Shown: positions 1 to 64,000 of the stretch, in pieces | How the letters are laid out: each line of letters opens with the position of its first letter | Numbering within the stretch: position 1 is the first letter of the stretch | NCBI RefSeq assembly: GCF_032362555.1 | Contig: NC_083507.1 | Span: 4,529,001-4,593,000 of the forward strand | Direction of reading: 5' to 3' | Length of the DNA: 64,000 nt | Source: Amyelois transitella | Lineage: Eukaryota; Arthropoda; Insecta; Lepidoptera; Pyralidae | The notes under the pieces: model-generated | What the model saw: only the letters and a program-made list of their open reading frames with translations | Database searches by the model: none | What the model was told of the DNA's origin: nothing | Translations under genes and position numbers: made by a program

Positions 1-889
1 CATGCAAATGTGGCGATTAATGACGCGCGAAGCTGCGCCACACAACTGTGGATCGTGCATGTAACATTATATAGATAATGCGATGAGCAAACAAATAAGT
101 GAATGGAACAGAGAATAAACAGGGTATATCAAATATATTTAAAAGATATAATATACTATAATGTACCTATAGAGATATGTATTGGGATCCGTTTAGTGGT
201 TTCAGCTGTGCGCATATTTGTACTCACATAAGCTACAAAATGAAGCAAATTACTTTAATAAAATTGAATAAAACTTAATTCCCGATAAATTTTCTAACCT
301 TGTGGCTCATAAAAAGCCTTTTAATACCAACGTCAAGGGTAAGGTGACACGATAATTATGATGAGTAGAGTTTTTGTCTGAGACGATGAATGGATCGCTT
401 AATGATTGAGAATACTGACATTTAACTGCAAAATATGAGTCAGAAGCCGTTTCGTAGACTTCGAACATATCACGATGAAGACTTCTAAAAGAAAGCCCGT
501 CAGCCTTGAAAAGGGCGGAGAATTCAGCATGAAAGCGCCTCACAATACTCTTTTAATTTGTCATTATGAAGCAATAAAAACATGGTAAATGAGAGCGACA
601 AAAAACTTGTTCAGTCTAACAAAAACCGCGAGCTGGGGCGAAATTCGCAAATCATCCCGGCATAATGACGGCCGCTTGAAAAAAATTTAAATATCAAAAG
701 CCCGGACGGGGCACAGTAATGGTTTAAAATCATTTTTCATTCGAGTCACTCGTGAGTCAGAATTATGAAAACGGTAGCCAACGGCTGCGCGCCCATTAGC
801 TCGAATCGCGATTAGAATTTTGGACGAAGTCCATCTTTCGTTTCTTCTGTTTTAAATAAAAAAACGAAATGAAATGTGTTTATCACAAT
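1..889. other. Noncoding flank, nothing recognised
   Basis: AT-rich DNA downstream of the helicase gene. A minus-strand open frame at 307-543 has no ATG at its start, no recognisable domain and no convincing splice context, so I do not call it a gene. A possible poly(A) signal for the helicase gene (AATAAA on the minus strand) lies at about 895-900, just outside this stretch. Confidence 0.5.
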
Positions 890-1032
890 AAGTATTTATT
901 GTTGCTTTATACAAAAATATTTACATTTAATATCATATACATATATTCAACACATACAAATAACAAAAGGCGAACAGTAAAATATCTAGCAAATTCTTTT
1001 CTTTCTTTATATTAAAGCACAGGAGGAAAGTT

Positions 1033-4000
1033 TTAATATTTTTTCTTTTTCTTTTGCGGTTCTAGAGGCGGCAGCCCGCTGTCGAACTCGCTGGCGGTGT
1101 GCATGGAGCTCTGCTTATTTACTATTCTTCCTCCAAATGCTCCTGCCATTACTTTGTTAAATCTGAAATAAAATTATTTGTAATAATGTTTGTTTCCTAT
1201 CATATTTCAGATAAAACTTAAACTGGTGGTAAACCTTTCTTCATACAAACATTCAAAACAACAAACATTGTATAGAATTAAAGATGTCTAAAATAATTTA
1301 ACGGCATGTCTCTTGTGCGTTCTCCCTCGATCAGTGCAGCAATGTAAACTAAAACTGCAAATTCCTTTACCCCTTTTGACCACCTATTCCATTATTTTAT
1401 TGAAGAAACTAGCTTCTTATTACAAAAATAGTGCAATTTAGAAAAAAATGGACGTCAAAGGAACTATACTTAGGTGTTCAGTTGAACCTGGGAGTTGGCT
1501 ACACTGCCTTCTGTCTTCCAGCAATTCCAACACTACTCACCCTGGTCGTTTCCTTTCCTCCTCTTCACGAACCGTGAGCCTATTCACCGGCTTCTCCTTT
1601 TTCAGGTTGGGGTCTGCTTTGGCTCTTCTCGCGAGGGCGGCGGGGGTGTCCCTCAACGCGAACGCTTTGGCCGCGTGCCCCAGGTGCAGCTGACGCGCGT
1701 CCAGCCACTGCTTCACCTCGCGGGGGTACCCGGAGTAGAACCGCACCCAGGACGTGTAGGCTGTGTTGAACATACACATACATATGATCAAGTCTTCATC
1801 CCTTACGGGGTAGACAGAGCCAACAGTCTTGAAAAGACTGATAGGCCACGTTCAGCTGTTTGGCTTAATGATAGAATTGAGATTCAAATAGTGACGGGTT
1901 GCTAGCCCATCGCCTAAAAGAAGAATCCCAAGTTTATAAGCCTATCCCTTAGTCGCCTTTTACGACATCTATGGGAACGAGATGGAGTGGTCCTATTCTT
2001 TTTTGTATTGGTGCCGGGAACCACACGCCACACGGCTGTGTTGAATAATGATTTATATGTATGTATATTGAACGTATGGATCGAACGCCAATGGATGGAA
2101 AATCAGTCTACAAACAATTCACTAAAATTAACATAACATAAAAAAATGCTTCTACGCAGGATTTTCCTCTCGTGAGGATATTCCAGTAAAAATAAGACTA
2201 ATGTTTCAACTCGGGCAAATTACTATATCCATACACTCGAAAACAATGTCTATTTCCTGGTCAAATTTCACCCCACTCTACAGAGAATTGAGCAACATTT
2301 GTCTAGGAAGAAATATTTGGCTAACCTCTGCTAGCCCTGGCGAGCCACTCCCTGCTGCCGTGCGCGGTGGACTCCAGTTGGGTTTGCACGGCAATGGCGG
2401 CGCGCGCGGCGTTCGCTGCCGTGGGGGCTATGGTCCGCAACGCTTCTAACGCGCGAGATTCGTCGGCCTGCCGTAATCTAATACAAAAAGAATTACATAC
2501 TTTAGCAAGACACCTAGCGGTGTCTTTCATATAAAACATCGTTTAATCAGAATAACCTAAACCCAAAGCAGCAGTATATAAAAAGATGTTTACTCAAAAT
2601 AGTCACATATTTTTTAATACCACACTTACTTGAAATGCAACAACATTAAGGAAAGAGGGTGATTTTGTTTTTGTCTTTTCATATTAAAATATTTAAGCCA
2701 TAATAAACAAAACTAAGATGGTGTGCAAAAAACATATCACCTCATTGATTTTTGAATCTTTAATTCCATTTCATTAGAATAAAAACCTTATTGAATACGA
2801 AAACGACATTAATTGAACTATCAAAAACAAGTTATACTTTACCTTATCCGTTTTTGCTCTAGATGTCTGACAAATTCTACTTCACTGGGCAGCAGAAACA
2901 TAATAGCAGCGCCGACCTGCGCCGCGCGACCGGTACGACCAACTCTGATAAAAATATTATTTTCGTTTTACAAAAACCCCTTTTTGTTGTTTTGAAAAAA
3001 ACAACAATATACTTAGCATAAGTTAGCTATGCGATATCCTCGTCATACAAGTTAACTAATTAAATCAGTGAAAAACTAAAAGTCTTGCATGAAAACTCCA
3101 CAATTATTTTTGTAAAGCATAATATATCATTTCAATGGTTATTAAGAACTAAAACAGAACTAATAATATAATGAAATGCATGTTCAAAATCAATAGCTTT
3201 TAAAAGCTTTTTTAAATTGACTTTTTAGTATGTATGAGATGAATTAGTTTACCTATGAACATAGTCCGTGGCAGAAGCAGGTGCGCAGTACTGCAACACT
3301 AAATCCACTCGGGGTACGTCCAAGCCTCGCGCAGCTACGTCCTAGCAAATAAAAAAAACATTAATTAAGTAGAAAAAGAGCTTGATGCACTTTAGGCGAT
3401 GACTTAAATTGAATGACTTAATTTGAAAATAAAACTATTACAATATAATTTTATTAAGATATCTACATATGAATTGAGCTCGTAACTATTAATCTGTATT
3501 AATTCTACGAACATGAATTGTTGCATTTTTACCAAAAAGGCTAAAAAACTTGGGATTCTTCTTGGATGTGCTAGCAAACTATAACTATTTGAATATAAAT
3601 TCAATCACTAAGCCATGCAGCTGAATGTGGCCTCACAGTATTTTCATGACTGTTGGTCCTGTCTATCCCACAAGGGATTATATATACAATAGACGTTAAA
3701 CATATTTATGGTGTAATTGGAAATTGGAATTTTAAATCCCAACAATCATCCTTAAAAGAAGCTTTCCATTGGTATTAAATGTTACTGATTACAAACAAGT
3801 AGTTTCTTTAATGCGAACCTGTGTCGGTCATACTCATAAATAGATATATTAACATTCCCCTACAACAATGAATTAAATAAAAGGATAAAAACTTTATTAC
3901 GCATTGTGAAAGACAGAATACTGGACAAAGATAAAGGTCCATTGTGTACGAGTAAGTTCCCGATTTTCTCTTTAATTTAACGAACTCTTTTTTTTAACTA

Positions 4001-7000
4001 CGCTGTTACAATAATTATTTATATATTTATTATACGCTGTTAAATACATTAATAAAGCTGTGGCGAACATAAAACTAAATTAATGTTCACGAGAAACAAT
4101 ATTTAGATCTCCAAAATTGTAGTCCGTACAAAAAAAAAACAATTGCGGAAATTTTCATTTGACAAAATATTTAGCAACTAGCTTTACATAAAAACTTACA
4201 CTTTTTATTATAAAAGTGTAGTGTAGATCAATTTGGATTATATAAATTACTAGCTGTAGCCCGCGACTTCGTCCGCGTAACCCACACTAAAATGACGAAG
4301 TTTCATACAAACTTGCAACCCCTATTTCACCCCCTTAGGAATAGAATTTCCAAAAATCCTTTCTTAGTGGATCCCTCCTAATTAAAATCTACCTTCCTGC
4401 CAAATTTCATCTTTATTGGCTCAGTAGATTTCGAGATTTCGTGATTCCCAAGTGAGTGTTTTTCGCTTTTATATATATTAAATTGTTAAACTTATCAGAT
4501 TTATGATAAGTTTGAGTAAATTATTATAATCCTTTTCCCAACTTCAATAAATAAATAAACTTTCTTTAAAAATATTTTTAGTAACATAAGTATGTCTGTA
4601 ATAATATCTGTACTTTTAGCGTTTTGTGGTTATGTAGTTCCCGGTAGAAAACGGATGGCGAGCGGTAGCGGCCGCCCGCTGTGACACAGATTGGTTGAGC
4701 ACGGAGGCGGAGTGATTGCCTCCATGTGAACCATTGCCGATTTAATGTAATTATGGACTTAATTTACTAAAACATTAACACTTCATAAGTTCGAAATGTC
4801 TTGTCACAGTAGGTGAAACAAAAAATCAACAAAAATAGCTTTAAGAACGGGTTTTTGCCGTATTGGAAAATACGAACAAAAACCCGTTATCCTCAATCAT
4901 CGGATTGTATAAATGCATATAAGATGCAACTCATCATCTAGATGTTAAATTGAGGACAAATTAAATACAACTATTTTTTCTTTGTATCAAGTGCGTCATT
5001 CGTTAATTGCAGCATGCACAGAATTAGCGCAAAAAATGATTGAAGAACGCATATTCCAACCACGCTTCTTCTTCTCTCACGCACTTTGAATTAACCAGTG
5101 CGAAAAAAACGATTCTAAAAAGACAAAGCAGAATTTAAAACCATTTAGAATCGATAGCAATGACATCAGGGGTGTATTTACCCTAGGGCCAGAAGGGCTA
5201 TAGCCCGGGGCGGCAGGCCGCGAGGGGCGGCCCAGGGCTAGGGCTTTGGTTTGGAAGTTTGAAAAAATAAAAAAAATATTTTCAGACTTAAGCCTAGAAC
5301 GCCCCTGAGCCACCTTTCCACATGTTGATTTAATGTCTGAAGAAATTTGAAATTCAATTAAAGTATGAAAGCCGCCCCTTGTCTTGTGCGTGGATATCAT
5401 GTCTGGAGAAATTCGAAATTAATTGAAGTATGCAAGCCGCCCCTTGTTCTTTCCTGAACCGGTTGAACCGTCTATTTTTTTCCGCCTCGGTTTTTTTATT
5501 TTATGTCTGAAGCAAGTCTGAAGCAAAAAAAATAATTTTAGTATTTAGCCTAAGTCGCCTTGCGCAAGTTAATTTCTAGAAGTTCTAAAAGCAAATTAAT
5601 TTCTAGAAGTTCTAAAAAGGGCAGCACCTCTTACTTATCATTTGCAACATATGAAAAAATTATTAAAATTATGGCTGACAAAGTTACCGAAACAATAATT
5701 GAGCAACTACAAAAAGCCAAATACTTTTCTTTTAGTGTTGATTCTACTCCGGACATAACCCATGAAGATCAACTTTCTTTAATTGTGCGATTTGTTCAAG
5801 ATAATGCAGAACCAGTTGAACGTTTCCTTTGCTTTCTGCCAAATACTGGTCACAAAGCAGAAGACATGTTGCAAGCAATTTTGAAGACTTTTGACAAACT
5901 AAATATCGATATTGCCAATTGTAGAGGTCAGTCTAATGATAATGCAAGCAACATGTCGGGGCAGTATAACGGCCTGCAGGCAAAGATTAAAGAAAAATGC
6001 CAGTATGCAACATATATACCTTGCGCCGCACATTCCTTAAATTTGATCGGATCTTCAGCAGCTGAGTGTTGCCCAGAAGCTACAAAGTTTTTTGGAGTAC
6101 TGCAAAATCTGTACGTATTTTTTACAGGATCAACGGAACGTACAAAAATATTGCAAACATTTTTAACGGAACCTGAAAATGTAACCGTTAATAGTTTGTC
6201 ACATACGCGGTGGTCGGCAAGAGATGATGCTTGCTCGAGCCTGAATAAAAATTGGGAACAAATAATTAAAGCTCTGGAAGCAATAAAAAGTAACTCTTCG
6301 CAACAAAAAGCCTTAATCAAAAATGAAGCTACAGGTTTATTGGCTCAAAAAAAATTCAAAATTCAAAATTTTTTATTCATTATTATAGGATATTATTATA
6401 TCGCTTAATAATTGTCGTATGGTTTAACAACTTGGTTGACGTCAAATAAATTACTTAAAAACTAAGTTTACTGCCGCTTCCAAGGCGTCAGTGCAGAAGA
6501 AGCGGTAACAAACTGCACTGCAGCATTTTCTTCAACAACGTCAACTTCACAATATTAAATTATACTTAGAATAGAATATGGACGGGAGAATACATTGCTC
6601 ACGGGAGATTTATATATTTATGAGATTTAATATTGAAAAAAGAAATATATATATATATATATATATTTTATGGATTGCCAATTTTAAAAAGATTTATGTA
6701 CAGAGTGTACTGAAATTTTGATATAAGTTCAAATTAAACTACTGCTCAACTGAATTCCTTAGAAACAGCGATATTATCGGAATTCTGGGGATCAGTTCTA
6801 AAACAATTTAATACCGTTTCTAAAGTTTTGCAAGGTGTGGACACAAACGTTGAGGTAGTCTCCAACCTTTACGATTCCCTGATTACTTTTGTGAAAAATC
6901 AACGCGAATTATTCGATGCATTTGAAAAAGCTGGAAAAGAAAAGTGTACTGAAGATTACAAAGATAGCCGGAAAAGGATAACAAAAAGAAAAAAACGAGA

Positions 7001-10000
7001 CGATGAGCAACGCGAAGGAGAAGTAATTTTACAAGGACGGGACTATTTCAAAGTGAATACTTTTTTGCCAATATGCGACCAATTGTTGGGCGAGTTAAGG
7101 AGGCGTAAAACATCCTATGACGCTGTAACCGCAAAATTTGCATTTCTATCCAATTTAAGTACACTATCTGAGGCGGAAATTAAATTGAACGCATTATCAC
7201 TCCAAAAGTCTTATCCTACTGATCTTGCGGATGATTTAAAGGATGAATGCATACTATTAAAGAATTTTTTGCCGTCTCAGGGACAAGAAACTGAAACAAG
7301 TTTACGCGAACTAAACTTATTAATTAATAAAAAGGATCTGAAAGTGGCGTTTCCTTACATTGAAATTGCGTTGCGCATATTTCTTTGTACTGCAGTAACG
7401 AATTGTAGTGCAGAACGCTCATTTTCGGTACTCAAACGGTTAAAAAACTATTTAAGATCGCGTCTTATCGAAGAACGGCTTAATAATTTGGCAATTTTGA
7501 ACATCGAAGCCGATTTAACAAATAAAATTGATTATGACGATGTAATAAACGAATTTGTCAAAAATTTTGTCCACAGAAAAAAAATGTAAAATATAAAATC
7601 GATAACTTTTTTTTTTGTTTTCTTTCATTCCTTGATGGGGCGGAAAGCTGCAGGAGCCCGGAGCGCGCAATCTTAAAATACGCCCCTGAATGACATACAT
7701 AATTACAAGTGAAACCGTGTTATTGTATGCAACTATTTAAATTACATGACCAACAATAGCAAACGAAATGTACGTGTACCGACCGCCGAAGCGGCTCCAC
7801 AGATGTAATAAATACATATAATAGTGTTTAATCGAGGTGCATTGTCGGCCGTGATGTGGGAGCCGCCGACGCAAATGAATGACCAACTAATAGCCAGACA
7901 ACATTAGGTATCGACATACAAAGCGAGCGATGTTGGAAGCCGCCTCTGTTGATGAATTAAGAAAGTGATGTCTGTAGGTGGCATCAATCTTCGAATGTTG
8001 TTCGAATTAGTAGCAATATAGAAAGCGGAACTGGCGGTAATAATTTTGAATGTTTGAAAACAGCGAAACATAATAGAAAGTGACGGTAATGATTATGAGT
8101 ATAACGTTATGTAGTGAGACAGTTGATTAATATACATATATTATGTTGAGTTCATTTAAAAATTTATACACTTTATTCAAAAGTTGGTTATCCCACATTT
8201 GACTTATCGTCTTGATTTTTATTTAGATCTCCCTTCGATTCTTGGTGTGTTACTTGATTATTTATTCAGTTTATGTTCTCGACATAATTTACTGTGTTAA
8301 TGACACAATACATGAAAGTACACAGACTTAATTCAGTGAAATCTTTAGGACACTTCGAACAATCTTTATAAATAAAAACGAGGGAGCCGCATAAATTTTT
8401 TCCATACCTTTATTGCTGGATTAGGGACAATGTGTGACTTACCGTACATATTAGAACCCCATTTCTAGCGGCCCGGAACTGCTTAAACACTTCCATTCGC
8501 TGGTCGTGTGGCATCGACCCGTGAAGCCTGAACATTTCTATATCAACCGGAACTAAACCACCCTCAGATGGTTCTTCATAGTCTACTTCGAATTCCGACT
8601 CAGATGATGACTTATCCTAAAATTAAACAAGACACTGTACAACACCATAAAAAATATACAGCCACAAACAATTCTTAGTGAGTTCTTCTACTCTTTATTT
8701 TGTAGTCTCCTTTTAAGTAAAGTACCTACAGTATATCAGAAAATCAATCTCGTCCATATACGAGTAAATCTTGAATTGTGGTTAGTTAACCACAATTCAA
8801 GATTTACTCGTATAAGTGCTAAGTGGGTAGAAATTTTATCATTGTTTGTGTTATAATTATAATGTTATAATTACCTCATCATTTTTTCCATTGACTCTCT
8901 TTTTATTTGTTTTAGATTTCTTATCCTTCTTCTTTACTCTGACATTTTTACCAGTTAGTACAGTCTCAATCAACTCTGAATGATAATCCACCATTTCTAA
9001 TGTTGCCATGAAAACAATCATTTTACCACCTTTCTTGTTCAACACACAATGTTCCACAATATGAGAACAAAGCGTCACAAATCTTAGTTTCATTGGCACT
9101 ATAAGGAATGTCTGATTAACTGTTGCTGGTAATATTAGTTCATCTTCAACTATGGCAGTTTTGACAGCCTCAACAAAAGTGTTGCCCGTCTCAGCGGGCT
9201 TGATTACTTCTTCCTCTTCTTCTTTAAAGTCTACTACTTTACTTTTATCATCTAAGTCATTTTGAACTTTGAAATATTCGTAATCTGAATCACTGTCACT
9301 TTCTTCATGTTTTTTAGAATTGTTCGGTACTTGAACATTTGAAGTTTTATTTTCATTTTCAAACAATTCTGGATGATTAATTCCATTGAATGATTTTAAA
9401 CCTGCAAAATTACACATATTTTTAAACCTTTATTAAACAGATGTTAATGTAAAACCAAAATTATTATATTTTGGTATTAAATGAACACTCACCTCTTTTA
9501 GTTTGTTCAGATTTAGCGACTAAATCTTCTTTACCATTTTGACGAACCTCTTCCAATTTTTGAGGAACCGCTTTTATACTTTTATCTTTATTTAATGTTC
9601 TTACTGGTAAGTTTGCTTGAGCCAATAAATTTTCGCCATGATGGGGTTTAAGAGAATCAGCTACAAGTGCTCTACCTTCAGATGTATCCACAAATACAGG
9701 ATCCACCAAAGTGATTCCAGCTAAATTCTCTACAGCCTAAGAAATACATACAATTATCAATTTTGAAATAGAGGAAAAAATGCACAATACTATTATAAGT
9801 ACATAAAAACTTACTTTAGTAAGAGTTGCAGAAAGCAAAATAGTTTGCCTTTCTGTAGACATAAACACTTCAGTTAAATGATGTTTATAATTTGAGTTTT
9901 TCTGTTCATTAGAAACTTCTGCTTCTACAGTACTATTTTCATCGACTTTCCTGATACTCTGCTTGGCTAAAGCTAGTGGATCATATGTAGCAGCTTTTTT

Positions 10001-11965
10001 ATGATCCTGAATAGCTTTCACTATAGCTGCTACATCTTTTTCATAGCCCATATCTAATAATCTGTCTGCCTCATCTAAAACTAGGCAACTAAAACAAAAT
10101 AAAATAACTATTAGTAAGACAGCATTGTCAATATACTTAAGGGTGAGAAAGATGCACAAATGTTTTACATGATAAAAAGATAATTTTTATTAATATATAA
10201 CATAAAACTTACCCAGTTTTAGCAAAGTTCAAAGATTTTGTGTGTCTCAAGTGGTCATTTATTCTGCCCGGAGTTCCAACTAATATACTGAGTCCTTTTC
10301 TGAGCCTTGCTTTTTCTGCTTTTCGTTTTTGTCCACCACTCAACAAACCAGGCACAACCCAAGTAAAAGGCTGGCAACAAAAATTTTCTTAGATGAATTC
10401 CCATACTAAATATTAGTAACCAATAAACATAAAACATACTGCAATTTATCAATCAGTCGCTCCGTGACAACAGAACGCAACATGATTATAAACTTCCGAG
10501 ATATAGTAAAGTTATATGTTATGTGTGTGTTTAATGGCTCTAGTATTTATAATTAAAACTGCAATTTTTTATTTCACTCATATTCTGGTTGTTTCAGTAA
10601 AATCATTTCATTAAATACTTACAATAATTTAAATAAATAAATAAATAAATATATACGGGACAAATTACACAGATTGAGTTAGCCTCGAAGTAAGTTCGAA
10701 ACTTGTGTTACGAGATACTTACTCAACAATACTATATTTTATAATAAATACGTATATAGATAAACATCCAAGACCCAGGCCAATCAGTGAAAGTTCGTTT
10801 CTCATCATGCCCTGGCTGGGATTCGAACCCGGGACCTCCGGTGACACAGACAAGCGCACTACTGCTGCGCCACAGAGGCCGTCAAATTTTGTTGTGGTAA
10901 GGCAAGTAAAAATATGTATTCTGACACAAGTACTTTTATAATAAAATGTCACACTCCTAAGCCTTACCTTTACAAGTTTTACAAATAATTCATAAGTCTG
11001 CACAGCTAACTCCCGGGTGGGCACGACAACCACCACTCTGATGCCATCATGCCTGTTTAATTTTGGTCGTATTTCTTGTAACCCTTCTACTATTGGTAAG
11101 GCATATGCGAGGGTTTTACCTGAACCAGTCTGTGATCTGTGACAAATTATCAAATATTAAAAATTGAGAATGTTAACAATGTTGAAAATTGCAAATGGTA
11201 GTTGTTTGCGGTATAATATTTATATTAAGAAAATGTTATGAGGTTAACAGAGCCAACAGTTTAAAAAAACCTGAATGGCTACATACAGGGAAAAATGTTG
11301 TCTTTATCCATTACAAGAAAAAAATTTACCTGATCAATACATCTCTTCCCTGCAATATAATCGGAACAGCGTTTTGTTGAACTGTCATCAATTCTTTCAG
11401 ACTTAAATTTTGCTGCAAGTTAGCAACAGAGTGTGGATGAATATCTATATCTGCAAATGTTTTACCAGCAAATACTTTTTCTACTAAAGGCTTTACAGCT
11501 CGCTGGCCAATGCGAGGCACTTCAGGATTATTTTTAAATAATGATGAAATCCAACCTCCACTTCTAGGTTTATTTTGTTTGACTTGTAACTCATCATTGA
11601 TCTCTTGATAATTTTTGCCTTCATATTTGCCTTTATTTTCACTCAAATCTCTTAAATTAGAAGCCAAGTCTGGTTTATGGGATGTCTGTTCTGAGGATTT
11701 AAAAATTTTCTTTTGAGGCCCTACTTCGTCATTTTTGTGAACTTTATCAAACATTTGAGGTCTCTTTCTGGCTATAGTTTTTCCAGTGAACTTTTGTTTA
11801 GATGTAAATTTATATTCTGAAGCATTATTAGGAGTAACACTTGGTTTCTTGTTCACCTATAAAAATAAGAAAAATTGTTTAAATCTTGATTTATTTTACT
11901 TAATATTTACCAGTTTAGGAACTTACCTTCTTAAATGATGTAATATTAAGCTGTAAATCTTCCAT
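1033..11965 (-). CDS. DDX31: DEAD-box ATP-dependent RNA helicase, DDX31/Dbp7 type
   Basis: Thirteen exons: 11927-11965, 11330-11856, 10968-11136, 10213-10370, 9815-10088, 9493-9736, 8875-9401, 8443-8616, 3253-3341, 2843-2944, 2326-2477, 1541-1760, 1033-1162. All introns are GT-AG, phases match, and the product is 934 aa. Helicase motifs appear in order: SQTGSGKT (about 190-197), PTREL (228-232), VGTPGR (276-281), DEAD (303-306), SAT (384-386), DVAARGLD (705-712) and HRVGRTGR (733-740). The tail is Lys-rich and ends in KKKKKY. The N-terminal 150 residues are basic and charged. A charged insert (about 625-665, KKKDKKSK then an acidic Ser/Asp run) splits the second RecA domain. DDX31/Dbp7 proteins act in the nucleolus in 60S ribosome assembly; that role is inferred from family. 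The family call rests on the core and the C-terminal WVRFYSGYP region. Intron 8 (3342-8442) is enlarged by transposons. Confidence 0.93.
1768..2037 (-). repeat. Short interspersed repeat, family A, near full length
   Basis: Reverse-oriented copy of the most abundant repeat here. The family head reads gccgtgtggttcccggcacc and its end is a (TATG)n tail next to the motif ctaccccgcaaggga. It begins about 8 bp upstream of the acceptor side of helicase exon 12. Confidence 0.85.
3547..3700 (+). repeat. Family A repeat, diverged 3' fragment
   Basis: Carries the family's gggattctt, gctagcaa, actatttgaat and tatcccacaaggga blocks with many substitutions. It lies in helicase intron 8. Confidence 0.65.
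4245..4490 (-). repeat. Dispersed AT-rich repeat ('gcccgcgacttcgtccgcgt' type)
   Basis: The start, tactagctgt-agcccgcgacttcgtccgcgt, is a phrase common at the end of dispersed lepidopteran repeats. Related sequences in the opposite orientation end near 15455 and 44542. The transposon class is not settled from sequence alone. Confidence 0.55.
5560..7589 (+). pseudogene. hAT transposase (DUF4371 plus hAT dimerisation domain), interrupted
   Basis: Two open blocks. The first (about 5560-6348) gives the DUF4371-type catalytic region: [20 protein letters not shown], then [14 protein letters not shown] and [10 protein letters not shown]. The second (about 6744-7589) gives the C-terminal hAT dimerisation region with [20 protein letters not shown] and [12 protein letters not shown]. 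The blocks are separated by a nested repeat with a 6-bp direct repeat at its edges. The zinc-finger (BED or TTF) N-terminus expected in this family is not seen, so the enzyme was probably already incomplete before the nested insertion. Outside the insert the frames stay open, so the copy is not very old. Confidence 0.88.
6349..6743 (+). repeat. Nested dispersed repeat inside the hAT transposase
   Basis: About 395 bp interrupting the transposase, with gctcaa at 6343-6348 and again at 6744-6749 as a probable target duplication. A second copy lies at about 56800-57148. Both share ggttgacgtcaaataaatta and gcactgcagcattttcttca. It contains an (AT)n run at about 6644-6665. No coding capacity or tRNA-like promoter was recognised. 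Confidence 0.8.
8757..8814. repeat. Perfect 28-bp hairpin with 2-nt spacer
   Basis: Arms 8757-8784 and 8787-8814 are exact reverse complements, separated only by gt. It lies in helicase intron 7, about 60 bp downstream of exon 7. Confidence 0.95.
10628..10888 (-). repeat. tRNA-derived SINE
   Basis: Read on the minus strand it starts near gcctctgtggcgcagcagt (A-box-like), then ggttcgaatccc (perfect B box), a unique body, and ends in an (ATTT)n-type tail at 10628-10655. It lies in helicase intron 3. A second copy is at 14297-14530. Confidence 0.85.
11238..11290 (-). repeat. Family A repeat, very short fragment
   Basis: Only the cagagccaacagt block and a degenerate neighbour remain, in helicase intron 2. 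Assignment is tentative. Confidence 0.4.
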
Positions 11966-12351
11966 TTTTACTGAAAACTAAATATTTATTTCAATCTTTT
12001 TAGGTTATGTTTCGCAAAAGCAAGGAACACACAATGCACATCTGTTTATTGTCATAACAACATGTGACATTGACAGAACCTTGTTCTCAGTGCCAGTTAT
12101 ATTTTTCATGTAAAGACTACATACTATAAAATGAATAAATCAAGAATTTAATTGAAGAGAAATTAAATACGACCGTTACACAGCTTCCACTTCAGAAAAT
12201 AATTAGATATTGCTTACTTACACAAAAGCATTTTCATTGGAATTATGGCACACTGTATTTTGCCCCCATGCAATTGAGTTTTCTGGGAATGCCCACAGAA
12301 TGCAAAGGTAGCACTCCCGAAAGTTAGCATTGCTAACCGCAGATATTATGA

Positions 12352-12410
12352 ATTTATGGTTAAGATTGATAACTTAAGAACCCTTTAACTTAGCAATCTT
12401 AACCATAAAT
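12352..12410. repeat. Hairpin, 16-bp arms
   Basis: Arms atttatggttaagatt at 12352-12367 and its exact reverse complement at 12395-12410, in the DDX31/Dnal1 spacer. Confidence 0.85.
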
Positions 12411-12513
12411 CCCTTTAAGCTCCTCCAGTGAATCTTTGGAATTTGGATCGAAACTGAATAAAATTGGTATAAGTACCTAGAACATCGATTTTATTATAAA
12501 GATTAGCCTCTCT

Positions 12514-12800
12514 CTTTTTTGTATTGGTGCCGTGTGGTTCCCGGCACCAATACAAAAAAGAATAGGACCACTCCATCTCTTTCCCATGGATGTCGTAAAA
12601 GGCGACTAAGGGATATGCTTACAAACTTGAGATTCTTTTTTTAGGCGATAGGCTAGCAACTTCACTATTCGAATCTCAATTCTATCTTAAAGCCAAATAG
12701 CTGAACGTGGCCTATCAGTCCGCTCAGGACTGTTGGCTCTGTCTACCCCGCAAGGGATATAGACGTGATTATATGTATGTATGTATGTATGTATGTATTA
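12514..12800 (+). repeat. Family A repeat, full length with snap-back head
   Basis: Complete forward copy ending in (TATG)n at 12775-12798. Its head is preceded by an inverted duplicate: 12514-12532 is the exact reverse complement of 12542-12560, making a 19-bp stem around tgtggttcc. Confidence 0.9.
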
Positions 12801-13794
12801 GCCTCTAAACTTATCGTCTGTTTGTATATTGTTATGCATGGTATAGCGGTAGATTTTATGCGCACGTGCCATGGCTGCAAAATCCTATGAAAGCGTAGGC
12901 CGGCACGTGGCCACTTGAATGCTGCTTTATGATGTCTATGGGGTGGAATAAATATTTGTGATGTATTAAACAATCTTGTTTATTACATTTAAATCCCTTG
13001 TAAAAATGAGTAGATTTGTTCCCATTTCTGTTAAGGCAGCTACTAAAAAAAAATTCAATTTACCTATTAGTACATACCTATCAAATTTTCCAAAGAAAAG
13101 AACTGGCCTTTGACTGTAGCTCCGACCGCAAACATTTCAGTTATAGAGAAGAAAACCTTCATAAGCCCTTGGGGAATGTAGGGAATTTTCCTTTACTTGT
13201 TTAACTTCCTGAAAAGAAGTATCTAGTTTTTCCGAATGAAATGAAAATCACGTACAGACAACGGAATAATAAAGGTAGACTACCTAAATATTGATACCTA
13301 CCTAGATATGTAAGACTTATAACACAAATAGATAACTAGTTATGTATTACTGTTTGTATGCTCCCGTGACGAAGGGCACGGGGTCGTGGCAGTCGGGCGA
13401 CGTAATCACGACGCGCCCTCACGCCTACCCTCGAGGAGCCCTATCTCGGACCCTTGTAAAACCCTGTATGTATGCCGGTTGAATTTCAAGTGAGCAGATT
13501 TGGCGCCCAACAGTCACTTAATATACCTTACTGATGTACATTCACTGGCAGAGAAACCTGACCCATCTATGGTTTTGGATTCGCTGTTGATGCTTCTCTG
13601 AAATTGACTGTACAAGGGATGATGATGAGGATGAAGGTTATGCATCCTTCTAGACCAATTAGGTATATATGTATGTAGGTAGTTTATAACCATTAACACT
13701 GAGAAAAATAATAGTACGAAGTACTTTTATTTGTTAATTAACCTCATATATTTTACAACTCACACTGTTGGCAATATCCTCTTGGATGCTTTGC

Positions 13795-13935
13795 ATGCAT
13801 GTGGGCAGAGACATCTTTCCACATGCCACGATCCCTGCATACTTTTTTTGGTTCGTCTACATTCTTCTTACATAGGTCGATATTTTCTTTTTCCTTTCCC
13901 TAGAACGTCCATATACTTAGTAACTGCTATGTTCC
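13795..13935 (-). mobile_element. LINE fragment (reverse transcriptase tail region)
   Basis: Shares ggcagagacnncatctttcc and gccacgatcnctgcat with the better preserved copy at 54420-54760, in the same orientation. It is too short and decayed to place in a clade. Confidence 0.55.
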
Positions 13936-14089
13936 GGTGACGGAAAAGGTTTGACTCATTACAATACTATCATCCCAAACTTGTCAAAATTTAAGTAATA
14001 AACTACAACACAAGTATCAGCTGTAAACAAATATTTGACGCTGCTACAAAACATTCCCCCAAAAAAGGCTAAAATTTTAAAAGTTTGCG

Positions 14090-16963
14090 ATGGCGTTGAA
14101 ACCGACAACTTGCAAGGAGGCTATTGCAAGGTGGGAGAAAGAAAAAGGTGAGAATGCAGCAGAGGCCACAGTCATTGAGCTGCAGTTCCAATGGCCTCCT
14201 ATTGAAAAGATGGATGGTGCTCTATCTACGTTAGTCGCATGCGAGTAAGTAAAATATGTTAGAGCAATAAGCACTTTACAGACAAAGTTCTAGTTAAATA
14301 AAAATAAATAAATATAAAAATACGCGATAAATTACACAGACTGAGTTAGCCTCGAAGTAAACTTGAAACTTGTATTACGAGATACTTACTTAACAATACT
14401 ATAGTTTATACTTAATACTTATAATGATACCCAGGCCGATTAGACGTTTCTTTTCTCATAACGGCTGGCCGGAATTCGAACCTCGGATGTCACAGACAAG
14501 CGTGCTATTGCTGGGCCACAGTGAGGCGTTCATGTAATTCATATTTTTAGTTAGGTATGCTATATTAGAATACTGTATATATGTCTGCAAGTAAAATCTG
14601 CCAAAAAAATCGTTGAAAAAATTCCGTAGGATCCATACTATTGTGGTAAGTACAGACAGGCTACTGCACATTTGCATGTTTGGAGTATTCCATAAATTTT
14701 TGAGAATGAAATAAGAATAGTGCAACGAGTTCAATTCGTGTAAGACATTTTTATTATTTTTATTAATTTCCTATAATTACTTCAATGAAAAGACATCAAC
14801 GCGGTTGACATCAATGTTCTCTTTTATGTTGTGTAGGTATAAAGAATTAGTTAGTGCAAAAAAAAAAAAATATTTCAGAATGATTGATAGTACCTACTAG
14901 ATAAAACCAATAATTGTTATTTTTCTTACCTTCTAAAGAATTTCATATCTTTCAGAAAACTAAGCCTTTCGTCGAACATGATCGACAAGATAGCTGGAAT
15001 AGCAGGGATGAGGAGTCTTAAAATATTGTCTCTGGGTAGAAACTACATTAAGTCACTAGCTGGCATAGTAAGCACTTATACTTTTACCATCATATATTAT
15101 AATGCGTTAATATAGCACAAAGATACCTCCAGATGCAGTTGCTTTTAGGTACATCTGCGGTTTGCTGATACTGCAGAGAATAACCTAAAGTAAATATATT
15201 TATATTTTATTATGTACCTATCGATTAAGTACGGAACTTTAAACCCTTACTAATATTATAAATACGAAAGAAGCTCTGTCTGTTAGGTATTCACGCCTTA
15301 ACTACTGAACCGATTTTGATGAAATTTGGTGGTTTGATAGAGTTGACCCTGACCGACCCTATTAGCAATAAAAAAAGGGGTAGAAGGGGTTAAAATTTAG
15401 GATGAAAGATTGTCAGTTAACTTTTACAGCGAACGAAGTCGCGCGTAACAGCTAGAAATTTAATATAAAGTCTTACCTCTGTCCCCGCGGCTTATAAGGT
15501 TATTCACGAACATCTGTCTTCCTCTTATTATCCTCAGCTATATCCCTATGATAAGACACACAAACCTAGTCAACAATTGTAGGTAAATTACTCTGTTGGG
15601 ACGCTGTAACCTCTCTTTACTCGAGCTCTACATAGAGTTCAAAATGGCGCTCAAAACATGAGGCTTTAAATGCAATAACCATTAAACTCGGTATAATATA
15701 ACAATAAAGAAATATCACTGAAAAACAGGTGCTAAAAATTATTTAATGTTAAGTACTTTTGCTACTTTTTTTACTACTACTTACAATCTATAAGGAGTTA
15801 TTATCTATAACTGACTTGGGTGGATATATGTACATATCTTAGTATTAGTAGCTATTGTCATTTATAATATGTATATTTATATTAAAAGGAAACGGTAGCA
15901 GACACTCTTGAAGAGTTGTGGATCAGCTACAACCCAATAGACAAGATGAAAGGCATAGGATCACTGAAAAACCTTCGCGTGCTCTATATGTCTAACAACT
16001 TGATAAAGGAATGGGTAGAATTCAACAGGCTACAGGTAATTATTTAGCACCTATTTGAATACGCCTATTAGAAGACGTAATATTATAATAATAAGCGTAG
16101 GACGGCCCCCCGCGAGATGAACCTATGATCTGTTGAAGTCCGTGGGGAAACGTTGGATGCAGATCGCCTCCAAGAAGTCATTGGGGGAGGCCTATGTGAA
16201 CGTCCTTCGGCTGAAATGATTTCAGTCAATCCGTCTGATAGTGTCTTCTTTTATTTTCATACTAGCGACCTGCCCCGGCTTCGAACGGTAGCATTTTAGA
16301 TACTTCGTCAGAAATCGCTGTTTACAATATTTCAAATAGGAACAAAATCCGTCCACAACATTCTGAAATTAGCGCATCCAGACAAAAAAAATACACTTTA
16401 TATATATATTGTGATAGTGACGATGTTTATTTTTTTTATAGATATCAAGAATATAAAAGTAGGAATCTGTGTAAAAGGCCTTGCTGTCTGCCTTTTTTCT
16501 GTGCTTTTTCTTTTAATTGCGTCCCAACCCAGCTGCTGTCAGCTACTTCGATGATCGCGGTTATGAAGCCATTGAGTTTTGCTTCTATCAGGATCAAATG
16601 CAGATTTAAAGCTGAACAAAATCACCTTAGTGTTATCAGAATGTATAAATATGAAAATACAGTTTCACAAATTTTATAATATCGCTTCGAATCTACCTAT
16701 ACCAGTTATTGTTCTACTCCCAATATAACAGAGGTACCGAACCTTTTCTACAGCCCCGTGGAATCATACAAGTAATGTAATGGTAAAGTAATGGGGCTCA
16801 TACAAGTTCTATTTTACAGGAATGTCCAGCTTTGAGGGACCTGGTGTTCATTGGAAACCCTATTTTCGATAACCAGCCCGACGTGGACACCTGGCGCAAC
16901 CAAGCTGCCAATCGTTTGCAGCAAATCACCAAGCTTGACGGAATACCAATTCTGAGAGAATAA
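14090..16963 (+). CDS. Dnal1: Dynein axonemal light chain 1 (LC1-type leucine-rich protein)
   Basis: Four exons: 14090-14244, 14956-15067, 15889-16035, 16820-16963. All are GT-AG and in phase, giving 185 aa (human DNAL1 is 190). The N-terminus [20 protein letters not shown] and the block [20 protein letters not shown] match the family closely. Leucine-rich repeats follow: [34 protein letters not shown] and [14 protein letters not shown], then [14 protein letters not shown] and the closing [10 protein letters not shown]. The family protein binds the motor domain of an outer-arm dynein heavy chain in motile cilia and flagella. In insects that means sperm tails and chordotonal sensory cilia, so expression restricted to testis and sensory neurons is likely (inference). 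All introns are small and typical; nothing is odd in the coding sequence. Confidence 0.96.
14297..14530 (-). repeat. tRNA-derived SINE, diverged copy
   Basis: Related to the copy at 10628-10888 through gcgataaattacacagactg, agcctcgaagtaa and acgagatacttact, with a decayed B box (gaattcgaacctc). It lies in Dnal1 intron 1. Confidence 0.8.
15245..15460 (+). repeat. Dispersed repeat ending in 'cgcgcgtaacagctag'
   Basis: Begins ttactaatattataaat and contains ctactgaaccgattttgatg, a phrase common in lepidopteran dispersed repeats. It lies in Dnal1 intron 2. Related copies are at 28240-28365 and 44285-44545. Confidence 0.55.
16094..16235 (+). mobile_element. RTE/BovB-like LINE, 3' ORF fragment
   Basis: One frame reads GRPPAR, then [20 protein letters not shown] and EAYV, the usual C-terminal end of endonuclease-reverse transcriptase proteins of this kind. 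It lies in Dnal1 intron 3. Confidence 0.65.
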
Positions 16964-18492
16964 GATGTATGAACAATTTAGTTACATGTTACATCTGGAA
17001 GTAGGGGTTTTCAATTTTCTCCTTAAGCTCTATAATTATAGATTTCTGTTTTTATGTAAAGGTAGGTATGTAATATATAATCTTTACCTACGGAAATACA
17101 TACATTAGTTTTAAATTTATAGACATTAACTGTATCCAGACAACGTTGGCATGTTCACGTTATTTTGTTAACCTAATTGTCATTCTGTATCCGACATATG
17201 AATAGACACAATTTTGTGTCATTATCATGATCCCAATTCATAATAAGTCAATTACAGAACTATTTCGGTCGAGAAATCGTCCCTCAAAATTTATATTCCG
17301 TAGATTATAGTCGTGATTGCGTGACACTTTCTGTAACAATGGCTGATAGATGCCCACTTGTTTAAGCTAGGAATTGAATTGACGATAATATTTGAAATAA
17401 TAGTGGCGTCGCATCGCCTCACTCACTTGACATTTATGACAGATTATGATTCTGGCAACACTAATAACCGCCGCACACGCCATCTATCTATTAGGTGACG
17501 CAACTAACATATGACGGCAATAAGATTGAATTCCATTAATCGAATAATGATTGCGATGGACAGATTGAAGATTATAGTAATAAACTGACTCTATATACCG
17601 ATAAATTGCCTTGTTAATTGATAAAAATCACAAGATTCACAAAATATATAGGAGTTTTTGTTGTTTTGTGATTTAAGTCAAATTAAAAACAGTGATACAG
17701 TTCAAATCCCTAAAAAAATAATCTGTCAACATTAGAATTAGCCCCCTCGGAAATTGCATCAAAAAGCCGATCTGAGCACAAATCGGCAAAATCTTCATGT
17801 GAAAGTGTATCCATTGTCCGTTCGGCTTTATGATTCGTCATACGTCTCAAAGCCGACTTAATAGCCTGCTTAATTCGTGCCAAAAGGAAATGCGAATTGG
17901 TGTGGGGGACGCTTTTGCTTAAAGAAAAGTCCCTCTCTCGATCAACGCACGGATGGCCCGGCATTGTGTTGCCACTAATAAAATTTAATGATGTAAACGG
18001 ATAGCGCGAATTTATCTTACTCAGGATGGGAGCGCTTGGGGAGATGGGCGCTGAGGGGAAATCAATTAACGACAATGTATCAGTTATAACACAAATTGAG
18101 TTACTATTGTGTTACGTGATATTCTTGTAAACTTGATGATTGATAATGATTTTAAATACCTATGTCTCTTATTTATATTTTTATTTGTAAATATTAAATC
18201 ATATCAAATAATAAGTCACAATCTCGTGATATGCCAAAAGGTGGACTGTTGCCTAAATAAGGACCACCTTGTAATTTATCAAGACTACATTTCACTCGAT
18301 CTTCTGTATGCCAAGCCTGGTGGTTTTGGTGGTTAAGGCATATTATGTCTTATCTATTCATCCTCCTCCTTAGAGAGCTCTTGAGATGTCTATAGACGTT
18401 TTTGAAGTCTCTTAGTGATTCATGGATGTATAAAAGGCAAATAGATAGCCCCCATATAATAACAGAAGATATAGGAATATAAAAAAATATAT

Positions 18493-18559
18493 CAGAGTAT
18501 AATAATGCCACTTCATATCATAACGTATAGATATTATATAGTGGCCTTATTATACTCTG
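18493..18559. repeat. Hairpin, 20-bp arms with one mismatch
   Basis: cagagtataataatgccact at 18493-18512 pairs with 18540-18559 apart from one position; the loop is 27 nt. Confidence 0.85.
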
Positions 18560-21500
18560 CTGGAAAACATACGACCAATATTTCATATTGTATAATATGG
18601 ATAAGTCCACATTTTTATCAAAAGGCCCTAGTTTAGGAGAACATTATGTCAATCTACACCATCCGATCAAAAACTTGTCCAACTTGTCTATTAATTTAAT
18701 GGATAGCTAGTCAGTGTATTGTATACTTTATGTAATGGACCGATAATTGTCCATCCAAACAGAAGTAACTCTGTTAATCACAATACAGCTCACACCTTCC
18801 CTTCATACAAATCAAGTGTATTGTATAGCCCCGTAATGCGCACATATGCGACCGCCTGCCACCTAGACCATCATTATTTAATTATTAACGCTACAATCGA
18901 CCTAATTTTGATTTCTATTTGACATTTCGATTACCCACCACGTAGCCGGCGGCGAGCAGCCATTTTGTGACATCTGTCCTCGAATGTGTTACCAACTATA
19001 AAATTCAATTTCCCTCAATCGGCCAGCTCGACACATTTATTATTCATAGACCGGTACCTTCAAGCCCGGCCACTAACAGATGTGATCTTTTACGTGAAGG
19101 AATATCAAAAAAGAATTTTCTATATAAAGAGCGAACAACTTTCAGTCATGAATTTAATATAAGACCATGTTGGATCCACATGATCTTATATCTACCTACA
19201 TTTATACATATGTTATTATGACGGACTTAAAATAATACATATGTATACGTATGAAATGATGAAATGGGATGCCGCCGCTGCCGTAACATGTATAATACTT
19301 AATGTCTGTAAAAACGTTATTAATTAGATTGACTTATTTTATGACGTGATAGACAAACCATAATGTTAGCGACATACCTTCTATGATTGACAACAAAAAA
19401 TCATCCATGAAAAAGACAATTTTCCTCCTATTTTCTCCCTTGCAATATAATTATTTCAGTAAATTTGTTTATTCGGATTACTACATATAGACAAAATTCC
19501 TTTGGTTTTCCGTTTCATGCCTCGGATCCCTAACAGAAAATTCAATCGCGTGACAAGTGAAGGTAGTAGCAGAATATGAGTTTTGATTTCAGTTTTGATT
19601 CTGATGGGCATCAATTCTGCATTACCACTTCAGAGCTACCTGAACGTAAGCAATCTACTCCGGGTCACGCTACTGATCGCTTTTAATGTTTAAACTGCAT
19701 TGACCGATGTCCATTCCCGTAATGACTGTATCGTAGCAGCTGGCCGTCGTCGCCATATTTGATTTAAATAATGTATGATTGAAATTGAAGGCTCAATATG
19801 ACCAATAAATCAATCTATGTCGTCGGTAATGCACAATCCATTTGCTCGCTTGTAACCTAATTGCTGTAAGCGCCGCCCAATGGTCACATTAGCCTGAAAC
19901 GTTACGCTCGCCGCCCTCGCCCCGGCTCTATACAGGGAAACTTGACTTGGCCTTTCGGCAATAATGGCTGATTTTCTAGCTCACGAGACGTAGCCTCGGC
20001 AAACGACCGCGCTTACGCCACTGAAAGGCGGAGAAAATGGCTTAAGTGCTTTCTCTATTATGCTTAAGGTCGTTCGTGAAAAGGATAATTTTCAACCTTC
20101 GAGCGCCCCGCCCTAAAGAATGCTAGATTTATATGGACATGGGCATTACTCATGAGAATCGTACTCATCCAAAATTTTCATTTCTAGATTTAAAGGGACA
20201 AACTTAAAAACTACTGGACCGATTTAACGAAATAGAAAGAAAAGAATTTCAGGAGAAATAAAGAGTATATAAAGATATATAAAAAAAAATACCTATGTTA
20301 CCATACTATTGCCTTATATAGAATCTCACTAGAAGATCACTGATTTCACGATTTCAAGAGACTTGAAAATTCTGCATGTAGGTTTCGTAAAAGGTCAAAG
20401 TGTTCTAAGAGAGAATTTTCAAAAATTTCCATGGGATGATGAATTAACACGATTTACTTTTCGCTTCAAGAGGGCGGATTCGTCACCATACTCTAGTTTA
20501 AAATATCTAGACACTTTTAGAATTAATTAAACTAATTATGACATGTTCACAAGTTTCTAATGTTTACTAAGATAATATATTTTTAACTTGGGTAACCTAT
20601 TGTCGCGGCAAGCGGCGAGGGTCGCAAAATAAAGCTTTCCTAACAAACAATAGTTCCGGCCCTTTGTCGCGTTCCGAGTTGAGTAAACATTAGTAGTTGG
20701 TATTGTGAAGGGCCTGCCCGCCCTGCCTGTACAGTAGGCTACGCATTTCAAGTAAAATTTGATCCCTTATCCCGGTCTTATTGCGTTAGAGTAGGAACGT
20801 CCCCAAAGACGTAGCGTTACACTTTATATTTGATAGATCTGTACTATGGTGCCATGCGTTTACAGGTCTAAAGGCCGACGCTGCTAGACCGCGTCGGTTG
20901 TAACTTGAGAGGTTACGGCTAGATAATACCCACTTGCCCTTAATTACCTTTTGTTTACTTGATATATTTGTGCCTTTACAAATTATTTATTTACATTTCG
21001 GTTTTTAACAAAATATAGGCCTACACTGTTTCAATCTGGCTTTTGAATTAATTTAATAAAATAGTTATGTATACAACTTAAAAATTGTTTAATAATTATT
21101 GTCTCTAATTAATCACAAAATACAAACTTACAAAAGCACGTGTCATATTTTCTTCCAAAAGGATAAACAATCTTAGGCAGATTGATAAATACTTACAGAA
21201 AATCCGTTTAGAAGGTTCCGTTAGTAAGTAGTATCTAGGTAGTAAGTTCATAATAAGTTCAAATAAATAAGTTAACAAAAATGTCTACTCAAATTTCTCG
21301 ACAGACTAGATTCCTCCAATCTCCCAAACGAAAAACTGTATCATAATGAAAATGAGAAAACAATCATTACATGCCTATATATTTCCTATAACTTACCTAT
21401 TACATATTAATAACTTTAAATAGATGCAAAGTGTAGGTATATCAGTTTTTATCAAATGTATAGGTACCTAGAGCCTATAGGTAAGCTAAATATAGTCTCT

Positions 21501-22709
21501 AGATGAATTATTACACAAACATAACACCCTAAATTAAAAAAATCCGTGAAACCTCACTGAAAGCAAGGAAGTCACGATCTCACCATAAATTACTATTTCA
21601 ACATTAACACCTACTTTCCATAATAGCCGATAAACCAAATTTAGTTTTCATGTAACGCACCCTCGCAGCTACTTATAATAAGCAATGATCAATGAAGAAT
21701 AATCCTATTGTGTCGCAGCCAGACAAAAAACCATGTCTGAATTATTCCGCTACGCTTTCGCGCTAATATCTCCATTACATTAGCAGTGTGGAACCTCATT
21801 GTTGCCGCTTCTCCACATCTACATGAAAGGATTACGCGCCAAAATGTTGACAGTTGTCGATGAGACAAAAGATACGCGAATGCATTCCGAAATACGCATA
21901 ATAGCTTGTGTTTATTTAATTTAAGTCACTAGCAACACAGAATAATGGCGTATTTTAGCCAACGGCGCTCTGACTTGAGCCGGAGCGCCTCGGGGCAATA
22001 AAATTAATGAAGCGTGGAGATGGGACCATTTTACTTGTATTATTCGTCTCCTGCGGGCTGAGACTGAAGCGAATGTCCATTAGTTCTGTTTTAACATGTT
22101 AGCGAGGTTGAAACGTTGTAAATGCGATTTACTTTACAGAGAGGGTGGAAAAGTAGCCAAAGAGATTCGGTCACGATCAATAGTCAGCGATCGGAGAGAT
22201 TTAAAATATTTATCGGAGCTAACGCGGGAGTCATAATATGTACATACTTACTAACCTATACATATGTATAATGAGGGGTGGTTTAGCAAAAGATACCTAC
22301 TGTAGGATAAAGAATTCAAGTTGTTCCTAATAGCACAACTAAACACAACTACAGTTGCAAATAGTTGTGCCATCCCTGATAAGTATTACTAATGGTACAA
22401 CTAACAAAAAAAAATACGATTTGTAATAATGTCCACCGTTTGTCATTTAAATAATTTGAAAAAAAAAAGAACCCGTCTTTTTTACAGGCTAATTCTCCGA
22501 AACCTGGACAGAGTCTGAAAAAACTGTTTTATAAAGCTACTATGTCTAGACAACATAAATGGTAGATACTTATAACTAATTGGTGTTCCAGAAGTTCTAA
22601 GTAATAAACATTCTAAGCCATGTTATAAACTAGCGTAACTACAAGAAATCTGAAAATAGCGCCCTAGCAAACATTGTTCAGCCTAACTTAATCAGCATTA
22701 ACGTAAAAT

Positions 22710-22925
22710 ACATACATATATATAATAACGTCTATATCCCTTATAGGGGTAGAGTCGACAGTCTTAAAAAGCCTGACAGTCCACGTTCAGCTGTTTGGCT
22801 TAATGATAGAATTGAGATTCAAATAAGTAGTGACAGGTTGCTAGCCTGTGGCCTTAAAGAAGAATCCCAAGTTTATAAGCTTATCCTTTAGTCGCATTTT
22901 ACGACATCCATGGGAAAGAGACGAA
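22710..22925 (-). repeat. Family A repeat, diverged
   Basis: Contains tctatatccctta, gttcagctgtttggcttaat and agaatcccaagtttataagc in the reverse orientation; the head is lost. Confidence 0.8.
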
Positions 22926-25554
22926 AACACAAATTCATATATTACATTATTACGGGGTAGCCTAGGCCACGTTTAGCTCGCTAGTTTACTATTAAGTATA
23001 GCTCATTCTATAACAGCTTATTTTTATTTTTTGCTACCAGAACAGCGTTTTACGAACGAGTTTACGAACTACAGATATGGAGCCCACCATTCGCTACCAA
23101 TATTTAAGCGATATAACTACAAATAATGGCACAATAATAAATTAATTTGACCACTTTGCTGCGTGAAATGTTTGCCTTGCCATACTATGAAACATTGGAA
23201 CAAAGACAACAATATGCGTATTATAAACGCATTAGCGGTTAGCTGATACACAGAAACTGATATAATAACTTACAATACTTACCGTTGCTGGGCGGCTGCC
23301 GCTCATCTGATAACATCTTAATCCGCGTATTTATTCGCCCCTTACTTCTAATATTAACAAAGATCTATAATAAGTAATATTAACAAAGTCCCAGGCCTTT
23401 TAATGAGTTCATTTATTGAACGCTTCAAGCTAATAATACAACTTCATATATTCGGGAAATTATTTAAATAAAACTTACTATGTGAAAAGAAAGGGCTAGT
23501 TTTCAGTTTTGGGAAATGATACTTTAACGGTTAACCTTCTTGTTTTTCGCGACCGACGCGAATAAACTACAGATTGTAATTTTTTTTTTTTTGACAAATT
23601 CAATAAATTAACTTAGTAATTTCTTGGCAAAATGTAAGGGCAGCTTCACCGAAAATGGTAAGTGCAGGCAGGCGCTAAACCGTCGTACGCTCATTACACG
23701 AACATTTGCTTCTACATTAGCATATCAAATGTTCCTTATCTGATGTTACGGCTGCTCGCCTCGCACTTTGCACTCACCACTGCAAACTACATAAGACAAT
23801 AACGAGATTAGTGAAATAAATACTCTAACTGGAAGTGAACAAGGGATTTATTGATGCTTATCAAACACAAAAATAATAGGGTACTAACATTGAAAATTGA
23901 AATTATCAGCAAATGTGATCTACAACATAGGAGCCTTCGCTTTATCCCGAAATAAGCGATAACTGAATTTTTTTTAAAATCCAAGCACTTGTTCTTTTAA
24001 ATTGCTCTTTTAAAATTTATATTTGGGCACCTGTGTACGCCTAATGTGGGATAGGCGTCATTAGCGAAGGTGAAAATTAGACCCCAAAATAAGCAAATAA
24101 GTTGTAAGTAACGTAAACGTAGTAGACGTAGTAGTTAACAGTTTTCCCTTGCGATTGACAGTAAACCTGCGCGATAACGGGTCTGAGGTACACACGCTCC
24201 TGTAAACTGATAAATCTTTAAAAAAAAGACAAGGAGAAAATACTTACATGTTTAGTTTGTTTTAGTCAATCTATGTCTGCGAAAACATCCGCATCTGATT
24301 TTACATGCGAATGATAAACTTTTATTAGACCGTTACATAACAACAATAGGCAGAGAGAGCCCCCGCGCCCGGGGCTTTAGTGCGTCCGATTTCCATACAA
24401 AAACTTCTATTTCCCGAGCTAAATGGCACGTGAGAGGACATAAAACTGCGGGAAAACTACGCAGCCTCGCTACGAACCACCCATTCGCTTTTATTATTTC
24501 ACCCTTTGAACGAACAAAAGACTAAAAGGCAACTAAATTTTGGGCTAAATTTAAACTTATTTGTTCATTTTTGTTATTTTGCTAAGTAATCATTTTTTTT
24601 ATTAGAAGGAATTGTAATATAATGGTCGTCTTGGTTGTAATAGCTAGACTCTAAACTATCGCTCTACGTGTAGGTAGATATATACACCATGGCTCTACCT
24701 TCAACATAACACAGCTAAAACTTTGTATCATGCTAAACGATTACTTTTTTACATTACTGAACTTTTTATTTAAAAACAATATTGCAACAATGCAAGAGTG
24801 CCAAAAGGCATTCGCTGCCAGTAGAAAACTTGAAATTGATTTTATTTTCATTCTTGAGATATACCTACCCCTCATTTAAAGGTACCAAATGATCGTAAAA
24901 AGTTTCAAAGACGCCGTGGTGACAGACGACGTCGGAATCGGGAAAGCAATGTATCCCGCACACGTCAAACCAACTTGAGCCCACCGACTTATGCCATCAC
25001 CCGAGGAAGTGATTTGTCAGAGCCGCCCCCTCTCGATTGAATAATTCAAATAATCGAGGTATTTATATGTAAATAGCGGGCTATATCTCCATACGAAAGG
25101 GCCGATCGGTACATAAATTTGGCAAGACGACGAGAAAACTGCGACGCACCACCGATCTGATTTATTCGCCAAGTTTTGGAAAAATTGGTTCGTGTGAGGA
25201 AATATTTGTCTAATCGCGTTTATGGCTCGACCCGGAATTTTGCGCCCCGCAGCACATAGGGTGAGCGTGTCTTGCGGCGCGCTGCGGCCAAAACAAGTTT
25301 ATTTTATTGTTATGTCATATTTTGGAATAACTTAGTAGCTCGTTATCATTAATGTCACAATGTTGAGGAAAAATGTCAATTAGACAAGGATTCAGCTAAA
25401 CACTTATCTCATTTTATTAAATGTACTGATTTTTATAATGAAATAAAATATGATTAATATTATAAAGAGAAATAGGTACATACAATACATACAAATCCAT
25501 TTACGGGTGATTTTATTTATAAATTCGTTATAAGTATAAATAACCAATTCTTAA

Positions 25555-25822
25555 TGCTGTGTGGTTACCAGCACTATAGAATAGAACCACTCCACCTCTT
25601 TCCCATAAATGTCTTAACAGTCGACTAAGGGACAGGCAAATAAAATTGGGATTGTTTTTAGACGACGGGATAGCAACCTGTCTCTTTTTGAATCTTACTT
25701 CCATCATCTAATTACATCCACCATCATTAAGCTGTACAGCTAAACGTGGCCTTCACGTCTTGGCGAGACTGTCAGCCCTGACTACCCCGTAAGGGATAAA
25801 GACGTGAGTATGTATTTATGCC
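25555..25822 (+). repeat. Family A repeat, old copy
   Basis: Forward copy with gctgtgtggttaccagcac at the head and ctaccccgtaagggataaag near the tail; many substitutions. Confidence 0.8.
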
Positions 25823-28239
25823 TTATGTACTTGTGTAAGTTTTTTTTATTAAAAGGCAACACAACAGACGCTAAGTAATAATATTATAAGGTTCTGCTCT
25901 GTTTTCCCCATTGCGGACCGGTAACAAAAAGTAAAATTATACCTATTTAGCTTAGAAGCTAAATACCACCCCCACTAACTCGTTGGCTCGTTCGGTTCAG
26001 ACTCGCTAGCCTCTAAGTGGAACATTTCGCAGACGCAGCCTCCATTAGTGGTGTTCGCCCAGTGTTCGCCGGACTGTCACAATCATTTTTCTTTCCCGCC
26101 GCCGCTAATTCTCAGCCCCGGTTCGCTGAGCAACTACCGCGACAGACACGTTTTGATATTTTCGCATTTTAATTTAGGGCGAAAGGCCCACAAAGTAATC
26201 ACGTATGCGGAACGTTTTGATTGGACAATTTCATGATTAATGGATGCGTGTAATTACAGATTTTGAAATTAGGTCTTTAAAAATTAATACCTTATAAGTC
26301 TATCATACAGAATTATCCTAAGAACGTCTATTGACGTACTTTCTGAGGCATATTTTCTTGATCAAATTTTTAAAATGATGATCAAGAACACGTTTTTCTA
26401 GTTGGACTGGTTTTTCCGAAAATTCTGCTACACCTTATTTCGACTTTATATGTTCCGCGAAAAAAGTTATACGTTTAAAATTATGCTAGAAATTAGTTTC
26501 TTGGTCCATGAGTCCCTATAAATATTGATAGGCGACGAAATTGAAATAGTATCAAGAAGCCGCAGTCGCCAAGCTCAGTTCGGGGCTGATATCGACTTTT
26601 ATTACTCTAGAGGGGTTGGTCATTAGCAGGATAAAGCGACTGCCACCTGATAAAGTGCGTTTTGTTGCTCACTTATTTATTTCGCCTTGCAAATAGGTGG
26701 CTGATATTTTGAGCACTATTAAAAAAGATACAATGTAATCGACAACATTAATTTTGAAATCGACGAGATATGTATATATCCGTCTAGAACAGTGCGATTA
26801 TCGAACTACCGGTATGACCTAATGGAATAAACGGAAACTTTTAATACACTAGTTCACTTATTTTTCATTCAGTATAAGTAAAATTAATTTAATTACCTGT
26901 CTAGTATTACTTGTTTAGTCGCTTCTTTTAACAAAGAGAGGGTATTAAGTTGATCATTACGAAAATGTTAGCATGCCTGCTAGTCGTTTCGCTAAAGGTC
27001 TGTAGTTTTTGAAAAGAAAGTTATATTTATTTCTATTAGATACATGAACGAACAGAGGCAGAACAGAATAGGCTATACATTAAAACCAAATTATATTCCT
27101 TAATTCGTCGGCAGCACGAAATAATGTACAATGTGGTACCGTGGCGGCATTGCGGCGATTATTAACACTTTACCTAGCGCGCTGTATGATTGATGACGAC
27201 GACTCCCGGTGAGTAATAGAGTGCCACAAACATATGATATTCGTTACCGCAAACCGCCTCGGAGCTCCTCTAATTCATGATTATTGTTCCCACGAGAACG
27301 GTAAACTTCACCAATGGAATGGAATAAATGAAAGTGTTAAATTGTTGTATTACATCGAAAAACGTATAGGTGTGGTGTGGTTCTTATTTGCAGCCTGTCA
27401 AATGAATAACATTTTCCACCCTAATAATATCACTTATGGAATATTAAAAAATCACAATTCATTTAAAAAAATCTTCATATCGATTCATCTTCCTAAAACC
27501 CCATTTTCAATATAATCGACATAATTCAGACATACGAGGCCTTTATGCCGCCCGTTAAAACACTAATCTGAAGTTTGAATATGATCTTAACTGAGATAAC
27601 ACTATAACAGGGTGACTATCTGATGCACGTATCTGCTTAAACTCGAATAACCATTATAATGCACGAGGGCAATTTGAAACAAGTCGGCAATTGCAGGCAC
27701 CACCCCTACAATACAACACTCCCCTTACAAATTAAGTGTAAAACAAACCTAATGAAATTTAAATATCTCCGGCGACGCAATAACTGTACAAATAAAATCA
27801 TGTCGCGGGGGAGAGTAATCGCTTCCATTGTGTGCACATTGTACGAAATATTCTCGTCGGGGGCTTTACGACCCTGTCACAGTAAAGTAGGGCTCTTTTC
27901 TCGTGTATTTAGTGGGATGCAGCGAGGAGTGTTATTACGACAGGGTAGTAAGAGCTCGGTATAATGTAAGAGGGGCGGGGTTGCTCTCTAGACAGTAATA
28001 GGCTCTTGGGGTGATAGGTAAACCTCTCATTGTTAGCTCGTTACGTTATAATTTGCAGTAACGCGTTTAGTTAGCCGCGTATACCGAAAACAAATCAGAT
28101 TGCGGTTGTGCTTGTATTTGCAATTTTATGATGTAATTGGTTTTGGATTCAGTCCAAATTGTATTTTATTTTTAGCTTTTTCAACTTAAAGCACATAACA
28201 TAGAATAAGTATGTAATATGATAATCTATGTCTTTTTAT

Positions 28240-28365
28240 CCATACTAATATTATAAAAAAAAATCCGTCTTTCACGTCAATGCCACTGAACCGATCTCCA
28301 TGAAATTTTGCATAAATATCGTATGAAATACGGAGAAAGACAGGAAGAAGCGGGCGCAAGCTAGT
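28240..28365 (+). repeat. Dispersed AT-rich repeat fragment
   Basis: Starts catactaatattataaa, contains cactgaaccgatctccatga and ends gggcgcaagctagt, like the repeat at 15245-15460. Confidence 0.5.
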
Positions 28366-29744
28366 TTGCTTATAAACAGAGTAGAAATACATTTTCGACC
28401 TAATGAATGAACTTGAAAACTTTAAAAAAAATCTACTTAATTACATTCAGCGATTTATTCAGCGGAACCATCATTATTCTAGCAGATTGAGTTGAGTATC
28501 CAAACGAACCACTTAAAGCGCGTTGCCGCCCCTCAAAGGAAGGATACTAATTTTCTTTCAACTTTAAAAGAAGCTTCCTTTCAAGAGTGGAAAAAAGTTA
28601 CAATCGAAAAGGAAATTTGCGTTTTAAATCCTCTAATGAAGCTGAGAAGTTTGTAATGGAGGGGCGAAAGGCTGCGCGCAAATTGAGGAAAACTTGGGAG
28701 CCACTTCGATGTTCGCTAGGTACTAACTTAACCTGTACGTGATGTATATTCATATAAGTAAATTCTTATACTCCAGGATGGTGTTCATGGGCGGACCCTG
28801 GACTTTCTTACAGGGAGAAGACACAACAATGACTACCTAACACCAAAAAGGATGATGATTAAATAAGCTATCTGACATTCCAACGATTCTCCGAAAATTT
28901 ATAATATCCTTTACCCTTCTACTGCCTTTAGTCTCGGTAAAATCCTCAGCACCATTAAGTGGAGCCCGAGGTTCAACAATGACCATAGATTCGGTAAGTA
29001 AAAATCGACGTCCATAATCGTATGAAGAAAATAAATTGATTTCATAACAAAATTTATTGTATAAATACTAATACATATTTTTTATATTACAATAATAAAC
29101 ATACACGGGAATTAACTATGTAAAGAAATATTATTTTCATATTAACAATAGTACAACCATATTCGAATATAATTTATTTATACTAGTGATCAGTTCGACT
29201 TGTGATCAACATAAAATGGAATAGAGGCACAATTTAATAGGTATTTGGAACAGCATGCACATTATTTGATTTCATAAAAACTTGGACAGACACGACATTT
29301 CATTATTGTGATTAACGATTTTTTTAAATGAATTGTGAATTTTTAAAATTCCACAATCAAAGGACAAATCAAAGATTCTCGCCATTTTCAATTTCTTGAT
29401 TTGTACAAAGATAAAGATTTACAGAAAGGACATTGGTTAAGTACTAAGCAATATGCCAATGGGAGCCACGATCAGACCGATATTAGATCGTAAAATACCG
29501 TTAAAAATCGCGCAATCTTTATACTTGTAATAAAAAACTGTAATGTTTGCAAAATCCGGGCACAATTCGGGGACTTAAACACAAACGTTGAAGGACCATG
29601 TCTTATTATCTCTTTTTCTAGCTTTGAGGTTAACTGGAGTGGTAAAAAGAGAGCTAAGATAACACTGGTTGCCTTTAAACTCGTTCGTGGATAAGGAGGC
29701 TGGTCTCTGTATAAGAGAAGCATAAAAATGTACCGAGCGGTGAT

Positions 29745-32700
29745 CTACTGTAGCACGGCCGCGTTGGCGATGATGGAAGGAGAGTTGATGGTCTCGCCGA
29801 GACTCTCCAGCAACTCCTTGCGGTAATCGTCGAAATCTCCGTCCACCTGCAAACAATCAACACATGTAATAAAACAAGAATAATTTTATCTATTATTTAC
29901 CTGCTTCATAGATAATTTACCAACTTCATTGTAGTGTAATTCAACTTAAGTGTCACTGTCACTGCACCATGTGATTCCCTACGCAGACCATTCCATTCTT
30001 TGGTTTGTACTTCGATGCATTAACAAGCGGCAAATTGAATTAGCATCTAGTACAACAACCATAACTCCAAGCAGGATTAGGTTTTGCAAGGTCAAGATCA
30101 GACGATAGCTTCGTGTAATTATCACATTATTCCTGGTCGGACCGCGGAGTCCTCCGATCTATACTGACTTCCTAAATGATGTCCATTACCAGATATGACA
30201 AATGATGCCCACCTCATTGATAGTCTGGTCCTCGATGACATAGAGCGCGCAGTCAGTCTCTCTGATGAGGCGCTCGTCGTGGGACACGATCACCACGCCG
30301 CCCTTGTACTGGTTGATGGCTTCGGCGAGAGCGTCTATACTCTCGATGTCCAAGTTGTTTGTAGGCTCATCCTAAATCAGACAATAACAAGGTATACTTC
30401 TTTTATAAAACACTCAATGTCAATTCAATGAACTAACGCCATCTGTTGTCACTTTAATGTAATAGTTAAGATGAAAGCTAACGCCGAAAGCATGAACAAA
30501 ATGTAGGAGGGGTAAAACTGCTTTCCTTATCCTACTTATTGTTTCAAATTCAAAATAAGATATACTTATATTAACACTTATATCACACTGTATCTATTAA
30601 TTTGAAGGCTAACCTGAGATTCTTATAGGCGATGGGCTAGCAACCTGACACTATTTGAATCTGAATTAACCATACAGCTGATCGTCGCCTTTCATTATTT
30701 TTTATACTGTTGGCTCTGTTTACCCCGCAAGGCATCTAGACTAGATTATATATATGTATAAATTCAATTTGAAACTATTTTCCTATATTCTGAATTTATA
30801 AAGTTAAAAAAATGTAGGGCTTACCCAATCAACGCAGTATATTCTTAAAAAGCATTACAAATCTTACCAATTATATGTACTATATGATGTATGTAATCTT
30901 ACCAATATAACAACATCTGGCGCCATCAGTGTCAACTCTGCCAAAGCCACTCTCGCCTTCTGCCCTCCGCTCAAGTCCTTCATCTTGATGGTGTGAGCGT
31001 GGCTCGCTAGACCGAACGTGCCCAGGGCCTTCCGCGCCTTTTCGTACTGAAGCCCGAACAAGCGCTGGAGGTACTCCGCCGGCGATTCTTCGGCTGTTAG
31101 ATGTTCACCGGAATGCTGATCGAAACGACCTATTCTCTGTGTGTACCAAAATATTATTGAAAAATAATATGATAATGTAATGATGAAAAAAATAATAAGA
31201 TCGTCGATATGAGATCGTAAGAGGGTTGGCTTATATATAAAATTTGATCAGATTAAGTTCTCTTTTCCACATCATAACACTTTCCGGTTGCATTCTTTTG
31301 TGATTGCTTCAAATATTGGGCTCTAATACACAAAAAATATATCTGAAAAAGACAACATTATCATAGGAAAAGTCTAGAATGACCTAGACTATCAGATAAA
31401 TAATTATGTGCGCATATTTCCTGTAACCTAACCATGCTTATTATGAGATATTTACCTCTCAATAAAAATCATAAAGAAACATAACAAAAACAAAATCAAC
31501 AGTAGAGCCACTTACCAATCTATGATTCCTAATTAGTTCACCACGAATGGGACTAAGTTCACCCACTAGTAGTTTGAGGAAAGTAGACTTGCCAACCCCG
31601 TTGGGGCCCACTATCGCGATACGCGAGTTCAGATCTATACCGAAGTCCACGCCTATGAACAAAGGCTTCTGGCCTGGGAAGTTGAAGTCTACATCTGTGG
31701 AAGAAAGCAAGGATTAGTACATAGTCTTGCGCGATACATGACTGTGGTAATCTATATTCCATTAACGTACAACCTATCGACTTTGGATAAAATTTGCCAG
31801 TCAAAATTAGGCATATACCGAACCCGTACTGGTGCTGCTAACCAGTACAGGACGAATTATTCCAGTTTATATTGTGGCAACTAACATAATGCACCGGTGT
31901 TGCGGGAAGATTTACTAGCTACAACTGTTTTAAACGTCCGCTATTGCTCCATAGCAATTTTGTTAAAGAAACTCCCCATGCAAGCCAAGTATATATACCC
32001 TTTCTGACGCCGCAACAAAGTCACCAATGCCGCACCGATATCTGCGTTCTTGCGAGAACTCCTAGAACTCTTACTGACTACAAATTGGTTAAATTATTCG
32101 CCATGTTTCGGGAGAAGGCATCTTTTCTAAGTTTTTTAAACCTAAGAAAAAATACGACTCACCGTGCAAGCCTAGTATAGGCGGCTGAAGAGGCGGTGGG
32201 TCGGGGAAGCTGAATTTGACGATATACTCTTTGGGCCGCTGCAACAAAGTCACCGGCGCCGCACTCTCGTCCGCCTCCTCGCGCGACGACTTGCTGCGAT
32301 TCTTCTCTTGCTTGCGAGTTAACGCGTCTTTTTGTTTCTTTTCCTGCACGACAATTATCGTATATGAGCCAATATTCCGGATTAAAAATAAATTCCCTGG
32401 TGTTATTTACCTAAACGGATAAAAAATATAGCCACGATCTCCTTACTGGACCGCACCATATAAATATTACGATGTGGGTTTTTTTTTGCTGATCATGCAT
32501 CAGTCTATAAGCAGATTTGTTGTAGGTAAAATTGGTGATGATGTGTGGTAACTCACATATTTTATAACGCACAGGCAAACCGCTGAATGATCAGTGAAAT
32601 ATAATTGACTAACACCTTCTTAACATCCAATGAAAATTGACAGCATAGAACGCTAGCATGATTCCTAGTGCAAGCAACATGTGTCCTTATTTTCAAAGAT

Positions 32701-35700
32701 TTTCTCAACAGTTCGTGTATTTATAAAACAAAGACTTACGGCCTGTTTCTTCGACTGTCCGTGCGCCTTCAAATCTTTCAACCTCTTTTCTTGCTTCTCA
32801 TATTCTTTTATCATCTCCTTCCTCTTTTGTGCGTACATTTTCTTGAACATAGAATAATTTCCTTTGTAGTAGAATAATTTCTGTTGATCTAAATGTATGA
32901 TCTCATTACAAACATTGTCTAAGAAGGACTGGTCGTGAGATACAACTAATAGTGTCTTTTTCCAGCCTTGAAGATAACTAAAATAGAAAAGAAGAACATA
33001 TATGTGTAAAAAAAGTTAAGATTTAACAGAACAATTAATTACAAAATGAAACCTTTAAAACGACAAGCATGCGTGTGTCGTCAATTTGACAAAAAAATAG
33101 ATATTCACTTACTTGTCTAACCAAATAACGGCGTTAAGGTCCAAGTGATTTGTCGGCTCGTCGAGTAACAGAAGTGTAGGTTCTATGTATAAGGCCCTGA
33201 AAAACATTTAACATTAAAGTATTGGAAAACACAATACACTACAATTATTTTGAAACCCCAACCCCTTCTATTTTTTTCCTGTAAGTGTCTCTCAGCCGTC
33301 TCGCTTTTCACCCAGCTGTATCATTTCTAATTCCGCCGGTACACGGACGAATTACACAAAGTCCCAAAAAAATTACAAGACTTGTAGTATGGAGCTTATA
33401 GAGCGTATATAAAGATAAGTAGGTTATTTAAAAAGTCCATAAAAAATATTTAACTTCTACCGAAATTATCATCTAGTTGCATTATATCTATGATAGCTAC
33501 CTGGCTAGTGAGACTCTCATGCGCCAGCCTCCAGAAAAGTTCTTAGTGGCGCGGTCCTGCATCTCGCGACTGAAGCCCAACCCGGCCAAGATGCGCCGCG
33601 CGCGGGGCTCCGCGGAGTCTGCGCCGATCGCCTTTAACTCTGCGTACACCTGAATACAGAGGTCGTATTATATAGCACAGACAAATTACTATTAATAGCT
33701 TTTGTCTGCAACGTGATATATGTATGACGTTATGGACAAAAACGAGTTAGTATTTTTTCCTTACGATGTAGTCAGTCTCAAATAATGGCTAAATTATGAA
33801 ATTTAAATTCAGACTGGTTGCTCGCCCAACTCCCAAAGATAGAACCCCTCTTTTAATATAATCTCCTCTATTGATTGGTTTTTACAGTCTGCACGGGAAG
33901 AGATATTAGAATGAAATTGTTTAAAAATTCATACTTATATAAGTACTGTGTATTTTGATGATGAGAGAATGATATGACAGAGTCTTACGTCATTTAATCT
34001 GTCCTGTTTCTTGAGATCGCCTTTTTCTATTTCAGCTTCTAACTCTTTGCATTCTTTGAGTAACTCTGAAAATAAAAGAAATTAACTCAGCTTTTATGTG
34101 ATGATGATAATAAAATATGTAAAATTTTATTTACATTGATATCACAGTTTGAGTAAATAAAAAGTAAAAGCACTTTATTTCACGGAAAATAAAAACACTT
34201 AGAACATAAACAGTACAACAGTGAATAGTATACAAAAGGAATCTTAATTAGTAAAAAGTACTCACCAGTCCTCTTAACATCAGATTCTAGAATAGTGTCG
34301 ACCGCGCTCATATCACTAGCCGTGACCTCTTGCTCGCACAGCAGTATATCTATATGGGGTGGGAGCGGGAAAGCACGTTGTGCTAAATGTCTTAACAAGG
34401 TAGTCTTTCCGTGCCCGTTCGGACCGACGAGGCCGTAGTGACGCCCGTTCGCGATCAACAAGTTCGCGTTCACGAACAAATCTTTGCCTTTTGCTGCTAT
34501 CGAGAAGTTTTCAACTTTGATGTCCACTGCGTTCTCTAGTGCTGCCATCTGACCTGATAACAATAAAATGAAAATCAATATCAAATTTCGGTACAAATTA
34601 TATGTAACTAAAATAGTACTATGACAAGTATAATAAAGTTTAGGCGAATTATTTCGAATTTAAAGACAGGCATAAAACTAACCATCACACTGTAAAATGA
34701 AATTTCCCGGGATGAATATCCAAAATAAAACATTGTACTACAACCAAACTACCGATTATAATGATAGAAGATTCTTTATGCTTGCTGCTTCACTTCAAAC
34801 TATGTACAAGAGAAATTCATAAAATATTAATTATAAAAATAACTTTACCAGCAGATTTTTGCGCTTGGCTAACAGTGAAATTGGCGTCCAAATCGCTGTG
34901 GCCCTGGCCTCCTTTTTTGGTCAACATCTCAACTTGCTTCTCATACTCTTGCTGTTTCTTCAACTTTTTCTTCTCTTTGTGACTTAGTTTTTTCTCAACG
35001 GTTTCAGACAACTCTTTGCTAGGAAGTTCCGTAGGCTACAAAAAAAAAGATATTGCCAGATACAATATATTCTCACTTTTATTGGTTGTGTAGATTAATA
35101 AGTCTCTCAAAATTAGAAAATATTTTTTTGTAATAGGTACCTTATCATCAGTCTCTTTGGAAGCCTCGTCATCCGACATGTCACCATCAAGATCTTCTTG
35201 TTTCACTTTACTTTTTTTATCCTAGAAAAATATCTTAGTGAGATTATTATGAAAAAATACATGATTTTTTTAAAGGGAATGCACTATGCACCAAACAATG
35301 TGTATGTGTAGTGTATGTAATTATGCAAGTGTCATTGGGATCTTCAGAGTTAGGCTGCCTGTTCATTGGCGCGGAGCGAAGCGGCGACGCGGAGAAGCGA
35401 GGAAATATTGACTAATAGGATTGCGGAGACGGCACTGTATGCAAATTGGTCCGCCGCCTCGCTACGGAGCAATGGACAGGCAGCCTTAAGAACTGACAAA
35501 GCCAGTTTGCGACATCACACCTCTCCAGAACATGTGAATTTATTTGGTCCTACATACATACATACATATGGTCACGTCTATATCCCTTGCGGGGTAGAGA
35601 GCCAACAGTCTTGAAAAGACTGAATGGCCACATTCAGCTATTTGGCTTAATGATAGAATTGAGATTCAAATAGTGACAGGTTGCTAGCCCATCGCCCATA

Positions 35701-38700
35701 AAAGAATCCCAAGTTTGTAAGCCTATCCCTTAGTCGCCTTTTACGACATGCATGGGAAAGAGATGGAGTGGTCCTATTATTTTAATGTCTCTATGACAAT
35801 AGCTCACTCAATGTGCCAACAGACAAAATTATTTGAGCTTCTTCGTACTACCATTCTACCACCTTATCTTAAAAGTAACTTATATTTTAAATAAAGGTTA
35901 AAGACATAAAATTCCAAAAAATACCAACTATGTTGTATTTGAATCAACTTCAATACAAACCTTTGTTTTATTCTGCGATATTTCAGGTTCCTCTTCCTTT
36001 ATCTCAAATTTTTTGAGTTCATTTTCAATGTCGTCTATATTGTTCTTTTTTCTGTTTTTGCCTGAAATTGTTTGAAATCAAAGTTCAATTAGAAAGAAAT
36101 GGTTGTTTATGCATACATCCACATATCACATGTCATGATGTAAACAAAGCTAAGTCTCTGAAAGTACTAAGTTAAGACTAAATGTATTTGCTATTTCTTT
36201 AGTTAGCTTTTACGTCCATGGGTAAGGGAAAGAGTGGTCCTATTCTAAAGTGGTGGGAACAAACTGATACAATCATAAAACTTTTTTCACTTTTGTCTCA
36301 CCTTTACTTTTAACTGGCAATGCTGGTAGCTCATCATCATCAGATGATGGCATTTTTAATTCTTTGTCGCTGTCATTATCAGGCCAGTCATTTTTCTTAC
36401 CTGAAAACACCATACCTTTTATAAATGTATGTATCTTCAAGTAAAAATAACACAAAACTCTATTTTCAAACATATATGTTTCCATGTTGTAGGTAGGTAA
36501 ACTTAAAAATTTGCTTGACACACGTATCCATAAAACATAACATCCTAACAAAATAAAAAATACTTTGGGATTTCAATTATTATGAAATCATACAAACATA
36601 TAGTCACGTCTTTATCCTTTGCGGGGTAGACCTACAGTCTTGAAAAGACTAAAAGAGCTATGTTCATTCAATATGACTTTATGATTAAATTGAGATTCAA
36701 ATTGTGACAGATTGCTAGCATCAACTACCGACTACCAGAGGAATCCCAAGTTTATAAGCCTATCTCTCAGTCGCTTTTTTCGACATCCGTGGGAAAAATA
36801 TGGAATGGTTTAATTCTAATATGATGGAAACCACACAGCACACACATGGAATTACACATGATTAATATGTATGGGAAAATTTACACAGATTAAGCTAGAT
36901 ATCTCTTAGTATGTTGTATTTAAAGCTTACCCTTCTTTAACAAATAACACAGGTATTAAACCATAACACGTATTACGATACATGTTATGGTTTAACACCA
37001 TACACCTTTACTTTTTTATCATTGTAACATTATTCGAAACCTCAGAAAAAATTAAGGTACGTTCCCTGCGCCTTTAATGCTTGTATTATTTATAAATAGA
37101 ATAATGCAACGCAAAAGTTTAAATCAATTACCCTTTTTGTTCTTTGACTTTGAGACAGGTTTAGCCGTATTACTGGATACATTACTAGTAACTGATTTTG
37201 AGTCATCATGCTCATCATCAGATGATGCAGCTTCTACAGTTTTCTTTTTACTTTTAGCTGAAACAAATAAAAAAATTGTCTTGAATGTAAGAAAAGAAAA
37301 TTCGTGAAAACGAAAGTGATTGTATTGCACTTTTTACCTTCATCAGAAAAATAGGTATATTATATAAATTAAAATAGACCCCTTCACAGCATTCAGGACA
37401 GAGTTATTAATCTCCAAAAGACTTAAAGCCATTATCAAAACAATCTAAGGAATAGAATTGAGATTTATAAAGACATGACATCGATCATCGACATAGCCTT
37501 AAAGAATCCAGGATAATTATTTAATTTTATTTATATTATCTGAGCAGTGCAATCATTCATCGGCTCCTATTTATTCTAACTAGTAAAGTTGAGAAAATCA
37601 CCTTTCTTTTTCGAGACAGGTTTTGCAACTTCTTCTTCTGATACTTCCTGTAGTTCCACATCACTTTCATCATCTGACCAGTCGTCTTTCTTGCCTTTGC
37701 CTTAAAATTAATTATGATAATTTTAACATAAATTTCATATTAAAGACAAAGAAAGTGTTTATTTACTACTTTTGCTCACTGCTAGGGAAAAGTACCAGAG
37801 ATGTCATACCATCTCCAGCACTCCACACAATACGTAAACAAAATTTTATGGATATTGGTTTTAATGTGACAAACTAACAACAAACACATTTATAATATAA
37901 AATATGGACATATTCCTTTATGCTCATGCCGTGAGTTTATTTAAATGATGATAATTTTTTTATTGGACCAATTTTCATGATATGAAGTTTAAAGGTTTTA
38001 TTGAGTCAAAACAAAGCTATTGGTGACAGTTATAAGTAAATTGATCATATACATATTGGTATACTCGAATGCGAAACGGCATTAAGTCTGCCCTTTGTAC
38101 AGTTTTTTGTGCAATAAAATTTTAACATAAATAAATAATTAAACAAATACATACAGGACAGAAAGAAAAAAAATAACAAATTTAATTATTAATATTCTTT
38201 TTAAATGTGTATTTATGGCATATGTTTTATCTTTCCTTTTCTTACCAATACTAATACAAAACTGTTCATTGTGAATTTTATATTTAAGGATTTTATTAGT
38301 TATTTAGTTTAAATACATTAAGATCTATTTTAGAATGGTTTGAATCTATATAAAATACATATTCGTAACAGAGGGCATCAATTGGCACTTACCCTTCTTT
38401 TTTTTGTTTCCTTTACTCACAGGTTTTGATGCGGTACTAGGATTACTTACAACTGATTTACTATCTTCATCTGAAAGTTCAGGATCTTTTTTTTTATTTT
38501 TTGCTGAAAAATGTAACTTTGTCAATATACATTTGATAAAAGACAATAGGCTATTTGACAAAGTTCTAAAAACTATCTTAGGGTATTTATTTGTTTATAA
38601 GGAGCCCTACAAAAATACTTTTCTGCCTTTATTACAGCTATTTTATTAAAAAATCGAAAAAGAAAATGAAATATTCAAATATGCCGCCAAAACGCGACTT

Positions 38701-40358
38701 TTAGCAATATGGCGGCCATGGCATGCAGTGACGTAAATTTCGTGTAAATATCATACAAAGCTTGTTGGTGTTTCGAAAAGTATTGATTTTCTCTTGTTTT
38801 ATTTAACTTGTGCCACGTCATATGTGTGAAAATTATTAAAATGAGTTCTTATAAATGTTGTGCAGTGCCTCAATGCACTAATACAACAATAAAATCTCCT
38901 ACGAAACTGTTTTTTTCTATGCCGATGGATTTGAATATTCGCAAGAAGTGGTTTCAGATCATGATCTAAGATCAGTGGTTACCAAGATATACTAACATTG
39001 ATGTTTTCACATTCCTCAGTTCGGCAGCATAGAAATCTGAATTGTCTTTGAAGAAGACAATCCAGATTTCTTCTTCCAACCATTATTGCGTCCACTTTTG
39101 GTAGGTTTCGACTGTCAGCTTTCGCGGAATTGGTTTCCATTATTAAATACCTATGTTATCTGAGTAATCCTGAGCGATCAAACACTAATAAAATCTTGAA
39201 AAATAATAGCGAACACTAAGGAACGGTACGATCCACAGTCTGTTTATGGATAATTGACGTCATAATAGAAATAGCCAATCACGTTCGTTTTTAGTCACGT
39301 GACAGCTGCATATAAAAAACAAATTTTCTGAGACGGATTTTGTTTAAATAATGCAATATTTTTATCTCGCGTTATTACAAATCGCTCCAAAAAAATAATA
39401 TTAGGACTGATGACATAAAAGAAATGTATATTTTTAATACAGTCAAATAGCCTATTGTATGAAAAATCTTTTTTTCTGTAATTATTAGTATCTAAGTAAC
39501 TAATAATTAAAAACAATTGGATAATATGGAGTGTTGCTTTGATAATATTGATGTATAGTTGACAGACAGGAAAAACTTCACAAAATTGGTATAGTTGGAA
39601 TGTGAGAAAGGGAAATGATTGTATGTCCTCTGAACTCTTTCAAGTTTATTAAGGCAGACTTGCAGGCTCCACCATATGATGTTATACAATATATCAATGA
39701 AGGATAATCAAGGACTGCCCCAAAGCAATGTAAACCATTTTTACTGTTCATATTTGGCTGTTCTACATCATGTTGTTACTTTTGGAAGTAACTTTTTGAA
39801 GATATAAATTAGCTTGTGAATTCTTTAGGCGATGGGCTAGCAACCTGTCACTATTTGAATCTCGGTTCTATCATTAAGCCAAATAGCTGAACGTGGCCAT
39901 TCAGTCTTTTCAAGACTGTTGGCTCTGTCTACCCCGCAAGGGATATAGACGTGACCATATGTATGTATGTATGTATGAATTCTTCCCCCAATAATATTAA
40001 CATATGTATAGTGTAATAATTTTATGTAATATTAGTATTAGTATGTTTCGAGTCATCGAGGATATAATAAAGTCAAAGGAGCATCTTGTACTCAGTTTAT
40101 TTAAGTGCGAAATAAAAAGATAAAATTACCTTTCTTTTGATTCTTCTTGACTATTGAAGCAGGAACATCTTCCTCATCAGATACTTCTAATTTCTTAGGA
40201 GTGTCTTCCTCGCTATCACTCCAATCACCTTTACCTTTCTTTTTTCCTTTTACTTTTCTTTTAGAGGTTATATCGCGATTCTCATTAGACCCAATAGATT
40301 TTTCTTCAGTATCTTCATTTAGTTCGATATTCTTTTTGCTTCCCTTTTTTTTAGACAT
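29745..40358 (-). CDS. ABCF1: ABC transporter family F member 1 (ABC50-like ATPase)
   Basis: Eighteen exons: 40130-40358, 38393-38503, 37602-37700, 37132-37257, 36302-36400, 35961-36061, 35141-35221, 34849-35035, 34266-34553, 33989-34065, 33501-33649, 33113-33196, 32740-32977, 32163-32343, 31516-31694, 30903-31136, 30213-30371, 29745-29846. Phases close to 907 aa. It has two ATP-binding cassettes and no membrane segments. NBD1: Walker [10 protein letters not shown] (388-396), signature FSGGW (504-508), Walker [13 protein letters not shown] (to 535). A Lys-rich linker joins it to NBD2: GPNGVGKST (713-721), LSGGQ (798-802), DEPTNNLD (822-829). The first 280 residues are Lys/Asp/Ser-rich with repeated DWSD-type acidic patches, as expected for ABCF1, which binds eIF2 and ribosomes in translation initiation. 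Acidic Ser/Asp sites look like casein kinase 2 targets (inference). Exons 2-5 look like an amplified exon pair. Several introns hold repeats. Confidence 0.96.
30608..30762 (+). repeat. Family A repeat, 3' part
   Basis: Starts at gagattcttataggcgatgg, contains ctgtttaccccgcaaggc; in ABCF1 intron 16. Confidence 0.75.
35353..35485. mobile_element. 133-bp MITE with TTA target duplication (Harbinger-like)
   Basis: Terminal inverted repeats ggctgcctgttcattg at the left and caatggacaggcagcc at the right pair with one mismatch. The element is flanked by TTA at 35350-35352 and 35486-35488. A 3-bp TWA duplication fits the PIF/Harbinger superfamily. It lies in ABCF1 intron 6 and is GC-rich compared with its surroundings. 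Confidence 0.8.
35550..35785 (-). repeat. Family A repeat
   Basis: Reverse copy with (CATA)n at its right-reading start, tatcccttgcggggtagaga and agatggagtggtcctatt; the extreme head is missing. ABCF1 intron 6. Confidence 0.85.
36200..36258 (-). repeat. Family A repeat, head fragment
   Basis: Only the gtccatgggtaagggaaaga and gtggtcctattct blocks remain. ABCF1 intron 5, beside another copy at 36590-36845. Confidence 0.6.
36590..36845 (-). repeat. Family A repeat, diverged
   Basis: Reverse copy with tttatcctttgcggggtaga, cagtcttgaaaagact and a degraded head (aaaccacacagcac). ABCF1 intron 4. Confidence 0.8.
36956..36995. repeat. Hairpin, 13-bp arms
   Basis: ttaaaccataaca at 36956-36968 pairs exactly with 36983-36995 in ABCF1 intron 4. 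Confidence 0.8.
38542..39461 (+). mobile_element. Decayed DNA transposon with THAP domain remnant (P-element-like)
   Basis: About 920 bp bounded by inverted repeats: acaataggctatttgac near 38544 and its exact reverse complement ending near 39460. Inside, on the plus strand, a short ORF encodes the first part of a THAP zinc-finger domain. THAP domains sit at the N-terminus of P-superfamily transposases. No transposase body remains. No clean target duplication was found. It fills much of ABCF1 intron 1, opposite to the gene. Confidence 0.65.
38841..38969 (+). pseudogene. Truncated THAP-domain ORF
   Basis: A 42-codon ORF starting at an [17 protein letters not shown], then [11 protein letters not shown] and RKKWFQ. 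This matches the first half of the C2CH THAP fold: the first two Cys, the SP.K.FF.FP-like block and the conserved Trp. The second Cys-x2-His pair and the AVPTIF box are absent because the frame ends. A host THAP gene fragment is possible, but the flanking inverted repeats favour a transposon origin. Confidence 0.75.
39820..39978 (+). repeat. Family A repeat, 3' half with long tail
   Basis: Well conserved from ttaggcgatgggctagcaac to the (TATG)n tail at about 39957-39976. It lies in ABCF1 intron 1, beyond the THAP element. Confidence 0.88.
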
Positions 40359-41452
40359 TTTTAACCAGAGTTAAAATGGAATTGAGGAAAGATTTTAATT
40401 TTCTCACAAATGATGTGCTGTAGTACGAGCTGTTATAAATTATGTATAAATTACGATGACATGACACAGACAGAGCAGATATAGACATCAGACACCACAG
40501 ATAGTAAATTTGACACACAAATGTCAAAAAAAACAGGACAGTAGTGTTGCCGATCAATAGTCTGTAGCGGGAGCGATGATTCGGCTCGACCGCCACCAAA
40601 GGGAAGATCTTCCGCCAGGCTAGGTGTTATGCCTGGGGAACCGCGGCTCCGACGGTGTTGTGTCGGAGGTTGTATAATTATATAGCTCCAATCCGTGAAA
40701 TCTTTGGAATCGAGATTTAGATTCTTCGCTGCTATTGGTTGAGCGCGTCAATTTCTTAGCGATGATTGACAGTTGTTGTGAGATTGGATGTTGTGACGAG
40801 TGGCGCAGAGATGTCGCCACAAGTCCACTATCGATAGTTTATCGGTTCGATTTTTACAAATAGGTAGAAAAGTGAATTTAAAAATAAATATATAAGTAAC
40901 AAACGTGATAATGGTACGGGTGCGCTAGTTCGATTCGCAATGGGTCAGTTTTCTTTAATTTTAATTGTAATTGCAAAACGGGTAGTGCACTTATTTAGTT
41001 AAAAAAAAACTTTTAAAAAAATATTCAGTTATGTACCAGCAGCTGAATTGGAAACAAGCTAACGATAGTTTAGCCTGCAGAGAAAGAAACATTCTGACGA
41101 TGCGTGCCGTGTCCAGAAAAAGGTACCTACTGCCTTCCGCATGTGACGCAAAACCAGCCATCTAGCGACAGCCTCTTTAGATGGTGGTCGAAACTGTAGT
41201 ATTATTATTAGCAGTATTAATATTCTTTTATAAATTCACTTTCTGCTGAATCTCTCAATAAGATCTCTCAGTAATAATGGTTATTTCGTATATATGGGAC
41301 CTAACAAACTTAGTTAGACATGAAAGAAAACTGGCTGTTTTTAATCTAGCAGTCAAAATTGAGATATGAAAAAATTTTAAATTGAAAACAAGTGACCCGA
41401 CGTCGAAAATCTAGAATTTTTTCCTGTACTAGAAGTTAAAAAAATTATAACA
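40359..41452. other. Divergent spacer, ABCF1 and serine protease homolog
   Basis: About 1.1 kb between two start codons pointing away from each other, so it should hold both promoters. A GC-richer part at 40540-40830 is not recognised. No further gene seen. Confidence 0.5.
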
Positions 41453-42571
41453 ATGAAATACGGGTTTACTTCATATCGCCTACTAATTTTATTAGCATTT
41501 TTGTTTGGATATATATGTCTGTGTGCTAGTGAGAATGTTAAGAAAAGCATTGATGATCTGCAAGATGAAAGTAATGAAGGTAACGATGATACAAAGGAGT
41601 CATTAGATATAATGCCAGAAAATGAGAATACTGAACAAATAAATAGTAATAGTAACAACAGCAATAACTATAACAGTAACGAAAATGACAGTAATAATAA
41701 AAACAATAATTCCACAACATGCACTAGAAGAGCAAATTCTCAGATGCACGAGATACTTACAGCAAACCACAAACAATTCCCTTTTATGGCAGCTATTATG
41801 TCCCACCAGAATGACTATTTGTGTGCTGGTTCTGTGGTATCGAATGGTGTAATCTTGACTTCTGCAGAGTGTTTACAAAAGCCTGTCAATTATGTCCTGT
41901 TGAATACTACTAAAGCTAAAAAAGAAGATACTGCTGTTATGCTGTACATTAAGAATCGCGAAAAATTTCCTTCATTTGCCGGAAGTCGTGGAAAGGATAT
42001 CGGTATTATTTTCACAGAAAAACATAACAACAGTGTGGCGTCAAAAATCAAATTAAGTAACATGACAAGTTTAAAAGGTCTTACAGATTTTGAAGGTCTT
42101 GGTTACGGTTTGAATACTGAAGTTAATCAAATAAAAGAGTTACAATATATAGGGGTAGAGTATCGTCCATTTGAGGATTACCCTGATTTATTGGAGGGTT
42201 ACTTTGATTGCGTTGATACCAAAATCCCTACTTGCTTTAAAGATTTCGGTGGACCAGCAATTTTTGATAATGAATTAATAGGAGTTATTAGCTCCGGTCA
42301 AAATCAATGTACTAGTGAAATGTCTTCAAAGTATGCTGTAAGCAAGAAATTGGTAAGAGTTGTGCCTACCTACTCTTTTAAAGCTTGGCTAGAGGAGAAA
42401 ATTGCAAAAGTTGAAGAGAAGCAACCTGCGGCACTTGCGACATATCCCTCCCAACCTGCAGTCAATAACGTTACTAGTAAGCTGACCAGTCATTTGCACA
42501 ACAAAGGAGAAGGATACAAGCCCTCTGCTTTCCTATTTATAGTTTTTATTATAACTTTAATTGATATGTAA
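41453..42571 (+). CDS. Secreted trypsin-like serine protease homolog, probably inactive and GPI-anchored
   Basis: Intronless, 372 aa. A signal peptide (about 1-25, LILLAFLFGYICLC) is followed by an acidic stretch and an Asn/Ser-rich low-complexity run (63-87). The protease-like domain starts near residue 105: FPFMAAIM, LCAGSVVSNGVILTSAECL, KDIGIIF, TCFKDFGGPAIF and LIGVISSG. The usual catalytic His (TAAHC) is Glu139 and the catalytic Ser (GDSGGP) is Phe265; only Asp182 of the triad remains. It should therefore act by binding, as serine protease homologs (clip or non-clip) do in immunity or adhesion. The C-terminus ends in a hydrophobic stretch with almost no cytoplasmic tail (AFLFIVFIITLIDM), which suggests a GPI anchor. 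Substrate and partners are unknown. Confidence 0.88.
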   Translation: MKYGFTSYRLLILLAFLFGYICLCASENVKKSIDDLQDESNEGNDDTKESLDIMPENENTEQINSNSNNSNNYNSNENDSNNKNNNSTTCTRRANSQMHEILTANHKQFPFMAAIMSHQNDYLCAGSVVSNGVILTSAECLQKPVNYVLLNTTKAKKEDTAVMLYIKNREKFPSFAGSRGKDIGIIFTEKHNNSVASKIKLSNMTSLKGLTDFEGLGYGLNTEVNQIKELQYIGVEYRPFEDYPDLLEGYFDCVDTKIPTCFKDFGGPAIFDNELIGVISSGQNQCTSEMSSKYAVSKKLVRVVPTYSFKAWLEEKIAKVEEKQPAALATYPSQPAVNNVTSKLTSHLHNKGEGYKPSAFLFIVFIITLIDM

Positions 42572-43663
42572 TATTTAAGATTTTCCGTTGGTAACTTAAT
42601 GTCAAAATTTCATGTGATGTCCTGAATAGAGTTATTGATAATATTCTGAATTTTTTTATTGCTCAAGATAGAGAAAAGTCTAAAATAAACATACATATAA
42701 TCACGTCTATAATCTAAATCCCTTGCGGGGTAGACAGAGCCAACAGTCTTAAAAAGACGTGGCCTATCACGTTCAGCTGTGCTTATTGCTACTTTTATGA
42801 TAATATCATGACGGCCTCTGTGGCGTAAAATCACAATCACATTGAAGAGTAATAGATACCCAAAGCATTGCATCCTGTTATTTTCATGACCAATATAGGC
42901 ATGTGCTCCATCACAACACAACACACAAATTGCATACTTGCTTAGCCATGTGTTCTGTGTTTATGTTTACCCAGAGAATACTATGTGTCATATATTATAA
43001 TTTAACATATACGATACCACATAGTGACTTAATTATAGAAGATCCAATCAAAACCTAAATTTGTGTAGTACATTGTATGCATATACAATAAATCGTGTGG
43101 CCGGCGCACGCGACCAACGATTTTTCAAATCGCGTTTATTCTCAGATTACTTGATAAATGTTGATTTATGTCTGAAATTAATTAAATAAATAAAAAAAAA
43201 TATGTGCCTATAGCACTTTCGAATAATGAAGCTTTTTAATGGTGGAAGTAGTTCTTAATCGGGTTAGTAGCTTTTGAGTTTATTCGTTACAAACATACAA
43301 AAATACAAATTATTATTGTGAATGAGTTAAGGAACCATCTTATTCGAGGTTGTTTAAATAATTTTAATTTACCTCTTTTAAATTAATACAAGGAAAATTA
43401 GTTCATATTTATACATTATGTTCGTGAACAAGCATGCGTTTTGGGATGTTTAATTAACAGAGGACGGATTTAGCGTCTTCTCGTCGGAAATAGTTGGCAG
43501 CACTGGTGGGAACTGGTTGTGGTTGGTGTGTCAGTGTCAAATCAAATCTGTCGAATCAAATTAAAAATAGGTATATCGTATATATTAATTTATTTACTCT
43601 TTGGGTATATCAATATGACTACTAAGTGGGTACCTCTTTTTTAAAATAATATCTGTGAAATTT
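42572..43663. other. Spacer with repeat remnants
   Basis: Contains a family A fragment (42690-42785), a short piece of the tRNA-SINE head (gacggcctctgtggcgtaaa, about 42809) and otherwise AT-rich DNA leading to the LAP1-like gene. No gene recognised. Confidence 0.55.
42690..42785 (-). repeat. Family A repeat, tail fragment
   Basis: Contains cccttgcggggtagacagag and ccaacagtcttaaaaagac, truncated after gttcagctgtg. Confidence 0.75.
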
Positions 43664-43783
43664 ATGGAAAATGGAAATGCTGGTGTGAAGTGCATGGAAT
43701 CTTTAAGAAACGAGATTTTGTGGCAAACATTAATTGATTTTGCTTATCGGCAAAAATCTGTGTTTTTTATAAAATTTAAATGA
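43664..43783 (+). other. Upstream ORF overlapping the LAP1-like start (ATGA)
   Basis: A 39-codon ORF starts at ATG 43664 and ends with TGA 43781-43783. The TGA shares two bases with the ATG at 43780, giving the overlap ATGA. The peptide (MENGNAGVKCMESLRNEILW and onward) has no known domain. It matters only if transcription starts upstream of 43664, which sequence alone cannot show. Confidence 0.5.
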
Positions 43784-46700
43784 ATCAGGAATCCGTAAAT
43801 AAAGTATGTACTTACCTATGATTTTAAAGTAAAATCAATAGATGGTTAAAAAAAGATTATTACAGAATGTCATTGTCTTTTCCAAGTATACACATGTACA
43901 TGTTCAATGCACTTTAAGCAATGCAATAATTTCATTTACCTTAGTCATACTAATAAATAGTTGTGGCATTTGTAGGGGAAGGATTTTCTTTTTCATTACA
44001 TTGTCTTTATTACAATACGTGTCTTTTTATCTTAAGCATGGAAGAGGGCAGTGAGGGATCTTAATATGTCGAAATTACAGCTATTATCAATAACTTAATA
44101 TTGTAGTGTAGAGTTCATGTAGGAAAATTCCTTACCCTTGCTGTAAAGGGGCCTGGAATCTGGCAATATGAATTATGGCTCCCAAAACTTATCTTTTTGT
44201 ACTCCTAACATAGAGAGAGAGAATATATAACCAATAGCTATTTCGATGTACTAGCCACACCAATGGATCAGATAAAATCTATACTTAATATTATAAAGCT
44301 GAAGAGTTTGTTTGTTTGAACACGCTAATCTCAGGAACTACTGGTTCGAATTGAAAAATTCTTTTTGCGTTAAATAGACCATTTATTGAGGAAGGCCTTA
44401 GGCTATATAACATCACGCTGCGACCATAAGGAGTAAAGAAATAATGGAAAATTTGTAAAAATAACGGGGAAAATTATTCATCCTTAGGCTTCAATAATGC
44501 CAAAAATAACTATTCCATACGAACAAAGTTGCGGGCACAGCTAATATTTTTATATAAAATATGTTTTATATAAAAATACTAGCTGTGTTCAATGTTCTAT
44601 GTCAAAAACAAACCCTGAATATGTTCAGGGTTTGTTTATGACATAGAACATTGTGCATAAATAATATAGAATTTTATTTTGCAGTCGGGGGGGCCTTCTA
44701 TAACACCATCTGCAAGAAGGAGTATTCATAGCCACAACAATTGCATTTTTGCCCATACCCCCATAATGGGCAGATATGGATTAAAAAATGAAGAAGTGGT
44801 TAGAAGGAATGAACACAATACAAAATCTCTTAAAAAAGTTGATGAGGGATTTGATGAGGTTGATAATGTAATGAGGTAATTGAATTCTTTCTATTTTAAA
44901 CAGACTTTAAAAAGGAAAAATTCGCAATTCAACTATATTTATTATGAATGTTAAAAAATATCACTGGCAGTAATAATCAGATTTGAAAAAAAATTTTTGC
45001 ATACAGAAGAATAGAGTCCCTGTGTGGTCACATAGAAATTTTATTATGGCTGGTAATAATATTGGAAGATATTCCAGGGAATGCCTCAAACAAAAACAGA
45101 ATAAGCTCTTAGTTGAGTTGTTAATATGTTACTAATGGTGTATATGGCAAAGATCTCACAAGGAAAAGGAATGAGCATTATATGTAAATGAACCCACAAT
45201 ATTAAAAAAATTAAAACAGACTTAAAAAAAAATGAAATTAACACTATATGTTGTACCAAGGCGATTAGTTTTTGTAGAAGTCTGCTTCCATTGTCTTTAT
45301 TATATTTTTTCATTTTTGTCATCAATTCATATTATAAAATCTATTAATAATATGTTAGGGTGAATATTGTGATTTGAAAAAGGAATTGTATGTTGCCCAT
45401 GTGGGAAATTATATTATGATTATATGTATAGTTCTTGTGGGAAGGAAAATTTACAGGATTTTTCTTTTTATATGGATGTACTCTAGTATAACATGAGAAG
45501 TGTTAATTAAGTAGGAAATTTAGTTCCAAAGCAAAAATCCAACAACCGCTTCAAATAGTGCTTCTAATTAAGTGACTCTGTCTACCGTGCCGTGTGGTTC
45601 CCGGCACCAATACAAAAAAGAATAGGACCACTCAATCTCTTTCCCTCGTAATCGGATGTCGTAAAGGGCGACTAAGGGATAAGCTTACAAACTTGGGATT
45701 TTTTTAGGCAATGGGTAAGCAACCTGTCACTATTTGAATCTCAATTCTATCATTAAAGCAAATAGCTGAATGTGGCCATTCAGTTTTTTTCAAGACTTTT
45801 GGCTCTGTCTGCCCCGCAAGGGATATGGACGTGACCATATGTATGTACTGTCTACCCCACAAGAGATAGACATGTGATATACATAATTGGCATGATAACA
45901 AATTTTGTTTTGGTGTTTAAATATTTAGTTCCATAACAACTTAAACCATCACATCAATAAACAAAAAACTGCCTGAGATATAATAAAATACATATCACAT
46001 TAATGCCTCATACAAAATGACACCAAGTCGTGATGTCAAAGCTGTATTTGGTTTACATCCTAAACTTAATTTTTTTTGGCAGCTGACTCAATTTAGCATT
46101 TATGGATATGGATATTGCCTTATAGTTGTTCCATATTTTTTTTAACAATGAAGGCAAAGTTATTTTTAAATAATTTTAAAAATTAACTTTGGCACCTTAT
46201 TTTGTATGAATATACTATAGAGTCAAAATTTAAACTTAAAATCATGTTATGTATTTTTATTTTATTTTCCCCTCCGGGAAAGAGGCGTGATTTTATGTAT
46301 GTATGTATTTTATAAATGTATTCTATCATGTATGTACTAATTTATATTGGCGACTTCGTCAACATCCTAATAATGTGGGTGTTATTTATATGTTCTTAAC
46401 CTCCTTCAATTTCTTTAAGTTTGTAAGTAAAGGTAAGTAATCTTTTAAAAATTTAAGTTACATTTTTATGTCTATAAATACATTTTAAATTATTTCACTA
46501 ACTTAATTTTTTAATAGAGACATTTCATGATTGTTTACTTTTATTTAATTACCTTATCAAATCGAAAATAGAATTTAAGTGAATTTGTTTTCATTTCAGC
46601 AAACTTTGCAAACCATCTTCACCATTAAGGGTGACTCAGAAAACATCACCTAGGAGGTATTCCCTTAGTGTGGAAAATAGACAGGACCCTCCTGTTTCTG

Positions 46701-49671
46701 ATGATGAATCTGATTTGAGGTAGGTATGCAAATATTGTATCTTACTGCACTTTGAATTGTGTTTAGTAAACCTTTTTCAGACTTAACAGTAATTTGTTTT
46801 TCTCATAACTAAATCGATCACTTTGAACTGTTTCTGTGGTTAATAAAATTTTTAACCGCCAATAATGTAATAACGATATGTGGCGTCATACGTGTGAAGT
46901 CACATATCGAGCAAATTTTCGTGTTTGCGCGTTTTTCTACGACACCGACACTTCTCATTCATTCAAGAAGTATTCAAAAATTAAAAAAAATTAATTTTGA
47001 TCAATAACACATACAACTTATATAAAATAACGCAATGACTTGCTAAGTAGATGACGCCAGGCTACAAAATTTAAAGGTTTTTTTTAATTATGAATGTAAA
47101 ACTATAAATCACTGAAAAAGGTTTTCCAATACTATTTACTTTCGAAAAAAAATCGAAAATAAATTAAATAAAAAAAAAGAAGCCCAAGCGTCAAGCATGT
47201 CTCATTTCCTTTGTTATAACATTTTCACAAATTTCTTTGTAAAAACATGCTTTTTAGCTCATTAACCACTTCGCCAATCACAAGTCAATTCATTTGCATA
47301 GGTATACACGTCATCAAATGTGGTTGAAATATGAGCTGTTAAAGTCTGTTTCTTTGCAGCAATGTACTTGCTAAGTCATTACCTGCAACTCTTCCATCAA
47401 ATTGCAGTGGTGAGTTTGGAGACTGGTCAGTACAAAGTGATTTAATTAATTATTCCAACCAACGGCGTACACCAGAGTCTTGCCGAATTAACCATCACGA
47501 AGAACGCCCAAATAGAATATGCACAAAATATAATTATGAAGAGGAAAGAAGAGAAGAAGCAAGGGTCCAAAACAGTAGGAAGCCATCCAAATCTTTTTTA
47601 TTTGTGCCTGCAGCTGCAGCCTTCGGTATTATAGCAACGTTGTTCAGTGGTTTACTCAGTGAATCACAATTATCAAACATAATTGTATATGATGAGTTTG
47701 AATATTACAACGATCTGAGTGATTTGGGCAGAAAATATAAGGTTACAGATGATACAATACTACAAGTGCAAACTGGTAACATTTTTTTTGTTTGAAAATA
47801 ATTAGATTTTGTTAGTAACTTTTTAGGCGTAAGAATGGGATCAAAGATTATGTAGGTAATCACTAAGTGGCAGGTTCTACTATGTTGTATCCGAATGAAG
47901 CATGACAACAACAAACTAAAGACAGAGTAACTACTTTGTAGTATGTTTGTATTGTTACCTAAATTATTGTATATTGTAAGTGCCGTGTGGTTCCCGGCAC
48001 CAATACAAAAAATAATGGGACCACTTCATCTCTTTCCGATTGATTTCGTAAAAGGCGACTAAAGGATAGGCTTACAAACTTGGGATTCTTTTTCTAGGCG
48101 ATGGGCTAGCAACCTGTCACTATTTGATTCTCAATAATAACATTAAGCCAAATAGCTGAACGTGGCCTATCAGTCGTTTCAGGGCTGTTGACTCTGTCTT
48201 CCCCGCAAGGGAAGACATGATTATATGTATGTATTTTTATTATCAGCAAATATACACAACAAACTCACTTTCGCCTTTATAAGTTGCGAGTGGAAGAGGC
48301 ATTCTTATTTATAGGAATCATTTTTGCAGGAATCTCAACAATTTATAAAAGACAAGATGCTGGTTCATTCGTTTTTGCATATAACAGCAATTCTGATAGA
48401 TTTGATCCAGATCAGTTCAACAAGTTTATGGACGACATAGCTTTAAGTACCGCACGATATTTACGTAAGTACCTCACTTACCATCCTATCATTGGTATAC
48501 ATTTGAAGAAAATATAGGTGATATGACTTTTCTGTTAAATAATAAATTGAAGGTAGTGATAATTTCAAATTAGAAAAATTATACCTAACGTTTTCTGATT
48601 GGCGCGGTTTTTGGTTGGCATAAATGTTTAGCAAATGTACAAGGAGAGAGTCAAGGCAAAGAAACCGTTGAGCGGAAAGGCCGAGACGAACGTGCCTTGA
48701 TCAAACGGGACATCCTAGCGAAACATCAGGTAAAGAGTGCCCGAAATTAACGAGCTTGTATGAAGAGAGTTATGAATGTGGACGGAGCGATAGAAGTGTA
48801 GGTACAGGGATCGTGGCAAATGGAAACATGCAGTCTCTGTCTACTCGGAACATAGGTATGATTTTACGTATGTATTGATATTTGAAACTAGCTTTGATTT
48901 GCAGCTTCACTCGTTTTAAATACAGGCCAAGTATGTAATAGGAGCCACGTGTTCCTACAGTTACCCATCACAGTAAAACAACCTTGTGTTATGAACGGCA
49001 ACTGCCCACGCAACTTTTTTGTATTAATCTGATATTCTATTTTCAGGTAATGATAGTGCATCCGTAGGTCACACAACCGTTAACAGTTTAGCTTTAAAAA
49101 TGGAGTCGCACAGTGAACTCATAAAAACGTACAAAGACGATGTGGACAGATCTGGAGTAATGTTGGTGAAAGAAATTGATACAGTGCCTTCCAAACTTGC
49201 CATGGCTTTTCATTACTATTGTGATGAATACAATCCGCTGGTTAGAAGAAGTGCTATATTTTTTACACTCAACATGGCGAAATGCTCTGATATGTCAGGT
49301 ACTTTTGATACTTACATAAATTTTCTTGGTTGTTACATCTTGAGGTTATAGCATTTATATATAACTCGGGTGTGATGTTGTGCTGTAAAAGCGAGAGCGG
49401 AAACGGCAGACTAAAATTTTGGAAAACAATATCTTAACTCAGGTTTATAAAATTAAAAATTTCTATACTTAGTTTAGGCTGGGCGTTGTCGCTCAGTAAC
49501 GGAAGAGTTTTATATGTATAGATTTCCTTTTACTTTTCAGATTCAAGGTCCATCTTTGCTCGAATAGAAAAATGTCTCAAGAAAAAATGGAATGGCGGTG
49601 TTCCCCAGGACAATATAGGGCCTCTTCTGACTAGAGTTGTGGCAAGTGTAATCGATGTCACTAATATTTAA
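43780..49671 (+). CDS. Torsin-1A-interacting protein (LAP1/LULL1) homolog
   Basis: Seven exons: 43780-43803, 44685-44875, 46600-46719, 47360-47775, 48330-48464, 49047-49298, 49541-49671. Phases close to 422 aa. The first 190 residues are a polar, Ser/Arg-rich nucleoplasmic or cytosolic region. One membrane segment (about 190-211, SFLFVPAAAAFGIIATLFSG) follows, and the rest should lie in the perinuclear/ER lumen. The luminal part has the LAP1-type core: VMLVKEIDTVPSKLAMAFHY followed by YCDEYNPLVRRSAIFFTLNM, comparable to the human segment around 'FHYYCD'. In the family this domain is an AAA-like fold without nucleotide binding that activates torsin ATPases. The tiny first exon (8 codons) is chosen because its phase and donor fit; an alternative first exon is possible. 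Introns hold hairpins, family A repeats and a LINE fragment. Confidence 0.82.
44285..44545 (+). repeat. Dispersed repeat ('gttgcgggcacagcta' type)
   Basis: Starts tattataaagctgaagagtt, contains ctcaggaactactggttcga, and ends gttgcgggcacagctaat, a widely dispersed lepidopteran repeat pattern. In intron 1 of the LAP1-like gene. Its end overlaps the first of two hairpins. Confidence 0.6.
44538..44585. repeat. Hairpin 1 of 2, 22-bp arms, loop TATG
   Basis: Arms 44538-44559 and 44564-44585 pair with a single mismatch; the loop is tatg. Confidence 0.9.
44590..44653. repeat. Hairpin 2 of 2, 30-bp arms, loop TATG
   Basis: Arms 44590-44619 and 44624-44653 pair with a single mismatch; the loop is again tatg. 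It ends about 30 bp before the exon 2 acceptor of the LAP1-like gene. Confidence 0.92.
45588..45872 (+). repeat. Family A repeat, full length
   Basis: Begins exactly at gtgccgtgtggttcccggca and ends in a TATG-type tail, followed by a partial repeat of the ctaccccacaagaga block. LAP1-like gene intron 2. Confidence 0.88.
46265..46310 (+). repeat. Family A repeat, tail fragment
   Basis: cccctccgggaaagaggcgtg followed by ttttatgtatgtatgtattt; only the tail remains. Confidence 0.5.
47980..48235 (+). repeat. Family A repeat, full length
   Basis: Head tgccgtgtggttcccggcac, body typical, tail attatatgtatgtat. LAP1-like gene intron 4. Confidence 0.88.
48620..48870 (+). mobile_element. LINE fragment, same family as 54420-54760
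   Basis: Contains gagttatgaatgtggacgga, gggatcgtggcaaatggaaa and cagtctctgtctac, the plus-strand version of the blocks at 54440-54530. LAP1-like gene intron 5. Confidence 0.65.
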
Positions 49672-50112
49672 TCTTTTTCTATTTTTTAGACTTACATGAA
49701 ATAACAGGTCTAATAATTTTTTAATGTTGCAGTATTCGAAATTATATTTATATACATTATTTAAGAATAATTTAAGTATTATGAAGGAATTAAATTATGT
49801 TATTACTACTTTACTTTCGTTTTGTGATATTGATACAGTACAATTTTCGGATATACATTTACGTACATACGTGAAAACTTAATTTTTCTACGCATTGTCC
49901 TTTGATCCCATCTGCAATTATAACACATTCGAATTCACGATTATACTACTTCATAAATATTTCAGGGTTGTGTGAATACACGGGGAACGTTTTCTCTGTA
50001 AACGTTATATAACTAAGATGAAAAGTTATCCCGACAAGTTTTCAAATTTGAACTGGATTTTAACAAAACAAACTCATTTCCAGTTTTAGCATATTTTGTA
50101 TGAAACATAATT
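49672..50112. other. Convergent 3' spacer
   Basis: 440 bp between the stop codons of two genes pointing at each other; AT-rich, no gene seen. It should hold both 3' untranslated regions. Confidence 0.6.
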
Positions 50113-51997
50113 TTAATCATATATGCTTGGTCCATTAATGTTTAAGTATCCTGTGCATATAAGCCATTTAGGACCACCGTAGACCCTGGCGAGCTTCGAC
50201 TGGTGGTTACATCTATGTGGTTTGATGTATCGTCTAGTTTCAGGACCCGTTACTAAACTCTTCATAATTTTCATATTTCGGTCGCTGAGCGTACCCTCTG
50301 CTAATTGACGCAATAGTGGCAAATATTCTGGCTTTGACAATTCCGCCGCAATACGAGATACCTGGAATAGTAACAAATAGAAACTTTGATTCATTACAAA
50401 AAAAAAGTTAATGTCAATTGAAAATTTATATCAAGCACTGCTTCAAAACTTTGAAACAGAGGTTAATGCGATTAAATAAACGTATTTAAGAATTTCTACT
50501 TTGTTTTGCCGAAATCAATGAAGACAAGCTTCACTCGTTTATTTTAGTTACATAAAATCTCAATAGATGGCGTTAGAACTCACTACGATTATTTTTTCGC
50601 ATGTAATTGTATAACAACCGGCAACTCTATTAATTTATAGATTTAGATAATTGTATTTTCCATTGGTTATGCGGGCAACAGCTATTCTGTAAAGTCGCCT
50701 ATGTTCTATTTATTTTTGAGATGCATTATAAAAACGTTGCAATTAAGTGTTTATTGTTACTGCAATGACCCATTCATCAACACTGATTAAATCTGATAAT
50801 AATTCGAATTTTGTGGCACTTCCCATTAAAAATAGAAAGGGGATACTGACTGCGCTGCGATTGTAAGATTCAAAACAAAAAAAGTTAAATATAAAGTATG
50901 AATATACTTACAACAAACTTTAGTTGGCCATCTGATAAGGGACTCGTTATCGGTCCCAGCAATAAAACACTACTGTTCGTTGCTAAACTATCAGGATCCA
51001 CTGATATAAGTTCATCACTAACATTACTTTTGATTTCATCATTTACAATCAAAAATATGTAGTCATTAGGCGCCGTTTCCGGTTCCCTGGACTTGAAATG
51101 ATATCTAGAAGGTTTTATAGGATTGCTTTTCTTACAGCATAAAGTTTTTAATTGTGATACGAGAACGTCAAAAAGCTGTCCCTTTTTGTCCATATCTTCG
51201 GTGCTTTGATCTACATTCAACGTTTGTGGGTAGTTATATAGGAAGTTGTTTAATTTTTGTAATGCATTGTAATTATGGTCATTATTACTCCCGACAGTGT
51301 CTACTGCCTTATGATCCAATTTAAAAAAAGCTCCTGGAGAGCCTTCTTTTTCAACATTTGAAACCTTGTTTCGGATTTTATACGACTTATTGTCTGACTG
51401 TAATTTTATTGGATTTATTTCAGATTTAAATTTGGTAGATTGTGTGCTATAAACTATTTTGGCAACATCATTTAAATCGTACTCTGCTTTACTGGGTTGA
51501 TTATTTAGCAATTTTATCAATTCATCATCTGACAATTTTGAAATGAGATATGCTACATCATCATCTGAAAAAAAAACTAACTAAACATGCAAAGAAGATA
51601 AGAATGATTGCTTAAGTATTAAGAACAACCCGGATAAAAGAGACTTATAGGTAAATAATCATGACCCCGATGGCCATATAACTATTCTGAGTTCAGGAAA
51701 GCATTTATATGGTCATTTAAATCATTAAAACGCGAAGCTCAAGACCGAGCGGGATGGCGACGCACTGTGGATGCCCTTTGCCCCAGCTAGGGGACATAGG
51801 ATCTTAAGTCAAATAAGTCAAGGTCTGCTAAATGTTCGAACCTTCATAGATGTAATCATACCTGGATCTTTAACAATTGTGTTTTTTGGCAAAGATTTTT
51901 CTTTGGGATAGTAGGATTTCGAGTATATTAAATCCGTTAAAACATTTTCAGCATTATTCTTGTCGAAAAAGAACGATCGTCTATTTAATGAAGACAT
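50113..51997 (-). CDS. Unrecognised protein, 3 exons (345 aa from the chosen ATG)
   Basis: Exons 51862-51997, 50912-51564 and 50113-50361 join in phase. I do not recognise the family. The middle part is polar and Asn/Ser/Lys-rich with repeated acidic-leucine blocks (DDDVAYLISKLSDDELIKLL). It is followed by LFDVLVSQLKTLCCKK and a segment, NDYIFLIVNDE, that looks like a buried strand. The last exon is Arg/Lys-rich and ends HRCNHQSKLARVYGGPKWLI-CTGYL, with two Cys suggesting a disulfide or metal site. The first exon shown begins after a good acceptor and stays open upstream of ATG 51997, so the true start may lie in an earlier exon. One candidate (about 53276-53389, MLHIECNCTTC) has a donor in the right phase but no other support. 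No repeats interrupt the gene. Function unknown. Confidence 0.65.
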
Positions 51998-52329
51998 AGA
52001 TAGTGTCCTTTGTGACTGAAACAAAATCAATACGTTGTAAATTATTAATAACGTTATTTTGTTTCTCAGCACATCCTTGTTATATAGATGGGTTTGAGGT
52101 AGAGACTACATATATCTTTCCACTTACATAAATTGCTTCTTTATCTCCCAATGATTAGTCATATTAGATTTAAAACTAATTATAGAGTCATTCAAACCAC
52201 AACTAGGCACTGAGCAGCTCATGTTTTATTTATCTGATATGATCACTTTCATCTAAAGGGGCTTCAGAAGGACTGGCCGTATACATATGACTTTTTCCTT
52301 ATCTTCTTTCTCCTACCCCCGTTGATTGA

Positions 52330-52425
52330 CACGCGCGACGCTGCTTTTATCGCTGTTTCGCTTTTTATTATGACGTAAAAAGGGACGGTCATAGTTGTCG
52401 CGAGATAAAAGCAGCGTCGCGCGTG
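52330..52425. repeat. Perfect 22-bp inverted repeat, GC-rich arms
   Basis: cacgcgcgacgctgcttttatc at 52330-52351 (given here without its last 2 bases it is still unique) is exactly reverse-complemented at 52404-52425, with a 52-nt loop. The arms are far more GC-rich than the surroundings. Confidence 0.93.
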
Positions 52426-53049
52426 CCATGACTACGGGCGCTGGCGTTAATCCTGATCCCACCTCACATCTCAGAGGAACCATTACTGCATGATACTGGG
52501 TAGAGTAATTCAGGTTTTTACACAAAGTGATTGCCGTCAGACCTCCGTAACCTTTGCAGGGAAACACATATTTGATCATGGTCAAGCTGCACTAGATGAA
52601 TGTGATTTAAGCCTGTTAAACAGCTTTTTACCACATCCATTGGAAAAAGATTAAGTGGTCCTGATATAAATCATAATATCTACATACCGAAAAAGCCACG
52701 TATATAATACAGTAAATAGAAGACCACCTTGCAACCATGACTGACGTTTTTAATATTAAATCTCGAATTCACAGATTTTAATTTCACGGGTGAATGCTCA
52801 CACAATTTCCCCAATCAAACCTAGTCTAATAGCTTTTTGCATGGTATCTTTTAGAATTAACAATGCAAGAAAGATCGTAAAATCTTTGTTTACAATCTCG
52901 CTTGATAAGATGTAGTTTAAATTCTTTTTTTCGTTTATTCTAACTGAATCATTCATTCTACGCTAAAGATTTCATCCAAATAAACGATCATATAACGCAT
53001 ACGGTTCTAATAAATCCATATCTAGCAATATGCCCGTACATATACCTAC

Positions 53050-53215
53050 CTACATACATATAATTACGTCTAGACACCTAGCGGGGTAGACAGAGTCAAC
53101 AGTCTTGAAAAGACTGATAGGCCTCGTTCAGCTGTTTGGCATAATGATAGAATTGAGATTGAAATAATGACAGATTGCTAGCCCATCGCCTAAAAGAAGT
53201 TTATAAGCCTACGGC
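53050..53215 (-). repeat. Family A repeat, 3' half
   Basis: Reverse copy with cctagcggggtagacagagt, ttgaaaagactgataggcc and tagcccatcgcctaaaag; head missing. Confidence 0.82.
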
Positions 53216-53563
53216 AAGATGGTGGGCAATTCCTTCATCTTGATGGGGTAACATGGAAACAATAACCTGTAGTACCTGCATATAAGAAACAATGTTAAAA
53301 TAAGAAAGAACGTATTTAGTAATAATTTGTAATTCAAAAGCAGTAATTGTTCCGTGACATGTTGTACAGTTGCATTCGATATGTAACATTCACACCGAAA
53401 CCATCATCGATAGACATAATCCATATAAAACCAGCACTTATTAACAGACAGAACAAACCAATTTGGATGCTGCCTCTCTTCCCGTATGGATAAAAAAGCG
53501 AGAAAATTTTAATAACCTGTAGTGTAGAAAGATAGATTAAAAAAAATCTTTACTGTACCATAA

Positions 53564-54095
53564 GGCTGCGTTTCCACCAGAGATGTGGGATGGAAATGTG
53601 TTGTGCGAGGTTGTCCAGGTGCTGTGAAAATGTGTGGCGGTTTCCACCAAAGCTTTGCGATGAAAATGTGTTTACGAGGATGTGTAGCGGAGCTGTGAAA
53701 ATGCGGATTATGTGTGGTGCGATGATGCATTGTGAAGCTGTGAAATGTGTCGACGAGGGTGCGGTGTAGTGGGAGTGGAATAACGCGAACGCCTCCCTGC
53801 CGCTGACGTTTCACTTTGCTGTCAGCGCTTGTAGTCGTACGCACTTCTACTTCCAACAAACTCCGTCTATGGACTGGCTGGTACAATATGCACAAACCTC
53901 GTAACACTTCCTTTTCAACACACATCCTTCGCACACATTCCTCGCTTGTTTTGTATGCGCAAAAATCTAGCTCCGCTTAGCCGTTTCCACCAAAGCTGTG
54001 CTGACCGACGTGAGGTAAATAAAACGATTCTATTGGTTCTTTACAAACACATCCCTCGCTATGCATCCTCCCACAACTCTGGTGGAAACGCAGCC
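53564..54095. mobile_element. 532-bp MITE with TAA target duplication (Harbinger-like)
   Basis: Inverted ends ggctgcgtttccaccagag (left) and ctctggtggaaacgcagcc (right) pair exactly. TAA flanks both sides (53561-53563 and 54096-54098). Internally, tttccacca(a/g)ag recurs at about 53571, 53640 and 53990, together with repeated gctgtgaaaatg blocks. No transposase is present, so it is non-autonomous. A minus-strand open frame inside it is not a gene. Confidence 0.87.
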
Positions 54096-54419
54096 TAAGA
54101 GTAAAACATACAAAACAGACAGAGATGGTACAAAGGCGGACTTATCGCTAATGCAATCTCTTCCAGTCAACCTTGAATGAAAGGAAATCAGTTGGTGATG
54201 TATGTTTCAAATTATCTTCTAAAACTTATTTCTTGTGTCCGTTTTCGAAAAAATAAGATAATTTACAAAAAAAAACGATTTTTTCTAAAGGAATGTATGA
54301 ATATTGTTCTCGGCGGGGATCAGATGAACATGATCTTAAAATGTGAATTTGCACGTCATTAATACTATGATGGTGTTTTTTTAATATAATCCGAAAAAAT
54401 ATCACTTGTAATCGGCATA

Positions 54420-54762
54420 CATAAAATCTTGCCTTTTTCCTGGAGGGGTAGGCAGAGACTACATCTTTCCACTTGCCACGATCTCTGCATTCTTCCTTCG
54501 CTTCATCCACATTCATAACTCTCTTCTTGCAAGCTTTGCCAGGACGCCCTTATTTGATCAAGATACGTTAGTCTAGGCCTTCCCACTCCGACTTTTCCCT
54601 CCACACTCTCCTTGTATATATGCTTAGTCAACCTGCCTTCACTCATCCTCTCGACATGACCAAACCATCTTAACATACCTTTTTCTATTCCTGTTAACTT
54701 CATCTTGTAATCTACACCGATACTAAATACTCGGAAGGCTAAAGGGCTTGTGTCCATAACAG
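54420..54762 (-). mobile_element. LINE fragment encoding a reverse transcriptase C-terminus
   Basis: Minus-strand frame 54503-54757 reads GMLRWFGHVERMSEGRLTKH, then GKVGVGRPRLTYLDQI and SWQSLQEESY, the usual C-terminal end of LINE proteins. The 3' flank (ggcagagactacatctttcc) recurs at 13795 and 48850. Truncated at both ends. Confidence 0.85.
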
Positions 54763-55035
54763 TAATAACTGCTAAACGAAACCATAATGAACCAAAAATT
54801 TACTGTCAATGTCATGTCCATGCATCAATTTTAGAATCACAACACAACAAAACATTAAATTTTTATACATCACTTCATTACAAAAGATTTTTATTGATTA
54901 ATTTTAATTAAACTTAAGTAGCTATTAACAATACATAAAGAAAATCAAGTACGACTGTTTGTTTGCTTATATCTAAAGTGACAGATTTTACGATAGACAA
55001 GACATTTCATTTACTTACACAAATTGAATAACAGC

Positions 55036-56047
55036 ATGAATATACCATTTCCAATATTAACTCCACGGTTAATAGACTCAAAATGGTTTAATGCAGATAG
55101 CCCGTGCGATGAAGAACAAGAACTGTCGGCGTTAGAACAAGAACATCAGCAATGGGTAGGTGTTGTGGCGTACTTCTTACAATATTTTAGTACTAGCTTT
55201 TGCACAAAGCTTCCCGTCTGTGGGAATTTCCATTAAAAGTTCTCTTCTATCTCTGTGCTAAATTTCGACAAAATCTGCTGTATTTATTGGTTTCTAACAA
55301 TAAAAAATCTTGTGACATTATCTGTAAATGGCAAACACCTTCTCTTGCCTCCTCACACTTTAAATAATTTAATAATATATTATAAAAATGACTCTTATTC
55401 AAGTTTTTGGTTGTAGCTAAATTCAATTGGGCAGCAGTATATGAAGCGTGCTCCACTTGGCAAAACTGACCCAGAACCAATGGAAGAAGAAGCAGACACT
55501 GACGAGGAGGAAGGTAAACATATGAGTGAAAATATATTTCTCATTGTGCCATAAATAAAAAGAGATGCATTAAGTTATTGCACCTGTTTGTTTAGGTTAA
55601 GGTCATAGTAAAAGGTCTATAACAGAATGTCCTGTATCCTGTACTATGATTTAAGATTGTAGAAACATTGGGTGGTTGATTCAGTAGGAATATCAGAAAA
55701 GTAACTTTTCAGGGCACATTTGTTATAATAGTAGTATTTCCAGATAGATAAATAATTTTTTTTTGGAAATGATATCCCTATCTCATCTCTGGTGTTCTCC
55801 CCCCTTCACCATAATGTTTTGGGGCCTGGAGTGCTTTTCTACATTTTTCTTCCATTTGTTTTCTTTTTAAGGAAATGATGAATCAGATGAATCGGAGGAA
55901 TCCCATGATGAGGATGAAGAAGAAGAGCTCAGGACTTCATATTCCCCTGCAAGAAATAACAATGAACTTGAACCTGACAGTTTAGATGATCTCAATGATG
56001 CACCTGACCCGGACTTGATTGCATCTGACCAGAGTGCTATGTATTAG
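55036..56047 (+). CDS. ANAPC15: Anaphase-promoting complex subunit 15
   Basis: Exons 55036-55155, 55417-55513 and 55872-56047 join in phase to 130 aa (human APC15 is 121). The N-terminus MNIPFPILTPRLIDSKWFN, then ADSPCDEEQELSALEQEHQQ and WLNSIGQQY, aligns with the human [20 protein letters not shown] / EE-EL---EQ-HQ-WL-SI pattern. After a short GK motif the protein is strongly acidic (EEEADTDEEE, DEDEEEEL) and ends LIASDQSAMY. APC15 promotes release of the mitotic checkpoint complex from the APC/C ubiquitin ligase; that role is taken from the family. The start at 55036 gives the family N-terminus; no upstream in-frame ATG was needed. Confidence 0.92.
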
Positions 56048-56462
56048 TTTCTTAAAAGTATTTAAAAAACAGACTGTGTAACGTGATACAGACTTAACTC
56101 TCACTGAAGATGTATTATTTTGATGAGTCATCCTAAATTGATATTAATTACCTATTTATTTATTTGGTCAATAGTTAAACTGAGTAAACTTTGCTTTGGA
56201 CTGTTGAGGGGTTATAGAAAAACATAACTTCTGGGATTTAGTCTGCATATTGTATATACATTTATATGGAAAATAAGAAGAACCACAAGTTTATGGAAGA
56301 GATCCCACTTAGGGATAAGCTCGACTTTGTACTGTACTACTGTTTTATATTTGTAATGTAATCCTTAAGTGAACTTACTTACTTTATTAATTTCTTTTAG
56401 GATTCTATTGAGTTGTATTATCATCCACATTCCGTAAATTGATAAACTTATAGAACTCACAT

Positions 56463-56500
56463 GTGAAATAATATGAAGCATTATCTTCATATTATTTCAC
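56463..56500. repeat. Perfect 16-bp hairpin
   Basis: gtgaaataatatgaag at 56463-56478 pairs exactly with 56485-56500 around a 6-nt loop. It may lie in the ANAPC15 3' untranslated region. Confidence 0.93.
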
Positions 56501-56799
56501 CGTCTTCATCTTAAAGTATTAAACACTCACTGAATATATCTATGTAAAGCCAAACAACTTAAGAGATTGGAAATTAGATATGTAGGTTCCTAATGTGGTC
56601 CATAATGCACTAAGATAGAATATCTCAAAATACCCACAAACTTGAATTATGTAACAAAATTTTTTTTTCTTGCGGGTGGAATTTTGGGTATAGTCTTGTT
56701 CTATTATTTGCTGTTAGTCATCAATATGTTTTATTATAAAGCCCTACTACAAAATTATAAATGCTTAAGTAACTCTGTCTATTACGCTTTCACCCCTAA

Positions 56800-57148
56800 T
56801 TCAAAATTTTTGTTCATTATTATAAGATACTTCATAGTCAAAACTTTTGGTTTTACAACATTGGTTGACGTCAAATAAATTACTTATAAACTAAGTTTAC
56901 TGCTGCGTCCAAGGCGTCCTTGTAGAAGTGGTAACAAACAGCACTGCAGCATTTTCTTCAACAATGTCAACTTCACAAATATCCAAACTTAGATAGAATG
57001 TGGACGAGAGAATACATTGTTCAGATTAATATATTGATATGAGTTTTAATAATAAATATATATTTATATATTTTTTATGGATTGCCAGTTTTAAATAGAT
57101 TTATATACAGAGTGTACTGAATTTTGATTTAGGTTCAAATCAAACTAC
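56800..57148 (+). repeat. Second copy of the repeat nested in the hAT element
   Basis: Shares ggttgacgtcaaataaatta, aactaagtttactgc, gcactgcagcattttcttca and tttatggattgcca with 6349-6743. Similarity starts at attcaaaattttt and ends at caaactac; whether the copy extends further left is not clear. Confidence 0.8.
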
Positions 57149-57328
57149 AATTCATTACAAGGTTCCTGTGCCAAGCTCAAGCCAGATGTTTGAAACAATT
57201 GTGATGAAATTTGTTACAGCGATAGAGTTTACCCTGAGGAAGAATAAAGGCTACTTTTTATTGCATGAAAAGAAACCATGAATAAGCAGTCGCAGGCATA
57301 AACTAGTTTATCATTCATTCATTCATTT

Positions 57329-57563
57329 AGTCACATCGATATCCCTTGCAGGGTAGACAGAGCCAACAGTCTTGAAGAAACTGATAGGCCACATTCAGCT
57401 GTTTGGCTTAACAATAGAACTGAGATTCAAATAGTGGCAGGTTGCCTAAAATAAGCATCCCAAGTTATCATAAGCAAGTAAAGTTTATATAAACTTATCC
57501 GTTTGTTGCCTTTTACGAGTGGTCCTATTCTTTTTTATATTAGTGCCATGAACCACACGGCAC
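57329..57563 (-). repeat. Family A repeat
   Basis: Reverse copy with tatcccttgcagggtagaca, cattcagctgtttggcttaa and a nearly complete head (ccatgaaccacacggcac). It lies just downstream of the Tag gene. Confidence 0.85.
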
Positions 57564-57631
57564 GCCATTAGCTAGTCTGTTATATTTATGAAAAAATATT
57601 AAGAAAATTTGAAAAAAATAAAATTTATTAA

Positions 57632-58204
57632 CTATTTTCGGCTTAAACAATATATTAAATGGTCATTTACTAAACCACAAGCTTGCATGAAAGCATAACA
57701 AGTTTTAGCACCCACAAATTTGAACCCTCTTTTTTTTAAAGCCTTGGAAAGTTCATGAGACTTAACACTTTCAGCAGGAATATCTCCTGCATGTTTCCAA
57801 TGATTCAAAATAGGGTTGTAATTGACAAAACTCCAAACAAATTTTGAAAAGTCCTCTTCATCACTTTCCATTTTTAAATAACATTTGGCATTGTTAATTA
57901 TGGCATTAATTTTCCCCTTGTGTCTCACAATCTCTGAATTCAACATCAGATTATTGATATCATTTTCTGTTAGGTTTATTATTTTATGAGGATCAAAATT
58001 AAAAAATAACTTTCTATAACTTTGTCTCTTTTTCAAAATAGTAATCCATGAAAGTCCTGCTTGTTGTCCTTCTAAGCAAATCATTTCAAATAAACGAAGT
58101 TTATCACGCTCAGGTTTACCCCATTCTTCATCATGGTATTTAATATAAATTGGATCTTGAGAAACCCATCCACATCTGATAAAATTCTCTTCTTTAACTT
58201 TCAT
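57632..58204 (-). CDS. tag: DNA-3-methyladenine glycosylase I, bacterial type
   Basis: Single exon, 190 aa, ATG to TAG, no frame breaks. It closely follows E. coli Tag: RCGWVSQDPIYIKYHDEEWG, then LFEMICLEGQQAGLSWITIL, FVWSFVNYNP, SKALKKRGFKFVGAKTCY and AFMQACGLVNDH. The zinc ligands of the family are present (Cys11, His24, His182, Cys186), as are the base-pocket Glu45 and Trp53, so the enzyme should be active. Tag excises 3-methyladenine from alkylated DNA to start base excision repair. This family is standard in bacteria and known in plants, but is not the usual animal enzyme (animals use MPG/AAG). The gene lies between lepidopteran repeats and insect genes and is as AT-rich as its neighbours. 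An A-rich poly(A) signal region follows the stop (about 57615-57630). Horizontal transfer is the likely origin; no signal or mitochondrial presequence is obvious. Confidence 0.95.
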   Translation of the reverse strand: MKVKEENFIRCGWVSQDPIYIKYHDEEWGKPERDKLRLFEMICLEGQQAGLSWITILKKRQSYRKLFFNFDPHKIINLTENDINNLMLNSEIVRHKGKINAIINNAKCYLKMESDEEDFSKFVWSFVNYNPILNHWKHAGDIPAESVKSHELSKALKKRGFKFVGAKTCYAFMQACGLVNDHLIYCLSRK

Positions 58205-58807
58205 CTTAGAATATAAGTCCTTGTAATCGCCTTAAAAAAATTTAAAGTTGAAGTAATGTTTCAATTTTCATCTACCATTATAAGGAACTTCAAATCTGTT
58301 GCTTCTTAAAAATATAGAAACAGGCACTTAGTTGTATAATATTGCAGATACTGGTAAATGATTTTGTATCCTTTTTATGTAAAAGTTCAAAAATATACAA
58401 AGACTAAAGTAGGTACCAAACATTCACTATTTAATTTATTATTACTTTTTCGTGTCAATCAAAATACAAGAAACAATAAGCGCATAAGGGGAAGTCAGTC
58501 GCGAAAAGTACATGAATCGTGTTTGAACATCAAGTCGATATTAAAACAAAAGTTTCGATATCGATTCCCATTTGGGGGCCGACTCGTCATATGTACCTAT
58601 CTGGCTATGATCTGGCTAAACCATTTTAAGCGTAAACGATATAATTAATACTTGCTATAATCCAACCAAAGCATCAAAGAGCATTGTCAATGTCAAAAGT
58701 TTCATATCCAGCGAGCTGTTCTGTCATAACAATCGTATCAATGTTGGCAGTCCTGTCTATCAAACATGACAATAAATTTATAAATAAGTCGATACTCTCA
58801 AACTATC

Positions 58808-58867
58808 AATCCAAAATCAATATTAAGTTTCAATTGGTTAATTGAAACGTTATATTGATTTTGGATT
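58808..58867. repeat. Hairpin 1 of 3, 16-bp outer arms
   Basis: aatccaaaatcaatat pairs with atattgattttggatt; an inner stem gttycaatt/aattgaaac follows after a 3-nt internal loop. Confidence 0.9.
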
Positions 58868-58872
58868 CCCTT

Positions 58873-58923
58873 GCGTCCCTTGCCCCCTTCTCACAGGGTT
58901 CCGTGAGAAGGGGCAAGGGACGC
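58873..58923. repeat. Hairpin 2 of 3, 21-bp arms, one bulged base
   Basis: gcgtcccttgcccccttctc at the left pairs with gagaaggggcaagggacgc at the right except for one extra c; the loop is about 8 nt. Confidence 0.9.
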
Positions 58924-58946
58924 TTGTACAGCATGCCCCCGTCTTT

Positions 58947-58969
58947 GTACGACCTGGGCTAGGTCGTAC
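58947..58969. repeat. Hairpin 3 of 3, 9-bp arms
   Basis: gtacgacct pairs exactly with aggtcgtac around gggct. Confidence 0.8.
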
Positions 58970-59189
58970 CGACTGACTAGCGAGCGACTGATTGTCAGCC
59001 GTACGATTCAGTGGCCGTCTATACTTAGTCGTTGGCCACGAACTTAGATCTCGCGAATACTTTAGATTTTTTAAAAATCGTGATAATCTCAAAAACTGTA
59101 ACTTATTGTGATGTGATACTTCACATATTTTTAAAGTCTATTGGTGGATCCTACGCACATTTTAAATATCGAGATCAGTTCGAAGTTTG

Positions 59190-59245
59190 GAGACTGTTGG
59201 CTCTGTCTACCCCGCCCAGGAACGTGGACGTGATTATATGTATTT
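59190..59245 (+). repeat. Family A repeat, tail fragment
   Basis: ctgttggctctgtctacccc followed by a degraded gggaacgtggacgtgattat tail. Confidence 0.65.
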
Positions 59246-60049
59246 TCGCCCCAAGTTGATTGGTAGACTTCACTCGCTCGGTCGGTATATAATTGTTGAG
59301 AAGGCGAGCGAAATGTATAGCCCTGAGTAGCAGCCCCACATCACAAACACACAGACAATGCGAAATGTATTAGTCAAGATAGAACCCCTAAGGTTATGAG
59401 CATTGCATCCGCTCGCGAGTTTGCTTTGCTCAAAGGCAAAGTCCAAGGCCGAGATTCGTCCACCTGAGAGCCCCTTGAGCGCTTTTGCCGAAAAGGCTGT
59501 TGGAGGAGCGTAAAGCCCTCGCCTGAAACTGTCCCGCTGTAATAATACCTATGCCCTTAAGGCAAACTATATTCTATAGACCATAGACCAAAATAAAAGA
59601 GCAAAATATAGTGCGGTCCACGCGAGTGTAGAGCCAAGCCAACAAAAGTCCTCGTCTTTTCTCGCGTTCATCGCACCTTTGTCGCACACCAAAAATCCGA
59701 CAAAAAAAACAGTGAACGCAAAGAGAAGGCTGGCAACACAAAATAATATCGATCGATAGGAGCAAGCAACGTGCCACCGATCAAGGAATACTACTAATTT
59801 GCTATCACTACGTTTGACGGTGACTAGCGAAAGCGACAAGCGGTCGGTGGCACGCTACGCTACGCCGTTATACACACGTTCATTTAGCCACATTATTTAT
59901 TAATATCTGTGAATCCAGTTTTTAGTCTGTCCGAGTAGATCAGTCAGACTTAGGTCGGACGAAGTCGGCGGCACGCTTCACGGGTCCTAAGACTATCGAG
60001 TGGCAGGACAACACTAATGTGAACGCTTTCAAAAAGTCGATTTTGGCGT

Positions 60050-60583
60050 ATGATTGCCACTTTGTCCGTTCTCATAACCTATCTCGCACGTATCATTGCT
60101 AACTCTCTGCCGGCCTTTATGATGGCGGAACCACGTGAAAGAACTTTTATCATGATAAAACCAGATGGTGTCCAACGTGGGCTGGTCGGGACTATTATCA
60201 AACGCTTTGAGAAGAAAGGCTTCAAGTTAGTAGCCCTCAAGTTCATGTGGCCATCTGAAGAACTCCTCAAGAAACACTACAGTGACTTAGCATCACGACC
60301 TTTCTTCCCCGGTCTCGTGAAATACATGAATTCTGGCCCAGTTGTTCCAATGGTATGGGAGGGACTTAACGTTGTGAAGACTGGTCGCCAAATGCTGGGC
60401 GCTACAAACCCAGCTGATTCTCAGCCAGGCACCATTCGCGGTGACCTGTGCATCCAGGTTGGTCGTAACATTATCCATGGGTCCGATAGTGTTGAAGCTG
60501 CCAATAAGGAAATCTCACTTTGGTTTACCGAGAAAGAGCTTGTTGGTTGGTCACCAGCTGATGAGAACTGGGTTTACGAATAA
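60050..60583 (+). CDS. awd: Nucleoside diphosphate kinase (awd/NME family), N-terminally extended frame
   Basis: Intronless. From ATG 60050 it is 177 aa; the usual 154-aa protein starts at ATG 60119 ([10 protein letters not shown]), and ATG 60122 has the best start context (A at -3, G at +4). Conserved blocks: [55 protein letters not shown] and the active-site NIIHGSDS (His143 in the long form). The enzyme passes phosphate between nucleoside tri- and diphosphates through phosphohistidine and forms hexamers. The 23-residue extension [20 protein letters not shown] is hydrophobic and reminiscent of the NME3 N-terminus. An in-frame stop at 60020 closes the frame upstream. AATAAA lies near 60682. 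No introns, unlike many awd genes; a functional retrocopy is possible, though the sequence is fully intact. Confidence 0.95.
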
Positions 60584-62519
60584 AGCATTTACTGAGCATA
60601 TAATTTATAACCTTTTTTTATGTTATCAAATACATTATGTGTATTGCAATTTATGTAAAGCTTATGTACCTTATAAGTTTCAATAAAATTATTTTATGAA
60701 GTCTGTTTATTGATATCAACCTACACAAAAAAATTAAAGGTATCTTGTCCTTCAGGGTCTTTTTGCTGTAATTCACCCTTTACTGTAACTAAAAAACTAA
60801 ACTTAAAAAGGCTCCTGATTGTACAATTATTCATATTGACTTCTTTATTAGTTATTTATTAAAATAGCAAAGAGATGATAATGATCAAATATTTGGTTAG
60901 ATCAAAAGCAAACTGTCCACATTTGAAATATAAGAATAGAGAATCTGTGGGAATGTTATTAAAAAAAATGGATGTGCATATCTACTACAAATATGTATAA
61001 TCCCTTTCTCATGACATAACAGACATTATTGCTGCTTGACAAAGGCCTCCACAGATTGCTTGTTCAGTTTCAAGTAGCATGCTTTGTGATTAAAATACTG
61101 CAACCTAATTAAAAGCTCTCAGCACTTTAGAACCACTCCATATGTTTCCCATGGATGACGTAATAAACTTGAGATTATTGTAGACAATGTGCTAGCAATC
61201 TGTCACTTTTTTAAATCCAAATTTTCAGTCTTTGAAAACTATTGACTCTGCCTATCCTGCATGGGATATATGTAGATGAGACTATATGTAAATAGAAAAA
61301 TAAAAAGAAAAATCATTGTTTAGACAAATTTTCCTATATTTCTAGTATTTTCAGTGAGTAGTAGTAAATTCAAGTCTACCTTACAAAATTACATAATAAT
61401 AGAGAATTATAGATGGGATGTACTATATTTTTTATTGAAATGTAAATAGTTTTAACCCATTCAATCTATCATTATCATAAATTAATTACCATAATTTATC
61501 ATTGGATATGCCAAGATACTAAATCACATACGCTGCTAATATAAAATTCATTACATCTAATATGTACATGTGTGAAAAATTACAACATAAAGGTAGTAAA
61601 TTACAGACCAAATAATCATCTACAATGTCTGTACTGTAGTAAGTTACAAGTTGGAGTTGTTCAGACAGCAAAGTGACCTTTCTACCTACTATGATAAGAA
61701 ACTAGGAATTTCGTCATTAGCACAATAAAAATTAACTTCCCTTTATACAATATGTTTATAAAATCATTCCACCAATAAACTTCTTTATGGTAAAAAAATG
61801 TTCCGATCTATAATTGCAAAGTCGATTAACCAATGGTGTTTGGTCTTGAGTCTTCAAAAATAAAATTTATATGCAAAATAGCTACTTCCAAAGTCAATCA
61901 GGAGACCTTAGACAAAATGTGAAAATAAATTACAGTCAGTAAAACAAGAATATAACGGATACCTTTAAAAAAACCACATATGATTATTTAGGGAAATAAG
62001 TCCACTCTATCAAATACTGTATATTCAATTATTTCACCAACAATAAAGTAATGGCAGTGTTATGTTAACATATTCCTTTACATTTCACATTTACAGGAGA
62101 AACAAGCATTTTAACATGAGTTACACCAAGTACAGAGAATTATGTAAAAGTAACAAAAAAGCACATTTCATAAGCATTGAAGTTTAATCATTTGTGCATT
62201 ATGATGGGATAAACTTGAACCGTTGTCAGAGGCAATACAATTATTTCATTACAATTCCTTACACAACTGAAACTTATGTGACAATCTGTTTAAAGAAATT
62301 TGATAAAGTTTGAAATACTTGTCTCAATGTGGACTTTATCTTTTGTAATCTCGAATAGAGAAAAATAATTGGTCTACATTCCTCCATTTAAGATTATAAA
62401 TCACATATTGTGAAACTATAGCAACGTCGCGCTTTACCTCGTTGCAGCTGAGAGTGCAATTCAGTAGTCGCCCTTTTTGTGGGTGGATGTTATTAAATAA
62501 CTTAAAAATAATCCTAGAC
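60584..62519. other. Convergent 3' region, NDP kinase and zinc-finger gene
   Basis: AT-rich with a poor family A copy at 61135-61295. A minus-strand AATAAA (as tttatt, about 60706-60711) close to the NDP kinase poly(A) signal would allow the zinc-finger 3' untranslated region to span all of it. No gene recognised. Confidence 0.5.
61135..61295 (+). repeat. Family A repeat, old
   Basis: Keeps accactccatatgtttcccat, ggatgacgtaa, gtgctagcaatctgtcac and actctgcctatcctgcatgg; strongly diverged. Confidence 0.65.
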
Positions 62520-63773
62520 TCAAAGTGTCTGTTCAGAATGATGCTCCACCTCAACTGCGGGTTGTGCGTTTTGCTGTTCACTATTTGTTTTCTGCGCAGT
62601 TTGCTCTTGAAGTCTCGAAGCTAGAGGCGTAGTTTGACCTGTATAAAGATATGGTTAGGTTAAAAACTGTTTGCTTTATCCAATAACTACTAACCCCTGT
62701 TTTTCCTGTTCTCCTCAAATATCGTGTCTCTGCAGCGCGTATATGTCTGTACGAAATAAACTCAAATACGAATTGGTTGTCCAGTGCTTTTCTCAATAGT
62801 AATTCTTGTAAAATAAAGCTAGTAAATTAAAATGGTCGAAACAGTAGGCAAAACCTTGCAGTAGCCAACAAGTGTTGCCTTGGCTTTTCTTGCACATTGA
62901 TATTAATATTAGGAAGAGAGTTTATGACCTAGATACTTTTTTCCATGTATGGCAAACAGGCGACGCCCGATGTATAATACATCTAGTTACTATAAATTAA
63001 AAAGGTGTGGGACAATTTAAGCAGTCAATGTTAATTGACACTGATGTGGACGGTAAGTTTTTACAAAAGAACGGTAAGACGCGCAATGATTTTTGCGAAG
63101 CGTTACAGCTACACCATACGATAATGGTTATTAATGAAACTGACCATATTTATCGTGTATGCCTCGATGCCTCTTGAGTGCGAATCGATCCGCGAAAGCG
63201 GCCGTACATATGTCGCATTTGAAGGGCTTCTCGCCGGAGTGCACTTTGGCGTGGTTCTTCAAGTGCGCAGCTTGGCTGAACGCCGAGCCGCATGTTTCAC
63301 ATCTAAATAAACATTGGGATACATGAATACTCCTATTTTTTTTACAATAATACTAAAACTAAGTTACACTTAACATTAACTTTTACAGTAAAATAAGTAG
63401 AAATTAATATGAATAAATGGATTATTCTAAATTAAATTATTCTAAAATATGCCGTGTGGTTCCCGGCACCAATACAAAAAAGAATAGGACCACTCCATCT
63501 CTTTCCCATGGATGTTGTAAAAGGCGACTAAGGGATAGGCTTACAAACTTGGGATTCTTTTTTAGGCGATGGGCTAGCAACCTGTCACTATTTGAATCTC
63601 AATTATATTTTACATATATTTAAATTTCTATAGATATAGCTTTATATTCACGCGTCCCAGTTTATTATAAAACATTCTAGTTATAAGATTACTCACTTGT
63701 AAGGTTTCTCTCCTGTATGAATACGCCGGTGGTTCCATAATGTAGCGTGCCTAGCAAAGCCCTTGTCACATAC
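62520..63773 (-). CDS. C2H2 zinc-finger protein, C-terminal part (runs off the window)
   Basis: Three exons: 63697-63773, 63145-63302 and 62520-62638, in phase. The fingers read VCDKGFARHATLWNHRRIHT-GEKPYK, then CETCGSAFSQAAHLKNHAKV-HSGEKPFK, then CDICTAAFADRFALKRHRGIH. These are three consecutive C2H2 fingers with standard GEKP linkers; the first Cys of the first one lies in an exon further upstream. The last exon adds a finger-free Gln/Glu-rich tail ending EVEHHSEQTL. Such proteins are usually DNA-binding transcription regulators; the target cannot be told. The N-terminal part lies beyond 64000. A family A repeat sits in the last but one intron. Confidence 0.87.
63451..63605 (+). repeat. 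Family A repeat, 5' half
   Basis: Starts exactly at gccgtgtggttcccggcacc and stops after gtcactatttgaatctcaat. It lies in a zinc-finger gene intron. Confidence 0.87.
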
Positions 63774-64000
63774 CTACAAACAAACATAACTATTATCTTA
63801 TGAAAAAACGTAACTTTGATTGTTTCCTGCAATGCTGCTGACTATACCTCTTTTGTTGTTGACATAACTCAAAAAAAAAATTAGCGTAACTAATTTTTAT
63901 TCATTTCATGTAATATATATATAAGTTTTAAGTGTGTTTGTTGGTCCAATTTTCATGTCAAAACAACTGATACTGTAGTTATAGTATGGTGTATGGAAAA

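Follow-up and report, generated by a model that had tools for sequence, protein, structure and literature searches.

An intact bacterial-type 3-methyladenine DNA glycosylase gene in a likely lepidopteran chromosome, probably acquired by horizontal transfer

Introduction

The transfer of bacterial genes to animals is already known as a kind of event, and the survey of Li et al. 2022, reportedly the largest carried out on insects, is said to include genes of bacterial origin from Lepidoptera. Among repair enzymes, a parallel is offered by the 3-methyladenine glycosylase (MAG) of land plants, which we take to be a member of the Tag family. Passages of PMC5570899 and of the review PMC12448838 describe the transfer of the MAG gene from bacteria to the ancestor of land plants, and the case in PMC5570899 is likewise one of a bacterial 3-methyladenine glycosylase gene in a multicellular eukaryote; it differs in concerning the plant lineage, as an event separate from that of the insect Tag. 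Another parallel is found in bdelloid rotifers, for which passages of PMC6264785 report the foreign repair genes AlkD, Fpg, UVDE and LigK. These are also animals that gained excision-repair enzymes, one of which, AlkD, deals with lesions of this type, and the passages give MPG as missing from them; the protein families, however, are other than Tag, which the passages do not name. In Lepidoptera, bacterial genes have settled in moth and butterfly genomes (PMC3252269, PMC5704228, PMC11837612), as in the present case. The term methyladenine was not found in the main texts of PMC11837612, PMC3252269, PMC5704228, PMC13342648, PMC13320244, PMC3116507 and PMC13389597, and full-text literature searches, taken at the level of titles and abstracts, returned no report of a Tag or 3-methyladenine glycosylase transfer to an insect; one paper retrieved mentions N6-methyladenine, and that in its reference list alone. 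It is quite possible that an insect tag has been listed before, for instance in the survey of Li et al. 2022, and our statement is limited to an insect Tag not being found named in the literature searched.

The window analysed here is a stretch of 64,000 nucleotides (positions 4,529,001-4,593,000 of contig 3) from a genome of 327,366,114 bases in 33 contigs. The original prediction, made from the letters of this stretch, was of an intact bacterial-type tag gene in an insect genome, and this core observation is confirmed overall. The reading that we hold with good confidence is that of an intact bacterial-type Tag in a likely lepidopteran chromosome, which was likely passed on horizontally by a bacterium that belongs to Enterobacterales or stands close to that order, and which is predicted to excise 3-methyladenine from the host DNA.

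The gene and its protein

The frame of tag is open throughout its 190 codons, from ATG to TAG, in both the list of open reading frames and the sequence. On searching the product against Pfam, the only family obtained at E ≤0.001 was PF03352 (Adenine_glyco / Methyladenine glycosylase), which matched over profile positions 1-175 of 177 with an E value of 2.3e-77, which leaves no room for a chance match, and 259.3 bits against a curated cut-off of 25 bits; the protein is therefore not a member of the MPG/AAG family (PF02245). The cut-off of the NCBIfam model TIGR00624 (tag) is also passed (253.3 bits vs 232.5), while that of NF007678, the narrower equivalog of the E. coli type, is not reached (277.3 bits vs 349). 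The solved structure 1lmz, which we take to be E. coli Tag, aligns without a gap to residues 10-187 of the window protein at an offset of 7 (254 bits). It was thus borne out by two family models and a structure-bearing sequence that the 190-aa product follows E. coli Tag. From the ungapped offset of 7, residues C11, H24, H182, C186, E45 and W53 correspond to C4, H17, H175, C179, E38 and W46 of 1lmz. All six are invariant across a 20-row Tag alignment, in agreement with the claim that the four zinc ligands and the Glu and Trp of the pocket are kept; here we presume C4, H17, H175 and C179 of 1lmz to be the zinc ligands and E38 and W46 the pocket residues. It may be noted that PDB entry 4ai4 is titled as the E38Q mutant form of Tag from S. 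aureus. An AlphaFold model of the window Tag (pLDDT 91.2, pTM 0.87) superposes on the crystal structure 2ofk with a TM score of 0.93 and an rmsd of 0.8 Å, so that a helix-hairpin-helix fold of the Tag type is predicted. Since the input of the model was a Tag alignment, the fold does not count as evidence separate from the family assignment. Compared with bacterial Tag (PF03352, TIGR00624; PDB 1lmz, 2ofk, 4aia), the window protein therefore shows homology over the whole length, about 60% identity to the Enterobacterales forms, and the same zinc-site and pocket residues and predicted fold. It differs from bacterial Tag in residing in an animal chromosome and in an N-terminus 7 residues longer than that of 1lmz, and from the E. 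coli-type Tag in missing the NF007678 cut-off.

Relatives and search for a source

When named genomes of bacteria and archaea were scanned, at least 586 stretches were confirmed as matching Tag. The best 80 of these are all from Enterobacterales (59 Enterobacteriaceae, 17 Morganellaceae, 3 Erwiniaceae and 1 Yersiniaceae), and the highest identity among them is 64%, in a Providencia genome. In a search of 5.8 billion protein sequences with residues 102-150 of Tag as query, we found the window protein itself and one further protein, P0002; residues 104-150 of P0002, used as query in turn, led to P0003. Over 181 aligned residues, P0002 and the window Tag agree at 120. Both P0002 and P0003 have one member each, on short contigs of 1,873 and 4,387 bases. 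P0002 has a match in 336 of the 394 sampled genomes of the order to which Providencia belongs, with a best identity of 64% among the matches listed, and P0003 has one in 42 of the 44 genomes of an AT-rich family (genomes of 1.3-3.1 Mb, fetched loci with 34-41% G+C) at an identity of 61% or less. In genome size and G+C this family resembles Orbaceae, which live in insect guts, and might tentatively be assigned there. Among the matches listed, none exceeds 64% identity to the window Tag, and so a close bacterial copy was not seen. The transfer may be old, the donor may lie outside the genomes sampled, or the gene may have changed fast once transferred. As to a possible vehicle, a search of viral contigs gave 2 pattern matches with 0 confirmed, and the 18 phage and 119 plasmid records that match Tag do so at an identity of up to about 61%; a viral, phage or plasmid carrier is hence not indicated.

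Selection, age and composition

The best surviving alternative to a maintained and probably working gene is that tag was transferred but is an idle passenger, inserted fairly recently, whose frame has not yet decayed. We regard this as unlikely. To see what an open frame is worth, we refer to a neutral simulation of 1,000 runs per level starting from the present tag sequence, in which the fraction of runs without a stop was 37% at 95% protein identity, 16% at 90%, 6.5% at 85%, 3.4% at 80% and 1% at 75%. At the first two levels intactness is therefore weak evidence against a passenger. On the other side, the 64% ceiling for bacterial relatives among the matches listed lies below even the level at which only 1% of the runs stay open, all six active-site and zinc residues are kept, and the gene would be old if either P0002 or P0003 comes from an insect. 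Intact frames would point to selection over a long time should P0002 be an insect gene, an argument that falls should it be bacterial. The maintenance of tag in the host lineage is in this way supported only indirectly.

We also asked whether base composition shows how long tag has resided in the host. The GC3 of tag is 0.237. Four host stretches read in frame, ANAPC15 exon 3 not among them, give 0.25, 0.26, 0.30 and 0.47 (two of these stretches are open reading frames taken to be exons), and the Tags of four AT-rich bacteria give 0.24-0.28. The measure does not separate the host from an AT-rich bacterium and was set aside. The amino-acid make-up of P0002 and P0003 is AT-biased, as in both the insect and the bacterial candidates. 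Sites of the sigma-70 type number 12 against a mean of 5.1 in shuffled sequence (sd 2.7), an excess that carries no meaning where the DNA is AT-rich. Upstream of tag, a run rich in pyrimidines ends in AG 26 bases ahead of the ATG and is a candidate for the end of a spliced 5′ leader.

Phylogenetic placement

Three trees were drawn, of 78, 96 and 94 rows, in which the window sequence is the only row known to be eukaryotic. The 78-row tree was taken from 118 rows after leaving out one duplicate and 39 Enterobacteriaceae. For the 96-row tree two long rows (L082 and L085) and 10 of 30 new rows, which were near-copies, were left out. For the 94-row tree, 9 more Enterobacteriaceae were removed along with 19 distant rows, and so were 3 of the 29 rows newly drawn from the AT-rich family, for which only 30 of the 42 matches had loci; two of these three omitted rows come from genomes already present, and the third genome (G373) is hence absent. 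The window Tag, P0002 and P0003 form a clade in all three trees, with supports of 99/96, 100/94 and 99/98 in the 78-, 96- and 94-row trees. In the 94-row tree this clade and 78 Enterobacterales rows (the named ones together with further genomes of the order of Providencia) are separated from 13 other gammaproteobacterial rows at 100/100. The position within this union is less definite. AU tests did not reject a tree in which the 78 Enterobacterales rows are a clade of their own with the window clade outside (p 0.33), nor the joining of the window clade with the AT-rich family (p 0.45) or with 16 rows of the Morganellaceae type (p 0.44). Also not rejected was the placement of P0002 and P0003 with the AT-rich family and of the window Tag apart from them (log-likelihood lower by 12.2, p 0.22). 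As to the donor, the clade stood next to three rows from small AT-rich genomes in the 96-row tree (98/88, bootstrap not settled), a union that was lost when their 44-genome family was sampled more densely.

The check by relatives and tree thus upholds the predicted transfer in part: the closest named relatives are Enterobacterales, to which the clade is joined at 100/100, while a position outside the order is not rejected by the AU test at p 0.33. As judged from these comparisons, the source would likely be a bacterium belonging or close to Enterobacterales, a relative of gut bacteria such as Providencia. It is a decidedly improbable reading that the gene is an ancient Tag of eukaryotes or arthropods which passed down by vertical descent and disappeared from most insects. 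Passages of PMC5570899 do report homologues in metazoans, fungi and protists, and the window Tag is the one row of known eukaryotic origin in the trees, but the identity of about 60-64% to Enterobacterales together with the union at 100/100 fits a bacterial source better.

Chromosomal setting

The Tag protein is recorded in the protein database on a contig of 13,257,997 bases, and a profile search of the whole genome with PF03352 found tag as its sole match, such counts being lower bounds. The features around the gene are given in Table 1.

Table 1. Features at and around the tag locus (positions within the window)
Feature	Position	Strand	Remarks
tag ORF, 3-methyladenine DNA glycosylase I	57632..58204	minus	190 aa, intact
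ANAPC15 exon 1	55036..55155	+	
ANAPC15 exon 2	55417..55513	+	
ANAPC15 exon 3 with stop codon	55872..56047	+	
NDP kinase coding sequence	60122..60583	+	PF00334 E 2.3e-57; divergent from tag
Dispersed host repeat	57325..57570	+	most other copies align up to ~57564
AATAAA hexamer, possible poly(A) signal (putative function)	57624..57629	minus	two bases past the tag stop codon
25-base repeat fragment	59191..59215	minus	96% match, opposite orientation, to the repeat at 57348-57372

The three-exon ANAPC15 on one side of tag is identified by PF15243 (E 1.1e-32), and with the PF00334 match on the other side and the open frame between them, the description of an uninterrupted gene between ANAPC15 and NDP kinase holds. 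The repeat that was said to border the gene is indeed a dispersed repeat of the host genome, which we presume, from the repeat itself and the shape of the assembly, to be lepidopteran: a first look gave 3,486 candidate copies genome-wide, and scoring 40 of these listed 50 matching pieces over many contigs. Therefore tag is very probably integrated in the animal chromosome, as had been proposed, on the basis of its contiguity within the assembled 13.26-Mb contig and in the company of host genes and a host repeat. That bacterial DNA was misjoined into an animal contig during assembly is scarcely believable: the related P0002 and P0003 do sit on short contigs, but here only some 70 bp separate the edge of the host repeat from the end of the tag frame, host genes flank tag within about 2 kb on each side, an AATAAA follows the stop codon, no bacterial gene lies beside tag among the listed ORFs of at least 90 aa in the window, and no close bacterium was found among the matches listed, so that contamination is judged very unlikely.

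Repair of alkylated bases in the host

It had been assumed that animals normally remove 3-methyladenine with MPG. This part of the original prediction needs correction, as MPG is not universal in invertebrates: in Table 1 of PMC6264785 human carries the mark for it, whereas Drosophila melanogaster and C. elegans do not. In an exon-by-exon profile search of the present genome, the MPG family PF02245 gave 0 candidates and 0 matches, with a control set that was prokaryotic and matched in 3 of 14 cases, so that a divergent MPG could be missed. The same search found one match each for PF01035 (MGMT type) and PF00730 (HhH-GPD), and 6 for PF13532 (AlkB type), 4 of these over the cut-off; it can therefore see repair families in this genome. 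Since PF02245 is without a candidate, Tag may supply a missing activity instead of doubling one that the animal already has.

Taken together, tag reads best as a gene that came by horizontal transfer and probably works, in a lineage without detectable MPG. In the mechanism that we infer, tag would be expressed and its 190-aa product, which could diffuse into the nucleus, would be active there. An alkylated base would be bound in the pocket that Glu45 and Trp53 line, the bond between base and sugar would be cut as in ordinary monofunctional base excision, and the abasic-site repair of the host would complete the job. As no MPG was found, we propose Tag as the dedicated 3-methyladenine glycosylase of the animal, which would act beside the AlkB-type and MGMT-type enzymes. 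A further step, which we offer only tentatively, is that MPG was first lost in an insect lineage, which then regained 3-methyladenine repair through a Tag from a gut-type bacterium, and that related species may keep it as P0002 and P0003. If tag is expressed and active, a bacterial base-excision enzyme would have been gained for a lesion that the genome seems unable to excise via MPG. If true, this would provide a testable case of a lost DNA-repair step restored by horizontal transfer, and also a warning against assuming mammalian-style repair of alkylated DNA in insects.

Other features of the window

Between tag and the NDP kinase gene, at 58808-58867, there is a near-perfect inverted repeat with 28-base arms that are 93% complementary and a 4-base spacer, after which a G+C-rich palindrome was found by eye at about 58872-58922. 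At 5560-7589 on the forward strand, two adjacent ORFs resemble pieces of one hAT-type transposase (DUF4371 with E 3.9e-11 and the hAT dimerisation region with E 1.9e-8). The only Rfam match over its gathering score within the window is a tRNA-like stretch at 10808-10879 on the minus strand (31.1 bits against a gathering score of 29), perhaps part of a SINE. Also, an open ORF of 372 aa at 41453-42571 on the forward strand carries a trypsin-like domain (PF00089, E 2.5e-14) behind an Asn-rich stretch.
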